From positions 62,001 through 126,000 of the forward strand of contig NZ_CANMPM010000006.1 of assembly GCF_947499845.1 (NCBI RefSeq): a stretch of DNA of 64,000 nucleotides. The letters run 5' to 3'. Under the pieces are notes generated by a model. The model worked only from the letters and a program-made list of their open reading frames with translations, was not told the DNA's origin and did no database searches. How positions within the stretch are numbered: the first letter of the stretch is position 1; every line of letters begins with the position of its first letter. Below, in pieces: positions 1-64,000 of this stretch. The DNA is from an uncultured Pseudokineococcus sp. GTDB taxonomy: Bacteria; Actinomycetota; Actinomycetes; Actinomycetales; Quadrisphaeraceae. A program made the translations under genes and the position numbers.

Positions 1-707
1 AGGCCCCCCAGCGCCAGCCACGACCAGCCGGGCTGCACCCGGCGGGGCCCGTGGCGGAACATGGCCGTCACCGAGGCCACGAGCAGCAGCGCGCCGAACG
101 GCACGGCCACCGCCTGGACGACGTCGTCGTCACGGCCGTAGATCTCGTGCACGGCGTCGCCGGCCGGCCCGGAGCCGACGAGCAGGACGAAGCCCGCGAG
201 CGCCGGCAGCCCCGCGACGACGGCCATGACCGCCGCGCGCGCGTACCGGCGCACGAAGGGGCGGTCGCGCTCGACGCCGTAGATGCGGTTGGCGCCGCGC
301 TCGACCTGGGCCATCGCCGTCGTCAGCACGGCGAGGGCGGAGACGAGGCCGATCCACAGCGCCAGCCGCGCGCCGCCCGAGGAGGGATCCTCGTCCAGCG
401 TCGCGGTCACGAGATCGCGCGAGACGCCGGGCGTGAGGGCGATGACGACGGCGCGCAGGACCTGCGCCACGTCCGGGCCGCTGACGGACCCGGCCAGCCC
501 GACGAGCGCCACGACGAGCGGCAGGGCGGCGAGGCAGATCTGCAGCCCGAGGGCGCGCGAGTGGGAGAAGCCGTCGGCGTAGCGGAAGCGGCGGAAGGAC
601 TCCACCGCGAGGGACGGCCCGCAGCGCCGCAGCGTGTGCCACGCGTCGTCGGCCTCGAGCTCCTCCTCGTGCCGGGACGTCTCGGGCACGTGCGTGGCGC
701 TGCTCAC
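1..707 (-). CDS. YihY/virulence factor BrkB family membrane protein (3' end outside window)
   Basis: The gene starts with GTG at 707 and runs off the left edge, so only about 235 N-terminal residues are visible. After a cytoplasmic stretch of about 50 residues come hydrophobic segments near residues 54-73, 114-132, 156-178 and 198-216. The segment around residues 137-144 (RGANRIYGVERDRPF region) matches the loop of the YihY/BrkB family, which has about six transmembrane helices in about 300 residues. These proteins were once called ribonuclease BN, but that activity is no longer accepted; the function is unknown and transport is only suspected. No stop occurs within the window. The methyltransferase upstream is divergent. 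Confidence 0.8.
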   Translation of the reverse strand, partial: MSSATHVPETSRHEEELEADDAWHTLRRCGPSLAVESFRRFRYADGFSHSRALGLQICLAALPLVVALVGLAGSVSGPDVAQVLRAVVIALTPGVSRDLVTATLDEDPSSGGARLALWIGLVSALAVLTTAMAQVERGANRIYGVERDRPFVRRYARAAVMAVVAGLPALAGFVLLVGSGPAGDAVHEIYGRDDDVVQAVAVPFGALLLVASVTAMFRHGPRRVQPGWSWLALGG

Positions 708-830
708 GCGGTGCAGCCTGGCACTTCCGGGCGACCTCTCGTGCCGCCCCCGCCCCCGTGCGCCTGGACCCCTCGGGCCATCGGCGGGCGCCCGAGGACC
801 AGCCCCGCCGAGGCGGGCGAGGATGACCCG

Positions 831-1523
831 GTGACGCCGGAGGAGGTCGTGCGCGCCGAGGCCGCCCCGGCGCCCGTGCCGCTCGTGCCGGAGGTGGTGC
901 TGCCCGTGGCCGCCGACGTCATGGCGGTGTGGCAGCGCGCGGAGGACCGCGCCGGCGCCCCGCAGCCACCGCCCTTCTGGGCCAGCCCGTGGGCGGGCGG
1001 CCAGGCCCTGGCGCGCACGGTGCTGGACCGGCCCGGCCTCGTGGCCGGGCGGCGGGTCGTCGACGTCGCCTGCGGGTCGGGCCTCGTGGCCGTGGCGGCG
1101 GCCCTCGCCGGCGCCGGCGACGTGCGCGCGCTCGACGTCGACCCGGCGGCGGTGGCCGCCGCCCGGTGGTCCGCCGCGCTCAACGGGGTCCACGTGGAGG
1201 TGCTGCTCGCCGACGCCCTGGCGGACGCCGGCCCGACCGGTCCGCTGGGCGGGGCGGAGGTGGTCCTCGTCGGCGACCTCTTCTACGAGCGCTCGACGGC
1301 GCTGCGGCTGCTGCCGGTGCTGCGGCGCCTGCGCGAGGGAGGCGCCGACGTCCTCGTCGGCGACCCCGGCCGCGCCCACCTGCCCCGCGCGGCCTTCGAC
1401 GAGGTGGCGCGCCACGACGTGCCCGTCGTGGGAGGGCTGGAGGACCGCGCCGTCCGCTCCACGGCCGTGCTGCGCCCCCGGGGCCAGCTCCGGGTCGGAG
1501 CCGCCGGCGGCCGGGACCGGTAG
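831..1523 (+). CDS. Class I SAM-dependent methyltransferase (ETFBKMT/PrmA-like)
   Basis: A 230-residue Rossmann methyltransferase. The SAM-binding motif I (VVDVACGSG) is at residues 76-84, the acidic loop LDVDP at 101-105, and the motif IV-like GDLFYE near 148-153. The PFWASPWAGGQALAR segment near 48-62 is typical of the Methyltransf_16 group, whose characterised members methylate lysines of proteins such as ETF-beta. The substrate here is unknown. I chose GTG 831 because the protein aligns from there; the open frame extends far upstream but into the divergent neighbour. The gene ends 12 bases before the convergent nitroreductase. Confidence 0.8.
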   Translation: MTPEEVVRAEAAPAPVPLVPEVVLPVAADVMAVWQRAEDRAGAPQPPPFWASPWAGGQALARTVLDRPGLVAGRRVVDVACGSGLVAVAAALAGAGDVRALDVDPAAVAAARWSAALNGVHVEVLLADALADAGPTGPLGGAEVVLVGDLFYERSTALRLLPVLRRLREGGADVLVGDPGRAHLPRAAFDEVARHDVPVVGGLEDRAVRSTAVLRPRGQLRVGAAGGRDR

Positions 1524-1535
1524 GCCCCCGGTCGC

Positions 1536-2330
1536 TCAGGCCTCCGGCTCGTCGCTGAGCGGCGTCCGGCAGGTGCCGCGGTAGACGTACTGCGAGAGCC
1601 GCTTGCGCTGGCGGCTCGACCAGTCGATGCGCGGGCGGCGCGCCTCCTCGGGCACGTAGCCGAGGCGGTAGACGGCCATGAGCTCGAGGTCGTCCGGCAC
1701 CGCCAGCATCTGCTGGATCTCGGCCCAGGCCTCGGGCACCTCCATGGGGAAGGAGACGAACTGGATGCCCATGCCGAGCTGCACCGTCGTCAGCCAGATG
1801 TTCTCCACCGCGGCGCCCATGCCGAAGACGGAGTAGAAGCCGGAGAGCTCGCCCGGGCGGTACTCCTCCTTGTCGAGCAGCACGGCGAGCAGCAGCGGGG
1901 ACCCGGCGACGAGCTGGCGGTTCTGCTCGGCGAGGGTCCGCGGCACCCGGAGCCGGTTCATCATCGCCTGGCCCGCGCCGGTGAAGACCGAGCGCGTGAA
2001 GGGGCGCAGGACCGCCGGCAGCTGGTCGATGAGCATCCCGTCGCGCCGCCGCTCCATCTCCTCCTCGGAGAAGCGGAAGTAGGGCTTGTACCGCTCGAAG
2101 AAGGTGCCGTTCGAGAGCATCCGCGCCATCGAGCTCGCGCTGATGTCGGCGACGCGCTCGATGACCTCGCGCTCCTCGACCAGGACGAAGCGCCAGGGCT
2201 GGCTGTTGAAGTGCGACGGCGCGGTGCCCGCGACCGTCACGAGCAGCCGCTGGTGCTCCTCCGAGACGGGGTCGGGCAGGAAGTGGCCGTTGGTCGTGCG
2301 GCGGTTGCGGACGACGTCGAGGAACTCCAC
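1536..2330 (-). CDS. Nitroreductase family protein
   Basis: A 264-residue protein with the nitroreductase fold signature: an N-terminal [13 protein letters not shown] segment that would bind the FMN phosphate, [13 protein letters not shown] near residues 39-51, and a C-terminal GLGYVP-like motif (YRLGYVPEE). Family members are FMN-dependent NAD(P)H oxidoreductases acting on nitroaromatics, quinones or flavins; the real substrate cannot be read from sequence. It is the last gene of a minus-strand operon, starting 2 bases after the stop of the small membrane protein. Confidence 0.85.
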
Positions 2331-2332
2331 GG

Positions 2333-2755
2333 TCAGCGCCTCCGGGGGGCGGTCGGGGTCCGGTCCGCGGCGCGCTCGGAGGCGGCCGCGCGCAGGGCGA
2401 GCAGGTAGGCGGGCGCGGCCGAGGCCGCCAGCAGGACGTGCCCGCGCGAGGGCGCCCGCACCCGGGGGAGGACGCCGAGGGGTACCAACGCCGGGGCGAG
2501 CAGGGGGGCGGTGCGGCTGCCGGCCGCCGCGCCGAGCGCGACGGCTCCCGCCGCACCGGCCACGACGACCCCGTAGAGGGCGTGGTGGACCCAGTGCACC
2601 CGTGAGGTGTCGACCAGGCGCAGCCCCACAGCCGTCCCGAGGGCGCAGTTGGCGGCGTAGAGGGCCGCGGCCGCACCGGCGCCGGTGCGGGCCAGCCGCC
2701 GCCCGGGGCGCCGGACGGGGGAGGGCGCGGGACGCCGGCCGGGGGAGCGGCTCAC
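2333..2755 (-). CDS. Small hypothetical membrane protein
   Basis: About 140 residues from GTG 2755: a basic N-terminus ([19 protein letters not shown]) followed by four hydrophobic stretches, with a WVHHALYG motif between the first two. I do not recognise a named family. Third positions are almost all G/C and it sits tightly between the DUF3043 gene (10 bases upstream) and the nitroreductase (2 bases downstream), so it is very probably translated as part of that operon. An integral membrane role is inferred from hydrophobicity only. Confidence 0.7.
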
Positions 2756-2765
2756 GGCGCCGCCC

Positions 2766-3344
2766 TCAGCGCGGCTGCTCGCCGTGGCGGACCTGCGGCT
2801 TGGGCAGCCGGCTGCGGCGGATCTGCAGCGCGCGCAGGACGCCGTAGCGGACCGTGCCCGCCGGGAGGTCGTCGCCGAAGCGCGCCGCGAGGCGCTTCTT
2901 GAGGTGCCGGTTGAGGAGGAAGGAGTCCACGACGACCGCGAGGACGACGAACCACAGGGCGAGCGTCGAGTACAGCCCCCACAGGGTGTTGACCGACTGC
3001 AGCGCGAACTGGAGCACGACGAGGCCCAGGGCCGCGAAGAGGAGGTACTCCCCGACGTTGCGGCGGGCGTCGACGAGGTCGCGGGTGTAGCGGCGGGCCG
3101 GGCCCTTGTCCCGGGCGGGCAGGTAGCGCTCGTCGCCCGTCTCCATCGCCGAGCGCGTGCGCAGGCGCTCGCTGCGCAGGCGCTCGCGGGAGGCCTTCGC
3201 GGCGGCCCTGCGGTCGGTGACGACGAGGGGGCGGCGGCGCGCCGCCTCGGCCTCGTGGCGCCGCGGCGTCGGGCGCCCCTTGCCGACCGCGGGCGGGGCG
3301 GTCTCCTCCACGGGGGGCGGCGAGGTCTTCCGGCGTCCGAGCAC
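2766..3344 (-). CDS. DUF3043 domain-containing membrane protein
   Basis: A 192-residue protein with a long charged cytoplasmic N-terminus, a conserved YLPARDKGPARRYTRDLVD block near residues 74-92, and two transmembrane helices near 98-116 and 121-143. This is the layout of the actinobacterial DUF3043 family, whose function is unknown. GTG 3344 is supported by a TATCCT hexamer ending 6 bases upstream, which suggests a leaderless transcript. It is the first gene of a three-gene operon and is divergent from the M20 peptidase. Confidence 0.88.
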   Translation of the reverse strand: MLGRRKTSPPPVEETAPPAVGKGRPTPRRHEAEAARRRPLVVTDRRAAAKASRERLRSERLRTRSAMETGDERYLPARDKGPARRYTRDLVDARRNVGEYLLFAALGLVVLQFALQSVNTLWGLYSTLALWFVVLAVVVDSFLLNRHLKKRLAARFGDDLPAGTVRYGVLRALQIRRSRLPKPQVRHGEQPR

Positions 3345-3350
3345 GGGGCG

Positions 3351-3356
3351 AGGATA
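3351..3356 (-). promoter_or_regulatory. -10 element TATCCT of DUF3043 operon (leaderless)
   Basis: TATCCT on the minus strand ends 6 bases before GTG 3344, so transcription would begin at or next to the start codon. No -35 hexamer is evident. Confidence 0.6.
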
Positions 3357-3434
3357 GGTGCTCGCCGTGGTGGCTCCCGGCACCGCTGCCGGGGGCGAGC
3401 CCCGAGCTCGGGGGGCGGCGTCGGACCTCCTCGG

Positions 3435-3440
3435 TAGCGT
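3435..3440 (+). promoter_or_regulatory. -10 element TAGCGT of M20 peptidase gene (leaderless)
   Basis: TAGCGT is followed by CGCCGC and then ATG 3447, a 6-base gap that places the transcription start on the start codon. No Shine-Dalgarno sequence fits in this gap. Confidence 0.6.
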
Positions 3441-3446
3441 CGCCGC

Positions 3447-4934
3447 ATGGCCGACCCCCGCGCGCACGAGACCAGCCCGACGCCGACGACCAGCCCACTC
3501 CACCCGACTCGCCCGACCTGTGGGAGCGACGACGGGCGCGCGTCGGAGGCCGACCCGAGGGTGCCGGCGCTGCGCGAGCGCGTGCGGGGGCTGCTGCCCG
3601 CGGCGCGGGCGGACCTCGAGGCGCTCGTGCGCATCCCCGGGGTGTCCTCCTGGCCGGACGCCGCCGCGGCGCTGGACGAGAGCGCCGCCGTCGTCGCCGA
3701 CCTCCTGCGGGGCGCCGGGATGCGGGAGGTGGAGGTGCTGCGGGCGCGGTGCGCCGACGGCTCGCCGGGCGCACCGGCCGTCCTGGCCCGCCGCCCCGCC
3801 CCCGCCGGGGCGCCCACGGTCCTCCTCTACGCCCACCACGACGTCCAGCCGCCCGGGCCCGCTGCGGCCTGGACGTCGCCGGCCTTCGAGCCGGCCGAGC
3901 GGGACGGCCGGCTCTACGGCCGCGGCACCGCCGACGACAAGGCCGGCGTCATGGCCCACGTGACGGCGCTGCGCGCCCTGCTGCCGGCCTGGGGGCCGCA
4001 GGAGGGGGTCGGCGTCGTCGTGCTCGTCGAGGGGGAGGAGGAGTCGGGGTCGCCCTCGCTGCCCGACCTGCTGGCGACCCACGGGGACCGGCTCGCCGCC
4101 GACGTCGTCGTGGTCGCCGACTCCGACAACTGGTCGGTGGACCGCCCGTCGCTGACGACGAGCCTGCGGGGCCTGCTCGAGCTCGAGGTGGGCGTGCGCA
4201 CGCTCGACCACCCGCTGCACTCGGGCCTCTACGGCGGCCTGGTGCCGGACGCGACGACGGCGCTGACCGTGCTGCTGGCCCGGCTCTGGGACGACGAGGG
4301 CGACCTCGCCGTCGAAGGGCTCGTGCGCGGCGAGGCGGCCGACCTGCCCCGGACGGAGGAGGAGCTGCGCGCCGACGCCGGGGTGCTCGAGGGCGTCGCG
4401 CTGGTCGGCCGCGGGAGCCTGCTGGCGCGGACGTGGTCGCGGCCGTCCGCCACGGTCGTGGCGACGGACGCCACGCCGATGGCGGACGCGAGCAACACGC
4501 TGGCCGCGTCGGCGCGGGCCAAGCTGTCGGTCCGCCTGGCGCCCGGCCAGGACGTCGACGAGGCCGAGCGGCTCGTCACCGCCCACCTGGAGACCACCAC
4601 GCCCTTCGGCGCGCACCTCGAGGTGCGGCGGCTCGGCTCCGGCCGCCCCTTCGACGGCGCGAGCGCCGGCGACGCCGCCGTCCTCGCGGCGGCGGACTGG
4701 GCCCTCACGACGGCCTGGGACGGCGCGACGGTGGCCCACCAGGGGATGGGGGGCTCGATCCCGGTGGTCGCGGAGCTGCTCGACGTCCTGCCCGGCGCCA
4801 CCGTCCTCGTGACGGGCGTGGAGGACCCGGACACGCGGGCCCACGGGGTCGACGAGTCGCTGTCGCTGCGCGTGCTCGAGGGCGCCTGCACGGCCGAGGC
4901 CCTCCTGCTCGCCCGCCTCGCCGGCCAGGCGTAG
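3447..4934 (+). CDS. M20 family dipeptidase/peptidase
   Basis: A 495-residue zinc metallopeptidase. Metal ligands are visible as HHD at 130-132, the bridging aspartate in GRGTADDKAG (159-167), and the EEE triplet at 197-199 that holds the general base and a ligand; HSGLYGG marks the start of the dimerisation (lid) domain. The family removes amino acids from dipeptides or short peptides in the cytoplasm. The first about 35 residues are a non-conserved tail, so a later start is possible, but the leaderless -10 element fixes ATG 3447 well. It is a single-gene unit, with erpA 168 bases downstream. Confidence 0.9.
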   Translation: MADPRAHETSPTPTTSPLHPTRPTCGSDDGRASEADPRVPALRERVRGLLPAARADLEALVRIPGVSSWPDAAAALDESAAVVADLLRGAGMREVEVLRARCADGSPGAPAVLARRPAPAGAPTVLLYAHHDVQPPGPAAAWTSPAFEPAERDGRLYGRGTADDKAGVMAHVTALRALLPAWGPQEGVGVVVLVEGEEESGSPSLPDLLATHGDRLAADVVVVADSDNWSVDRPSLTTSLRGLLELEVGVRTLDHPLHSGLYGGLVPDATTALTVLLARLWDDEGDLAVEGLVRGEAADLPRTEEELRADAGVLEGVALVGRGSLLARTWSRPSATVVATDATPMADASNTLAASARAKLSVRLAPGQDVDEAERLVTAHLETTTPFGAHLEVRRLGSGRPFDGASAGDAAVLAAADWALTTAWDGATVAHQGMGGSIPVVAELLDVLPGATVLVTGVEDPDTRAHGVDESLSLRVLEGACTAEALLLARLAGQA

Positions 4935-4990
4935 CGGCACCCCGCCCGCGGCGTCGGGCGCCGCTCCTCCCGGCCCCGCGCGGCGGCGTC

Positions 4991-4996
4991 TACCCT
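4991..4996 (+). promoter_or_regulatory. erpA: Possible -10 element TACCCT for erpA
   Basis: TACCCT lies in the 168-base gap between the M20 gene and erpA. It would give an erpA leader of about 100 bases. Only the hexamer supports it; there is no recognisable -35. Confidence 0.35.
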
Positions 4997-5102
4997 CGGG
5001 TCGTCGGAACAGACCGGCGACCGGCGCCGTTGGCGCCCACGTACCCGCTCTCCCGAGAGCTCGACACCCCGGCGCCGCGGCGCCCGCAGTGCGGAGGCAC
5101 AC

Positions 5103-5489
5103 ATGAGCACGCAGACCTCGGAGACCACGACGCCGACCGAGCCGGCCACGGCGCCCGCGAAGACCCACGGCGTCGAGCTGAGCACGCCCGCCGTCGAGAA
5201 GGTGCGCAGCCTCCTCGACCAGGAGGGCCGCGACGACCTGCGCCTGCGCGTGGCCGTGCAGCCGGGCGGCTGCTCCGGCCTCATCTACCAGCTCTACTTC
5301 GACGAGCGCACCCTCGACGGCGACGCCGTCCGCGACTACGACGGCGTCGAGGTCGTCGTGGACCGCATGAGCGTGCCCTACCTCGACGGCGCGACGATCG
5401 ACTTCGCCGACACGATCGAGAAGCAGGGCTTCACGATCGACAACCCCAACGCCGGCAGCTCCTGCGCCTGCGGCGACTCCTTCAGCTGA
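5103..5489 (+). CDS. erpA: Iron-sulfur cluster insertion protein ErpA (A-type carrier)
   Basis: A 128-residue A-type carrier. The three invariant cysteines are present: C57 in GGCSG and C121/C123 in the C-terminal CACG. The first about 22 residues are a Thr/Pro-rich tail. These proteins receive [Fe-S] clusters from the SUF scaffold and pass them to apoproteins. Its position ahead of aat and the cytochrome oxidase genes is common in actinomycetes. ATG 5103 has GGAGG 6 bases upstream. A strong hairpin follows at 5557-5589, so it is probably transcribed alone. Confidence 0.93.
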   Translation: MSTQTSETTTPTEPATAPAKTHGVELSTPAVEKVRSLLDQEGRDDLRLRVAVQPGGCSGLIYQLYFDERTLDGDAVRDYDGVEVVVDRMSVPYLDGATIDFADTIEKQGFTIDNPNAGSSCACGDSFS

Positions 5490-5556
5490 CGCGGCGCCCC
5501 CGCGTCCCGGCGCCGTCGCGCACGTGAGGGCACCCGCCGGCGCCGGCGGCACGACC

Positions 5557-5589
5557 AGGGCCGCCGTCCCTCCCCGGGACGGCGGCCCT
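5557..5589 (+). terminator. Hairpin terminator after erpA
   Basis: A perfect 14-bp inverted repeat (AGGGCCGCCGTCCC / GGGACGGCGGCCCT) with a 5-base loop, 67 bases after the erpA stop. No U-tract follows, as is usual in high-GC actinomycetes. Confidence 0.75.
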
Positions 5590-5609
5590 CGTCGCGCCCG
5601 GGGTCGGAG

Positions 5610-6458
5610 GTGAGCCCCCGACCGGCCGGGACGCCGCGGCCGGGGCGCCCCCGGGCGGGCACGGGTCCTACGACGCCCGGGCCGGCGGTGAGCGGGCCAG
5701 CAACGAGGAGTCCGGCACCGGGCACGGGCGGTCCGCGGCTGCGGTCGGGCTGGGGACCCTCCCTGGCGGCGGCCCTCGCCGGCGCGGAGCCGGGGGAGGA
5801 CCTCGTGGCGACGGGGGCCGACCTCGAGCCCGCCACCCTGCTCGACGCCTACGCCCTGGGCCTCTTCCCCATGGGGCTCGGCGGCGGCGGTCGCCGTCCG
5901 ATCGGCTGGTGGTCCCCCGACCCCCGCGGGGTCCTCCCCCTCGACGGCTTCCGCGAGACCCGCTCCCTGCGCCGGTCGCGACGCTCTTTCACCACCTCGG
6001 TCGACGGGGCCTTCGCCGAGGTCGTGGACGGGTGCGCCGACCCCTCGCGTCCCGGCCGCTGGATCACGGCCGAGGTGCGCGAGGCGTACCTGCGCCTGCA
6101 CCGGCTGGGCCACGCCCGCAGCGTCGAGGTCCGCGACGCCTCGGGGGCGCTGGTGGGCGGCGTCTACGGCGTCGTCGTCGGCGGGCTCTTCGCCGGGGAG
6201 TCGATGTTCTCGCGGGCGACCGACGCCTCGAAGGCCGCGCTCGCGGCGCTCGTCGAGCTCCTGCGCGACGACGGCGCCGGCGGCGCAGGCCGCCTGCTCG
6301 ACGTCCAGTGGCGCACCGACCACCTCGCGTCCCTCGGCGTCGTGGAGATCTCCCGCGCCGCCTACCTGGCGCGGCTGGCGCGCGCCGTGGAGCTGCCGCC
6401 ACCGCCCGGCCTCGCGGAGGGCGCCGGCGGGGCGAGCGGTCCTGCGGGCGGGGCCTGA
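5610..6458 (+). CDS. aat: Leucyl/phenylalanyl-tRNA--protein transferase
   Basis: The core has the family motifs: ALGLFPMG, GWWSPDPRGVLPLDGF, and GGVYGVVVGGLFAGESMFSR followed by ATDASKAAL. Aat transfers Leu or Phe from aminoacyl-tRNA to proteins with N-terminal Arg or Lys, creating an N-degron read by ClpS/ClpAP or ClpCP. The frame gives 282 residues from GTG 5610. The first about 45 residues are Pro/Arg/Gly-rich and not part of the fold; a shorter start near codon 46-50 is possible. The gene lies between a terminator upstream and the cta promoter downstream, so it is monocistronic. Confidence 0.9.
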   Translation: MSPRPAGTPRPGRPRAGTGPTTPGPAVSGPATRSPAPGTGGPRLRSGWGPSLAAALAGAEPGEDLVATGADLEPATLLDAYALGLFPMGLGGGGRRPIGWWSPDPRGVLPLDGFRETRSLRRSRRSFTTSVDGAFAEVVDGCADPSRPGRWITAEVREAYLRLHRLGHARSVEVRDASGALVGGVYGVVVGGLFAGESMFSRATDASKAALAALVELLRDDGAGGAGRLLDVQWRTDHLASLGVVEISRAAYLARLARAVELPPPPGLAEGAGGASGPAGGA

Positions 6459-6581
6459 GCCGCGGCTGACCTGCCCCCGGGCAGGGCCCGAGCCGGGGCC
6501 CGGGCCGGGGCGTCGACGGCCCTGCGGGGCGGGGGCGCGCCGCGGGCGCGAGCCCGCCTCACCCGTCGGGGGGGCGGGGGG

Positions 6582-6587
6582 TAGCCT
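6582..6587 (+). promoter_or_regulatory. Probable -10 element TAGCCT of ctaC-ctaD-ctaF
   Basis: TAGCCT stands in the aat-ctaC gap and would give a leader of about 67 bases before GTG 6661. No -35 element is recognisable. Confidence 0.45.
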
Positions 6588-6660
6588 TCGAGCCGTCAAC
6601 ACCCCGCTGCTCGTCGCCGTGCCCCGAGGGCCCGGCGCCGACGGACCCGGAAGGCCGACA

Positions 6661-7545
6661 GTGCGCCCGACCGCCACGAAAAGCCCTCGCCGCAGGGCGC
6701 TCGCCCTGCTCGGCGGGACCGCCGCGACGGCCCTGCTCACGGCGGGGTGCTCCGCCCAGGAGCTCTCCACCGGGTGGCTCCCCAGCACGCGGGACACCAC
6801 CGACGAGACCGGCCGCATCATCACGCTGTGGAACGGCTCCTGGATCGCCGCGCTCGCCGTCGGCGTGCTCGTCTGGGGCCTCACGCTGTGGGTGGTGGTC
6901 GCCTACCGCCGCCGCAAGGACGAGGTCGGCCTGCCGGCGCAGCTGCGCTACAACGTGCCGCTGGAGATCCTCTACACGGTCGTCCCGCTCATGATGGTGG
7001 GCGTCCTCTTCTACTACACCTACCGGGACCAGACCGAGATCGAGGCGCTGCCGGAGAACCCGGACGTCAACATCGGCGTCGTCGGCAAGCAGTGGGCCTG
7101 GGACTTCAACTACGCGGACGAGGACGTCTACGAGACCTCCACGCAGGTCGACCTCGACGAGCAGGGCAACCCGATCAGCGAGATCCCGACGCTGTACCTG
7201 CCCGTCGACCAGACGGTCGAGTTCACCCTCACCTCGCGCGACGTCATCCACTCGTTCTGGGTGCCGGGCTTCCTCTACAAGAAGGACATGATCCCGGGCC
7301 GGGAGAACGTCATCGCCCTGACGCCGCAGCAGACCGGCGTGTTCGAGGGCAAGTGCGCCGAGCTCTGCGGGCAGTACCACTCGGAGATGCTGTTCCGCGT
7401 CGCGGTCGTCGAGCAGGACGAGTTCGACGCGCAGATGGAGCGGCTGCGGGCGGCGGGCCAGACCGGCCAGCTCGGCAGCGACCTGGACAAGACGACTGCC
7501 GACGGCTCGGTCGAGCCCGTCGACGCCGCGGAGGGCGAGCGATGA
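6661..7545 (+). CDS. ctaC: Cytochrome c oxidase subunit II (lipoprotein)
   Basis: A 294-residue aa3-oxidase subunit II. A basic N-terminus and hydrophobic stretch end in the lipobox LTAGC with C30 as the modified cysteine. Two transmembrane helices near residues 58-81 and 100-117 are followed by the periplasmic cupredoxin domain, including KQWAWDFNY. The CuA ligands are in [12 protein letters not shown] near the C-terminus, with the upstream His in DVIHSFW. It accepts electrons from QcrC and passes them to CtaD. GTG 6661 has AAGG upstream and begins a proper signal peptide; an in-frame GTG at 6619 would add a non-signal extension. Its stop overlaps the ctaD start as ATGA. Confidence 0.95.
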
Positions 7546-9311
7546 CCACCTACTACGAGGCGGCCGGTGCGGGGGAGGCCACGACCACCAGCACCCGCCA
7601 GTCGCTGGGCCGGGTCTCCGAGCGCACGCTCGGCCGCGCGGTCGTGTCCTGGATCACCTCCACCGACCACAAGACCATCGGCTACCTGTACCTGGTGACC
7701 TCGTTCTTCTGGTTCCTGGTGGCGGGGGTCATGGCGCTGATCATCCGCGCCGAGCTCTTCGAGCCGGGCATCCAGATCGTGCAGAACAAGGAGCAGTACA
7801 ACCAGCTCTTCACGATGCACGGCACGATCATGCTGCTGATGTTCGCCACGCCGCTGTTCATCGGCTTCGGCAACGTCATCGTCCCGCTGCAGCTCGGGGC
7901 CCCCGACGTCGCCTTCCCGCGCCTCAACATGTTCGCCTTCTGGCTCTTCGCCTTCGGCGGCTTCATGGTCTTCCTCGGCTTCTTCGTGCCGGGCGGCGCG
8001 GCCTCCTTCGGCTGGTTCGCCTACGCACCCTTGAGCAGTCAGGTGTACTCACCCGGCGTCGGCGGGGACCTGTGGGTCTTCGGCCTCGCGCTCCAGGGCT
8101 TCGGCACCATCCTCGGTGGCGTCAACTTCATCACCACCATCATCTGCATGCGCGCCCCCGGCATGACGATGTTCCGGATGCCGCTGTTCACCTGGAACAT
8201 CCTGCTGACGTCGGTGCTCGTCATCATGGCGTTCCCGCCCCTGGCCTCGGCGCTGCTGGCGCTGGGCGCCGACCGCCGGCTGGGCGCGCAGGTCTTCGAG
8301 GCCGAGAACGGCGGCGCCATCCTCTGGCAGCACCTGTTCTGGTTCTTCGGGCACCCCGAGGTCTACATCATCGCGCTGCCCTTCTTCGGGATCGTCACGG
8401 AGATCTTCCCGGTCTTCAGCCGCAAGCCGATCTTCGGGTACAAGGGCCTCGTCTTCGCGACGATCTCCATCGCCGGCCTGTCCGTCACCGTGTGGGCCCA
8501 CCACATGTACGTCACCGGTGCGGTGCTGCTGCCCTTCTTCGCCTTCATGACGATGCTCATCGCGGTGCCCACCGGCGTGAAGTTCTTCAACTGGATCGGC
8601 ACCATGTGGCGCGGGTCCATCACCTTCGAGACGCCGATGCTGTGGTCGATCGGCTTCCTCGTGACCTTCCTCTTCGGCGGCCTGACGGGCGTCATCCTGT
8701 CCAGCCCGCCGCTGACCTTCCACCTGTCCGACAGCTACTTCGTGGTGGCGCACTTCCACTACGTCGTCTTCGGCACCGTCGTCTTCGCGATGTTCGCCGG
8801 CTTCTACTTCTGGTGGCCCAAGTTCACCGGGACGATGCTCGACGAGAAGCTCGGCAAGATCCACTTCTGGCTGCTCTTCGTCGGCTTCCACGGCACCTTC
8901 CTCATCCAGCACTGGCTGGGGGTCATCGGGATGCCGCGCCGCTACGCCGACTACCTGGCGACCGACGGCTTCACCGGCATGAACCAGGTGTCGACGATCT
9001 TCTCGTTCATCCTCGGTGCCTCGATGCTGCCGTTCGCCTACAACGTCTACAAGACGTGGCGGACCGCGCCCCGCGTCGTCGTCGACGACCCCTGGGGCTA
9101 CGCCCGTTCGCTCGAGTGGGCCACCTCGTGCCCGCCCCCGCGGCACAACTTCGTCGCCATCCCCCGGATCCGCTCGGAGTCGCCGGCGTTCGACCTCCAC
9201 CACCCGGAGGTCGCCGCGGCCACGGCGACGACGCCCGACCGCACCACCCTCGACCGCCTGTACGGCGAGGCCGACCTCGCCGGTGAGCCGAAGGGGAAGA
9301 ACAACGCATGA
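7542..9311 (+). CDS. ctaD: Cytochrome c oxidase subunit I
   Basis: A 589-residue haem-copper oxidase catalytic subunit with 12 transmembrane helices. Ligands visible: H93 and H406 for haem a, H404 for haem a3, and CuB ligands H271, H320 and H321, with the cross-linked Y275 in GHPEVY. E273 follows the CuB His as expected for A-family oxidases with D and K proton channels. The C-terminus carries a cytoplasmic tail ending [18 protein letters not shown]. It reduces O2 to water while pumping protons. It overlaps ctaC by 4 bases upstream and ctaF by 4 bases downstream. Confidence 0.97.
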
Positions 9312-9706
9312 GCATCGAGACCAAGCTCTTCTTCAGCGGCGTCTTCGTCTTCGTCCCGGTCGGGATCATCTACGGCCTGTGGTCGCGGTGGGAGGCCGTC
9401 GGCACGACGGGGCTCTTCCTCACCGGCGGTCTCGCCGCCATGGTCGGCGGCTACCTCTGGCTGACCGCCCGGCGCATCGACCCCCGTCCGGAGGACGACC
9501 CGCAGGCGCACATCAGCGAGGCGGCCGGCGACCAGGGCTTCTTCAGCCCCTGGTCCTGGTGGCCCCTGCCGCTGGCCCTGTCGGCGTTCGTCATCTTCTT
9601 CGGCGTGGCCGTGGCCTGGTGGGTGGCGTACATCGGAGCCGCCATGGCCGCGCTCTCCCTCGTCGGCTTCGCCTTCGAGCACTACCGCGGTCGCTTCGCC
9701 CACTGA
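9308..9706 (+). CDS. ctaF: Cytochrome c oxidase subunit IV (actinobacterial CtaF)
   Basis: A 132-residue membrane protein of the actinobacterial subunit IV family, with four hydrophobic segments near residues 7-24, 33-53, 84-103 and 108-125 and the typical [10 protein letters not shown] segment between helices 2 and 3. It is an accessory subunit of the aa3 oxidase in the bcc-aa3 supercomplex. It overlaps ctaD by ATGA and is followed within 33 bases by a very strong hairpin, so it is the last gene of the operon. Confidence 0.93.
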
Positions 9707-9739
9707 CCCGGTACGGCCGCCCCGATCGCGCTCGGGATC

Positions 9740-9781
9740 GACGACGGCGCCCCACCGCACCTGCGGTGGGGCGCCGTCGTC
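9740..9781 (+). terminator. Terminator of ctaC-ctaD-ctaF operon
   Basis: A near-perfect inverted repeat with 20-bp arms (GACGACGGCGCCCCACCGCA and its complement) and a 2-4 base loop, 33 bases past the ctaF stop. Confidence 0.85.
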
Positions 9782-11088
9782 GTCGCGACGGCTGTCCCCA
9801 GCGGCGGTCACCGGTCTCGCGGTCGGGTGGGGCGCGCAGCTCGCTGCCCGGCTCACCGGAGACCTCGTCGTCGGGCACCGGCGACCGCACGGCCCCGTGC
9901 GGCGACACGGTCCGCCGGCAGTGCGCAGCTCCGGGGAGCGGTCGGGAAGCCGTCCGCACCGGCGCCGGTGCGGGGCGCCCCGCGGGACCTGACCTGGAGC
10001 CACCCGTAGCCCGACGGCGTGCGTCGGCGGACCGCTCCCGGGCCGCAGGGCGGTGGTGCTCCCTCTGGTCGCTGTGACGACGTCCCCGGCCGGGGGGACG
10101 GCACCGTCGACGGCATCGGCGGGCCCCGTGACGGGTCTCCGGCGGCACCGTGCCGGCCTCCCGTGCCCACTCCCGTCCCTCTGGCTCGCGCTCACGTCGT
10201 CTGGGGCCCCTCGGTCGCCCTCGGACGCCGTCTCGCTGAGCTCAGCCCCGGTGTGCCCGGCCGCGTCCCACTGCGGTGCGCAGGGAGGACCGATGGGCCT
10301 CAGGCCGTCACAGCCGGTGCCGCGCAGCGCCCGCGGTCCCGGGAGGTGCGGTGGGGAGCCAGCGACGGCGCTGAAACGGGAGGGACGCCGAAAGCCCGCC
10401 GGCTCTGCGTCCACCTCCGGCCCTGAGCACCCGTCCTGCGCGCCGCTGAGCGGCTGTCGGCCATCGCGCCGCGGGCGTGAGGGCAGCGTCAGACGCCGTC
10501 GCGTGTGCCCGCAGGACGCCTCGGACGCGCTCGGCGCCAGGTCGACCCCCGGGCCGCCGCGCGGAGCGCGGTACGGGCATCGGCGTGGGGTGGAGGGGCG
10601 CTGGACGCCAGGACCCCCTGAGGAGCAGCGAGGACCCCCGCCGGACCCGGCGCACCGCCGGTCGGAAGCAGTCGCCCGACGTGGAGGACCGGTGAGCCGG
10701 CGCGCGCACCGTCCTGACCCTGCCCGTCCGCGGGCAGCGGAGCGCCTCATGGGGGCACGAGCCGCCGTCCCCGTCCCCGTCCCCGTCGTCCCCGGTCCCG
10801 TCTGGGCCGTGCGTGCGCACGTCGTGGGCGTGTCCGGCCCTCCCTCTTCCTGCCCCGCAGCACGGCCGCGTGGTGGCCGGCGGGGGCCACCCACGACGTC
10901 GAGGGACCTGGGGCCTCGGCACGAGCGTGGAGCGCGGACGTCCTGTGTCGACGTGGTGCCACGCCCAGCCCGACCGACGCCGGGTCGGGACGCCGGGTCG
11001 GGGACGCCGGGTCGGACGGCGGAGGAGACGCGACGAGGAGGTGGCCGTCCTCGTCCGGCCCCGGGAGCCCACCGGCGACGCCGGAGAC
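9782..11088. other. 1.3-kb gap without recognisable gene between the cta and qcr clusters
   Basis: Bounded by the ctaF terminator (9740-9781) and the qcrB terminator (11089-11128). Long frames exist on both strands, but their products are Pro/Arg/Gly/Ser-rich, have no domain I can recognise, and do not show the almost complete G/C third-position bias of real genes here. I see no tRNA, riboswitch or RNase P-like signature. The stretch has a CCCCGT run near 10768-10801 and a triple 13-bp repeat at 10976-11015. It could be decayed coding sequence, spacer DNA, or an unknown RNA. Confidence 0.6.
10976..11015. repeat. Three 13-bp direct repeats (GACGCCGGGTCGG)
   Basis: Units at 10976-10988, 10989-11001 and 11003-11015 are identical, with a single extra G before the last. 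They lie about 75 bases from the qcrB terminator in non-coding DNA. Confidence 0.8.
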
Positions 11089-11128
11089 GACGAGAGCGCC
11101 CCTCCCGCAGAGGAGGGGCGCTCTCGTC
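11089..11128 (-). terminator. Terminator of ctaE-qcrCAB operon
   Basis: A perfect 17-bp inverted repeat (GACGAGAGCGCCCCTCC / GGAGGGGCGCTCTCGTC) with a 6-base loop, 35 bases beyond the qcrB stop. Confidence 0.85.
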
Positions 11129-11163
11129 GCCGTGGGTCGGTGTCGCTCAGACCCGGGTAGGGG

Positions 11164-12855
11164 TCAGACGCTGGAGCCCAGCTCGCGCCGCTCGGCCTCG
11201 CGGCCCTCCGGCTGCTCGATGGCCTCGTGGTCGCCGTGGTGGCGAGCTGCCTCGAGCTCGCGCGGCGTGACCGGCTCGACGCGGTCCTCGAAGAAGAAGT
11301 TCGAGAGGTTGGCGCGCAGGCGCTCGTGGGCGGGCACCTTGCGGCCGTCCTCGTGCTTCTTCGGCGGGATGGCCAGGGGGCGGTACGCCTCGTGCTGGAC
11401 GAGCACCCAGCGCTCGGTCTCGCTGAGCGGCTCGTGCACCTCGAAGTACTCGCCGTCCGCGGTGCGGACGACCCGGCCGGTCTCGTGCCCGTGGAGGGCC
11501 AGCTCACGGTCCTTGCGCTGCAGGGACAGGCAGATGCGCTTCGTCACCACGAACGCCACCGGGGGCAGGACGAAGAAGGCGAACCGCAGGAGCCAGGTGA
11601 GGTCGTTGATCGACAGGCCGAAGGCGATGGCCATGAGGTCGTTGCCGGCAGCGGCCCACATGACGCAGTACGACACGATCGCCATGACGCCGATACCGGT
11701 GCGGACCGGGGCGTTGCGGGGGCGGTCGAGGAGGTGGTGCTCACGCTTGTCGCCGGTCACCCACTGCTCGAGGAACGGGTAGGCGAGGAGCGCCACCACC
11801 ATGAGGCCCGGCACGACCAGGGACGGCAGGAAGACGTTCAACGAGAGCGTGAACCCGGCGATCGTGAACTCCGGCTGGCCCGGCATCAGGCGCAGCAGCC
11901 CGTCGACGAAGCCGATGTACCAGTCCGGCTGCGTGCCCGCCGAGATGGGTGACGGGTCGTAGGGGCCGTAGTTCCAGATCGCGTTGATCGACACCAGCCC
12001 CGAGATGAGGATGATGACGCCGAAGACGATGAAGAAGAAGCCGCCGGCCTTCGCCGCGTAGACCGGCAGCAGCGGGAAGCCCACGACGTTGTCGTTCGTG
12101 CGGCCCGGGCCCGGGTACTGCGTGTGCTTGTGCGCCACGACCAGCGCCAGGTGCAGCGCGATGACCGCCAGGATCAGCCCCGGCAGGACGAAGACGTGGA
12201 GGATGTAGAGCCGGGGGATGATCGACTCGCCGGGGAACTCGCCGCCGAAGAGGAAGAAGACGATGTACGTCCCCACCACCGGGATGGCGAGGATGACGCC
12301 CTCGATGATCCGCAGGCCGTTGCCGGAGAGCAGGTCGTCGGGCAGCGAGTATCCGGTGAAGCCCTCGGCCAGGGCCAGCACGGCCAGGATGACGCCGAGC
12401 ACCCAGTTGAACTCGCGGGGCTTGCGGAAGGCGCCCGTGAAGAAGACGCGGAGCATGTGCACGACGATGGCGGCGACGAAGATCAGGGCCGACCAGTGGT
12501 GCACCTGCCGCATGAGCAGGCCGCCGCGGATGTCGAAGGACAGGTTGAGCGAGGAGGCGTACGCCTCCGACATCGTCACGCCGTACATCGGCGCGTAAGA
12601 GCCCTCGTACTCCACCAGCGTCATGCTCGGCACGTAGAAGAGCGTGAGGAACGTGCCGGAGATGAGCAGGATGACGAAGCTGTAGAGGGCGACCTCGCCC
12701 AGCATGAAGGACCAGTGGTCCGGGAAGACCTTGCGGGCGAAGCCCTTGACGAGACGGGCGGCGCCGATGCGCTCGTCGAGGTAGTCAGCTGCGCCGGCGG
12801 ACAGGCGGGCGGTGCGGCTGGTGGGCGTGTACGCGTTGGTGCCGGTGGTGCTCAT
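11164..12855 (-). CDS. qcrB: Cytochrome bc1 complex cytochrome b subunit
   Basis: A 563-residue actinobacterial QcrB. Haem bH and bL histidines lie in the paired motifs HHWSALIFVAAIVVH and HVFVLPGLILAVIALH, and the quinol-oxidation site motif appears as PDWY in GTQPDWYIGF, the form usual in actinobacteria in place of PEWY. It has eight or nine transmembrane helices and a long cytoplasmic C-terminal tail. It oxidises menaquinol and forms the bcc half of the supercomplex with CtaCDEF. It overlaps qcrA by ATGA and ends at a strong terminator. Confidence 0.96.
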   Translation of the reverse strand: MSTTGTNAYTPTSRTARLSAGAADYLDERIGAARLVKGFARKVFPDHWSFMLGEVALYSFVILLISGTFLTLFYVPSMTLVEYEGSYAPMYGVTMSEAYASSLNLSFDIRGGLLMRQVHHWSALIFVAAIVVHMLRVFFTGAFRKPREFNWVLGVILAVLALAEGFTGYSLPDDLLSGNGLRIIEGVILAIPVVGTYIVFFLFGGEFPGESIIPRLYILHVFVLPGLILAVIALHLALVVAHKHTQYPGPGRTNDNVVGFPLLPVYAAKAGGFFFIVFGVIILISGLVSINAIWNYGPYDPSPISAGTQPDWYIGFVDGLLRLMPGQPEFTIAGFTLSLNVFLPSLVVPGLMVVALLAYPFLEQWVTGDKREHHLLDRPRNAPVRTGIGVMAIVSYCVMWAAAGNDLMAIAFGLSINDLTWLLRFAFFVLPPVAFVVTKRICLSLQRKDRELALHGHETGRVVRTADGEYFEVHEPLSETERWVLVQHEAYRPLAIPPKKHEDGRKVPAHERLRANLSNFFFEDRVEPVTPRELEAARHHGDHEAIEQPEGREAERRELGSSV

Positions 12856-13880
12856 CCGCGCTCCCAGTAGCTCGGTCCGGGGGGTTCGAGGAAGTCGCTC
12901 TGCGCCACGAGATAGCCCTCGTCGTCCACCGAGATCGGGAGCTGGGGCAGGGCGCGCTTGGCCGGTCCGAAGATGACCTTGCAGTGCTGCGTCAGGTCGA
13001 ACGTGGACTGGTGGCAGGGGCAGAGGAGGTGGTGCGTCTGCTGCTCGTACAGGGCGACGGGGCAGCCGACGTGGGTGCAGATCTTCGAGTAGGCGTAGAT
13101 GCCGTCGACGTCCCAGCCGGCGCGGTCCTCGCGGACGTCGACGACGTCCGGGTCGACGCGCATGAGGAGGACTGCGGCCTTGGCCTTCTCGTCGAGGAAG
13201 TGGTCGCTCTCGTAGAGGTTCTCCGGGATGACGTGGAAGACGGACCCGATGGTGACGTCGGAGGCGAGGATCGGCTCGGCCGAGGGGTCGAGGGCGAGCC
13301 GGACGCCCTCGTCCCAGAGGGTGTGCGCCAGCGCGCCGCCGGGGGCCGGACCGAGGTCGCGGAGGAGGACGACGGCCGGGAGCGGGGCCAGCGCCGCGGC
13401 GCCCACGAGGCCGCCGAGGATGAAGGGCCGGCGCCCGAGGCCGGACTCCTGGCCGCCCTGCACCATGATCGCGGCCGCATCGGTGCGCTCTGCCTCGGTG
13501 CCGCGCTGGGGGTGGCGCTCGTCGAACATCTCCGTGTCGGGCATGAGCGTCTTGGCGAGGTGCACCGCCGCCGTGCCGATGAAGAAGATGCCCGCGCCGA
13601 GCCCGAGCCCGAGCGAGATGTTGCTGACCTGCAGCGTCGCGAAGGTGCCGTCGAGCGGGAAGGCGAAGTAGGCGACGATGAAGAAGATCGAGCCCACCGC
13701 CGACAGGCCCAGCATCGCGAGCACCTGGCGCTCGGCGCGCTTGGCGGCGCGCGGATCGACGTCGGCCTGGCGGTGGCGGTGCGCCGGGAGGCCGGGGTTG
13801 CGGAACCGGACCGGGGTGCGACCGGCGTCCGGCTCGTCCGCCGGGGACTTCCCCGAGTTGGGGAGCTGGATGTCGCTCAC
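12852..13880 (-). CDS. qcrA: Ubiquinol/menaquinol-cytochrome c reductase Rieske iron-sulfur subunit
   Basis: A 342-residue Rieske protein with the three-helix actinobacterial N-terminus (hydrophobic segments near 53-74, 88-108 and 153-173). The [2Fe-2S] ligands are C268 and H270 in CTHVGC and C287 and H290 in CPCHQS; C273 and C289 form the expected disulfide. It carries electrons from quinol in QcrB to the haems of QcrC. GTG 13880 overlaps the qcrC stop as GTGA, and its own stop overlaps qcrB. Confidence 0.96.
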   Translation of the reverse strand: MSDIQLPNSGKSPADEPDAGRTPVRFRNPGLPAHRHRQADVDPRAAKRAERQVLAMLGLSAVGSIFFIVAYFAFPLDGTFATLQVSNISLGLGLGAGIFFIGTAAVHLAKTLMPDTEMFDERHPQRGTEAERTDAAAIMVQGGQESGLGRRPFILGGLVGAAALAPLPAVVLLRDLGPAPGGALAHTLWDEGVRLALDPSAEPILASDVTIGSVFHVIPENLYESDHFLDEKAKAAVLLMRVDPDVVDVREDRAGWDVDGIYAYSKICTHVGCPVALYEQQTHHLLCPCHQSTFDLTQHCKVIFGPAKRALPQLPISVDDEGYLVAQSDFLEPPGPSYWERG

Positions 13881-14680
13881 GAGGACTTCGCCCCCAGCCA
13901 GACCGCGCAGCCGATGAGGAGGACCATCGCGCCCACCCAGACGAACAGGCCCTCGGTGACGGGGCCGATGGAGCCGAGCGACCAGCCACCGGGGGACGGG
14001 GTGGACTGGACGTTGTCCAGGTAGCTGATGATCTGCTGCTTCTCCTCGGGTGTGATGTTGTCGTCGTTGAAGACCGGCATGGACTGCGGGCCGGTCTGCA
14101 TCGCCTCGTAGATGTGGCGGCCCTCGACGCCCTCGAGGCTCGGGGCGTACTTGCCCTGGGTCAGCGCGCCCCCCGCGCCGACGACGTTGTGGCACATGGC
14201 GCAGTTGATGCGGAAGAGCTCGCCACCGGCGGCGATGTCCTCCGGGTCGTCGAGGACCTCGACCTGGCCGGGCTCGGGGATGGCCGGGCCGGGGGCGAAG
14301 GACGCGACGTAGGCGGCGAGGTCGGCGACGTCCTGGTCGCTGAACACCCGCGGCTTCTGCGGCGCCTGGGGCGCCTGCTGGGCCAGCGGCATGCGACCCG
14401 TGGCGACCTGGAAGTCCACGGCGGCGGCGCCGACGCCGATGAGGCTCGGGCCGGCGGTCCCGCCCTGGGCCTGCAGGCCGTGGCACGTCGCGCAGTTGGC
14501 CAGGAAGAGCTCCTGCCCCCGGTCGACGTCGCCGGTGGCGCCCTCGACGGTGGGGGCGGCGGTGGCGTCCGCGCGGTCCGGCGCCAGGGCGGTGTAGGCG
14601 GCGCCCGTCACCAGCAGCGCCATGAGCAGCAGCAGCGCCGTGGCGGCGGGGTGGCGCCGGCGGGCGGCGAGGGTTCTCAC
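13877..14680 (-). CDS. qcrC: Dihaem cytochrome c subunit of bc1 complex
   Basis: A 267-residue protein with an N-terminal membrane anchor (about 14-32), two haem-binding CxxCH sites (CATCH at 63-67 and CAMCH at 160-164) and a C-terminal helix near 244-263. The two haem domains replace a soluble cytochrome c and pass electrons directly to CtaC, the hallmark of actinobacterial bcc-aa3 chains. It is the first of three overlapping qcr genes; ctaE lies 115 bases upstream on the same strand. Confidence 0.95.
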   Translation of the reverse strand: MRTLAARRRHPAATALLLLMALLVTGAAYTALAPDRADATAAPTVEGATGDVDRGQELFLANCATCHGLQAQGGTAGPSLIGVGAAAVDFQVATGRMPLAQQAPQAPQKPRVFSDQDVADLAAYVASFAPGPAIPEPGQVEVLDDPEDIAAGGELFRINCAMCHNVVGAGGALTQGKYAPSLEGVEGRHIYEAMQTGPQSMPVFNDDNITPEEKQQIISYLDNVQSTPSPGGWSLGSIGPVTEGLFVWVGAMVLLIGCAVWLGAKSS

Positions 14681-14795
14681 GTCTGGGGCTTCCTCACGCT
14701 CGGGGTGCGATGCGGGGCCGTCGTGCCGGTGGCCCGATGGTGCGTCGTCGAAGCGGTCCGCGTCGACCTCTGCTGCGTCTTCGGTGCCACGGCGC

Positions 14796-15434
14796 TCACC
14801 GGATGATGTAGATGACGAAGAAGAGGCCGACCCAGACGACGTCGACGAAGTGCCAGTAGTACGACGTCACGATGGCGGCGGTGGCCTCGTGGTGGCCGAA
14901 GCGGCGGGCGGCGAAGGCCCGGGCGATGATCACGCAGAAGGCGATGAGGCCGCCCGTCACGTGGAGCCCGTGGAAGCCGGTCGCCAGGTAGAAGACCGAG
15001 CCGTAGGCCGAGCTCGAGATGGTGATGCCCTCGCTGACGAGGGTCGCGTACTCCCACACCTGGCCGGCGATGAACATCGACCCCATCACGAAGGTGACGA
15101 CGTACCACTCGACCATGCCCCAGCGGGCGACGTTGAGGTGCCCGCCGAGGCGGTGCGGCTGGAAGCGCTCGGCGGCGAAGACGCCCAGCTGGCAGGTGAC
15201 CGAGCTCGACACGAGGATCCCCGTGTTGATGGCGGCGAACTGCCCGTCCAGCAGGGGGGCGTCCTCCGCCCACAGGCCCGGGGCGGCGGCGCGGATCGTG
15301 AAGTACATGGCGAAGAGCCCGGCGAAGAACATCAGCTCGCTGGACAGCCACACGATCGTGCCGACCGAGGTCATGTTCGGCCGGTTGACGGTCGCGTGGC
15401 CCACGGCCGTGGGGACTGCGGTCTCGCTGCTCAC
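14796..15434 (-). CDS. ctaE: Cytochrome c oxidase subunit III
   Basis: A 212-residue membrane protein with family motifs [50 protein letters not shown] and [15 protein letters not shown]. Subunit III stabilises subunit I and its proton uptake. It heads the ctaE-qcrC-qcrA-qcrB cluster, as is usual in actinomycetes, and is divergent from trpD. GTG 15434 is the only start that gives the full first helix; a CATACT hexamer 7 bases upstream suggests a leaderless or very short-leader transcript. Confidence 0.95.
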
Positions 15435-15441
15435 GGGAGTG

Positions 15442-15447
15442 AGTATG
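15442..15447 (-). promoter_or_regulatory. Possible -10 element CATACT of ctaE-qcrCAB
   Basis: CATACT on the minus strand ends 7 bases before GTG 15434. It deviates from the TANNNT form seen elsewhere in the window, so it is less certain. Confidence 0.35.
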
Positions 15448-15509
15448 GACGACGCCGGTGCGCGGCACGCGGGGGGTGCGCGCGTGTCGGCGCGCCGGTG
15501 CCCCGCGGC

Positions 15510-15515
15510 TAGGCT
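15510..15515 (+). promoter_or_regulatory. Possible -10 element TAGGCT of trpD
   Basis: TAGGCT gives either a leader of about 80 bases to GTG 15604 or, with a 10-base gap, a start at the in-frame GTG 15526. Confidence 0.4.
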
Positions 15516-15603
15516 CGGCCCCGCGGTGCGGCCCCTCCCGGGGGCCCGCCCCGGCCTCGCTGCGGGGGGCCGGACCACCTGCCCGGACGGCGGCGAGGAC
15601 GAC

Positions 15604-16671
15604 GTGGACCCCGACACCGGTACGCCCGCGTGGCGCGACCTGACCGCCCGCCTGCTCGGCGGCGAGGACCTGTCCGCCCGCGACACCGCCTGGGCCATGG
15701 GCGAGGTCATGTCCGGCTCCGCGCCCGGCGTCCCGCTGGCGGGCTTCCTCGTGGCCCTGCGCGCCAAGGGCGAGTCGGTCGCGGAGCTCACGGGCCTGGC
15801 CGACGCGATGCTGGCGGCCGCCGTGCCCCTGAGCGTGCCGGGGCGCTGCCTCGACGTCGTCGGCACCGGCGGCGACCTCGCGAGCACGGTCAACCTCTCC
15901 ACGATGGCGGCGCTCGTCGCCGCGGGCGCCGGCGAGCGCGTCGTCAAGCACGGCAACCGCGCGGCGTCCTCGGCCTGCGGGACGGCGGACGTCCTGGAGG
16001 AGCTCGGCGTCGCCCTCGACGTGCCGCCGGCGCGCGTCGGCGAGCTCGCGGTCGAGGTCGGCATCACCTTCTGCTTCGCCCCCGTCTTCCACCCCTCCAT
16101 GCGCCACGCGGCTCCCGTCCGCCGCGAGCTGGGCGTCCCGACGGCCTTCAACCTCCTCGGGCCCCTCACCAACCCCGCGCGCCCGGCCGCCGGCGCCGTC
16201 GGCGTCGCCGACGCGCGGATGGCGCCGCTCGTGGCCGGGGTCCTCGCGGGCCGGGGCTGCGACGCCCTCGTCGTGCGCGGCGGCGACGGGCTGGACGAGC
16301 TGACGACGACGGCGCCGTCCTCGGTGTGGTGGGCCCGCCGGGGCGGCGACGACGCGGCGGGCGCCCACGAGGTCGTCCACGAGCAGGTGGACGCCGTCGA
16401 CCTCGGCCTGGACCGGGCCCGGCCGGAGGACCTCCGCGGGGGCGGGCCCGCCGAGAACGCCGCCGTCGTGCGCGACCTCCTGGCCGGTCGGCGCGGTCCC
16501 GTGCGCGACGCCGTGCTCCTCAACGCGGCGGCGGCCCTCGTGGCCGCCGAGGGCGGGGGCGGCGACCTGCGCGCCCGGCTCGCCGCGGGGCTCGAGCGCG
16601 CGGCGGCGGCCGTGGACTCCGGCGCGGCGGCCGACCTCCTCGAGCGCTGGGTGCTCGCGTCCCGCTCCTGA
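15604..16671 (+). CDS. trpD: Anthranilate phosphoribosyltransferase
   Basis: A 355-residue enzyme joining anthranilate and PRPP in tryptophan synthesis. The PRPP-binding GTGGD loop ([17 protein letters not shown]) and the anthranilate-site [12 protein letters not shown] motif are intact, and the GVADARM and [10 protein letters not shown] segments follow. Length matches the family's 340-360 residues. It stands apart from other trp genes, which is common in actinomycetes where trpD sits beside ctaE-qcrCAB. An in-frame GTG at 15526 would add 26 unconserved residues. The Lrp-type gene converges 15 bases downstream. Confidence 0.95.
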
Positions 16672-16686
16672 CGGCGGCGCGGGGCG

Positions 16687-16968
16687 CTACCCGTCGAGGC
16701 CGAGGTCGAAGGCCTGCTCGAGGTCGTGGCGGGAGTAGGTGCGGAAGGCGATGTTCGTCCGCGTCCGCACGACGCCGGGCACCTTGCTGATGCGGTCGGC
16801 GATGGCGTCCGCGAGGTCCTCGTGGCGGCGCGCGCGCACGACGACGACGAGGTCGACGTCGCCCGTGACGGAGTAGACCTCCGTGACGTCGGGGAGCTCG
16901 GCGATCTCGGCCGCCGCCTCGGGGATGCGGTCGGCGGCGGTGTCGACGAGGACGATGGCGGTGATCAC
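16687..16968 (-). CDS. Stand-alone Lrp/AsnC ligand-binding (RAM) domain protein
   Basis: A 93-residue protein consisting only of the alpha-beta effector domain of Lrp/AsnC regulators, with no helix-turn-helix. The core [20 protein letters not shown], then [18 protein letters not shown] and a C-terminal [11 protein letters not shown] strand match the family. Such short proteins form rings that bind amino acids and may modulate full-length Lrp proteins; the target here is unknown. GTG 16968 gives the usual N-terminus; the longer frame upstream is Pro/Arg-rich and unlikely to be translated. Its neighbour trpD converges on it. Confidence 0.87.
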
Positions 16969-17155
16969 GGGCGCTCCAGGGGTCGCGGTCGGTGCCGGCG
17001 GCGGCCCGGTGGGCCGTCGGCGGTGGTCGGGGGCGGCCCCGCGCCGGCCCCTCGGCGGACGGGACGGCGGGGACGCCGGCGCCCAGCCTGCTCCGTCCGC
17101 CGGGCACCGGCGCGTCACGGTGCCAGCAGGGCGGTGTCGCCGCCGGACGCGAGGC

Positions 17156-19075
17156 TCAACCGGTTTCGACCTCGACCAGAGGTTCAGGGTCGTCGAGCGC
17201 GCCGGCGTCGACGGCCGCCCACGTGGTGGGGGCGGGGGCGTCGTCGAGGAGGTGGTCGACCTCGTCCGTCGACGCGGGCAGCCGCAGTCGCTGCACGAGC
17301 CCGGCCGCCCCGTGCAGCGGGCTGGCCCAGGTGCCCTCGAGCTCCACGAGGCGCACGCCGTCCTGCTCCAGCCACCGGGCCACGAGCTCCGTCTCGTCGA
17401 CGAGGGCGGCGGGCGCGGGGAGGGCCGGCGGCTCGACCACCTCGCCGGCCGCCCGCAGGGAGGCCACGACCGGCATGGGGTCGGTGCCCGCGGGGGCGAC
17501 CGCGGTGCCGGCGAGCCGCCCGTGCCGGACGAGCACGACCTCCCAGCCGCCGCCCGCGTCGGCGGGGCGGCGACGGGCGGCCACGAGCTCGGGCGCCGCG
17601 GCGAGGGGCTCGAGCCGCGCCCGGGCGCCGGAGGCCGCGAGGTAGGCGAGCAGGCGGTCGCGGTGGGTCGACGCCTCCTCGAAGCGCTCGTCGGCCGCGG
17701 CCTCGGCGGCGCGGCGCAGGCCCGCGCCGGCGACCGCGCGGGCGTCGCCGTCCATCGCGGCGCGGACCCGTGCGACGACGCGCGCGTACTCCTCGCGCCC
17801 CTGCGCCCCCGTGCAGGGGGCGCCGCAGCGGCCCAGGTCCGCGAGCGCGCAGGCGCTGGCCCCGGGCGCCGGGCGTGCGGGCAGGCGGGCGGTGCAGCGG
17901 CGCAGCGGGTGCGCCTCGTGCAGCGCCTCGACGGCGAGCTCGGCGGCGCGGGCGCTGCGCACGGGGCCGAGGTAGGCGGCGCCGTCGTCGGCGACCCGGC
18001 GCACCACCGACAGGCGGGGGAATGCCTCGTCGGTGAGCTTGAGCCACCGGCCGCGCTCGGGCCGCGTGGACCGCCGGTTGTAGGCCGGTCGGTGCTCGGC
18101 GATGAGCCGCAGCTCGCGGACCGCCGCCTCGAGCGGCGTGGGGCAGACGACCGGGACGACGCGGGCGGCGCGGGCCACCATCTGGTCCATGCGGGCGCGC
18201 GTCTCGCCGGCGGTGAAGTAGGAGCGCACGCGGCGCCGGATGTCGCGCGAGGTGCCGACGTAGAGGACCTCGCCGAGGCCGTCGAGGAAGAGGTACACCC
18301 CGGGCGCCGAGGGGAGCCCCTCCGCGAGGTGGCGCCGCGAGCGGCGGGCCGGCTGCAGGCGGGCGCCCGCGCGCAGCTGGTCGCGCAGGTCCTCCAGGGT
18401 GCGCACGCCCACGCCGCCGAGCCGCCCGAGGAGGGCGTGGAGGACGTCGACCGTGGCGCGGGCGTCGTCCAGCGCCCGGTGGGTGGGCGTGGTGGCGGAG
18501 CCGAGGTGCGCCGCGAGCGTGCCGAGCTTGTGGTCGCGCACCTCGTCGCGCCCCAGGACGGCCCTCGAGAGGCTCACCGTGCAGACGACCTCGTTGCCGG
18601 GCCACGGCCGGCCCGAGCGGGCCCCGGCCGCCCGGAGGAACCCCGTGTCGAAGGGCGCGTTGTGGGCGACGAGGACGGCGTCGCCCACGAACTCCCAGAA
18701 GGCGGCGAGCACCTGGTCGACCGGCGGGGCCGCGGCGACCATGGCGTCGGTGATGCCCGTGAGGACGGTGATGAGCGGCGGCACGGGACCGCCCGGGTCG
18801 ACGAGCGTGGACAGCTCGCCGAGGACCTCGCCGCCGCGGACCTTGACCGCGCCGATCTCCGTGATGGCGCACGTGCGCGCCGAGCCCCCGGTCGTCTCGA
18901 GGTCGACGACGACGAAGGTGACGTCGTGCAGCGGGGTGCCGAGGTCGTCCAGCGACGTCTGCACGGGGGAGCGCAGGGGGCGCGGCGCCGAGGGCCCCGG
19001 GGAGGCGGCGGCCGGTGCGCAGGGCGGTGCGACGGGTGGGGCGGCGGCCGGTGCGACGGGTGGTGCGGCGGGCAT
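17156..19075 (-). CDS. DEDD exonuclease domain protein fused to UvrC-like GIY-YIG domain
   Basis: A 639-residue fusion. After an Ala/Pro-rich tail of about 45 residues comes a DnaQ-type 3'-5' exonuclease domain: DLETTGG (motif I), HNAPFDTGFL (motif II) and THRALDDARAT (motif III), carrying the DEDD metal ligands. A GIY-YIG domain follows (PSAPGVYLFLDGLGEVLYVG, about residues 250-330), then a UvrC-like region with a CxxxC-like stretch (GRCGAPCTG) and a UVR-like helix (RFEEASTHRDRLLAYL). The architecture is widespread in actinomycetes and presumed to act in DNA repair, but its role is not established. A TACCGT hexamer 7 bases upstream supports ATG 19075. Confidence 0.9.
   Translation of the reverse strand: MPAAPPVAPAAAPPVAPPCAPAAASPGPSAPRPLRSPVQTSLDDLGTPLHDVTFVVVDLETTGGSARTCAITEIGAVKVRGGEVLGELSTLVDPGGPVPPLITVLTGITDAMVAAAPPVDQVLAAFWEFVGDAVLVAHNAPFDTGFLRAAGARSGRPWPGNEVVCTVSLSRAVLGRDEVRDHKLGTLAAHLGSATTPTHRALDDARATVDVLHALLGRLGGVGVRTLEDLRDQLRAGARLQPARRSRRHLAEGLPSAPGVYLFLDGLGEVLYVGTSRDIRRRVRSYFTAGETRARMDQMVARAARVVPVVCPTPLEAAVRELRLIAEHRPAYNRRSTRPERGRWLKLTDEAFPRLSVVRRVADDGAAYLGPVRSARAAELAVEALHEAHPLRRCTARLPARPAPGASACALADLGRCGAPCTGAQGREEYARVVARVRAAMDGDARAVAGAGLRRAAEAAADERFEEASTHRDRLLAYLAASGARARLEPLAAAPELVAARRRPADAGGGWEVVLVRHGRLAGTAVAPAGTDPMPVVASLRAAGEVVEPPALPAPAALVDETELVARWLEQDGVRLVELEGTWASPLHGAAGLVQRLRLPASTDEVDHLLDDAPAPTTWAAVDAGALDDPEPLVEVETG
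19026..19073. repeat. Two 24-bp repeats at the start of the DnaQ/UvrC fusion gene
   Basis: GGTGCGACGGGTGGGGCGGC... at 19026-19049 recurs at 19050-19073 with small changes. Read on the minus strand they encode the APPVAPAA-type N-terminal tail. Confidence 0.75.
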
Positions 19076-19082
19076 GGGGCGG

Positions 19083-19088
19083 ACGGTA
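19083..19088 (-). promoter_or_regulatory. -10 element TACCGT of DnaQ/UvrC fusion gene (leaderless)
   Basis: TACCGT on the minus strand ends 7 bases before ATG 19075. The gap is too short for a ribosome-binding site, so a leaderless transcript is likely. Confidence 0.55.
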
Positions 19089-19111
19089 GGGGCGCCCCCC
19101 GACAGCGCCCC

Positions 19112-19147
19112 CGGCAGCACGCCCGGCAGCGCGCCCGGCAGCGCGCC
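19112..19147. repeat. Three 12-bp repeats (CGGCAGCRCGCC)
   Basis: Units at 19112-19123, 19124-19135 and 19136-19147 lie in the divergent gap between the exonuclease gene and the small Cys-motif gene, just upstream of the exonuclease -10 element. Confidence 0.75.
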
Positions 19148-19276
19148 CGGCCACCCCCCGGGGCAGTCCTCCGAGCGCCCGGGGGGCGTCGTGCGGGGCG
19201 GTCGAGGGGGCCGTCGCCCGGATGGTGCCGGGGTGTCGTCGGAGGTGTCGTCGGAGGCGTTGTCGGGGGGCGCCCC

Positions 19277-19282
19277 TAGCGT
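19277..19282 (+). promoter_or_regulatory. Possible -10 element TAGCGT for the 92-residue protein gene
   Basis: TAGCGT gives a leader of about 47 bases containing GAGGGAGGGG, a good ribosome-binding site before ATG 19336. Confidence 0.45.
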
Positions 19283-19335
19283 CCGGCGCGCCGGTCGGGG
19301 AGCTCCTCGGCCGCTGCCTGAGGGAGGGGTCACCG

Positions 19336-19614
19336 ATGATCGTCGACTGCGACGGCTGCGCCGCCCGCGGCCCGGCCTGCTCGGACTGCGTGGTGGGCGT
19401 GCTGCTCGGCGTGCCGCGGGTCCGGGAGGGGGTCGCGCCCGCCGGGCGCGGTCCTGACGCGCCGGGCCCGGTGGGCGAGCTCGACGACGCCGAGCGCGCC
19501 GCGCTGGGCGTCCTCGCCTCGTCCGGGCTCGTCCCACCGCTGCGCCTGGTGCCCGTGGGGCCGCCGGGGCCCGCCTACGATGCCCGCCGTGGCGGAGCGA
19601 CCCGGGCCGGCTGA
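19336..19614 (+). CDS. Small conserved actinobacterial protein with CxxC motifs
   Basis: A 92-residue protein starting MIVDCDGCAARGPACSDCVV, which holds C5, C8, C15 and C18. The spacing CxxC-x6-CxxC could bind zinc. A conserved-looking helix DDAERAALGVLASSGLVPPL follows. From memory, short proteins of this form are found across actinomycetes near cell-envelope genes; I know of no assigned function. It has a strong ribosome-binding site (GAGGGAGGGG). Its 3' end overlaps the start of the metallopeptidase gene, suggesting co-expression. Confidence 0.8.
   Translation: MIVDCDGCAARGPACSDCVVGVLLGVPRVREGVAPAGRGPDAPGPVGELDDAERAALGVLASSGLVPPLRLVPVGPPGPAYDARRGGATRAG
19576..19581 (+). promoter_or_regulatory. 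-10 element TACGAT before the metallopeptidase lipoprotein gene (leaderless)
   Basis: TACGAT followed by 7 bases and GTG 19589. It lies inside the 3' end of the preceding gene and favours GTG 19589 over the ATG at 19580, which it contains. Confidence 0.5.
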
Positions 19615-21157
19615 GGCCCTCGCCCCGCGGGCGGTGCTCCTCGGCCGGCGCGTCCCGACGGGGCGCGACGAGGACGGCCGGCGCCGCCCGGGGCCGGGGA
19701 GGTCGCGGACGGGGAGGTCGCGGGCGGGGAGGGCCGGTGCCGCCGCGGCCGCCGCCGCCCTGCTCCTCGCCGGCTGCCACGGCCCGGCGGCCGAGCGACC
19801 CATCGCCGGTGCGGGGTCGTCCGCGGCGTCGTCCGTGGGGGCGCCCGCGGAGGCGGCGCCGGCGGACGAGCGCAGCACCGCCCTGCAGCGCCTGCTCGAC
19901 GCCCGCGCGGCCGCGGTCCTCGCCCACGACGTCGACGGGGTCCTCGCGCTCGTGGACCCGGGTGCCGCGGCCTTCCGCGAGCGGCAGGAGCGCACCGTCC
20001 TCGGTCTGGCCCGGGTGCCGCTGGCGGCCTGGTCCTACGAGGTCGTCGGGGAGGGGCCACGGCTGGCGGAGGACCGCCGGGCCGAGCTGGGCGGGACCGC
20101 CTGGGTGGCCGACGTCCGCCTGCGCTACCGCGTCGAGGGCGTCGACGTCGTCGACCAGCAGCGGCAGCGCTCCTTCACGGTCGTCGAGCGGGGCGGCACC
20201 TGGCTCCTCGCCGACGACGTCGACGGGCCCTCGCGGCCCGACGTCTGGGACCTCGGCGCCGTCGACGTCGTGCGGGGGAGCCGCACCCTCGTGGTCGGCA
20301 CGGCCCCGCGACCGGTCCTCGAGCAGCAGGCCGCGCTCGGGGACGCCGCCGCGGAGCGCGTCGACGCCGTCTGGGGCACGGCGTGGCCCCGCACGACCGT
20401 CGTCGTCGTGCCGGACGACGCCGACCAGCTCGTGCGCCTGCTCGGGCGCGAGGACGCCGCCGGGCTCGACCAGGTGGCGGCGCTCACGACGGGCGCCGAC
20501 CGCTCCTCCGGCGCGCCGGGGGCGGCCGGCGCCGTGGACCGGGTGATCGTCAACCCCGCGGCGCTCGACGTCCTGGGCGAGCTCGGCCGCGAGGTCGTGC
20601 TGACGCACGAGACCACCCACGTCGCCGTCCGCGCCGGCGCCGCGGCCGACCCGCCGCCGTGGCTCTCCGAGGGCTTCGCCGAGCTCGTGGCCTACGAGGG
20701 CGCCGGCCTGGGGCCCGACGTGGCGGCGGCCGACCTGCTCTCCGAGGTGCGGGCCGGGCGCGGACCGGCGGCGCCGCCGTCCGCCGCGGACTTCGACCCC
20801 GCGGTCGGGGCGGTGGCGCCGGCCTACTCCGCCGCCTGGCTCGCCGTCCGCACGGTCGACCGGCGCCACGGGCGCGCGGCCCTGCTCGAGCTGATGCGCG
20901 CCGCGAGCGGTCGCGCCGCGGGCGCGGGCGCGGGGGACCAGACAGCGGGGGACCAAGGCGCGGGGGACCAGAGCGCGGAGGAGGGGACCGCGGAGGGCGA
21001 GGGGCTGCGGGTCGCCCCTCTGCCCCTCGCCGAGGCCGTCCCCCGGGTCCTCGGCGTCGACCTCGACGTCCTCACGGCCCAGTGGCGCGAGGACCTGGCC
21101 GCCCTCGCCGGCGTCGACGCGCCCGAGGTCCCGGCGACGTCCGGGGACGGTGGCTGA
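19589..21157 (+). CDS. Peptidase MA-like metallopeptidase lipoprotein
   Basis: About 522 residues. After about 45 arginine-rich residues, a hydrophobic stretch ends in a lipobox (LLLAGC), so the protein should be a lipoprotein on the outer face of the membrane, although the basic n-region is unusually long. The zinc site is HETTH in LTHETTHVAV, with the downstream glutamate in WLSEGFAELVAY, the gluzincin pattern. The first half is an NTF2-like region found in similar actinobacterial proteins. The substrate is unknown; the neighbour pimB suggests an envelope role. A GDQ-rich insert near residues 448-462 comes from a 15-bp DNA repeat. The stop overlaps pimB by 8 bases. Confidence 0.85.
   Translation: MAERPGPAEALAPRAVLLGRRVPTGRDEDGRRRPGPGRSRTGRSRAGRAGAAAAAAALLLAGCHGPAAERPIAGAGSSAASSVGAPAEAAPADERSTALQRLLDARAAAVLAHDVDGVLALVDPGAAAFRERQERTVLGLARVPLAAWSYEVVGEGPRLAEDRRAELGGTAWVADVRLRYRVEGVDVVDQQRQRSFTVVERGGTWLLADDVDGPSRPDVWDLGAVDVVRGSRTLVVGTAPRPVLEQQAALGDAAAERVDAVWGTAWPRTTVVVVPDDADQLVRLLGREDAAGLDQVAALTTGADRSSGAPGAAGAVDRVIVNPAALDVLGELGREVVLTHETTHVAVRAGAAADPPPWLSEGFAELVAYEGAGLGPDVAAADLLSEVRAGRGPAAPPSAADFDPAVGAVAPAYSAAWLAVRTVDRRHGRAALLELMRAASGRAAGAGAGDQTAGDQGAGDQSAEEGTAEGEGLRVAPLPLAEAVPRVLGVDLDVLTAQWREDLAALAGVDAPEVPATSGDGG
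20930..20974 (+). repeat. Three 15-bp in-frame repeats in the metallopeptidase gene
   Basis: GCGGGGGACCAGACA at 20930-20944 and two variants at 20945-20959 and 20960-20974. They encode successive AGDQx pentapeptides in a non-catalytic loop. Confidence 0.85.
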
Positions 21158-22400
21158 GGTGGCGGGCCGGACCCTCGTCGTGACGAACGACTTCCCGCCC
21201 CGCACGGGCGGCATCGAGTCCTTCGTCCTCGCGGTGGCCTCGCGGCTGCCCCCCGGCGAGGTGGTCGTCCACACCGCCCGCCAGCCCGGGGACCGCGAGC
21301 ACGACGCCGGCCTCGCCTTCCCCGTCGTCCGCGACCCCGCGCGGCTGCTCGTGCCGACGCCGGCGGTCGTGGCCCGGGTGGCCCGGACGGCCCGGGAGCA
21401 CGGCTGCGACCGCGTGTGGTTCGGGGCGGCGGCGCCGCTGGCGCTCATGGCCCCGGCGCTGCGCCGCGCGGGGGTGCGCCGCGTCGTGGCGACGACGCAC
21501 GGCCACGAGACCTGGTGGGCCAGCCTGCCCGTGGCCCGGACCGCCCTGCGGGCGGTCGGGGACAGGGTCGACGTGCTCACGGCCCTGGGCCCGTGGTGCG
21601 CGGCCCGGGTGGCGCGGCCCCTGTCCGCGCGCGGCCGGTCGCGCCTGCAGCGGCTGGTGCCGGGCGTGGACGCCGAGGTCTTCCGCCCCGGCGCCGGGGG
21701 CGGTCGGGTGCGCCGCGAGCTCGGGCTCGAGGGGCGGCCGGTCGTCGTCTGCGTGTCCCGCATGGTGGCGCGCAAGGGGCAGGACGTGCTCGTCCGGGCC
21801 CTGCCCGCCGTGCTCGCCCGGGAGCCGGACGCCGTCCTCCTGCTCGTCGGCGACGGGCCGGGACGACGCCGCGTCGAGCGCCTCGTGCGCCGCCTGAGCG
21901 TGTGCTCCTCCGTCGTCCTCGCCGGCCGCGTGCCGTGGGCGCGGACCGCCGAGCACTACGCCGCGGGGGACGTCTTCGCCGTCCCCACCCGCACCCGCCT
22001 GCTCGGTCTCGAGCCGGAGGCGCTCGGCATCTGCTACCTCGAGGCGGCCGCCAGCGGGCTGCCCGTGGTGGTGGGCGACTCCGGCGGCGCCCCCGACGCG
22101 GTCCTGCCCGGCCGGACCGGCGTCGTCGTGGACGGGCGCGACGGCGCGGCCGTGGCGGACGCCCTCGTGGGGCTCCTGCGCGACCCGGCGCGCGCCCGCG
22201 CCTGGGGCGCCGAGGGGCGGCGGTGGGTGTCCGCCGCCTGGTCGTGGGAGGGCCAGGTGGAGCGGCTGCGCGTGCTGCTCGACCCGTCGGTCCCCGTCCC
22301 CGACGGGCCCGACCCGGCGCTGCGCCTGCCCCCGGCCGGGCGGGGAGGGCGGACGCGGTCGCGCCGGTGGGCTCGGCGGGCGCGGGGTCAGGACGCGTAG
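21150..22400 (+). CDS. pimB: GT4 glycosyltransferase, PimB-like phosphatidylinositol mannoside mannosyltransferase
   Basis: A 416-residue GT-B enzyme. VTNDFPPRTGGIESFV at the N-terminus, the GHETWW acceptor-site segment and the C-terminal EALGICYLEAAASGLPVVVG motif (nucleotide-sugar E-x7-E type) match mycobacterial PimB, which adds the second mannose to phosphatidylinositol mannoside using GDP-mannose at the cytoplasmic membrane face. Other GT4 donors cannot be excluded. GTG 21150 overlaps the metallopeptidase stop by 8 bases; GTG 21159 is an alternative. The arginine-rich C-terminus overlaps the 3' end of fadD tail-to-tail by 13 bases. Confidence 0.82.
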   Translation: MAEVAGRTLVVTNDFPPRTGGIESFVLAVASRLPPGEVVVHTARQPGDREHDAGLAFPVVRDPARLLVPTPAVVARVARTAREHGCDRVWFGAAAPLALMAPALRRAGVRRVVATTHGHETWWASLPVARTALRAVGDRVDVLTALGPWCAARVARPLSARGRSRLQRLVPGVDAEVFRPGAGGGRVRRELGLEGRPVVVCVSRMVARKGQDVLVRALPAVLAREPDAVLLLVGDGPGRRRVERLVRRLSVCSSVVLAGRVPWARTAEHYAAGDVFAVPTRTRLLGLEPEALGICYLEAAASGLPVVVGDSGGAPDAVLPGRTGVVVDGRDGAAVADALVGLLRDPARARAWGAEGRRWVSAAWSWEGQVERLRVLLDPSVPVPDGPDPALRLPPAGRGGRTRSRRWARRARGQDA

Positions 22401-24181
22401 ATCTCCTCCACGCGGTCGGCGTGGTCGCGCAGCACGGCGGCGCGCTTGAGCTTGAGCGAGGGCGTGAGGTGGCCGCTCTCCTCCGTGAGGTCGGCCGGCA
22501 GCACCGCGAAGCGGCGGATGGACTCCGCGCGGGAGACGGCCTCGTTCGCGCTGTCGACGGCGCGCTGCAGCTCGGCGCGCACCTCCGGCATCGCGGCCGC
22601 CTCGGCCGGCGTCGTCCCCTCCGGCAGGCCGTGGTTGCGCAGCCACAGCGGCAGCATGTCGGGGTCGAGGGTCAGCAGGGCCCCGACGAAGGGGCGCCCG
22701 TCGCCGACGACCATGCACTGCCCCACGAGGGGCGCGGCGCGCAGCCGGTCCTCGAGCACGGCCGGCGCGACGTTCTTGCCCGCGGCGGTGACGATGATCT
22801 CCTTCGACCGGCCGGTGATGCGCAGGTACCCGTCGTCGTCGAGGTGCCCCAGGTCCCCCGTGCGGAACCAGCCGTCGACGAAGGCCGCCCGCGTGGCCTC
22901 CTCGTCGCGCCAGTAGCCGCTCGTGATGTGGGGCCCCTTGAGCTGGACCTCGCCGTCGTCCCCGACCCGCACGGACGTCCCGGGCAGCGGGCGCCCGACC
23001 GTGCCGATGCGGAGCTCGTCGGGCACGCCGACCGCGGTGGGGGCGGTGGACTCCGTGAGGCCGTAGCCCTCGAGCACCGTGACGCCGACGCCGCGGAAGA
23101 AGTGGCCGAGCCGCTCGCCGAGCGGCGCGCCCCCCGAGACGGCGAAGTCGAGCCGGCCGCCCATGGCCGCCCGGACGCGCCCGTACACGAGGCGGTCGAA
23201 GAGGGCGTGCTGCAGGCGCAGGCCCAGCCCCGGGCCGCCCGCGTCCTGGGCCCGGCTCCAGCGCTCGGCGACGCCGGCGGCCCGGCGGAAGAGGTCCCCG
23301 CGCCCGGCGGCGTCGGCCTTCGCCTCCGCCCCGTTGTAGATCTTCTCGAACACGCGCGGCACCGAGAGCACGAAGGTCGGCCGGAAGGAGGCCAGGTCGT
23401 CGGCCAGGTGCTTGGGGTCGGACGTGTGCCCGAGCGGTGTCCGCGACACGACGGCGAGGACCTGGATGTAGCGGGCCAGCACGTGCGCGAGGGGGAGGAA
23501 GAGCAGGGTCGAGGCGTCCTCGCGCCGCACGAGGTCGCGCAGCAGGGCGGCGCCGTTCTCGGCCAGCACGAGGAAGTTGCCGTGGCTGAGGACGCAGCCG
23601 CGCGGGCGCCCGGTCGTCCCCGACGTGTAGATCAGCGTGGCGGGGGAGTCGCACGTGAGGGCGGCGCGGCGGCGGTCGAGCTCCGCCGGGTCGAGGTCGC
23701 GGCCCAGCCGCCGCAGCTCGTCGAGACCGCCGTCCTCGACGGCCCAGGTCGGCCCGTCGTCGCCCTCCGGCCGGGCGCGCTGGACGAGGCCGGCGTGGAC
23801 CGCCGTCTCCACGACGACGCACCGCGCGCCGGAGTCCTCGAGCACCCAGGCCACCTGGTCGCGCGAGGAGGTCTCGTACACGGGGACGGTCACGGCGCCC
23901 GCGGTCCAGATCGCGAAGTCGACGAGGGTCCACTCGTAGCGCGTGCGCGACAGCAGGCCGACGCGGTCGCCGGGCTCGACGCCGGCGGCGACGAGGCCGC
24001 GGGCCACCGCCTCGACGTCGGCCAGGAAGGCGGCCGCGGTGACGTCTGTCCAGCCGCCGGACCCGTCGGGCCGGCGGAAGGACACGGCCTCGGGCACCTC
24101 GCGCGCGGCGTCCACGACGAGCTGCGCCAGGCTCCTGTCGTGGTCGACCTCGACGAGCGGGGGTCGGCTGGACTCGCGCAC
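22388..24181 (-). CDS. Long-chain acyl-CoA synthetase (FadD15-like)
   Basis: A 597-residue AMP-forming ligase. The P-loop motif LIYTSGTTGRPRGCVLSH, the adenylate-binding EGYGLTES and the GWFRTGDLGHLDDDGYLRITGRSKEIIV hinge region are all present, and K in the final LKLKRA motif is in place. The family activates fatty acids with ATP and CoA for lipid synthesis or degradation. GTG 24181 gives a FadD15-like N-terminus and length; the frame upstream is Pro/Arg/Gly-rich. A TACGCT hexamer about 80 bases upstream may be its promoter. It is divergent from the glucokinase operon. Confidence 0.92.
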   Translation of the reverse strand: MRESSRPPLVEVDHDRSLAQLVVDAAREVPEAVSFRRPDGSGGWTDVTAAAFLADVEAVARGLVAAGVEPGDRVGLLSRTRYEWTLVDFAIWTAGAVTVPVYETSSRDQVAWVLEDSGARCVVVETAVHAGLVQRARPEGDDGPTWAVEDGGLDELRRLGRDLDPAELDRRRAALTCDSPATLIYTSGTTGRPRGCVLSHGNFLVLAENGAALLRDLVRREDASTLLFLPLAHVLARYIQVLAVVSRTPLGHTSDPKHLADDLASFRPTFVLSVPRVFEKIYNGAEAKADAAGRGDLFRRAAGVAERWSRAQDAGGPGLGLRLQHALFDRLVYGRVRAAMGGRLDFAVSGGAPLGERLGHFFRGVGVTVLEGYGLTESTAPTAVGVPDELRIGTVGRPLPGTSVRVGDDGEVQLKGPHITSGYWRDEEATRAAFVDGWFRTGDLGHLDDDGYLRITGRSKEIIVTAAGKNVAPAVLEDRLRAAPLVGQCMVVGDGRPFVGALLTLDPDMLPLWLRNHGLPEGTTPAEAAAMPEVRAELQRAVDSANEAVSRAESIRRFAVLPADLTEESGHLTPSLKLKRAAVLRDHADRVEEIYAS

Positions 24182-24261
24182 GGACGGCTCCTCGACGCTC
24201 GGGGCCCGGGCCTCGGGCCCGGCGACGCCGGTCCCGGCGCCGCCTCGGGCCGGTGGCCCCC

Positions 24262-24267
24262 AGCGTA
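24262..24267 (-). promoter_or_regulatory. Possible -10 element TACGCT of fadD
   Basis: TACGCT on the minus strand, about 80 bases before GTG 24181, in the 245-base divergent gap with the ROK operon. Confidence 0.4.
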
Positions 24268-24339
24268 GGGCCCTGCGAGGGTGGCGGCCTCGCCCGACCG
24301 GGTGCTCCGGCGCCCGCCGGGCCGCCGCCCGCGGGCCGC

Positions 24340-24345
24340 TAGCCT
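24340..24345 (+). promoter_or_regulatory. Possible -10 element TAGCCT of ROK operon
   Basis: TAGCCT about 80 bases before ATG 24427. The leader ends with GGGAGACCC before the start codon. Confidence 0.4.
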
Positions 24346-24426
24346 CCCCGGGCGGCACCGACCCCGTCCGGGCACCGGTGCGCCCCGCAGCCGGGGCCGG
24401 CCGCTCACCTGCCAGACGGGAGACCC

Positions 24427-25368
24427 ATGAGCACGATCGGCGTGGACATCGGCGGCACGAAGATCGCCGCGGGCGTCGTGGACGAGAGCGGCGCCGTCCT
24501 CGCGAGGACGCGCCGGACGACGCCGGCCACGGACCCGGAGGCCATCGAGGACGCCGTCGCGGACGCCGTCGCGGAGCTGCGCGCCGAGCACGACGTCACC
24601 GGAGTCGGCGTCGCGGCCGCCGGCTACATCGACGCGTCGCGCTCGACCGTGGTCTTCGCGCCCAACCTGGCCTGGCGGCACGAGCCGCTGCGCGAGGAGG
24701 TCGAGAAGCGCGTCGACCTGCCGGTGGTGGTGGAGAACGACGCCAACGCCGCCGCGTGGGGCGAGTTCGTCCACGGCGGGGGCCGCAGCGCCCGCGACAT
24801 GGTGCTGCTCACCGTGGGCACGGGCCTCGGCGGCGGGATCGTGCTCGACGGTGAGCTCGTGCGCGGCACCGGCGGCATGGCCGCCGAGGTCGGGCACCTG
24901 CGCGTCGTCCCCGACGGCCAGCAGTGCGGGTGCGGGCGGACGGGCTGCTGGGAGCAGTACGGCTCCGGGCAGGCGCTCGTGCGGTGGGCCCGCTCGCTGG
25001 CCGCCACCGACCCGGCCCGGGCGGCCCGGCTGCTCGAGCTCGCGGGGGGCGACCCGGCCGAGGTCACCGGGCCGCACGTCACCGCGGCGGCCGAGGAGGG
25101 CGACGAGGCCTCCGTCGAGCTCGTGGCCACCCTGGGCCGCTGGCTCGGCGAGGGCGCGGCCAGCCTCGCCGCCGTGCTGGACCCCGGCACGATCCTCGTC
25201 GGCGGGGGCGTCAGCTCGGCGGGGGCGCTGCTGCTGGACCCCATGCGCCGCGCCTTCGCGGGCGCCCTCACGGCGTCCCAGCACCGCGACCTGCCCCGCA
25301 TCGACCGGGCGGAGCTCGGCAACGACGCGGGGATGGTCGGCGTCGCGCACCTCGCCGACCGCTCGTGA
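24427..25368 (+). CDS. ROK family glucokinase (first of a tandem pair)
   Basis: A 313-residue ROK kinase. The ATP-binding VDIGGTKIAAGVVD motif opens the protein, the catalytic aspartate is in ENDANAAAWGEF, and the structural zinc site of ROK proteins is present as CGCGRTGCWEQYGSG after EVGHLRVVPDG. There is no DNA-binding domain, so it is a kinase rather than a repressor; it probably phosphorylates glucose at C6 in the cytoplasm with ATP or polyphosphate. It leads a three-gene operon; its stop overlaps the next ROK gene as GTGA. Confidence 0.92.
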   Translation: MSTIGVDIGGTKIAAGVVDESGAVLARTRRTTPATDPEAIEDAVADAVAELRAEHDVTGVGVAAAGYIDASRSTVVFAPNLAWRHEPLREEVEKRVDLPVVVENDANAAAWGEFVHGGGRSARDMVLLTVGTGLGGGIVLDGELVRGTGGMAAEVGHLRVVPDGQQCGCGRTGCWEQYGSGQALVRWARSLAATDPARAARLLELAGGDPAEVTGPHVTAAAEEGDEASVELVATLGRWLGEGAASLAAVLDPGTILVGGGVSSAGALLLDPMRRAFAGALTASQHRDLPRIDRAELGNDAGMVGVAHLADRS

Positions 25369-26531
25369 GCGCCGGCGCCGGGGACGGCCCGCGCCCGCGC
25401 CGGGGCGAGGCCGTCCCGACGCCGGCGGAGCGCCGGCGCGCGGCGCGGTCCCGCCAGCCCCTCTTCGGGGGGCGCGCCGAGGTCGACGAGGTCCGCCGGC
25501 TGCGCCGGCTCCAGGCGGGCGAGCGCCTCCGCCGCCAGGCGCGGCGCGCCATGATCGGCGACGGCCTGGCGATCGGCATCGACATCGGCGGGACGAAGGT
25601 CGCGGCGGGCGTCGTCGACGCCCAGGGCCGCGTCGTCGCGCGGGCGCGCCGGGACACCCCGACGCGCAGCCCGCAGGCGGTCGAGGACCTCATCGCCGAG
25701 CTCGTGGCCGAGCTGTCGGCCCACCACGACGTCGTGTCCGTCGGCATCGGCGCCGCGGGCTTCGTGGACGCCACCCGGTCGACCGTCGTGTTCTCCCCCC
25801 ACCTCGCGTGGCGGGACGAGCCCCTGCGCGAGGCCGTGGAGATGCGCGTCCGCGCCCGGCTCGGGCGCCGCGTGGGACGCCGGACGCTCGTGGAGAACGA
25901 CGCCAACGCCGCGGCGTGGGCCGAGTACCGCTTCGGCGCGGGGCGCGGCGAGCCGCGGCTCGTCGTCATCACGCTGGGGACGGGCATCGGCGGCGCCGTC
26001 GTCAACGACGGGCGCCTGCAGCGCGGTCGCCACGGCATCGCCGGCGAGTTCGGGCACATGGTGCTGGTGCCGGGCGGGCGGCGCTGCGAGTGCGGGGGCC
26101 GGGGGTGCTGGGAGCAGTACGCGTCCGGCAACTCCATCGGTCGCGACGGCCGCGAGCTCGCGCGCGGCGGGTCGCCCTTCGCGCACGCCCTCCTCGCCGG
26201 GGCGGGCGGCGACCCGGAGGCCGTCCGGGGGCCCGTCGTCACCGCCGCGGCGCTGGCGGGCGACCCGGCCGCGGTCGAGGTCGTCGAGGACACGGGGCGC
26301 TGGCTCGGCACGGGCATCGCCAACCTCGCCGCCGCGCTGGACCCGGGCACCTTCGTCATCGGCGGGGGCGTGAGCGACGCCGGCGAGCTGCTGCTCGGGC
26401 CGGCGCGCGAGGAGTTCCGGCGCACGCTCACCGGCCGCGGCCACCGCCCGGAGGCCCGCATCGTGCGCGCCCGTCTCGGCCCCGACGCGGGGCTGGTCGG
26501 CGCCGCCGACCTGTCGCGGGGCTGGGGATGA
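25365..26531 (+). CDS. ROK family kinase with basic N-terminal extension (second of a tandem pair)
   Basis: A 388-residue ROK kinase closely similar to the preceding gene: GIDIGGTKVAAGVVD, ENDANAAAWAEY and CECGGRGCWEQYASG are intact, so it should be active. It differs by an N-terminal extension of about 62 Arg/Ala/Gly-rich residues (about 12-55 look helical) and a few insertions. GTG 25365 overlaps the upstream stop as GTGA and third positions in the extension are G/C, so I take it as translated; ATG 25551 is the alternative. Glucose is the likeliest substrate, but a different hexose or amino sugar is possible. It overlaps the EEP gene by ATGA. Confidence 0.88.
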   Translation: MSAGAGDGPRPRRGEAVPTPAERRRAARSRQPLFGGRAEVDEVRRLRRLQAGERLRRQARRAMIGDGLAIGIDIGGTKVAAGVVDAQGRVVARARRDTPTRSPQAVEDLIAELVAELSAHHDVVSVGIGAAGFVDATRSTVVFSPHLAWRDEPLREAVEMRVRARLGRRVGRRTLVENDANAAAWAEYRFGAGRGEPRLVVITLGTGIGGAVVNDGRLQRGRHGIAGEFGHMVLVPGGRRCECGGRGCWEQYASGNSIGRDGRELARGGSPFAHALLAGAGGDPEAVRGPVVTAAALAGDPAAVEVVEDTGRWLGTGIANLAAALDPGTFVIGGGVSDAGELLLGPAREEFRRTLTGRGHRPEARIVRARLGPDAGLVGAADLSRGWG

Positions 26532-27256
26532 CGGCGGGGCCGGGGACGACGGGGACGGGCGCCCCGGACGCGCCGGGCGTGCTGCGCGTCCTGACGTGGA
26601 ACGTCCACGGGCTGCGCGCGGGGACCGACGCCGTCGCCGAGGTGCTGCGGGCCGCCGCCTGCGACGCCGTCCTCCTGCAGGAGGGGCCCCGCGGCCCCCG
26701 TGCGGTGCCGCGGTCGGCCGCCCTGGCGCGGCGCAGCGGCCTGCTGGTGGCGGCGGCCGGCCGGCCCGCCGCCGGGAGCCTCGTCCTCGTCGCCGCCCGC
26801 CTGCACGTCCACGCCGCCGCGGTCCTCGCGCTCCCGGTCCGCGGGCTGACCACCCCCGTGCGCGGCAGCGCCTCCGCGCTCGTCAGCGCCGCCGGGGGCC
26901 CGCGCCTGCTGCTCCGGGCGGCCCACCTCGGTCTCGACGAGGGCGAGCGCGCCGACCACGCGGCCCGGCTCGCCGCCGAGGACGGCACCGGCCCCGCGGT
27001 GGTGGGGGCCGACCTCAACGAGCACCCCGGCGGGCCGTCCTGGTCGGCGCTGCTACCCGGCGGCCAGGACGCCTTCGCCGCCGCGGGCACCGGGCCGGGC
27101 GGCACCTTCCCCGCCGCCCGCCGGGCGGGATCCCGCGCCCGCATCGACGCCCTCCTCGTGCGCGGCGCGCGCGTGCGCTCGGCGCAGGTGCTCGACGCGG
27201 CGGGGGCGAGCGACCACGCGCCGCTCGTCGCCGAGCTGGAGGTGCCCGCCGCCTGA
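26528..27256 (+). CDS. Endonuclease/exonuclease/phosphatase (EEP) family protein
   Basis: A 242-residue protein with the EEP fold residues: LTWNVHG (Asn), LLQEGP (Glu), RAAHLGL (His), VVGADLNEHP (Asp and Asn) and the terminal SDHAPL (Asp-His pair). The family cleaves phosphodiesters in DNA, phospholipids or nucleotides. No signal peptide is visible, so it is probably cytoplasmic. It ends the ROK operon and overlaps the second ROK gene as ATGA. The specific substrate is unknown. Confidence 0.85.
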   Translation: MTAGPGTTGTGAPDAPGVLRVLTWNVHGLRAGTDAVAEVLRAAACDAVLLQEGPRGPRAVPRSAALARRSGLLVAAAGRPAAGSLVLVAARLHVHAAAVLALPVRGLTTPVRGSASALVSAAGGPRLLLRAAHLGLDEGERADHAARLAAEDGTGPAVVGADLNEHPGGPSWSALLPGGQDAFAAAGTGPGGTFPAARRAGSRARIDALLVRGARVRSAQVLDAAGASDHAPLVAELEVPAA

Positions 27257-27335
27257 CGGGTCCAGCACCTGACGGGGTGCGGCCCCGACGGTCCCCATCG
27301 CCCGCCGGGGGAGTGGGCACCCGGGGGGAGAGGGG

Positions 27336-28007
27336 TCAGACCACCGCGCCGTCGTCGTCGTCGTGGGAGCGCGGGAGGCGTGCCACGAGGACGCCGAAGC
27401 CGCCCACGAAGGCGACCACGGCGGCCGCGACGACGAGGGCGGGGGCGTCCCGCCACACCAGGGCGCACAGCAGGAGCACCGCGGGCCCGGCCACCGCGCC
27501 CGCCCACGCGAGCCGCGTGACGAGCGGGGTCGGCGGCCCCGGCACGGGCTCCGGCGGGGTGTAGTGCTCCTCGCCGTCCCTGTCGGGGGCCCCGCGGCCC
27601 TGCCCGTCGCCCGAGCCCACCGGGGCCGAGCGCCACGGGTCGTCCTCGCCCGGCGCGCGCAGGGGCACGTCGTCCCACCCGCGCGCCACCGGACCTCCGG
27701 ACGCCTGCGGGGTCGTGGGCCCGGGGTCGGGGTCGGGACGAGCGTCGGCCGCGTCCCCGACGTCGGGCCGGGGCTCGGCGGGGCCGGGCCCATCGGTGCC
27801 AGGCCGATCGGTGCCGGGCCGCTCGGTACGGGGCTGGTCCGTGCCGGGCCGGTCGGTGCGGGGCTGGTCCGGGCGGGGCCCGCCCCGCGGGTGCCCGGGC
27901 TCGGCCGCCGGCTCGCCCCAGCGGGCGACGATGTCGGCCCAGGCGGCGTCGACGTCGACCGGGTCCTCGCCGCGACCGCCCGCGGCGTCCTCCGGGCGCC
28001 CGCTCAC
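27336..28007 (-). CDS. Hypothetical actinobacterial protein with C-terminal two-helix membrane domain
   Basis: A 223-residue protein. An N-terminal WADIVARWGEP segment is followed by a long disordered Asp/Pro/Gly/Arg-rich region, part of it made of RPGTD-like pentapeptides encoded by a 15-bp DNA repeat. A conserved-looking EEHYTPPEPVPGPPTPL segment precedes two hydrophobic helices near residues 165-184 and 189-209 and an acidic tail. I recognise the layout from other actinomycetes but no function. GTG 28007 overlaps the esterase stop as GTGA. Confidence 0.75.
   Translation of the reverse strand: MSGRPEDAAGGRGEDPVDVDAAWADIVARWGEPAAEPGHPRGGPRPDQPRTDRPGTDQPRTERPGTDRPGTDGPGPAEPRPDVGDAADARPDPDPGPTTPQASGGPVARGWDDVPLRAPGEDDPWRSAPVGSGDGQGRGAPDRDGEEHYTPPEPVPGPPTPLVTRLAWAGAVAGPAVLLLCALVWRDAPALVVAAAVVAFVGGFGVLVARLPRSHDDDDGAVV
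27791..27880 (-). repeat. Six 15-bp in-frame repeats in the hypothetical membrane protein gene
   Basis: Diverged copies of GATCGGTGCCGGGCC in register from 27791 to 27880; each encodes one pentapeptide such as RPGTD or QPRTE. Confidence 0.85.
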
Positions 28008-28867
28008 GCCACCGCTCCGGTGGACGCCGCTCCGGTGGACGCCGCCCCGGTGGACCGAGCGACGTCGCGGGCCAGCCGCAGGGTCTCGGCGACGACCACG
28101 GGCGCGTCGTGGTCGAGCGTCGCCACGTGGCCGCTGCGCGGGAGGCGGACGTCGCGGACGTCGCGCGAGGAGGTGGCGGTGCGCACGAGGGCGGCGCTGC
28201 GCGGCGGCACGACGCGGTCGTGGGCCGAGGACGCGACGAGCAGGGGCTGCCCCACGCGGGGCAGCTCCTCGCGCACACCGGCCATGAGGCCCACGAAGGA
28301 GGACAGCGCGCGCAGGGGGACGCGGTCGTAGCCCACCTCGGTGCGGCCCTCGAGGACGATGTCGTCGGCGACCCCCGGCACGTCGCGGCGCAGCAGGCGC
28401 AGCAGCGGCAGGGCGACGAGACGAGGGTCGCCGAGGAGGACGGCGGGGTTGACGAGCGCCACCGCGTCGACGGAGGAGGCCTCGTGGACCGCGAGCCGCA
28501 GGGCGAGGGCCCCGCCCATGGACAGGCCGCCCACGACGACGACGTCGCACCGCTCCCGCACCCGCAGCAGGTCGGCCCGGGCCAGGGCGTACCAGTCGTG
28601 CCACGTCGTCCGGTCGAGGTCGGCGACGCTCGTGCCGTGGCCCGGCAGGCGGGGCACGGCCACGTGCAGCCCGGCGGCGGCGAGGGCCTCGCCCCAGGGC
28701 CGCACGGAGGCCGGGCTCCCGGTGAAGCCGTGCAGGAGCAGCACCCCGACCCGGGGGCGGTGCGCCGCGGGCGGGCCCTCCCACGGCTGCGCGCCCGCGA
28801 CGACGAGCGGGTCGGGGGCGGGGTGGCGGCCGCGGCGCCGTCCGGTCCGGGGGTCGCGCAGGGGCAC
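28004..28867 (-). CDS. Alpha/beta hydrolase (carboxylesterase/monoacylglycerol lipase type)
   Basis: A 287-residue serine hydrolase. The oxyanion-hole segment is LLLHGFTGSP, the nucleophile elbow is GGLSMGGALAL, the acid is in SSAHDRVVPP and the catalytic histidine is in RSGHVATLDHD. The pattern matches bacterial carboxylesterases and monoglyceride lipases; no signal peptide is seen. The C-terminus ends in an STGAA repeat encoded by a 15-bp DNA repeat. It is translationally coupled by GTGA to the hypothetical gene downstream. Confidence 0.88.
   Translation of the reverse strand: MPLRDPRTGRRRGRHPAPDPLVVAGAQPWEGPPAAHRPRVGVLLLHGFTGSPASVRPWGEALAAAGLHVAVPRLPGHGTSVADLDRTTWHDWYALARADLLRVRERCDVVVVGGLSMGGALALRLAVHEASSVDAVALVNPAVLLGDPRLVALPLLRLLRRDVPGVADDIVLEGRTEVGYDRVPLRALSSFVGLMAGVREELPRVGQPLLVASSAHDRVVPPRSAALVRTATSSRDVRDVRLPRSGHVATLDHDAPVVVAETLRLARDVARSTGAASTGAASTGAVA
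28011..28055 (-). repeat. Three 15-bp in-frame repeats at the 3' end of the esterase gene
   Basis: ACCGCTCCGGTGGAC, GCCGCTCCGGTGGAC and GCCGCCCCGGTGGAC at 28011-28025, 28026-28040 and 28041-28055. They encode the STGAA-type tail. Confidence 0.85.
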
Positions 28868-28993
28868 GTCGTGATGGTCGCACGCGGCCCGGGTCCCGGC
28901 AGCGCGCTGCTCGGAGCCGGGCGGGTCCGCCGGGGAGCCGGCGGGGACCGGCTCGGGCCGAGCCGGCCGCGGTGCGGCAGCCGCTGCAGCGCC

Positions 28994-28999
28994 TAGAGT
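28994..28999 (+). promoter_or_regulatory. Possible -10 element TAGAGT of the acyltransferase gene
   Basis: TAGAGT lies just upstream of the 26-bp repeat block. If used, transcription would begin near 29006 and the whole repeat array would lie in the leader. Confidence 0.45.
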
Positions 29000-29014
29000 C
29001 CTGCGCGCCCCCGG

Positions 29015-29144
29015 GTGCCGGCAGGCGCCAGCAGGAAGGGGTGCCGGCAGGCGCCAGGAGGGGAGGGTGCCGACCGGCGCCAGCAGGAGGGGGTGCCGGC
29101 AGGCGCCAGCAGGGGAGGGCGCCGACCGGCGTCGTCGGGCGAGG
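29015..29144 (+). repeat. 26-bp tandem repeat, four good copies and one degenerate
   Basis: Units start at 29015, 29041, 29067, 29093 and 29119 with consensus beginning GTGCCGGCAGGCGCCAGCAG and ending GGGAGG. The last copy is diverged and runs into the ribosome-binding site of the acyltransferase gene. The unit contains short palindromes (TGCCGGCA, GGCGCC), so an RNA copy could fold. Confidence 0.9.
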
Positions 29145-29153
29145 GAGGCCGCG

Positions 29154-30056
29154 GTGCTCTACTGGCTGCTCAAGCGGATGGTGCTCGGGCCCCTGCTGCT
29201 CACGCTGTACCGGCCGTGGGTCGAAGGGCGCCACCACGTGCCCGACCACGGCGGGGCGCTGCTCGTCAGCAACCACCTGTCCTTCAGCGACTCCATCTTC
29301 CTGCCGCTCGTGCTCGACCGGCGCGTCACCTTCCTCGCGAAGGACGACTACTTCACCGGCCGGGGCGTGCGAGGCCGGCTCACCGCCGGCTTCTTCCGGG
29401 GCGTCGGCCAGCTGCCGGTCGACCGCTCGGGCGGCGCGGCCGGGCTCGCGTCGCTGCGGACGGGTCTCGCCGTCCTGCGGAGCGGCGAGCTCCTCGGCAT
29501 CTACCCCGAGGGCACCCGCAGCCCCGACGGGCGGCTGCACCGCGGTCGCACGGGTGCCGCGCGCCTGGCCCTGGAGAGCGGCGTCCCCGTCGTGCCCGTG
29601 GCGATGATCGGCACCGACGTCGTCCAGCCCGTCGGGCGCCTGGTGCCGTCGGTCCGTCGCGTCGGGCTGCGCTTCGGCCCCCCGGTCGACCTCTCCCGGT
29701 ACGCCGGCGGGGCGGACGACCGCTTCGTCCTGCGCGCGGCGACGGACGACGTGATGCGGGCGATCATGGCGCTGTCCGGCCAGGAGTACGTCGACGTCTA
29801 CGCCCTGGTGACCAAGGACGCCATGGCGCGCCGCCGCGAGGCCGCCGAGCACGGCCGCGACGTCGACCTGCCGGCCGGCGGCGGGGCCCCGGGGGGCCTG
29901 GCCCCCGACGCCCGGGCCCCGCACGCCCCGGCCCGTGACGCCTCCTCTCCCCACGGCCCGACCGCGCCGGCGTCGGATCCCTCGCCGACCGCGAGCCCGG
30001 CGGCGCCCGACCGGCGCGCCGGGAGGGTGCGGCGCCGGGACCCGCGCGGTCGGTAG
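29154..30056 (+). CDS. 1-acylglycerol-3-phosphate O-acyltransferase (PlsC-like)
   Basis: A 300-residue acyltransferase. The catalytic HX4D motif is HLSFSD in SNHLSFSD near residue 41, the glycerophosphate-binding segment follows in GQLPVDRSGG, and the third motif is YPEGTRSPDG. It would transfer an acyl chain to lysophosphatidate or a related acceptor at the membrane. The Pro/Ala-rich C-terminal about 70 residues are not conserved. GTG 29154 has GAGGGAGG upstream. The TAG stop forms part of the dapA -10 hexamer. Confidence 0.88.
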   Translation: MLYWLLKRMVLGPLLLTLYRPWVEGRHHVPDHGGALLVSNHLSFSDSIFLPLVLDRRVTFLAKDDYFTGRGVRGRLTAGFFRGVGQLPVDRSGGAAGLASLRTGLAVLRSGELLGIYPEGTRSPDGRLHRGRTGAARLALESGVPVVPVAMIGTDVVQPVGRLVPSVRRVGLRFGPPVDLSRYAGGADDRFVLRAATDDVMRAIMALSGQEYVDVYALVTKDAMARRREAAEHGRDVDLPAGGGAPGGLAPDARAPHAPARDASSPHGPTAPASDPSPTASPAAPDRRAGRVRRRDPRGR

Positions 30057-30059
30057 CGT
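30054..30059 (+). promoter_or_regulatory. -10 element TAGCGT of dapA, overlapping the upstream stop codon (leaderless)
   Basis: The TAG stop of the acyltransferase gene is the first half of TAGCGT, which ends 6 bases before GTG 30066. Confidence 0.6.
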
Positions 30060-30065
30060 GCCCCC

Positions 30066-30986
30066 GTGCCGATGACGACCCCGCCCGACGCCCCGAGGAC
30101 GCCCCCGCGACCCTTCGGCGCCGTGCTGACCGCCATGGCCACGCCCCTCGACGCCGACGGGGCCCTCGACCTCGACGGCGCCGCCCGCCTCGCGACCTCG
30201 CTGGTCGACGCCGGCTGCGACGGCCTCGTCCTCAACGGGACGACGGGGGAGTCGCCCACGACGTCCCCGGAGGAGAAGGCGCGCGTGGTGCGCGCCGTCC
30301 TCGAGGCGGTCGGCGACCGCGCCCACGTCCTCACGGGCGCGGGCTCCAACGACACGGCGGGCAGCGTGGAGGCGGCGCGGGCCGCCGAGGCCGCCGGGGC
30401 CCACGGCCTGCTCGTCGTCACGCCGTACTACTCCAAGCCGCCGCAGGAGGGCCTCCTGGCCCACTTCCGCGCGGTGGCGGACGCGACCGGCCTGCCGGTG
30501 ATGGTCTACGACATCCCCGGCCGCACCGCGACGCCGGTCGAGGTGACGACCCTGCGGGCGCTCGCCGAGCACCCCCGCGTCGTCGCCGTGAAGGACTCCA
30601 AGAACGACCTGCTCGCCGCCTCCCAGGTCATGGCGAGCACCGACCTCGCCTGGTACTCCGGCGAGGACGCCCTCAACCTCGCGCACCTCGCGCAGGGCGC
30701 CGCGGGCGTCGTCAGCGTGGTCGCCCACGCGGCGGCGGGCGCCTACCGGCAGATGGTCGACGCCGTCGACGCCGGGGACCTCCCGACCGCTCGGGCGCTG
30801 CACGTCCGGCTGCTGCCGATCGTCGACGCCATGATGACGCGCACCCAGGGCGCCGCCTCGGCCTCGGCCGTCGCGCAGCTGCTCGGTGCCACCCCCCACC
30901 GCACCGTGCGGCTGCCCCTGGTCGCCCTCACCGGCGAGCAGCTGGAGCACCTGCGCGGGGCCCTGACGGAAGCAGGACTCCTGTGA
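30066..30986 (+). CDS. dapA: 4-Hydroxy-tetrahydrodipicolinate synthase
   Basis: A 306-residue TIM-barrel lyase condensing pyruvate with aspartate semialdehyde in the lysine/diaminopimelate pathway. NGTTGESPTT, the catalytic tyrosine in VVTPYYSKP, YDIPGRTA and the Schiff-base lysine in VVAVKDSKND are intact. GTG 30066 fits the leaderless -10 element; ATG 30072 is an alternative. Its stop overlaps the RNase J start as GTGA, a pairing typical of actinomycetes. Confidence 0.95.
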   Translation: MPMTTPPDAPRTPPRPFGAVLTAMATPLDADGALDLDGAARLATSLVDAGCDGLVLNGTTGESPTTSPEEKARVVRAVLEAVGDRAHVLTGAGSNDTAGSVEAARAAEAAGAHGLLVVTPYYSKPPQEGLLAHFRAVADATGLPVMVYDIPGRTATPVEVTTLRALAEHPRVVAVKDSKNDLLAASQVMASTDLAWYSGEDALNLAHLAQGAAGVVSVVAHAAAGAYRQMVDAVDAGDLPTARALHVRLLPIVDAMMTRTQGAASASAVAQLLGATPHRTVRLPLVALTGEQLEHLRGALTEAGLL

Positions 30987-32668
30987 GCCACCCCCACCCC
31001 GAGCTCGCCCCGCCGCCCCCGCTCGCCGACGGCGCGCTGCGCCTGACCGCGCTCGGCGGCCTCGGCGAGGTCGGGCGCAACATGACCGTCCTCGAGGTCG
31101 ACGGCAAGCTGCTCGTCGTCGACTGCGGCGTCCTCTTCCCCGAGGACCACCAGCCGGGCGTCGACCTCATCCTCCCGGACTTCTCCTCCATCGCCGACCG
31201 CCTCGACGACGTCGTGGCGGTCGTCCTCACGCACGGCCACGAGGACCACATCGGCGCGGTGCCCTACCTGCTGCGCCTGCGGCCCGACATCCCCCTCGTG
31301 GGCTCGACGCTGACGCTGGCCCTCATCGAGGCCAAGCTCCGCGAGCACCGGATCCGCCCGTACACGCTCACGGTGCGCGAGGGGCAGACCGAGCAACTCG
31401 GCCCGTTCGCCACCGAGTACGTCGCCGTCAACCACTCGATCCCCGACGCGCTGGCGGTCATGGTCCGCACGGCCGCCGGCTCGGTGCTCATGACGGGCGA
31501 CTTCAAGATGGACCAGCTGCCGCTCGACGGGCGCATCACCGACCTGCGTGCCTTCGCCCGGCTGGGGGAGGAGGGGGTCGACCTCTTCTGCGTCGACTCC
31601 ACCAACGCCGAGGTGCCGGGCTTCACGATGTCCGAGCGCGAGATCGAGCCCTCGCTCGACCGCGTCTTCCGCACCGCCGAGCGCCGCATCATCGTGGCGT
31701 CCTTCGCCTCGCACGTGCACCGCGTGCAGATGGTGCTCGACGCCGCCGCCCGCTCCGGCCGCCGCGTCGCCCTCGTCGGCCGCTCGATGGTCCGCAACAT
31801 GGGGATCGCGGCGGAGCTCGGCTACCTCACGGTGCCGGACGGCGTCCTCGTCGACGTCAAGGAGGTCGACTCCCTCCCCGACGCGCGCACCGTCCTCATG
31901 TGCACCGGCAGCCAGGGCGAGCCGATGGCGGCGCTCTCGCGGATGGCCAACAACGACCACTCCGTGCGGGTCGGGCGCGGCGACACGGTGGTCCTCGCCT
32001 CCTCGCTCATCCCCGGCAACGAGAACGCGGTGTTCCGGGTCATCAACGGCCTCACGCGCCTCGGCGCCAAGGTCGTCCACTCGGGCAACGCGCGGGTGCA
32101 CGTCTCCGGCCACGCCAGCGCCGGCGAGCTCCTCTACTGCTACAACATCGTGCGGCCGAAGAACGTCATGCCGATCCACGGCGAGCACCGGCACCTGCAC
32201 GCCAACGCCGACCTCGCCGTCGCCACCGGCGTGCCGCGCGAGCGCGTGGTCATCGCCGAGGACGGCGTGGTCGTCGACCTGGTCGACGGGGTCGCGTGCG
32301 TCGCCGGCGCCGTGCCGTGCGGCTACGTCTACGTCGACGGCTCGTCGGTGGGCGCCATCACGGACGCGGACCTCAAGGACCGCCGCATCCTCGGTGACGA
32401 GGGCTTCATCTCCGTCTTCGTCGCCGTCGACTCCTCCTCCGGGGCCGTCGTCGCCGGGCCGGAGATCCACGCGCGCGGCGTGGCCGAGGAGTCGGTCGTC
32501 TTCGACCAGGTGCGCGAGCAGGTGGTGCAGGCGCTCGAGCAGGCCGTCGCCAACGGCACCACGGACACCCACCAGCTGCAGCAGGTCGTGCGGCGCGTCG
32601 TCGGGCGCTTCGCCTCGGGGCGCCTGCGCCGCCGCCCGATGATCGTGCCGGTGGTCGTCAGCGCCTGA
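30983..32668 (+). CDS. rnj: Ribonuclease J
   Basis: A 561-residue metallo-beta-lactamase/beta-CASP nuclease. The metal-binding HGHEDH is at 84-89, further ligands are in AVNHSIPD and MTGDFKMD, and the beta-CASP motifs include the terminal PIHGEHRHL histidine. The enzyme combines 5'-3' exonuclease and endonuclease activity in RNA decay and rRNA maturation. It is coupled by GTGA to dapA. A short hairpin follows at 32683-32702. Confidence 0.95.
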   Translation: MSHPHPELAPPPPLADGALRLTALGGLGEVGRNMTVLEVDGKLLVVDCGVLFPEDHQPGVDLILPDFSSIADRLDDVVAVVLTHGHEDHIGAVPYLLRLRPDIPLVGSTLTLALIEAKLREHRIRPYTLTVREGQTEQLGPFATEYVAVNHSIPDALAVMVRTAAGSVLMTGDFKMDQLPLDGRITDLRAFARLGEEGVDLFCVDSTNAEVPGFTMSEREIEPSLDRVFRTAERRIIVASFASHVHRVQMVLDAAARSGRRVALVGRSMVRNMGIAAELGYLTVPDGVLVDVKEVDSLPDARTVLMCTGSQGEPMAALSRMANNDHSVRVGRGDTVVLASSLIPGNENAVFRVINGLTRLGAKVVHSGNARVHVSGHASAGELLYCYNIVRPKNVMPIHGEHRHLHANADLAVATGVPRERVVIAEDGVVVDLVDGVACVAGAVPCGYVYVDGSSVGAITDADLKDRRILGDEGFISVFVAVDSSSGAVVAGPEIHARGVAEESVVFDQVREQVVQALEQAVANGTTDTHQLQQVVRRVVGRFASGRLRRRPMIVPVVVSA

Positions 32669-32682
32669 GGCGCCGCCCCGGG

Positions 32683-32702
32683 CGCGGAGGCTCGCCTCCG
32701 CG
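32683..32702 (+). terminator. Short hairpin after rnj
   Basis: An 8-bp stem (CGCGGAGG / CCTCCGCG) with a 4-base loop, 15 bases past the rnj stop. It is a plausible but modest terminator. Confidence 0.5.
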
Positions 32703-32797
32703 GGGTGAGCAGGGGGGCGCGGGAAGCACCCCGTCCCCTGCTCGCCCCGGGAGGCGCCGCGCCGCCCGGGCTCGGTCGCCCGGGCGGCCCGCCGGGC

Positions 32798-32803
32798 TAC
32801 GGT
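32798..32803 (+). promoter_or_regulatory. -10 element TACGGT of ftsK (leaderless)
   Basis: TACGGT is followed by GCGCCC and ATG 32810, a 6-base gap. Confidence 0.6.
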
Positions 32804-32809
32804 GCGCCC

Positions 32810-35746
32810 ATGGCGACGCGCGGCACCACCACGGCGCGCCGCTCGGGCTCCACGCGCAGCAGCGGCAGCGGCACCCGAGGCGGCTCCCCCCGGTCCTCGG
32901 GACCCGACCGCCGCGGCGGCCGCGGGGGCTCCTCGCCCGCGCCGCGGACCGGGGCGTCCCTCGCAGGCCGCGCCGCCCGCGGCGCCTGGACGGGGACCGC
33001 GCACGTCGTCGGGGGTGCCGTCCGGCGCGTCGGCGACGGCGCCCGCGACCTCGACCCGGCCCACCGCCGCGACGGCCTGGCCTTCGCCCTCCTCGGGCTC
33101 GGCATCCTCGTCGCCGCCCGGGAGTGGTGGGGCATCACCGGCACCCTCGGCACGGGGGTGCACGTCGTCGTCGCCGGGCTCTTCGGCCTGGTCGGCCTCA
33201 TCGTGCCCGTGCTCCTGCTCGCCTCCGCCGTGCGCCTCATGCGCCACCCCGACAGCCCCGCCGCCCGCGGCCGGTCGTGGATCGGCGTCCTCGCGCTGCT
33301 CCTCGCCGCCTGCGGCCTCGTGCACCTCGCCGCCGTGGGCGCGCAGGCCCCCGCCACGGCGGAGTCGCTGCAGGCCGGGGGAGGGGCGCTCGGCTACGGG
33401 GCCGCGGTGCCGCTCGCGGCGGGCGCGTCGCCCGTCGTCGCCGTCCCCCTCCTCGTCCTGCTGGGCGTCTTCGGCGTGCTGGTGCTCACCGCGACCCCGG
33501 TGCACGCCGTCCCCGACCGCCTCCGCGACCTCCTCGACCGCCTGCCCGGGCGCCGGGGGGCGGCGGAGGACGAGGAGCCGGCCGAGCGCCTGCGCGACGA
33601 GGAGGACGACGTCCCCGCCGCGGGGAGGCGCCGTGGGCGCCGCTCGGCCGCCGACGACGGCTCCGGCGAGGCCGCGGGCACGGGCTCCGGGGAGGGCGCC
33701 GACGAGGCGGCGGGCGCCAGCCGCGCCCGGCGGGCGGCCGAGCGCCTGCGCGCCCGCAGCCGCGGCACCGCTCCCGACGGCGAGGCGGGCGAGGAGGCCG
33801 AGCCCCCGGGCTGGTCGCGCGGCTCCGCGGCCGGGGCCGAGCCCGGTGCGGACGGCGACCCGGCGGACGGCGGCTCCCGGCGCCGGCGCCCCGCCCCGCC
33901 GCCCGACGACGAGGCGCCGGCAGCGACGCCGCCGGCCGCCCGCCCCGCGGCCCGGTCGGGCGCCCGCACCGCCCCGGCGCCCGCGCCCGCGGCTCCGGAG
34001 GAGCTGGAGGCGCCGCCCGTCGGCCAGCTGCCGCAGCGCGTCGAGCAGCTGCTCCTCGGCGGGGACGTCACCTACAGCCTCCCGGCGTCGGACCTGCTGA
34101 CCCCGGGCACGCCGCACAAGGCGCGCAGCGCGGCCAACGACCGCGTCGTCGAGGCCCTGACGACCGTCTTCGACAGCTTCGACATCGACGCCGCCGTCAC
34201 CGGCTTCAGCCGCGGGCCCACGGTCACGCGCTACGAGGTCGAGCTCGGCACCGGCGTCAAGGTCGAGCGGGTCACGGCGCTGAGCAAGAACATCGCCTAC
34301 GCGGTCGCCAGCGCGGACGTGCGGATCCTCTCGCCGATCCCCGGCAAGTCGGCCATCGGCATCGAGATCCCCAACGCCGACCGCGAGACCGTCTCCCTCG
34401 GCGACGTCCTGCGCAGCCAGGCCGCGCGCGCCCAGGCGCACCCGCTCGTCATGGGCGTCGGCAAGGACGTCGAGGGCGGGTACGTCGTCGCGAACCTCGC
34501 GAAGACGCCGCACCTGCTCGTCGCCGGCGCCACCGGCGCGGGCAAGTCGGGCTTCGTCAACGCGATGATCACCTCGATCCTCATGCGCGCCACGCCCGAC
34601 GAGGTCCGGCTCGTGCTCGTCGACCCCAAGCGGGTCGAGCTGACGGTCTACGAGGGCATCCCGCACCTCATCACCCCGATCATCACCAACCCGAAGAAGG
34701 CCGCCGAGGCCCTCGAGTGGGTGGTGCGGGAGATGGACGCGCGCTACGACGACCTGGCGACGTACGGCTTCAAGCACGTCGACGACTTCAACGCGGCGGT
34801 GCGCGGGGGGCGGGTCCAGCCCGTGCCGGGCAGCGAGCGCGAGCTGCTGCCCTACCCGTACCTGCTCGTCGTCGTCGACGAGCTCGCCGACCTCATGATG
34901 GTGGCGCCGCGCGACGTCGAGGCGTCCATCCAGCGCATCACGCAGCTGGCCCGGGCGGCGGGCATCCACCTCGTGCTGGCGACGCAGCGCCCGAGCGTCG
35001 ACGTCGTCACCGGCATCATCAAGGCCAACGTGCCCTCGCGGCTCGCCTTCGCGACGAGCTCGCTGGCCGACTCCCGCGTCGTCCTCGACCAGCCGGGCGC
35101 GGAGAAGCTCATCGGCCAGGGCGACGCGCTCTTCCTGCCGATGGGCAGCTCCAAGACGATGCGCGTCCAGGGTGCCTGGGTCACCGAGGCCGAGGTCGGC
35201 GCGGTCGTGCGGCACGTCAAGGAGCAGCTGGCGCCGGTCTACCGCGAGGACGTGGTCGTCGCGGCGCCGGCGGCGCAGGTCGACGAGGAGATCGGCGACG
35301 ACCTCGAGCTGCTGCTGCAGGCGACCGAGCTCGTCGTCACGACGCAGTTCGGCTCGACGTCGATGCTCCAGCGCAAGCTGCGCGTCGGTTTCGCCAAGGC
35401 CGGCCGGCTCATGGACCTGCTCGAGTCGCGCGGCGTCGTGGGGCCGAGCGAGGGCTCGAAGGCCCGCGACGTGCTCGTGCGCCCCGACGACCTGCCCGCG
35501 ACCCTCGCCGGGCTCCGCGGCGAGCCGGCGCCCGCGGGCGACGAGGCCTACGACCAGGCGGTCGCCGTCGAGCCGGCGGCGCCGCAGCAGACCGGCGGGG
35601 GCGCCCGCGGCGGGTACGGGGGCGGCTACGGGGCGCCGGCGGAGGACGACTGGGACGCCGGCCTGCCGCCCCCGCCCCAGCGGTACGACGACGACGCGGA
35701 CGGCGACGAGGACGGCCACGACGCGTGGTCGCTGACGGGACGGTGA
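32810..35746 (+). CDS. ftsK: DNA translocase FtsK
   Basis: A 978-residue FtsK. A basic Ser/Arg/Gly tail (1-55) precedes about four membrane helices between residues 86 and 228. A charged Ala/Glu/Arg linker of about 200 residues leads to the alpha-beta motor with Walker A GATGAGKS at 573-580 and Walker [14 protein letters not shown]. The C-terminal gamma winged helix ([20 protein letters not shown]) would read KOPS-like polarity signals. It pumps chromosome ends through the septum. Unusually, about 80 Gly/Asp/Pro-rich residues follow the gamma domain. The leaderless -10 element fixes ATG 32810. Confidence 0.95.
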
Positions 35747-35753
35747 GCGGGGC

Positions 35754-36401
35754 ATGACCGCGGTGGTGGACGAGGTCGGGCAGGACGCCGGTCCGGCGGC
35801 GGGGGAGGGCCTGGACCTCCTCGTCTGGGACGCCCCGAACATCGACATGACGCTCGCCAACGTCATCGGCGAGCGGCCCTCGCCGTCCTCGCGGCCGCGC
35901 TTCGACGCCATCGCCCGGTGGCTCGTGGGGTCGGCGGAGGACCGCGACGTCGAGGGCTGCGTCTTCACGAACATCGCCCCCTCGGCCGCGCCCAACATGC
36001 GCGGGTGGGTCGAGGCCGTGCGGTCCTTCGGCTTCGCGGTCTTCGCCCGGCCGAAGACGCACCCCGAGGACGACGTCGACGAGGCGATGCTCGACCACAT
36101 CGCGCGGCGCGCCGACGAGGGCGGCCTCGCCCGCGTCGTCGTCGCCAGCGCGGACGGGCGCAACTTCCGCGAGCCGCTGGAGGAGCTGGCGCGCGCGGGC
36201 GTGGAGTGCGTCGTCATCGCCTTCTCGGAGGTGGCGGGCTACGCCCAGGAGTCCGACCTCATCACCTTCATCGACCTCGAGGACGTGCCCGGCGCCTTCA
36301 CGACGCCGCTGCCGCGCATCCGCCTCGACAACCTGCCGCCCGAGGGCGCGTGGCTGCGGCCGACGCGGTCGATGCGCGCGCTGGTGGAGGCGTCCGCCTG
36401 A
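35754..36401 (+). CDS. NYN domain-containing protein (LabA/PIN-like)
   Basis: A 215-residue protein with the NYN nuclease fold. The first acidic strand is [13 protein letters not shown], with D27 and N30 as candidate metal ligands, and later acidic positions are in [12 protein letters not shown] and [21 protein letters not shown] domains resemble PIN RNases, so single-strand RNA cleavage is possible but unproven. The gene lies between ftsK (7 bases upstream) and rimO. A role in RNA turnover is inference only. Confidence 0.85.
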
Positions 36402-36424
36402 GGGGGCGGGCGCCGGGGGGCGCC

Positions 36425-36430
36425 TACAGT
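36425..36430 (+). promoter_or_regulatory. -10 element TACAGT of rimO (leaderless)
   Basis: TACAGT is followed by GGCGGG and ATG 36437, a 6-base gap. The GGCGGG could also serve weakly as a ribosome-binding site. Confidence 0.6.
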
Positions 36431-36436
36431 GGCGGG

Positions 36437-37954
36437 ATGAGCACGACGACGGCGTCCGACGCCCCTGCGGAGCGCGCGGCGGGCCGGTCGGTCGCCCTCG
36501 TCACGCTCGGTTGCGTGCGCAACGAGGTCGACTCCTCCGAGCTCGCGGGCCGCCTCGCCGGCGCGGGCTGGGACCTCGTCGAGGACGCGGCGGACGCCGA
36601 CGTCGCCGTCGTCAACACGTGCGGCTTCATCGAGTCCGCGAAGAAGGACTCCGTCGACGCCCTCCTCGAGGCGAGCGACCTCAAGGGCAGCGGCCGCACG
36701 CGCGCCGTCGTCGCCGTCGGGTGCATGGCCGAGCGCTACGGCACCGAGCTCGCCGAGCAGCTGCCCGAGGCGGACGCCGTCCTCGGCTTCGACTCCTACG
36801 CCGACCTGTCCGGCCACCTCGACGCCGTCCTGGCGGGGGAGCGCCCCGCGAGCCACGTGCCCCGCGACCGCCGCACCCTGCTGCCCCTGTCCCCGACCGC
36901 GCGGCGCGGGAGCCGGGTGGCGACGCCGGGGCACGGGAGCGGCCTCGACGAGGCGGCGGCCGACCGCCGCGCCGCCGACCTGGCCCCCGCCTCCGGACCG
37001 CCGGTGCTGCGGCGCCTGCTCGAGCCGGGCCGCCCGTGGGCGCCGCTCAAGCTGGCGTCCGGCTGCGACCGCCGCTGCACCTTCTGCGCCATCCCGGCCT
37101 TCCGCGGCGCGTACCTCTCGCGACCGCCGGAGGACGTGCTCGCCGAGGCGCGTTGGCTCGCCGAGCAGGGCGTGCGGGAGGTCCTCCTCGTCAGCGAGAA
37201 CTCCACCTCCTACGGCAAGGACCTCGGCGACCTCCAGGCGCTCGAGCACCTCCTGCCGCGGCTCGCCGCGGTCGACGGCCTCGAGCGCGTGCGGGTCACC
37301 TACCTCCAGCCCGCCGAGGTCCGCCCCGGTCTCCTCGAGGCCGTCGCGGGCACCGACGGCGTGGCGGACTACTTCGACCTGTCCTTCCAGCACTCCGCGC
37401 CGGCGCTGCTGCGCCGGATGCGGCGCTTCGGCGGCACCGCAGACTTCCTCGCGCTCCTCGAGCGGGTGCGTGCGCTCGCCCCGCTCGCCGGCGTCCGGTC
37501 CAACGTCATCGTCGGCTTCCCCGGCGAGACCGAGGCCGAGCTCGAGGACCTCATGGGCTTCCTCGAGGCCGCGCGGATGGACGTCACCGGCGTCTTCGGC
37601 TACTCCGACGAGGACGGCACCGAGGCGGCGGGCCTGCCCGGCCACCTGCCCGAGGAGGTCGTGGCCGAGCGCCGCGAGCGCGTCGAGCAGCTCGTCGAGG
37701 CGCTCGTCGACGAGCGGGCGGCCGAGCGGGTCGGCGAGCGCGTGCGCGTCCTCGTGGAGGCGACCGCGGACGAGGACGACGAGCTCGCCGCCGACGTCGT
37801 CGTCGGCCGCGCGGACCACCAGGGGCCCGAGGTCGACGGGACGACGGAGGTCGTGCTCCCGCCGGGCGCCCCCCGGCCCCGCGTCGGTGACGTGGTCGAG
37901 GCGGTCGTCACCGGGTCGGCAGGTGCCGACCTCGTCGCGGAGCCGGTCCGGTGA
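36437..37954 (+). CDS. rimO: Ribosomal protein uS12 methylthiotransferase RimO
   Basis: A 505-residue radical-SAM enzyme that methylthiolates the conserved Asp of ribosomal protein S12. The N-terminal UPF0004 cluster cysteines are in [15 protein letters not shown] and AVGCMAER; the radical-SAM cluster is [10 protein letters not shown]-terminal TRAM domain follows. A poorly conserved Arg/Ala-rich linker of about 50 residues joins the two. RimO rather than MiaB is supported by [16 protein letters not shown] and by the separate miaB at 54102. The stop overlaps pgsA by GTGA. Confidence 0.93.
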
Positions 37955-38691
37955 CCTCCTGGCTCGTGGCGCGGCGGCACGCCGACGGCACCGCGAGCGC
38001 GTGGAACCTCGCCAACGCCCTGACCCTCCTGCGCGTCCTGCTCGTGCCGCTCATGGCGGCGCTCCTGCTCGTCGACGGCGGTCAGGACGACGGCTGGCGC
38101 CTCGCGGCGGCTGCCGCCTTCGGCGTCGCGATCGCCACCGACAAGGTCGACGGCGAGGTGGCGCGCCGGCACGACCTCGTCACCGACTTCGGCAAGCTCG
38201 TCGACCCCATCGCCGACAAGGCGCTCGTGGGCACGGCGCTCGTCCTGCTCTCGGTGCTCGGCGAGCTGCCGTGGTGGGTCACGGTGCTCGTGCTGGGGCG
38301 CGAGGTCGGCGTGACGCTGCTGCGCTTCGTCGTCATCCGCTGGGGCGTCATCCCCGCCTCCCGCGGGGGCAAGCTCAAGACCGTCCTGCAGAGCCTCGCC
38401 ATCGCCCTGTACCTGCTGCCGACGCCGGACGTCCTCGCGGGGTGGAAGCCGGGGCTCGCGCTGGGGGTGATGCTCCTCGCCGTCGTCGTGACCGTCGTCA
38501 CGGGCGCGGACTACGTCGTGTCGGCGGTGCGCCTGCGGCGCGAGGGCCGGCGCGAGCAGGCCGCCCGCGAGCGCGCCGCGGGGCGGGCCGGCGGGCCGCT
38601 CGCCGACGAGGCGGTCGACGGGGGAGGCCCCGGCACGAGCACCGCTGCCGACGGCGCGCCGGAGGAGCCCCGCGGTGGCCCGCACGCCTGA
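37951..38691 (+). CDS. pgsA: CDP-diacylglycerol--glycerol-3-phosphate 3-phosphatidyltransferase
   Basis: A 246-residue CDP-alcohol phosphatidyltransferase. The class motif DxxDGxxARx8GxxxDxxxD is read as [12 protein letters not shown]...[10 protein letters not shown]. About five hydrophobic helices follow. It makes phosphatidylglycerol phosphate for PG and cardiolipin. The acidic/Gly-rich C-terminal 45 residues are not conserved. It overlaps rimO by 4 bases and cinA by 17 bases, so the three genes are translationally linked. Confidence 0.92.
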
Positions 38692-39310
38692 GGCGGCCGC
38701 GGGAGGGGCCCCGGCCGACCCCTCGAGCGACACGGAGGACCTGGCCCGCCGGTGCGTCGGCGCGGCCGTCGCGGGGGAGACGACGCTCGCGGTCGCCGAG
38801 TCCCTCACCGCGGGCCTCGTCTGCGCCCGCCTCGCCGACGTCCCCGGCGCCTCCGGCGCCCTGCGGGGCGGCGTCGTCACCTACGCGACCGACCTCAAGC
38901 GGGCGCTCCTCGACGTGCCGGCGGACCTCCTGCGCCGCGAGGGCCCGGTGCACCCGGCGGTCGCGGCGGCCATGGCCGAGGGCGCGCGACGCCTGCTCGG
39001 TGCGGACGTCGGCGTCGCGACGACGGGCGTCGCCGGGCCCGGGCCCGCGGACGGGCACCCCGCCGGCACCGCCTTCGTGGCCGTGGCCGGGTCGTGGGGG
39101 ACCCGCGTGGTGGCGCTCCACGTGCCCGGCGACCGCGCCGCCGTCCGGGCGGCGGTCACCCGGGAGGCGCTGCTGCTCCTCGCCGACGCGCTGACGACGC
39201 CGCCCGCACCGTCCGTGACCGCCCACGAGACCCAGCGCGCGGAGGAGCGCACCTCCTCCTGTGCAGGGCGCCCGGGGCAGGACGTCGGCGGTCGCGAGAC
39301 CGCCCCGTGA
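38675..39310 (+). CDS. cinA: CinA-family nicotinamide-nucleotide amidohydrolase (PncC-type)
   Basis: A 211-residue protein with only the C-terminal CinA domain. The core motifs are [33 protein letters not shown] and [21 protein letters not shown]. The domain deamidates nicotinamide mononucleotide in the pyridine nucleotide cycle. The first about 20 and last about 30 residues are variable. GTG 38675 lies inside the end of pgsA. The gene order pgsA-cinA-clgR is usual in actinomycetes. Confidence 0.9.
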
Positions 39311-39399
39311 CGCCCGAGCCGGAACACGGCCCCCGCGTCGCCCGTTCTCCCGTCATGCACGTCTCCCGCCTCCCCACGCCGCCCGGGGCCCCCTCCGGG

Positions 39400-39405
39400 T
39401 ACCGT
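39400..39405 (+). promoter_or_regulatory. Possible -10 element TACCGT of clgR
   Basis: TACCGT lies in the 275-base gap between cinA and clgR. It would give a long leader of about 175 bases. Confidence 0.4.
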
Positions 39406-39585
39406 GGCGGTGCACGCACCTCCCCGCCCCGTCGACCCACCCCGTCACGACGCGGCGCCCCGGCCCGGCCGGTCGCGCCGCACCCCGGCGGCCCGTCCGC
39501 CGGACCCCGCCCCGCGAGCACCGCTCCCGCTGCCCGCGCGGCCTCCGCACCGACGCCCGCCCCGAGCCCGAGAGGGGGTCAGCCC

Positions 39586-39903
39586 GTGGTCCTCCTGCGA
39601 CGCGAGCTCGGCGACGCCCTCCGCGACCTGCGCCAGAAGCAGGGCCGGACGCTCCGCGAGGTCTCCGGCACGGCCCGGGTCAGCCTGGGGTACCTGTCCG
39701 AGGTCGAGCGCGGTCAGAAGGAGGCCTCCTCAGAGCTGCTCTCCTCGATCTGCGGGGCCCTCGGGACGCCGCTGTCGGAGGTGCTGAGCGAGGTCAGCGA
39801 CCGGGTCGCCCTCGCCGAGCACCTCCTCGTCCCCGACGTCGTGCCCGACGACCTCGTCGGCGAGGACGTCCGGGGGCCCGAGGGGCTCGTCAGCGCCGCC
39901 TGA
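39586..39903 (+). CDS. clgR: ClgR-type helix-turn-helix transcriptional regulator
   Basis: A 105-residue XRE-family protein. The helix-turn-helix spans [20 protein letters not shown], followed by [18 protein letters not shown] and a degradable-looking C-terminus ending in two alanines. ClgR activates clp protease genes and, in some species, recX or psp-type genes, and is itself degraded by ClpP. GTG 39586 has AGAGGGGG upstream and gives the family's usual VLLRRELGD start. A convergent terminator lies 57 bases downstream. Confidence 0.9.
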
Positions 39904-39959
39904 GCCCCGGGCGCGTCAGCGCCTCTTACGCGCGAGGCGCGTCAGAGGCTCGCTCCTGG

Positions 39960-39989
39960 CACCCCGTACGTCCGCGGACGTGCGGGGTG
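39960..39989. terminator. Bidirectional hairpin between clgR and nei2
   Basis: CACCCCGTACGTCCG is followed by its complement CGGACGTGCGGGGTG with one G-T pair. It lies 57 bases after the clgR stop and 50 bases after the convergent nei2 stop. A smaller GCGCCTC/GAGGCGC stem is at 39919-39940. Confidence 0.7.
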
Positions 39990-40038
39990 TCGTGCGTCGA
40001 CCTCCGCACGGCCGGGTCCTCCTCCCCGGCCGGCGCCC

Positions 40039-41010
40039 TCAGGCGCGGGGTGAGGTGCCGCGACGGCGCGCCGGGGCTCCGCCGCGCCGGTCGTGGCCGA
40101 GCGGGGCCTGCGGGCGGCCGTCGTCCGTCGGCCGGGGTCCCGGCTGGCACACCGGGCACGAGAAGGCGCTGCGGGCGGTCGGCCCGGACCCGAGCGGGGC
40201 CACGCGCACGGTGGTGCCGCACCGCAGGCAGGGCAGTCCCGACCGGGCGTGCACGTAGCGGTTGCGGCCCGGTCGCGTGTCGCCCGTCGTCGTCTGCACC
40301 GGCTCGCGGGCGTCCGCCGCCGCCCGCATCATCCGTCGCGTGCGGGCCAGCAGCCCGGCGAGGTCGGGGACGTCGCGCACGGCGGCCCACGGGCTCACGC
40401 CGCGCAGGAACAGGGTCTCGCTCATCCAGAAGGTGCCGATGCCGGCGACGAGCCGCTGGTCGAGCAGCGCGGCCCCCACCTCGCGGTCCCCGTCCGCGAC
40501 GAGGGCGGCCACCGCCGCGCCCGCGCCGCCGGTGCCCCCGCCGTCGGTGCCCCCGCCGTCGGTGCACCCGTCACCGGTGTCCCAGTCGTCGGCCAGGAGG
40601 TCGGGGCCGAGGTGCCCGACCAGGCCGTCCTCCTCCGCCGTCGGGACGAGGTCCAGCATGCCCAGGCGGTGCCCCACGGCGGTCCAGTCGTCGGTGACGA
40701 GCACGGCGCGCACCCCCTCGGCGGAGCCGCCGCGCAGCCGCGGCGTACGGCCGGCCCCCGCGCCGCCCGGGGGCGGGGTGCGCTGGACGTGCCAGGAGCC
40801 GTCCATCCGCAGGTGGCTGTGGAGGGTGGCGCCCGCGTCGGTGCGGGCGAGCAGGTGCTTGCCGCGCGCGACGACCTCGCGCACGACCTGCCCCGACAGG
40901 TCCGCGGCCGCGAGCGTCGGCCACCGCAGGTCGGTCGACCGCAGCACCCGGCCCGCCAGCGCGGCGTCCAGGCGGCGGGCCGTGCGGAGCACCGTGTCAC
41001 CCTCGGGCAC
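40039..41010 (-). CDS. nei2: Fpg/Nei family DNA glycosylase (Nei2-type endonuclease VIII)
   Basis: A 323-residue base-excision enzyme. Mature catalysis uses P2 and E3 of the N-terminal PEGDTV; HSHLRMDGSW is the typical beta-strand motif. The helix-two-turn-helix region includes VAGIGTFWMSETLFLRG, and the zinc finger is CLRC...CPVC. It removes oxidised pyrimidines and nicks the abasic site. A DGGGTDGGGTGG insert near 150 comes from small DNA repeats. The last about 40 residues are basic. It lies 63 bases downstream of lhr and is probably co-transcribed. Confidence 0.9.
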   Translation of the reverse strand: MPEGDTVLRTARRLDAALAGRVLRSTDLRWPTLAAADLSGQVVREVVARGKHLLARTDAGATLHSHLRMDGSWHVQRTPPPGGAGAGRTPRLRGGSAEGVRAVLVTDDWTAVGHRLGMLDLVPTAEEDGLVGHLGPDLLADDWDTGDGCTDGGGTDGGGTGGAGAAVAALVADGDREVGAALLDQRLVAGIGTFWMSETLFLRGVSPWAAVRDVPDLAGLLARTRRMMRAAADAREPVQTTTGDTRPGRNRYVHARSGLPCLRCGTTVRVAPLGSGPTARSAFSCPVCQPGPRPTDDGRPQAPLGHDRRGGAPARRRGTSPRA

Positions 41011-41073
41011 GCGGACCTCCTGCCCCCGGCGCTGCGCACCGACGCCCAGGTAGGTGAGGTGCTCGTCCGGGGT

Positions 41074-46521
<5,448 letters not shown>

Positions 46522-46621
46522 GGCGACGATCCTGCCCCGGGGGTCCGACAGCCGCGGAGCGGGGCGTCGCGCCGCGTCGGGCGCGCTGGGCCGCACGGCC
46601 CCCGGGTGGCACCCTGGTCGG

Positions 46622-46846
46622 GTGCGGTTGAGCGAGTTCTGGCGGCTGATGGACGACGAGCTCGGCGCCGCCTACGCGCGGTCGGTGGCCGCCACCCAGG
46701 TCATCGGGGCGCTGGACGGCCGGACGCCGGACCAGGCCCTCGAGGCCGGCACCCCGCCGCGCGAGGTGTGGACCGCGGTGTGCGAGGCCATGGACGTGCC
46801 GCCCGAGCGCCGGCTCGGGCGCGACGAGCCGGCGCGGCGGCGCTGA
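46622..46846 (+). CDS. DUF3046 domain-containing protein
   Basis: A 74-residue protein starting RLSEFWRLMDDELGAAYARS, the DUF3046 signature, with a later REVWTAVCEAMDVPPERRLG helix. The family is small, actinobacterial and found beside recA; its function is unknown. GTG 46622 is 100 bases from the divergent lhr start. recA follows after a 249-base regulatory gap. Confidence 0.88.
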   Translation: MRLSEFWRLMDDELGAAYARSVAATQVIGALDGRTPDQALEAGTPPREVWTAVCEAMDVPPERRLGRDEPARRR

Positions 46847-46927
46847 CGGCGGTCGGCGCCGGGCGACCCCGCCGGTCAGGACGGCCGCACGAGGTGGGGG
46901 CCGACGCGCCGGGCGTGTCGCCCCGTC

Positions 46928-46943
46928 TCGAACGGGTGTTCGC
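46928..46943 (+). promoter_or_regulatory. SOS (LexA) box upstream of recA
   Basis: TCGAACGGGTGTTCGC matches the Gram-positive LexA operator TCGAAC-N4-GTTCGA at 11 of 12 defined positions. It lies directly before a TACTCT hexamer, so LexA binding would block RNA polymerase. Confidence 0.88.
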
Positions 46944-46944
46944 C

Positions 46945-46950
46945 TACTCT
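46945..46950 (+). promoter_or_regulatory. recA: Possible -10 element TACTCT of recA
   Basis: TACTCT begins one base after the SOS box. Transcription would start near 46957, giving a recA leader of about 140 bases. Confidence 0.55.
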
Positions 46951-47095
46951 GGATGCGCACAGGGCGGCCCCGCAGGTCGTCCGTCCACAGCTCCCGGGCG
47001 CGGGGGCCCCGCTGTCGGTGGGGGCTCCTAGCGTCGCCCCGACGGATGAGAAGCCACCCCGGCCGGCCGGCCGGCGCAGACCCTGAGGTGAACAG

Positions 47096-48139
47096 ATGCC
47101 CGTGACGGCAGACCGCGGCAAGGCGCTCGAGACGGCGCTCGCGCAGATCGACCGCCAGTTCGGCAAGGGCTCGGTGATGCGCCTCGGTGACGAGGTGCGC
47201 GCGCCCATCGAGGTGATCCCCACGGGGTCCATCTCGCTCGACATCGCCCTCGGCATCGGCGGGCTGCCCCGCGGCCGCGTCGTCGAGGTCTACGGCCCGG
47301 AGTCCAGCGGCAAGACGACCGTCGCCCTGCACGCCGTGGCCAACGCCCAGCGGGCCGGCGGCATCGCCGCCTTCATCGACGCCGAGCACGCGCTCGACCC
47401 CGACTACGCCGCCAAGCTGGGCGTCGACACCGACGCGCTGCTCGTCAGCCAGCCCGACACCGGTGAGCAGGCGCTCGAGATCGCCGACATGCTCATCCGC
47501 TCCGGCGCGCTCGACATCATCGTCATCGACTCGGTGGCGGCGCTCGTGCCCCGCGCGGAGATCGAGGGCGAGATGGGCGACAGCCACGTCGGCCTCCAGG
47601 CCCGCCTCATGTCGCAGGCGCTGCGCAAGATCACCGGTGCCCTCAACAGCTCGGGCACCACGGCGATCTTCATCAACCAGCTGCGCGAGAAGATCGGCGT
47701 GATGTTCGGGTCGCCCGAGACGACGACGGGCGGCAAGGCGCTGAAGTTCTACGCGTCCGTGCGCCTCGACGTCCGCCGCATCGAGACGCTCAAGGACGGC
47801 ACCGAGCCCGTCGGCAACCGCACCCGGGTCAAGGTCGTCAAGAACAAGGTCAGCCCGCCGTTCAAGCAGGCCGAGTTCGACATCCTCTACGGGCACGGCA
47901 TCTCCCGTGAGGGCGGGCTCATCGACATGGGCGTCGAGCAGGGCTTCGTCCGCAAGTCGGGCGCCTGGTACACGTACGACGGCGACCAGCTCGGGCAGGG
48001 CAAGGAGAACGCTCGCGCGTTCATGCGCGACAACCCCGACCTCGCCGACGAGCTCGAGAAGAAGATCAAGGAGAAGCTCGGTATCGGGCCCCGCGTGGAC
48101 GCCCCGGCCGAGCCCGCGGAGGCCGAGGTCGCGTTCTGA
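47096..48139 (+). CDS. recA: Recombinase A
   Basis: A 347-residue RecA with no intein. Walker [11 protein letters not shown], the [22 protein letters not shown] region, loop L2 ([21 protein letters not shown]) and the acidic C-terminal tail are intact. It forms ATP-dependent filaments on single-stranded DNA, drives strand exchange and activates LexA self-cleavage. The SOS box upstream shows LexA control. ATG 47096 has CTGAGGTGAAC upstream. Its TGA stop overlaps a possible CTG start of recX. Confidence 0.98.
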
Positions 48140-48324
48140 GCGACGAGCCCGCCCTTCCCGGCCCCGAGGGGGACGCCGGCCGGGAGCGTCCCGGCCGGCG
48201 GCGGCGGGCGGGTGGTGACGCTCGTCGCCGCTCCACCGGTCGCTCCGCACAGGGCGACGACGACGCCGGCCGACGGGGTACCGCGGCGTCCGGCTCTCCC
48301 GGCGAGGACGCCGACCCGGTCGCG

Positions 48325-48840
48325 GTGGCGCGGGCGGTGGCCCTGCGCCAGCTGACCATGGCGCCGCGGAGCCGCGCCGAGCTCGAGCGGAAGATGGCGA
48401 CCAAGGGCGTCGAGCGCGAGGTCGCCGCCCAGGTGCTCGACCGCCTCACCGAGGTGGGCCTCGTCGACGACGAGGCCTACGCGGGGATGCTCGTCCGCTC
48501 CCGGCAGGCCACGCGCGGGCTGGCCCGCCGCGGCCTGCAGCACGAGCTGCGCAGCAAGGGCGTCGACGACGACGTGGCGCGCGCCGCGCTCGAGGAGGTC
48601 ACCGACGAGGACGAGCGCGTCGCCGCCGAGCAGCTCGTGGCCCGTCGGCTGCGGTCGACCCGGGGTCTGGAGCGCAGCGTCCGCGAGCGGCGGCTCGTCG
48701 CCGTGCTCGCGCGCAAGGGCTACGCCGGCGGTCTGTCGTTCGCCGTCGTCCGAGCGGCGCTGGACACCGAGGACGAGGGGGACCCGGGCTCCGCGCCGGG
48801 TCGACGCCCCGGAGGTGGACGACGGCTCACGGACGGGTGA
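48325..48840 (+). CDS. recX: Regulatory protein RecX
   Basis: The RecX domain is clear: ALRQLTMAPRSRAELERKM, then LTEVGLVDDEAYAGMLVRSR and LRSKGVDDDVARAAL. RecX binds RecA filaments and limits their activity. GTG 48325 gives 171 residues but starts at the very edge of the domain. The frame stays open upstream to 48136 with no ATG, GTG or TTG; the only near-cognate codon is CTG 48136, which overlaps the recA stop as CTGA and has GAGG 7 bases before it. That start would give about 234 residues. The true start is therefore uncertain. Confidence 0.85.
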   Translation: MARAVALRQLTMAPRSRAELERKMATKGVEREVAAQVLDRLTEVGLVDDEAYAGMLVRSRQATRGLARRGLQHELRSKGVDDDVARAALEEVTDEDERVAAEQLVARRLRSTRGLERSVRERRLVAVLARKGYAGGLSFAVVRAALDTEDEGDPGSAPGRRPGGGRRLTDG

Positions 48841-48946
48841 GCTCCCACCTGCGGTGTGCGTCGCCTCGCCGACCCGCGTCGCTGCCGCGCTAGCATCCGG
48901 CGCGACGCCGGTCACGCCGACCGGGACCGACCGCGACGGGGGAACG

Positions 48947-49620
48947 GTGCGCCAGGAGCTGCACGGCGAGGGGAGGTCGCGCTCGCTCGCGCGGGCCCTC
49001 GCGCCCGCGGGCCTCGTCCTGGCGCTCGTCGGCTGCAGCAGCGCCGAGGGGACCGGCACCCCCGCCCCCGTCGCGGGGGGCGGCGGCGAGGAGTCCGTGA
49101 CGGTCGACGTCCCCAGCTCGCCCCCCACCACGACGGCCGCCCCAGCGCCCCAGGACCGTCGGCGACGGCGTCCGCCGGGCTGCCGACCTTCACGTCGGTG
49201 CGGCTCCTGGACGCGTCACCCGCGGACGGGGACGAGTCGGCCGTCCTCGTCGCGTACGGCGGCTTCTGGGACGACTGGATGGCGGTGGCCGCGGCACCGC
49301 GGGAGCCGGTGCCCGCCAGCGAGCACGCGGACGGCCGGGGCCAGGCGGTCCTCGACCAGCTGGCGGTCACGCTGACGCAGGCCGGCAACGGGATCGAGGG
49401 GACGATGGTGATGGACGAGCCCGTGGTGTCGTTCGACGAGGTCCGCCAGAGCGCGGCGGTCTCCTCGTGCGCCGACCAGGCGGAGCTGGAGCCCGTGCTC
49501 TTCGACGGCTCGCCGGGCGCCCCCGAGGCGCAGTCCCGTCTCCGCACCGAGGTGACGCTGGCGCGGTCCGCTGAGGGCTGGAAGGTCTCCGGGCTCGACA
49601 TCACGAGCGCGCCGTGCTGA
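48947..49620 (+). pseudogene. Lipoprotein gene with an apparent frameshift
   Basis: From GTG 48947 the first frame gives a clear lipoprotein signal (LAPAGLVLALVGC) and a Gly/Thr/Pro linker ending TTTAAPAP. Near 49139-49156, in a C-rich stretch (GCCGCCCCAGCGCCCCAGG), the protein-like reading moves to the next frame and continues SATASAGLPTFTSVRLLD to a stop at 49620, with a folded-looking domain that includes GFWDDWMAV and two cysteines. One lost base explains this. It may be a true mutation, a sequencing or assembly error in the C-run, or less likely a recoding site. The domain is unknown. The following secreted protein overlaps its end. Confidence 0.7.
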
Positions 49621-50594
49621 GGCGACGGGCTGCCCTCGCCGCGGCGGCGCTCGTCGCCGCGACGGGCGCCGTCGTCACGAGCGGGGCCGTCCCGGCGGAG
49701 GCGGCGGACCCGGCGTGCGGCCTCGGCTGCGTCGGCGAGGGCGACGCCGGCTGGACGGCGACCGCGTACGCCGTCAGCGTCACGGTCCGTGGCGGGGGCG
49801 GCGCGGGAGGGACGTCCGGCACGGTGCGGACGACCGTGCCGGGCCCGCCACCACCGTGCCGCTACATCTCCATGATGACGCCGACAGCCGAGTGGCCCCC
49901 GATCGCAGACTACGACCGGCGGACGTGGGCGGAGCAGGGCCTCACGCCCGAGGACCAGGGGTACGACTCGGTGACGGGCATGCCGCTCGGGCACGAGGAG
50001 AACCTGGCCAAGGACGGCCAGTACTGGGCACCGATGTGCCAGGGGGCGAGCGAAGAGGTCTCCGACGCGTGGTTCGCCGCGAACAACCTCACCTTCGTCG
50101 AGGCTGGTCAGGCTCCTCCGCCACCTCCTCCGCCGACGGCCGAGCAGCTCCTCGACATCGCCGAGCAGCACCTCGTGCCGCCGCCGCCCGAGGTGTCCCT
50201 CAACCCGGCGGCCACGGGGTACGTGGGCCTGCCCACGTGGGTCTGGACCGACCAGGCCTCCTTCGAGCAGGTGAGCGTCCTCGCCGAGGCCGGGCCCAAC
50301 TGGGCCGAGGTCGTGGCCGATCCGGCGGGCATGTCCGTCGAGTCCCCCGGCGGCGCGCAGGAGGGCACCTGCGCCACGGGCGGCACGCCGTGGTCGCCCG
50401 GGGCGACGACCGACTGCACCATCGTCTTCGAGCGGGCGTCGGTGCGGACCGGCACCTGGCCGGTCACCGTCACCACGACGTGGGAGGCCTCCTACCGCCT
50501 CAGCACCGGCGAGACCGGGGGGCTCCTCAGCGAGACGGCCGGCGCCAGCGTCGACGTCCCCGTCGGAGAGGTCCAGACGCTCGCGCAGGACTGA
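49614..50594 (+). CDS. Secreted hypothetical protein
   Basis: A 326-residue protein with a Sec signal peptide ([20 protein letters not shown]) and a likely cleavage after AEA near residue 30. The mature part has six or more cysteines (including ACGLGC and CRYISM), a GQAPPPPPPPTAEQLL hinge near the middle and a beta-rich C-terminal half with GYVGLPTWVW and VTTTWEASYRLSTGE. I recognise no catalytic motif. It overlaps the lipoprotein gene by 7 bases, so the two exported proteins probably form a unit; an envelope or substrate-binding role is a guess. Confidence 0.8.
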   Translation: MLRRRAALAAAALVAATGAVVTSGAVPAEAADPACGLGCVGEGDAGWTATAYAVSVTVRGGGGAGGTSGTVRTTVPGPPPPCRYISMMTPTAEWPPIADYDRRTWAEQGLTPEDQGYDSVTGMPLGHEENLAKDGQYWAPMCQGASEEVSDAWFAANNLTFVEAGQAPPPPPPPTAEQLLDIAEQHLVPPPPEVSLNPAATGYVGLPTWVWTDQASFEQVSVLAEAGPNWAEVVADPAGMSVESPGGAQEGTCATGGTPWSPGATTDCTIVFERASVRTGTWPVTVTTTWEASYRLSTGETGGLLSETAGASVDVPVGEVQTLAQD

Positions 50595-50614
50595 GGCGCG
50601 CAGGACCGGGCCGC

Positions 50615-50632
50615 GCCGCCCTCCGGGGCGGC
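50615..50632. terminator. Hairpin between convergent secreted-protein and gluD genes
   Basis: A 7-bp stem (GCCGCCC / GGGCGGC) with a TCCG tetraloop in the 78-base convergent gap. It could serve both strands. Confidence 0.5.
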
Positions 50633-50672
50633 CACCACCGGGAGAGGGCGAGGGCGCACCGGGGAGGGCGCC

Positions 50673-51539
50673 TCAGCGCTCGGCGCCGGCCGCTCCGGCC
50701 CCCGCGGTCGAGGTCCCGCCCAGGAGCCGGCGCCGGAGGCTCCGCCCGGAGGCGCCGGTGGAGCTTCCTCGCCGCTCGAGGTGGACCGCGAGGCGGCCGA
50801 GCAGGAAGTTGACGGTGATGTACAGGGCCGCGGCGACCACGAACATGGGCAGCCGGGCGTCGCTGCCGAAGAACTCCGCCATCAGGCGGGAGTGCCGCAG
50901 CAGCTCCGCGTAGCCGACGATGTACCCGAGCGAGGTGTCCTTCAGCAGGACGACGAACTGGCTGACGAGGGTCGGGAGCATCGTCCGCACCGCCTGCGGC
51001 AGCAGGACGACGCTGAGGACCTGGAACCGGCTCATGCCGATGGCCTCCGCCGCCTCGCCCTGGCCGCGGGGGAGTCCCGCGATGCCCGCGCGCAGGACCT
51101 CGGCGATGACGGCCGCGTTGTAGACGACGAGCCCGAACACGACGCCCTGGAAGATGGACAGGCCGAGAGCGATGACGCCGAGGAACATGAGGAGGACGAC
51201 CGGCAGGCCCCGGAAGACCTCGACGACCGCGGCGGCCAGCCAGCGCACGGGGGACAGCGAGGAGCGGCGCAGGACCGCGAGGACGAAGCCCAGCGCGGCG
51301 GCCAGGACGGCCGCCAGCGCGGCCGCGCGGAGCGTGGCGAGCAGGCCCTCGAGGAGGAACGTCCACACGTCCGGGTCCGCCAGCGGGCTCCACGCCTCCG
51401 GGGCGAGCGCCCCCTGCGAGGCGAGCCGGGCGAGCGCGGCGGCCACGAGGCCCACGACGACGACGGCGCCGACCGCCGACCACACCCGCGACCGGCGCCG
51501 GGCCGCGGGCCCCGGGACGTCGTACAGGACGGAGGTCAT
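50673..51539 (-). CDS. gluD: Glutamate/polar amino-acid ABC transporter permease (second subunit)
   Basis: A 288-residue permease of the HisM/GluD type. A first helix near residues 19-40 is followed by a five-helix core; the EAA coupling loop is EAAEAIGMSRFQVLSVVLLP. It has a variable C-terminal tail ending SLRRRLLGG and Gly/Ala residues. It would pair with GluC to form the membrane channel. Overlap with gluC is ATGA. It is the last gene of gluABCD. Confidence 0.9.
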   Translation of the reverse strand: MTSVLYDVPGPAARRRSRVWSAVGAVVVVGLVAAALARLASQGALAPEAWSPLADPDVWTFLLEGLLATLRAAALAAVLAAALGFVLAVLRRSSLSPVRWLAAAVVEVFRGLPVVLLMFLGVIALGLSIFQGVVFGLVVYNAAVIAEVLRAGIAGLPRGQGEAAEAIGMSRFQVLSVVLLPQAVRTMLPTLVSQFVVLLKDTSLGYIVGYAELLRHSRLMAEFFGSDARLPMFVVAAALYITVNFLLGRLAVHLERRGSSTGASGRSLRRRLLGGTSTAGAGAAGAER

Positions 51540-52186
51540 CGCAGCACCGCCACCTTGCGCTCGAGGACGCCGACGAGCTGGCCGGCCGGGATGGTGATGA
51601 CGAGGTACGCCAGGGCCACGCCGGCCAGGAGCCAGTAGATGTCGGCGGGGTAGTCGTTGGGCAGGCGTCGGGCCACCCCGAACAGCTCGAAGACGTAGAA
51701 GCCGCCTCCGGCCACGGAGGAGTTCTTCGTCAGCGCGATGAAGACGTTGACCAGCGGGGGCAGGACGCCGCGGACGGACTGCGGCAGGACCACCGTGGTG
51801 AGCGTCTGGCCGAAGGTCATGCCGAGGGAGCGGGCCGCCTCGGCCTGGCCGACGGGGATCGCGTTGACCCCGGAGCGGATGACCTCGCAGACGAAGGGCG
51901 AGGTGTACAGCGACAGGGCGAGGACGGCCCCCGGGAGCGGGTCGAGGCCCAGCAGCACCAGCGGCATGACGAAGGTGACGCCGTAGAAGACGACCGTCAG
52001 CGGCGTGTTGCGCACCAGCTCGACGTAGGTGGTGCCGAAGGCGCGCAGGACGGGGGTGGGGCTGACGCGGCAGGCGGCGAGGACCGTCCCGAGCACGAGG
52101 GACACGAGGGCGGACGCGAGGGTCAGACCCAGGGTCGTGCGGAAGCCCTGCCAGTACAGCGGGAGGTTCTCCAGGACGGCGTCCAC
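51536..52186 (-). CDS. gluC: Glutamate/polar amino-acid ABC transporter permease (first subunit)
   Basis: A 216-residue permease with five hydrophobic helices and the EAA loop EAARSLGMTFGQTLTTVVLP that contacts the ATPase. ELVRNTPLTVVFYG near the first half is typical of amino-acid permeases. It lies 74 bases downstream of gluB, across a strong hairpin, and overlaps gluD by ATGA. Confidence 0.9.
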   Translation of the reverse strand: MDAVLENLPLYWQGFRTTLGLTLASALVSLVLGTVLAACRVSPTPVLRAFGTTYVELVRNTPLTVVFYGVTFVMPLVLLGLDPLPGAVLALSLYTSPFVCEVIRSGVNAIPVGQAEAARSLGMTFGQTLTTVVLPQSVRGVLPPLVNVFIALTKNSSVAGGGFYVFELFGVARRLPNDYPADIYWLLAGVALAYLVITIPAGQLVGVLERKVAVLR

Positions 52187-52210
52187 GCGACCCCTCTCTC
52201 GGGTCCGGAC

Positions 52211-52249
52211 GGGTGTCGACCGCCGGCGCCTGGCCGGCGGTCGACACCC
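52211..52249 (-). terminator. Intra-operon hairpin between gluB and gluC
   Basis: A perfect 17-bp stem (GGGTGTCGACCGCCGGC and its complement) with a 5-base loop, filling the gluB-gluC gap. It probably terminates part of the transcripts or protects gluB mRNA, so the binding protein outnumbers the permeases. Confidence 0.75.
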
Positions 52250-52260
52250 CGTTCAGCGGG

Positions 52261-53139
52261 TCAGTAGCGGTCGACGGCCGGCGGCTCGGGCGTCTCGAGG
52301 ACGGAGCCGGCGGTGGACTCCCAGGCGGCCTCCCAGGTGCCGTCCTCGTAGCTCTCCTCGAGCGTGTCGTTGATGAAGTCGCGGAAGGCGTCGTCGCCCT
52401 TCTCCAGGCCGATGCCGTACGGCTCCTCGGTGAACTGCTCGCCGACCAGCTCGAACTCGCCGGGGTTCTGGTCGACGTAGCCCGACAGGATGACGTTGTC
52501 GGTCGTCAGGGCGGCGACGTCGCCGCTGCGCAGCGGGTCGAGGCAGTCGGAGTAGGCGGCGACGCCGGGCAGCAGCTCGGCCTCGGGGTAGTTCTCGGCG
52601 ATGTTCTGGTACGGCGTCGAGCCGTCGGTCGTGCACACGACCTTCCCGGCCAGGTCCTCGGGACCCTCGATGCCCTCCGGGTTGCCCTCGACGACCATGA
52701 TCTGCTGGCCCGCCTCGTAGTAGGGGCCGGCGAAGTCGACGACCTCCTTGCGCTCGTCGTTGATCGTGTACGTCGCGATGACGAGGTCGACCTGGCCCTC
52801 CTGGAGGAAGGGCTCGCGGTTCGCCGAGACCGTCTCGACCCAGGTGATGTCCTCCGGGGCGATGCCCAGGGCGCCGGCGACGATCTTGCCGATCTCGACG
52901 TCGAAGCCCTCGGGGTCGCCGCTGGGCGCCTGCAGGCCGAAGAGCGGCTGGTCGAACTTCGTCCCGATCGTGATGGTCCCGGCCTCGGCCAGCTCGGCCA
53001 TGGTGGTGCCGGCCTCGAACTCGGGGGAGTCGGCGACGGTCGGCTCGGCGTCCGAGCCGCCGTCACCGCCGCACGCGGTGAGTGTGAGGGCCGCCGCGGC
53101 GACGACCGAGACGGCGAGGGTGGATCGGCGGGACGTCAT
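52261..53139 (-). CDS. gluB: Glutamate/amino-acid ABC transporter substrate-binding lipoprotein
   Basis: A 292-residue binding protein. The signal peptide ends in the lipobox LTAC with C23 as the lipidated cysteine. The SBP_bac_3 fold starts at ITIGTKFDQPLFGLQ; LVIATYTINDERKEVVDFAGPYY and GIGLEKGDDAFRDFIND are diagnostic. The presence of QPLFG and AGPYYEAGQQI fits glutamate/aspartate binders such as GluB, but ligand identity is inferred. It is 42 bases downstream of gluA. Confidence 0.9.
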   Translation of the reverse strand: MTSRRSTLAVSVVAAAALTLTACGGDGGSDAEPTVADSPEFEAGTTMAELAEAGTITIGTKFDQPLFGLQAPSGDPEGFDVEIGKIVAGALGIAPEDITWVETVSANREPFLQEGQVDLVIATYTINDERKEVVDFAGPYYEAGQQIMVVEGNPEGIEGPEDLAGKVVCTTDGSTPYQNIAENYPEAELLPGVAAYSDCLDPLRSGDVAALTTDNVILSGYVDQNPGEFELVGEQFTEEPYGIGLEKGDDAFRDFINDTLEESYEDGTWEAAWESTAGSVLETPEPPAVDRY

Positions 53140-53181
53140 GGCAGGGGCTCCTTCGGGGGACGTGCTCGTCGGGGTGGGTCG

Positions 53182-53952
53182 TCAGTGGCTCAGGATCTTG
53201 GAGAGGAAGTCCTTCGCCCTCTCCGTCCGGGGAGCGGTGAAGAACTGCTCGGGCTCCGCCTGCTCGACGATCTCGCCGTCGGCCATGAACATGACCCGGT
53301 CCGCGGCGCGCCGGGCGAAACCCATCTCGTGGGTCACCACGACCATCGTCATGCCGCTCGTCGCGAGGTCGGTCATGACCTCGAGCACCTCGTTGATCAT
53401 CTCCGGGTCGAGGGCCGAGGTGGGCTCGTCGAAGAGCATGACCTTCGGCTCCATGGCGAGCGCCCGCGCGATGGCCACCCGCTGCTGCTGGCCGCCCGAC
53501 AGCTGGGCCGGGAACTTGGCCGCCTGGTGGGCCACGCCGACGCGCTCCAGCAGCTCCATGGCGCGCGAGCGGGCCTCGGCCCGCCCGACCCCGCGCACGC
53601 GCACCGGGCCGAGGGTGACGTTCTCGAGCACCGTCTTGTGCGCGAAGAGGTTGAAGGCCTGGAAGACCATGCCGACGTCGGCGCGCAGCCGCGCGAGGGC
53701 CTTGCCCTCCTGGGGCAGGGCGCGGCCGTCGATCTCGATCGTCCCGGAGTCGATCGTCTCCAGGCGGTTGATGGTGCGGCACAGGGTCGACTTGCCGGAC
53801 CCTGACGGTCCGATGACGACCACGACCTCGCCGCGGCCCACCGCGAGGTCGACGTCCTTGAGCACGTGCAGGTCGCCGAAGTGCTTGTCCACGTGCGACA
53901 GCACGACGAGCGGCTCCCGGCCGTCCCCGCTGCGCTCCTGGCTGGTGGTCAC
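53182..53952 (-). CDS. gluA: Amino-acid ABC transporter ATP-binding protein
   Basis: A 256-residue ABC ATPase. Walker A is GPSGSGKST, the Q-loop is VFQAFNLF, the signature is [15 protein letters not shown], Walker B is [14 protein letters not shown] and the H-loop is VVTHEMGFA. It energises uptake of polar amino acids, probably glutamate, with GluBCD. GTG 53952 is supported by a TAGGTT hexamer 7 bases upstream, implying a leaderless mRNA. It is first in the operon and divergent from miaB. Confidence 0.93.
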
Positions 53953-53959
53953 GCGGCGC

Positions 53960-53965
53960 AACCTA
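53960..53965 (-). promoter_or_regulatory. -10 element TAGGTT of gluABCD (leaderless)
   Basis: TAGGTT on the minus strand ends 7 bases before GTG 53952. Confidence 0.55.
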
Positions 53966-54086
53966 ACCGCGCCGCCCCGCGCCGTGGGGACGTCGCCGGA
54001 CCGTGACGGCATCGTGACCGCGGGGCCGTCGGCCCGGTCCCCGGCCGGGCCGCGGGCGGCGTCCGTGGTGGTGCCCCGCGCGGACG

Positions 54087-54092
54087 TACCCT
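54087..54092 (+). promoter_or_regulatory. -10 element TACCCT of miaB
   Basis: TACCCT ends 9 bases before ATG 54102, so the mRNA would be leaderless or carry only a few leader bases. Confidence 0.5.
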
Positions 54093-54101
54093 GGCCGCGC
54101 C

Positions 54102-55682
54102 ATGACTGCCACCGCTGACGCCCCCACCACGGCCCCCGCGACGGAGCCCCAGGCCGCCCCGGTGCGCACCTACGCGGTGCGGACCTTCGGCTGCCAGATG
54201 AACGTCCACGACTCCGAGCGCCTCTCCGGCTCGCTCGAGGCGGCCGGGTACGCCCCGCTCGCGGCGGGGGAGCGGCCGGAGACGGCCGACGTCGTCGTCT
54301 TCAACACGTGCGCGGTGCGCGAGAACGCCGACAACAAGCTCTACGGCAACCTCGGCCAGCTCGCGCCGGTGAAGGCGCAGCGGCCCGGCATGCAGATCGC
54401 GGTCGGCGGGTGCCTGGCGCAGAAGGACCGCTCGACGATCGTCGAGAGGGCGCCCTGGGTCGACGTCGTCTTCGGCACCCACAACATCGGGTCGCTGCCG
54501 GCGCTGCTCGAGCGGTCGGCGCACAACCGCCGCGCCGAGGTGGAGATCCTCGAGTCGCTCGAGACCTTCCCCTCCACGCTGCCCACCAAGCGCGACTCCG
54601 CGGCCTCGGGCTGGGTGTCCATCAGCGTCGGCTGCACGAACACCTGCACCTTCTGCATCGTCCCGGCGCTGCGCGGCACCGAGAAGGACCGGCGCCCCGG
54701 CGACGTCCTCGCCGAGGTGCGGGCGCTCGTCGACGACGGCGCCGTCGAGGTCACCCTCCTCGGCCAGAACGTCAACACCTACGGCATCGAGCTGGGCGAC
54801 CGCGGCGCCTTCGCCAAGCTGCTGCGCGCCTGCGGGCAGGTCGACGGCCTCGAGCGCGTGCGCTTCACGAGCCCGCACCCGGCGTCCTTCACGGACGACG
54901 TCATCGCCGCCATGGCCGAGACGCCGAACGTCATGCCCCAGCTGCACATGCCGCTGCAGTCGGGCTCGGACCGGGTGCTGCGCGCGATGCGCCGCTCCTA
55001 CCGCAGCACCCGCTTCCTCGGGATCCTCGAGCGCGTGCGCGCCGCCATCCCCGACGCCGCCATCTCGACCGACCTCATCGTCGGCTTCCCGGGGGAGACG
55101 GAGGACGACTTCCGGGCCACCCTCGACGTCGTCGCGGCGTCCCGCTTCGCGCAGGCCTTCACGTTCCAGTACTCCCCGCGCCCGGGCACCCCGGCGGCGA
55201 CGATGGCCGACCAGGTGCCCAAGGCCGTCGTCCAGGAGCGCTTCGAGCGCCTCGTGGCGCTGCAGGAGCAGATCAGCTGGGACGAGGGGAAGGCCCAGGT
55301 GGGCCGCGAGGTCGAGGTCATGGTCTCGGTCGGCGAGGGCCGCAAGGACGACGCCACGTCCCGCATCTCGGGCCGGGCGCCCGACAACCGGCTCGTGCAC
55401 GTCGCGCTGCCCGAGGGCGCCGAGGTGCCGCGACCGGGCGACATGGTGACCACGCGGATCACCTACGCCGCGCCGCACCACCTCGTCGCCGACCCCGCCG
55501 TCGGCGTCGGGCCGGAGCTGGTCGCCCAGGGCGCCCCCGCCGTGCACCGCCTGCGGCGCACCCGGGCCGGCGACGCGTGGGACCGCCGCCAGGCCGCCTC
55601 CTGCGGCGTGCCGGCGCCCGCGGGGGAGCCCCGGCCCGCCGGCGCGCCCGTCGCCCTCGGCCTGCCCGGCCTGCGCCGCTGA
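54102..55682 (+). CDS. miaB: tRNA-2-methylthio-N6-dimethylallyladenosine synthase MiaB
   Basis: A 526-residue radical-SAM methylthiotransferase. UPF0004 cysteines are in [22 protein letters not shown] and VGGCLAQKD; the radical-SAM cluster is CTNTCTFC; the TRAM domain ends near residue 460. It adds the methylthio group to i6A37 of tRNAs reading UNN codons, after MiaA. The last about 65 residues (from about 460) are a Pro/Ala/Arg-rich tail beyond the usual family end. Confidence 0.95.
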
Positions 55683-55712
55683 CCCTGCCGACCCCCCGCG
55701 GGGGGCGGCCGC

Positions 55713-56489
55713 TCAGCCCGCGGTGATCCAGAGCCGGACGGCGAGCCCCAGCCCGGCGACGCCGATGACGGCCCGCAGCACGCCCTGGGGGAGGCGGCGG
55801 GCCACGATCGGCCCCAGCCAGCCGCCGACGAGGATCCCCACGGCGAGCGGGAGGGCGGCCAGGAGGTCGACCTCGCCGAGCACGAGGAAGAGCGCCGCGG
55901 CGACGAGGTTGCTCACCATGAGCAGGATGTTCTTCAGCGCCACGAGCCGCTGGAGCGTCGTGTCGAGGACGAAGCCGAGCAGCACGGGCACGAGCACCCC
56001 GGCGGCGGCGCCGAAGTAGCCCCCGTAGACCGCGACGAGGAACAGGCCCACGAGGGCCGGCCACGACTCGCGGACGTCGTCGCCCGGCTCGTCGACGGGA
56101 GCGGCCTCCCGGCGCAGGAGCCGGCGCAGGCGCGGCTGGGCCAGCATGAGGGCCGAGGCGCCGCCGACGAGGAACGGGACGACCCGTTCGAACACCTCCC
56201 CGGGCGTCGTCACGAGGAGGACGGCGCCGGCGAGGCCACCGACGGCGAAGACGGGCGCCAGGCGCACGAGGCGGGCCCGCTGACCCGCGAGCTCGGGGCG
56301 GCTGCTGGCCGCGGACCCGACGCCCGAGGCGACGAGGGCGACGGTGTTGGTGACGTTGGCGGTCACCGGCGGCAGCCCGGCCGCGAGGAGCGCGGGGTAG
56401 GTCACGAGCGAGGCCAGGCCGACGACCGAGCCGACGAGCCCCCCGCCGACGCCCGCGAGGACCAGCAGGGCGACCTCCAGCGGGCTCAT
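55713..56489 (-). CDS. TSUP (TauE/SafE) family permease
   Basis: A 258-residue membrane protein with the two-repeat TSUP layout. The first repeat has [20 protein letters not shown] and NVTNTVALV; the second has [19 protein letters not shown] and [10 protein letters not shown]. Members export or import sulfonates, sulfite, sulfoacetate or related anions; substrate is not predictable here. ATG 56489 gives a full first helix; an upstream start near 56543 would add a soluble tail. It converges with miaB and is divergent from miaA. Confidence 0.87.
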
Positions 56490-56629
56490 CACCGTCGATC
56501 CAACCACCGCGCCGGCGTCCGCCCGTGCCGACGTCGCCCGCACGGCGGCCCGGCCGTCGGTCCGCGCGAGGCTCTGACGCCGGGTCCGCGGCCCGGCGGG
56601 CGGACCCGCCTGTGGCAGGGTCTGCGGGC

Positions 56630-57652
56630 GTGGAGGGACCGGTCGCGCAGGACGTCCGCCCCCGGCCGGGGGCGGACGAGCAGCCGCCGCTCGTCGCCGT
56701 CGTCGGCCCGACCGCCACGGGCAAGTCCGACCTCGGCGTCGCCCTGGCGCTGGCGCTCGGCGGCGAGGTCGTCAACGCCGACGCCTCCCAGCTCTACCGC
56801 GGCATGGACGTCGGCACGGCCAAGCTTCCCGTCGCCGAGCGCCGCGGCGTCCCGCACCACCAGCTCGACGTCCTCGACGTGCGCGAGGAGGCGAGCGTCG
56901 CGGCCTACCAGCGGGCCGCCCGCGCCGCCGTCGCCGACGTCCGCGCCCGCGGCCTCGTCCCCGTCCTCGTCGGCGGGAGCGGCCTCTACGTGCGGGCCGT
57001 CCTCGACGCGCTCGAGTTCCCCGGCACCGACGCGGACGTGCGGGCGCGCTGGCAGGCCGAGGCGGACCGGCTCGGCGCCCCCGCGCTGCACGCCCGGCTG
57101 GCCGAGCTCGACCCGGCGGCCGCGGCCGCCGTCCTGCCCACCAACGAGCGCCGCGTCGTCCGCGCCCTGGAGGCCATCGAGGTCAGCGGGCGGCCCTTCA
57201 GCGCGACGATGCCGCGCTACGAGCACCCGCCCGCGCTCGCGCCGGTCGTCCAGGTCGGCCTGCGCCTGCCGCGCCCGGAGCTCGACGACCGCGTGGCCCG
57301 GCGCGTGCGGGCCATGGCCGACGCCGGCCTCGTGGAGGAGGTGCGGCGGCTCGTGGACGCGGGGCTGCGCGAGGGCCGCACGGCCCCGCGGGCGCTCGGG
57401 TACGCCCAGGTCCTCGACCACCTCGACGGCAGCTGCTCGCTCGAGGAGGCCCTCGCCGCGACGACGGCGGCCACGCGGCGCTTCGCCCGGCGCCAGGAGA
57501 GCTGGTTCCGCCGCGACCCGCGCGTGCGGTGGCTGGACCTCGTCGACGACGCCGACGACCTCCTGCGACGGGCCCTCGCCGAGGTCGCCCGTGCCCCCGC
57601 GCCCGTCGACGTCCCCGTCGACGCGAGGGCCGCACCGCTGCCCGGTGCGTAG
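56630..57652 (+). CDS. miaA: tRNA dimethylallyltransferase
   Basis: A 340-residue enzyme that adds dimethylallyl to A37 of tRNAs, the step before MiaB. The P-loop is [11 protein letters not shown], followed by [17 protein letters not shown], the [12 protein letters not shown] motif and the tRNA-binding [13 protein letters not shown] segment near the C-terminus. GTG 56630 lacks a strong ribosome-binding site but gives the correct length. Its TAG stop is the first half of the dapF -10 element, 9 bases before the dapF start. Confidence 0.94.
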
Positions 57653-57655
57653 CCT
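57650..57655 (+). promoter_or_regulatory. -10 element TAGCCT of dapF, overlapping the miaA stop (leaderless)
   Basis: The TAG stop of miaA is the first half of TAGCCT, which ends 6 bases before GTG 57662. Confidence 0.6.
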
Positions 57656-57661
57656 CGGCAC

Positions 57662-57736
57662 GTGACCACCGAGCCCGTGACCACCGAGCCCGTGACGACC
57701 GAGCCCGTGACCACCGAGCCCGTGACCGCCGAGCCC
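57662..57736 (+). repeat. Five 15-bp in-frame repeats at the dapF start (GTGACCACCGAGCCC)
   Basis: Units at 57662, 57677, 57692 (one change), 57707 and 57722 (one change). Each offers an in-frame GTG start codon. Confidence 0.92.
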
Positions 57737-58666
57737 GAGGCGCCGACGTCCCTCAGCGGCCTGCGCTTCACCACCGGCCACGGCACGGAGAACGACTTCG
57801 TCCTGCTCACGGACCCGGACGGGCGCCTCGCCCTCGACGACGCGGCGGTCCGCCTCCTGTGCGACCGGCGCGCCGGCGTCGGCGGCGACGGCGTCATCCG
57901 GGCCGTGCGCAGCGAGGCGCTCCCCGAGGGCGCCGCCGCGCTCGCCGAGGACCCGGGCGCCACCTGGTTCATGGACTACCGCAACGCCGACGGCAGCGCC
58001 GCGCAGATGTGCGGCAACGGCGTGCGCGTCCTCGTCGCCCACCTCCTGCGCGAGGGCCTCGTCGACCCGGCGGAGCTGGCCGACGGCCGGGCCCTCGCCG
58101 TGGGCACCCGCTCGGGCGTCAAGCGCGTCACCGCCGCCGAGGACGACGAGGGCCGCCCGGGCTGGTTCGCCGTCGACATGGGCCCCTGGACGGTGCCGGG
58201 CGGGGACGCCGCGGTCGCCGACGGCTTCGACGTCACCGTCGGCGTGCGGGGCCTGGACGGCGTCCCGCGCCCGGGCCTGTCGCTCGACCTCGGCAACCCC
58301 CACGTCGTCGTGGCGCTCACCGGCCGCGAGGAGCTCGAGGCCGCCGACCTGCTCGGGGCGCCCGTCGTCGAGCCCGCGCCGGCCGACGGCGCGAACGTCG
58401 AGCTCGTCGTCCCGCTCGACGCCCCCGCCCCCGGGGTCGGCGCCCTGCTCATGCGGGTCAGCGAGCGCGGCGTGGGCGAGACGCGCTCGTGCGGCACGGG
58501 CGCCTGCGCGGCCGCCCTGGCCGTCCGCCTGTGGGCCGGCGCGGACTCCCCGGACGTCTGGCGGGTGGCCGTGCCCGGGGGGCGGCTGCGCGTGCGGGCG
58601 CTGGAGGGCGGGCGCGTCGAGCTCGCCGGCCCGGCCGTCCTCGTCGCCGACGGCGTCCTCGCCTGA
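57662..58666 (+). CDS. dapF: Diaminopimelate epimerase
   Basis: A 334-residue epimerase that converts LL- to meso-diaminopimelate for lysine and peptidoglycan. The two catalytic cysteines are in MCGNGVRV and SCGTGACAAAL. The fold begins at LRFTTGHGTENDFVLL; the first 25 residues are VTTEP pentapeptides encoded by a 15-bp repeat, and each repeat begins with GTG. Starts at 57662, 57677, 57692, 57707 and 57722 are therefore all in frame. The leaderless -10 element favours 57662. Confidence 0.95.
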   Translation: MTTEPVTTEPVTTEPVTTEPVTAEPEAPTSLSGLRFTTGHGTENDFVLLTDPDGRLALDDAAVRLLCDRRAGVGGDGVIRAVRSEALPEGAAALAEDPGATWFMDYRNADGSAAQMCGNGVRVLVAHLLREGLVDPAELADGRALAVGTRSGVKRVTAAEDDEGRPGWFAVDMGPWTVPGGDAAVADGFDVTVGVRGLDGVPRPGLSLDLGNPHVVVALTGREELEAADLLGAPVVEPAPADGANVELVVPLDAPAPGVGALLMRVSERGVGETRSCGTGACAAALAVRLWAGADSPDVWRVAVPGGRLRVRALEGGRVELAGPAVLVADGVLA

Positions 58667-58745
58667 GTCCGCCCCCTCCGGTCGCCTCGGGGCGCCGTCG
58701 AGCACCACGTCGTCCGTCCCCGGAGCGGTCGACGGCCGGCGGTGA

Positions 58746-58782
58746 CCGGATCGTGACGACGGGATACCGGATCGTGATGACG
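58746..58782. repeat. Two 16-bp direct repeats spaced 21 bp (CCGGATCGTGAYGACG)
   Basis: Copies at 58746-58761 and 58767-58782 differ at one position. Their start-to-start distance of 21 bp is two helical turns, as expected for a regulator binding cooperatively on one DNA face. They lie between dapF and a small open frame. Confidence 0.75.
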
Positions 58783-58807
58783 TCCTGCGACCACAGGTGA
58801 CTCTCGG

Positions 58808-59119
58808 GTGATGCACTACGGGCGGCGCGATGCGCCGGAGCCGTCGGGGGGGCCGACGGCGGACCGGAGGGACGTGGTCGACGTGACGGAGCAGGGGAGC
58901 GGCGTCGTGCTCGCCGGCGCAGCGGCGGGCCGGGCCCGCGCGGCCGGCCGGGTCGTCGCCCCGGGGCCAACGACGCAGGCGGCGCGCCGCCAGCTGGTCC
59001 GCCGCGTGACGGCCGAGGTGCCGGAGCCCCGCGAGGGCGCGGACCGGGCGGCCCGCCGCGAGGCGCTCATCCACTCGCTGGAGATGTCGCGACGTCGTCG
59101 TCGCCCCGTGCGGCGCTGA
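58808..59119 (+). CDS. Small hypothetical basic protein
   Basis: Up to 103 residues between dapF and the convergent methyltransferase. The second half (QAARRQLVRRVTAEVPEPRE, then ADRAARREALIHSLEMSRRR) looks like a real helical protein with good codon bias; the first half is less convincing. Starts at GTG 58808, ATG 58811, GTG 58874 and GTG 58883 are all possible; GGAGGG lies just before 58874. I recognise no family. Translation is plausible but unproven. Confidence 0.5.
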   Translation: MMHYGRRDAPEPSGGPTADRRDVVDVTEQGSGVVLAGAAAGRARAAGRVVAPGPTTQAARRQLVRRVTAEVPEPREGADRAARREALIHSLEMSRRRRRPVRR

Positions 59120-59133
59120 GGCCGCCGCTGCGC

Positions 59134-59829
59134 TCAGGCGTCTCCGTGCGTCCCGGCCGCCCCGTCCGCCGGCCGTCGGACCCGCAGGACGCGGTAGCCC
59201 TTGGCGCTGCCGGCGCGGGTCGTCTCGAGGGGCGCCGGCAGGGCCCCGCCGAGCCAGGCCTTCAGCGAGTCGGCACCGAGGTTGCGCTGGACGACGAGGT
59301 GGGCGTCGGCCCCCGGCGCCAGGCGGGGGAGCCACCGCAGGAGCAGCGCGTGGAGGGCGTCCTTGCCGACCCGGATCGGCGGGTTGGACCACAGGCCGGC
59401 GAGGACGACGTCGTCGGGGACCTCGGAGGGGAGCACGGCGCGGACGCCGGGCAGGCCCAGCCGGTCGGCGTTCCGGCGCACGAGGTCGAGCGCCCGCTCG
59501 CTGACGTCGACGGCCCACACGATCGCGCCCGGCGCCTCGGCGGCCATGGCCAGGGCCAGCGGCCCCCACCCGCAGCCGAGGTCCAGCAGGTCCCCGCCGT
59601 CCGGGGGCGTCGGCGCCTCGCGCAGCAGGACGCGCGTGCCGAGGTCGAGCCGTCCGGCGCTGAACACGCCGGGAGCCGTCTCGACCTCGACGTCGCGCCC
59701 GCGCAGGCGCACCTCGCGGACCTCGCGCTCGTCGTCGCCGGCGGGGCGGCCGGCCAGCCGACCCGTGAAGTAGTGCTCGGCGGGCGAGGGGTCGGAGGCC
59801 GGAGGGGGGCCGGACGGGGTGCTGCTCAC
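59134..59829 (-). CDS. Class I SAM-dependent methyltransferase (RsmC-like)
   Basis: A 231-residue methyltransferase similar to the catalytic half of RsmC/RlmG. The SAM motif is DLLDLGCGWGPLALAMA, the acidic loop WAVDVSERAL, and the catalytic motif IV is WSNPPIRVGK, the NPP[FYI] type used for guanine N2 methylation of 16S rRNA. AEHYFTGRLAG near the N-terminus is typical of this actinobacterial group. GTG 59829 is favoured by a TAGCGT hexamer 8 bases upstream. It is divergent from hflX. Confidence 0.87.
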   Translation of the reverse strand: MSSTPSGPPPASDPSPAEHYFTGRLAGRPAGDDEREVREVRLRGRDVEVETAPGVFSAGRLDLGTRVLLREAPTPPDGGDLLDLGCGWGPLALAMAAEAPGAIVWAVDVSERALDLVRRNADRLGLPGVRAVLPSEVPDDVVLAGLWSNPPIRVGKDALHALLLRWLPRLAPGADAHLVVQRNLGADSLKAWLGGALPAPLETTRAGSAKGYRVLRVRRPADGAAGTHGDA

Positions 59830-59837
59830 GGCCGGTG

Positions 59838-59843
59838 ACGCTA
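59838..59843 (-). promoter_or_regulatory. -10 element TAGCGT of RsmC-like gene (leaderless)
   Basis: TAGCGT on the minus strand ends 8 bases before GTG 59829. Confidence 0.5.
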
Positions 59844-59967
59844 CTCGCGCCGCCACGGGCCCCGACGCACCGGAATCCCCTCGTCACCGCGCTCGTTGAC
59901 TGCCACAGTGGCACCGCCGCACCCGGCCCGCGACCAGCGGGCCGCCCGACCTCCACCGCAGGAGACC

Positions 59968-61530
59968 ATGACGCCCACCACGTCGACCGCTCCCACCCGC
60001 CGCTCGACCGAGCCCGTCCCGCACGACAGCAGCGACGCCGTCGTCGACGAGGCCGTCCCGACCGGGCCGCCCGACGGCGCGGGGCCCGCTCGCGCGGACG
60101 CCGTCAGCCGCATCCTCGCCCGCCACGGCGCGTCGCCGTCGCCCGCGGGCACGACCTTCGACGGCGACCAGCTCGACCTCGCCGAGCGCCAGGCGCTGCG
60201 CCGCGTCGGCGGCCTCGGCAGCCACTCCTCGGAGCTGCAGGACGTCACCGAGGTCGAGTACCGCCAGCTGCGGCTCGAGCGCGTCGTCCTCGCCGGCCTG
60301 TGGACCTCGGCGAGCGTCGAGGAGGCGGAGGCGTCCCTGCGCGAGCTGGCCGCCCTGGCCGAGACCGCCGGGTCGGCCGTCCTCGACGGCGTCCTGCAGC
60401 GGCGGCCCACGCCCGACCCGGCGACCTTCCTCGGCTCCGGCAAGGCCGGGGAGCTCAAGGGGATCGTCGCCGCGACGGGCGCCGACACGGTCATCTGCGA
60501 CGGCGAGCTGTCGCCGTCGCAGCGCCGCGGGCTCGAGGACATCGTCGGCGTCAAGGTCATCGACCGGACGGCGCTGATCCTCGACATCTTCGCCCAGCAC
60601 GCGAAGTCCAAGGAGGGCAAGGCCCAGGTCGAGCTGGCCCAGCTCGAGTACCTGCTCCCGCGCCTGCGCGGCTGGGGCGAGTCGATGTCCCGCCAGGCCG
60701 GTGGCCGCGTGGCCGCTGGCGCCGGGATCGGGTCCCGCGGACCGGGTGAGACGAAGATCGAGCTGGACCGTCGCCGCATCCGCACGCGGATGGCGCGCCT
60801 GCGTCGGCAGATCCGCGAGATGGCACCCGCCCGCGAGACGAAGCGGTCGCGGCGCCTGGCCGGGGGCGTGCCGTCCGTGGCGATCGCCGGGTACACCAAC
60901 GCCGGCAAGTCGAGCCTCCTGAACCGGCTCACGGGCGCCGGGGTCCTCGTCGAGGACGCGCTCTTCGCGACCCTCGACCCGGCCGTGCGCCGGGCCCGCA
61001 CCCCCGACGGCCGCGACTACGTGCTCGCCGACACCGTGGGCTTCGTGCGCCACCTGCCGACCCAGCTCGTCGAGGCGTTCCGCTCGACGCTGGAGGAGGT
61101 CGGCGGCGCCGACCTCGTCCTCCACGTCGTCGACGCCTCGGACGTCGACCCCGAGGGCCAGGTCACCGCGGTGCGCTCGGTGCTGGCGGACGTCGGGGCG
61201 CTCGACGTGCCCGAGCTCGTGGTCCTCAACAAGTGCGACGCCGCGAGCCCCGAGGCGGTGGCCCGGCTGCGCTCGCGCCTGCCGGGGGCCGTCGTCGTGT
61301 CGGCGCGCACCGGGGAGGGGCTCGAGCACCTGCTCGACGTCGTCGCCGAGCGGCTCCCGCACCCGGAGGTCGACGTCGACGTCGTCGTGCCGTACACGCG
61401 GGGCGACCTCGTCTCCCGCGTGCACCGGGCCGGCGAGGTCCTCGAGGAGGAGCACACCGGGGAGGGCACGCGGCTGCGCGCCCGCGTCGGCGAGCACCTC
61501 GCCGCCGAGCTGCACGGCGTCGCGGTCTGA
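59968..61530 (+). CDS. hflX: GTPase HflX
   Basis: A 520-residue ribosome-associated GTPase. The N-terminal HflX domain includes RPTPDPATFLGSGKAGEL and QVELAQLEYLLPRLRG, then a GGRVAAGAGIGSRGPGETK linker. The G domain has G1 GYTNAGKSS, G3 DTVGF and G4 NKCD. HflX splits stalled 70S ribosomes under stress. ATG 59968 has CAGGAG 4 bases upstream, a proper ribosome-binding site. The Thr/Pro-rich first 60 residues are variable. A terminator follows at 61548. Confidence 0.95.
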   Translation: MTPTTSTAPTRRSTEPVPHDSSDAVVDEAVPTGPPDGAGPARADAVSRILARHGASPSPAGTTFDGDQLDLAERQALRRVGGLGSHSSELQDVTEVEYRQLRLERVVLAGLWTSASVEEAEASLRELAALAETAGSAVLDGVLQRRPTPDPATFLGSGKAGELKGIVAATGADTVICDGELSPSQRRGLEDIVGVKVIDRTALILDIFAQHAKSKEGKAQVELAQLEYLLPRLRGWGESMSRQAGGRVAAGAGIGSRGPGETKIELDRRRIRTRMARLRRQIREMAPARETKRSRRLAGGVPSVAIAGYTNAGKSSLLNRLTGAGVLVEDALFATLDPAVRRARTPDGRDYVLADTVGFVRHLPTQLVEAFRSTLEEVGGADLVLHVVDASDVDPEGQVTAVRSVLADVGALDVPELVVLNKCDAASPEAVARLRSRLPGAVVVSARTGEGLEHLLDVVAERLPHPEVDVDVVVPYTRGDLVSRVHRAGEVLEEEHTGEGTRLRARVGEHLAAELHGVAV

Positions 61531-61547
61531 CGCCGCCCCGACCGCCC

Positions 61548-61582
61548 GACGGCCCGTCCCCCTGCGCGGGGGGCGGGCCGTC
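61548..61582 (+). terminator. Terminator after hflX
   Basis: GACGGCCCGTCCCC pairs with GGGGGCGGGCCGTC (one mismatch) across a short loop, 17 bases past the hflX stop. Confidence 0.75.
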
Positions 61583-61645
61583 GCCGTCCGCGGCGGCCCT
61601 CCGCCGCGCCTGTGGAGGCGTCCCGCCGGGGCGCCCGGGGCGACC

Positions 61646-61651
61646 TACCCT
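61646..61651 (+). promoter_or_regulatory. -10 element TACCCT of dinG (leaderless)
   Basis: TACCCT is followed by CGGCCG and GTG 61658, a 6-base gap. No SOS box is visible nearby. Confidence 0.6.
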
Positions 61652-61657
61652 CGGCCG

Positions 61658-63760
61658 GTGACCTCCGCAGCCGCCGACCCCGACGTCGAGCCCGGGGTGG
61701 ACGTCGCCCCGGGGGAGGCCGACGGTGCTCCCGCTGACGTCGACGCGCTGCTGTCCTCGGCCGTCGCGGCGCTCGGCGGCACCCGGCGCGAGGGGCAGCA
61801 CGTCATGGCGCGGGCCGTCGACGCGGCGGTGCGCACCCGCGAGCACCTGCTCGTCCAGGCGGGCACGGGCACCGGCAAGTCGCTGGCCTACCTCGTGCCC
61901 CTGGCGCGCCGGGCCGTCGAGTCCCGGCGGCCGGTCGTCGTCTCGACCGCGACGCTGGCGCTCCAGAACCAGGTGGCGGCCCGCGACCTGCCGCGCCTGG
62001 CCGACGCCCTGGAGCCCCTGCTCGGTCGCCGCCTCACGTGGCAGGTCGTCAAGGGCCGGGCCAACCACCTCTGCGTCCACAAGCTCGACGGCGGCTTCCC
62101 CGAGGACGACGGGCTCTTCGAGGCCCCGGCGCCGCTGCCCGGCCGGTCGGTGACCGGCGGGGCGTCCAGCCGCCTGGGCCGCGAGGTGGTGCGGCTGCGC
62201 GAGTGGGCCCGGACGACGGAGACCGGCGACCGCGACGACCTCGTGCCCGGCGTCAGCGAGACCGCCTGGCGCCAGCTCGCCGTCACCGCGCGCGAGTGCC
62301 TCGGCGCGAGCCGGTGCCCGCAGGCGCAGGAGTGCTTCAGCGAGCGGGCGCGCGAGCGCGCCCGCGAGGTCGACGTCGTCGTCACCAACCACGCGCTCCT
62401 CGCGATCGACGCCTTCGAGGGGCGGTCCATCCTCCCCGAGCACGAGGTCCTCGTCGTCGACGAGGCGCACGAGCTGGCCGACCGGGTCACCTCCGTCGTC
62501 TCGGCGCAGCTGACGGCGGCCTCGGTGGCCGCGGCCGCGACCCGGGCGCGGCAGGCGGGCTCGGACACCGCCCGCCTGGACGCCGCGGCGGAGGACCTCG
62601 GCGTGGCGCTGGCCGACGTCCCCGAGGGCCGCTTCGCCCGGGGCCTGCCGGAGCTCGTCCACCTCGCCGTGGCCGGCGTCCGCGACGCCGCCCGCGAGCT
62701 CGTCGGCCAGCTCAAGCCGCCGCCGGGGGAGCGGCCCACCGAGGCGCTGGCCGGTGCGCTGGCGGTCGCGAAGGCGGCGGTCGGCGAGGTCCACGAGGTG
62801 GCGGAGCGGATGACGTCGGCGCCCCGCGACGGCACGGGGCACGACGTCCTGTGGCTGTCGGTCTCCGACCTGTCCTCGACGCCCTCCGCGGCCCGGCGCA
62901 TGCTCCACGTCGCCCCGCTGCAGGTGGCGGGGCTGCTCCGCGAGGCCCTGTTCGCCGAGCGGACCGTCGTGCTCACCTCCGCGACCCTCACCACGGGCGG
63001 CACCTTCACCGGCGCGGCGCAGTCGGTGGGCCTCGCCCGCCCTCCCGCGGCGGGGGAGGACGCCGGTCCGGGGCCGAGCTGGGACGGGCTCGACGTCGGC
63101 AGCCCCTTCGACTACCCGCGCCAGGGGATCCTCTACCTGGCGCGCCACCTCCCCGTGCCGGGGCGCGAGGGCGCCGGGACGCCGGTCGTCGACGAGGTCG
63201 TCGAGCTGGCCCGCGCGGCCGGAGGGCGCACGCTCGGGCTCTTCTCCTCCCGGCGGGCCGCGGAGGCCGCCGCGGAGGTGCTGCGCGAGCGCCTGGACGT
63301 CCCGGTCCTGTGCCAGGGGGACGACGTGACGCCGACCCTCGTCCGCGAGTTCGCGGCCGACCCCAGCAGCGTCCTCGTCGGCACCCTGTCCCTGTGGCAG
63401 GGCGTCGACGTCCCCGGCCCCTCGTGCCAGCTCGTGACGATCGACCGCATCCCCTTCCCGCGGCCCGACGACCCGCTCCTGTCGGCGCGCGCCGAGGCGG
63501 TCGCGCGCGCCGGGGGCAACGGCTTCCTCGCGGTGTCGGCGCAGCACGCGGCCCTCCGGCTGGCCCAGGGCGCCGGACGGCTCGTGCGCTCGACGGCCGA
63601 CCGCGGGGTCGTCGCCGTCCTCGACCCGCGGCTCGCGACCGCCCGGTACGCCGGCTTCCTGCGCGCGAGCCTGCCGCCGCTGTGGGCCACGAGCGACCGT
63701 GAGGTCGTCCTGGGGGCGCTGCGCCGGCTCGACGCCGCGGCGCGGGCCGCCGAGGGCTGA
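61658..63760 (+). CDS. DinG/XPD-family ATP-dependent DNA helicase
   Basis: A 700-residue superfamily 2 helicase. Walker A is AGTGTGKSLA, the DEAH box is VVDEAHELAD, and motif VI is QGAGRLVRS. Four cysteines in two stretches (NHLCVHKLDGG, then RECLGASRCPQAQECF) can hold the [4Fe-4S] cluster of DinG-like enzymes. It unwinds DNA 5'-3', including D-loops and R-loops. Despite the family name no LexA box lies upstream here. It follows hflX after a terminator and has its own leaderless promoter. Confidence 0.93.
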   Translation: MTSAAADPDVEPGVDVAPGEADGAPADVDALLSSAVAALGGTRREGQHVMARAVDAAVRTREHLLVQAGTGTGKSLAYLVPLARRAVESRRPVVVSTATLALQNQVAARDLPRLADALEPLLGRRLTWQVVKGRANHLCVHKLDGGFPEDDGLFEAPAPLPGRSVTGGASSRLGREVVRLREWARTTETGDRDDLVPGVSETAWRQLAVTARECLGASRCPQAQECFSERARERAREVDVVVTNHALLAIDAFEGRSILPEHEVLVVDEAHELADRVTSVVSAQLTAASVAAAATRARQAGSDTARLDAAAEDLGVALADVPEGRFARGLPELVHLAVAGVRDAARELVGQLKPPPGERPTEALAGALAVAKAAVGEVHEVAERMTSAPRDGTGHDVLWLSVSDLSSTPSAARRMLHVAPLQVAGLLREALFAERTVVLTSATLTTGGTFTGAAQSVGLARPPAAGEDAGPGPSWDGLDVGSPFDYPRQGILYLARHLPVPGREGAGTPVVDEVVELARAAGGRTLGLFSSRRAAEAAAEVLRERLDVPVLCQGDDVTPTLVREFAADPSSVLVGTLSLWQGVDVPGPSCQLVTIDRIPFPRPDDPLLSARAEAVARAGGNGFLAVSAQHAALRLAQGAGRLVRSTADRGVVAVLDPRLATARYAGFLRASLPPLWATSDREVVLGALRRLDAAARAAEG

Positions 63761-63837
63761 GCCGGCGGCTGCCTCCACACGTGGGGGCGCGCGGAGGAGG
63801 CGCCCGGCTCCGCGGGGCGCGTCGGGGCGAGCCGACC

Positions 63838-63843
63838 TAGCGT
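63838..63843 (+). promoter_or_regulatory. -10 element TAGCGT of uracil-DNA glycosylase gene (leaderless)
   Basis: TAGCGT is followed by GCGGGC and ATG 63850, a 6-base gap. Confidence 0.58.
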
Positions 63844-63849
63844 GCGGGC

Positions 63850-64000
63850 ATGGCCGCCGCTGCCCGTCCCGACCGTCCCGGAGCTGCCGCGTGGGTGCCG
63901 GAGGACCCGGCCCTGCGCGACGTCGACCACCTGCGCGCCGCGGCGCGCGAGTGCCGCGGTTGCGAGCTGTGGGAGCCCGCGACGCAGGTCGTCTTCTCCG
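63850..64000 (+). CDS. Uracil-DNA glycosylase family protein (UdgX or family 4), 3' end outside window
   Basis: Only the first 50 residues are visible. LRAAARECRGCELWEPATQ resembles the N-terminus of Fe-S uracil-DNA glycosylases: C35 and C38 are the first two cluster cysteines, and ATQVVFS leads into the expected GEGPG motif, which lies beyond the window. Family 4 UDG and the crosslinking UdgX share this start and cannot be separated here. A leaderless -10 element supports ATG 63850. Confidence 0.8.
   Translation, partial: MAAAARPDRPGAAAWVPEDPALRDVDHLRAAARECRGCELWEPATQVVFS

Follow-up and report, generated by a model that had tools for sequence, protein, structure and literature searches.

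The question raised by this locus was whether a 26-bp tandem repeat in front of a PlsC-like acyltransferase gene of Pseudokineococcus sp. belongs to the mRNA of that gene, whether it is translated and whether its copy number sets leader structure and translation, as the original prediction had proposed. The following features were located in the window (the whole stretch of DNA that was analysed, 64 kb):

28004..28867, minus strand: divergent alpha/beta hydrolase gene (PF00561, PF12146, PF12697)
28994..28999, plus strand: TAGAGT, putative -10 element of the acyltransferase promoter (recurs in related loci; sole plus-strand TANNNT nearby)
29005..29012, plus strand: inferred transcript start (G29005 or G29007, from the usual -10-to-start distance) and short leader segment before the array
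29013-29038, 29039-29064, 29065-29090 and 29091-29116, plus strand: four well-kept 26-bp units (Tandem Repeats Finder, repeat search, self-match)
29067..29069, plus strand: in-frame GTG within unit 3, possible alternative start, 29 codons upstream of GTG 29154
29117-29142, plus strand: decayed fifth unit, adjoining the ribosome-binding site; its P. marinus counterpart has the equal position and differs by one base
29143-29148, plus strand: Shine-Dalgarno sequence GGGAGG of the acyltransferase, five bases before GTG 29154 (-8.6 kcal/mol with CCUCCU)
29154..30056, plus strand: PlsC-like acyltransferase, 300 aa, GTG start (PF01553, E 2.2e-25)
30066..30986, plus strand: dapA, next downstream gene (TIGR00674, above cutoff)

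The PF01553 match, scored on a longer 329-aa reading of the acyltransferase, bore out at family level the claim that the repeat precedes a lipid-synthesis gene. dapA starts 10 bases past the end of the acyltransferase gene and overlaps by 4 bases the open reading frame 30983-32668, which we take to be RNase J; because of this close spacing and overlap, the array leader could also head a longer operon. TAGCGT at 30054-30059 overlaps the acyltransferase stop codon, lies six bases ahead of the dapA GTG (30066) and looks like a putative leaderless promoter of dapA; the same string is present in two Pseudokineococcus congeners (G002 and G003).

The array was called by Tandem Repeats Finder at 29013-29131 with periods of 26 (score 161) and 52 (score 203), and a separate repeat search gave spacings of 26, 26 and 26 between copies. 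Self-match of the array at lag 26 was 0.80, compared with a maximum of 0.52 among 20,000 first-order Markov simulations of 130 bases. The best stretch of the window outside the array (130-base stretches, step 5, periods 20-40) reached 0.71, with a period of 30 near 27761. The predicted 26-bp tandem repeat with four good copies and one decayed copy was confirmed by these results. Its placement between TAGAGT and the ribosome-binding site was also correct, but the coordinates 29015-29144 had been off by 2, the units occupying 29013-29142. Head-to-tail units of 26 bp, i.e. longer than 10 bp, are those of a minisatellite or variable-number tandem repeat (VNTR).

Tandem arrays with a score of at least 80 were counted in 364 kb of the genome (window plus 300 kb) and amounted to 49 after merging, the leader array included, which was the fifth strongest; a tandem array as such is therefore nothing special in this genome. 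Periods were multiples of three in 34 of the 49, so many of the arrays probably lie within genes and the base rate of non-coding arrays is lower; others of the 49 were likewise intergenic by a crude gene call. A search of the window's genome for the unit at ≤3 mismatches gave 4 matches, all within the array, and 3 for the reversed control pattern; with no copies elsewhere at this threshold, the unit did not have the distribution of a dispersed palindromic (REP-like) element. No sequence in the window reached the gathering score of an Rfam family, and thus no known riboregulator was found. A separate dispersed repeat family, often with 41-bp spacing, was seen in the window's genome (e.g. L124 4822-4932, L127 4166-4435 and L130 4042-4272); its core GCGAAGGTGACGCCNCCTTCAC had 95 matches at ≤2 mismatches here, 27 in P. 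marinus, 5 in G003 and 0 in G002, and the reversed control had none.

TANNNT is the actinobacterial -10 pattern, and TAGAGT was taken as a -10 element on the basis of its match to this pattern and its position. Over both strands of the 64-kb window it has a single occurrence, at 28994-28999, where it is the only plus-strand TANNNT within 28868-29154. Its recurrence was analysed in 109 acyltransferase loci (the best 80 of at least 478 relatives plus 30 loci from 39 genomes, minus one duplicate record, L083 = L002); these include the window's own locus and near-duplicates (e.g. L015/L091 and L045/L047) and are not independent. Of the 109 loci listed, 52 had an exact TAGAGT within the 260 bases that precede the gene. 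Control hexamers of identical letters were found in 1.1 loci on average, with AGAGTT, which can overlap TAGAGT, as runner-up (16 loci). TAGAGT on the minus strand, used as reverse-strand control, was found in 26/109 loci; in 17 of these 26 it forms one half of the palindrome ACTCTAGAGT. The distance from TAGAGT to the start in the 52 loci was 25-192 bases (median 57), the longest being those of the window (160) and of P. marinus (192). The other 57 loci were without exact TAGAGT, some of them with another TANNNT at a similar position. No -35 element was prominent upstream of TAGAGT, and a sigma-70 and terminator consensus scan of 28700-29300 gave no match. Since it recurs in 52/109 loci and is the sole plus-strand TANNNT of the region, TAGAGT very probably acts as the -10 element for transcription of the acyltransferase gene. 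With TAGAGT as the -10 element, the transcript would start near 29005-29007 and nearly all of the leader would be repeat; the repeat very probably sits in the 5′ leader of the acyltransferase mRNA.

The position of the translation start was judged by the same comparison. At the aligned acyltransferase start, ATG, GTG or TTG was present in 101 of the 109 loci listed (8/109 without a start codon there), and a Shine-Dalgarno-like site was present at a fitting distance in 89/109. The non-triplet period noted earlier was verified: the window's units have 26 bp, the P. marinus array also has 25-bp units and non-triplet indels, and a reading frame is not kept through the units. The proposal that the array is transcribed and untranslated was upheld at the level of comparison, by the recurrence of TAGAGT and the aligned start codons. 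Partial translation of the array, with GTG 29067 beginning an acyltransferase with a 29-residue N-terminal extension, is quite unlikely. This GTG is in frame, no stop codon interrupts the acyltransferase frame back to 28875, and the predicted Shine-Dalgarno pairing of GTG 29067 (-9.5 kcal/mol) is no worse than that of GTG 29154 (-8.6 kcal/mol; both at spacing 4), but it is the downstream start that aligns with a start codon in the loci listed, 25/26-bp units keep no frame, and the sole in-frame upstream start of P. marinus is elsewhere (a GTG at -147 with a Shine-Dalgarno spacing of 0) and begins a different peptide. As an additional start, GTG 29067 is a possible candidate that is not conserved. 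The label ‘in gene’ given to the leader array by a crude coding test was discarded (frame open to 28875, with a gene caller that picks the longest reading, 29067).

The age of the array was estimated from relatives. The nearest named relative of the acyltransferase among the matches listed was Pseudokineococcus marinus (96% identity, NZ_JABEMA010000200.1). Between the window and P. marinus, identity was 97.0% in the coding sequence and 87.1% in the segment ahead of TAGAGT; the array differed by gains and losses. In P. marinus it has equal flanks and is made up of pieces of 25, 25, 21, 24, 16 and 26 bases followed by the last unit, in which one base is different from 29117-29142 of the window; this assembly is a fragmented draft (about 580 contigs), so repeat copies may be miscounted. 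Unit gain and loss among relatives, as in minisatellites or VNTRs, was thus seen between two species only, one of them represented by the fragmented draft. Thirteen genomes of the family were searched for the unit at ≤2 mismatches: the window's genome had 4 matches and P. marinus 5, all in the leader array, and of the other 11 genomes five had one scattered match each and six had zero. None was found at this threshold in the two other Pseudokineococcus congeners, and the array was not found in their acyltransferase leaders. In G003, TAGAGT lies 59 bases ahead of the start codon and the leader is without the array; G002 has an array of another kind, with 13-bp units, which precedes its putative -10 element TACGCT. 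The G002 array (L085) comprises ~7 copies 104-196 bases upstream of the gene and is unrelated to the 26-bp unit. Leaders were scanned for arrays with Tandem Repeats Finder (score ≥40, 400 bases upstream, 110 records including the window and the duplicate P. marinus record); with the window and P. marinus records set aside, the highest score was 105 (G002, 13/26-bp). At loci with TAGAGT, arrays of other species were situated upstream of TAGAGT (by eye). As the array is present in the window's species and in P. marinus and absent from G003, and the G002 array is different, it probably arose on the common branch of the two species that carry it, provided that the assemblies are correct.

We consider the array, with a probability of about 0.6, to be a lineage-specific minisatellite in the 5′ untranslated leader of the acyltransferase gene that has grown by slippage and is mostly tolerated. 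It would have originated in the ancestor of the window's species and P. marinus and would have grown and shrunk by slipped-strand mispairing or recombination, perhaps aided by G+C-rich units that can form hairpins. Transcription would start ~6-8 bases past TAGAGT, with nearly the whole leader being repeat. Within the mRNA the units would pair with themselves and with one another, leaving the ribosome-binding site about as open as with the last unit alone; a change in copy number would for this reason be mostly tolerated and not regulatory.

Structure was analysed at the level of the unit and of the whole leader. The unit core GGTGCC-N4-GGCGCC can form a 6-pair RNA hairpin with one G-U pair, and the predicted unit layout is a hairpin followed by a purine-rich linker. 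The palindromes expected within each unit were accordingly recovered as RNA hairpins, but as DNA the inverted repeat is imperfect. The inverted-repeat core and the closeness of the array to the -10 element would also suit an operator array or road-block, in which a DNA-binding regulator would occupy the units as repeated sites immediately after the promoter. Such a role is very improbable: the DNA palindrome is imperfect in all five units of the window (the mismatch being the G-U pair in RNA), no such array exists elsewhere in the window's genome, and the 26-bp spacing places neighbouring sites on opposite DNA faces.

The hairpin of unit 1 alone was predicted at -12 kcal/mol, with 4/200 shuffles as good, and linkers were predicted to pair with CCUCCU at three array positions (best -10.2 to -10.3 kcal/mol). 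Across the seven full-length 26-bp units that were compared (the five of the window and two of the seven P. marinus pieces), 2/12 stem columns varied vs 10/14 other columns (Fisher p 0.008), and both stem changes preserved pairing. The hairpin could thus be under selection; this result is a hint only because the copies are not independent and because five P. marinus pieces were omitted, three with an intact hairpin and two with a broken arm. These properties were counted for a functional leader, in which units of a hairpin and a purine-rich, Shine-Dalgarno-like linker act as ribosome standby modules and copy number is a slow dial on translation. Also counted for it were published accounts, as far as the available parts of the sources go, that multi-hairpin leaders are able to act as standby modules (PMC3936740) and that translation can be raised by bulky leader structures (PMC11087576).

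We regard this functional leader as rather doubtful. Stability of the whole leader was not unusual relative to shuffles (z -1.47; 18/200 as good), and its best fold was not a row of unit hairpins but had arms paired between neighbouring units. In a standby site, hairpins separated by free linkers would be expected ahead of the Shine-Dalgarno sequence and clear of it; the unit 1 hairpin was stable alone, yet in the whole-leader fold arms were predicted to pair across units. One arm of the hairpin is missing from two of the P. marinus pieces, and the leaders of two other congeners are without the array. G-quadruplexes were predicted neither in the window's leader nor in that of P. marinus, and the three-tier pattern was present in neither; the two-tier pattern had 9 overlapping matches in the window's leader. 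Of the four relatives folded, two array-less ones had a predicted G-quadruplex.

Accessibility of the start region was calculated as the energy needed for its opening (naked-RNA prediction at 37°C; the ranking was nearly unchanged at 28°C). Without units the predicted opening energy was 20.6 kcal/mol. RNA folding of varied unit numbers, which had been suggested as a check on a copy-number effect, gave 13.7-14.2 kcal/mol with the 3′-most one to four units kept and 12.5-15.4 kcal/mol with five to seven units, and so offered the idea little encouragement. Over all 16 deletion sets, mean opening energies for zero to four units were 20.6, 16.4, 15.6, 15.1 and 13.8 kcal/mol. The 8 sets that retained unit 4 had 13.7-15.0 kcal/mol at any number of units; the 7 other non-empty sets had 15.9-18.3 kcal/mol. 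The fall of the mean with unit number is hence due to unit 4, which lies beside the last unit, and in these models unit number as such predicts little of start accessibility, the retention of unit 4 being what mainly matters. Because the opening energy is set mainly by unit 4 and not by number, the proposal that copy number sets leader structure and translation received little support from the models. The native array had an opening energy of 13.8 kcal/mol vs a mean of 19.1 (sd 2.9) for shuffled arrays, i.e. the start was easier to open, and the array may keep the start open relative to random sequence. The predicted value for the P. marinus leader was 16.8 kcal/mol; the leaders of 12 chosen relatives ranged from 6.5 to 26.5 kcal/mol (G003, 19.4). 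For a functional leader it speaks that the start region is harder to open without units and that on average every unit kept helps, and this mean fall, together with the greater openness of the native array than of shuffles and the low variation of the stem columns, counts against the tolerated minisatellite. Against a functional leader it speaks that the number of units has little effect with unit 4 in place, or between five and seven units, and that a higher opening energy is predicted for P. marinus, whose leader has more pieces, than for the window (16.8 vs 13.8 kcal/mol). In a further version, which we think unlikely, duplicated modules of a hairpin and a Shine-Dalgarno-like linker, perhaps copied from the gene's own start region, would by their number and order slowly tune translation and rotate extra GTG starts into frame.

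The tolerated minisatellite was compared with known systems from the portions of the literature at hand. VNTRs in cis-regulatory regions are described for Mycobacterium tuberculosis (PMC12817950). In common with these as portrayed there, the Pseudokineococcus array has head-to-tail units of >10 bp near a promoter that differ between close relatives of a high-G+C actinobacterium; unlike them, it sits in the leader, past the -10 element, involves no duplication of the promoter and is known from sequence alone. In promoter repeat phase variation, what changes is how far apart promoter elements stand or how many regulator sites there are (PMC3899988). The Pseudokineococcus repeat likewise adjoins expression signals, but it is positioned after the -10 element, unlike the cases in the extracts of that source. 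With structured standby-site leaders (PMC3936740, from the sections available) it shares several possible hairpins upstream of the ribosome-binding site; it differs from them in that the leader was judged by prediction alone and that the predicted effect of copy number is small. If the array tuned translation, it would be a minisatellite acting in an mRNA leader instead of a promoter. It is in addition a candidate marker for telling Pseudokineococcus strains apart, and an example of how a repeat can be located with respect to promoter and start codon by comparison instead of transcript mapping.

A palindromic variant of the putative -10 region was observed in relatives. The 10-bp palindrome ACTCTAGAGT stands at the TAGAGT position upstream of the acyltransferase in 17 loci, many of them Cellulomonas (L012, L013, L014, L016, L020-L026, L029, L030, L032, L037, L040 and L048). 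Symmetric bidirectional promoters are known in bacteria, according to the accessible parts of two reports (PMC12825309, PMC10268837). In 17/17 of the ACTCTAGAGT loci a divergent ATG was found 6-7 bases past the minus-strand TAGAGT and headed an open frame (151-222 aa). The arrangement looks as though a single symmetric -10 element drove a leadered gene in one direction and a leaderless gene in the opposite direction.
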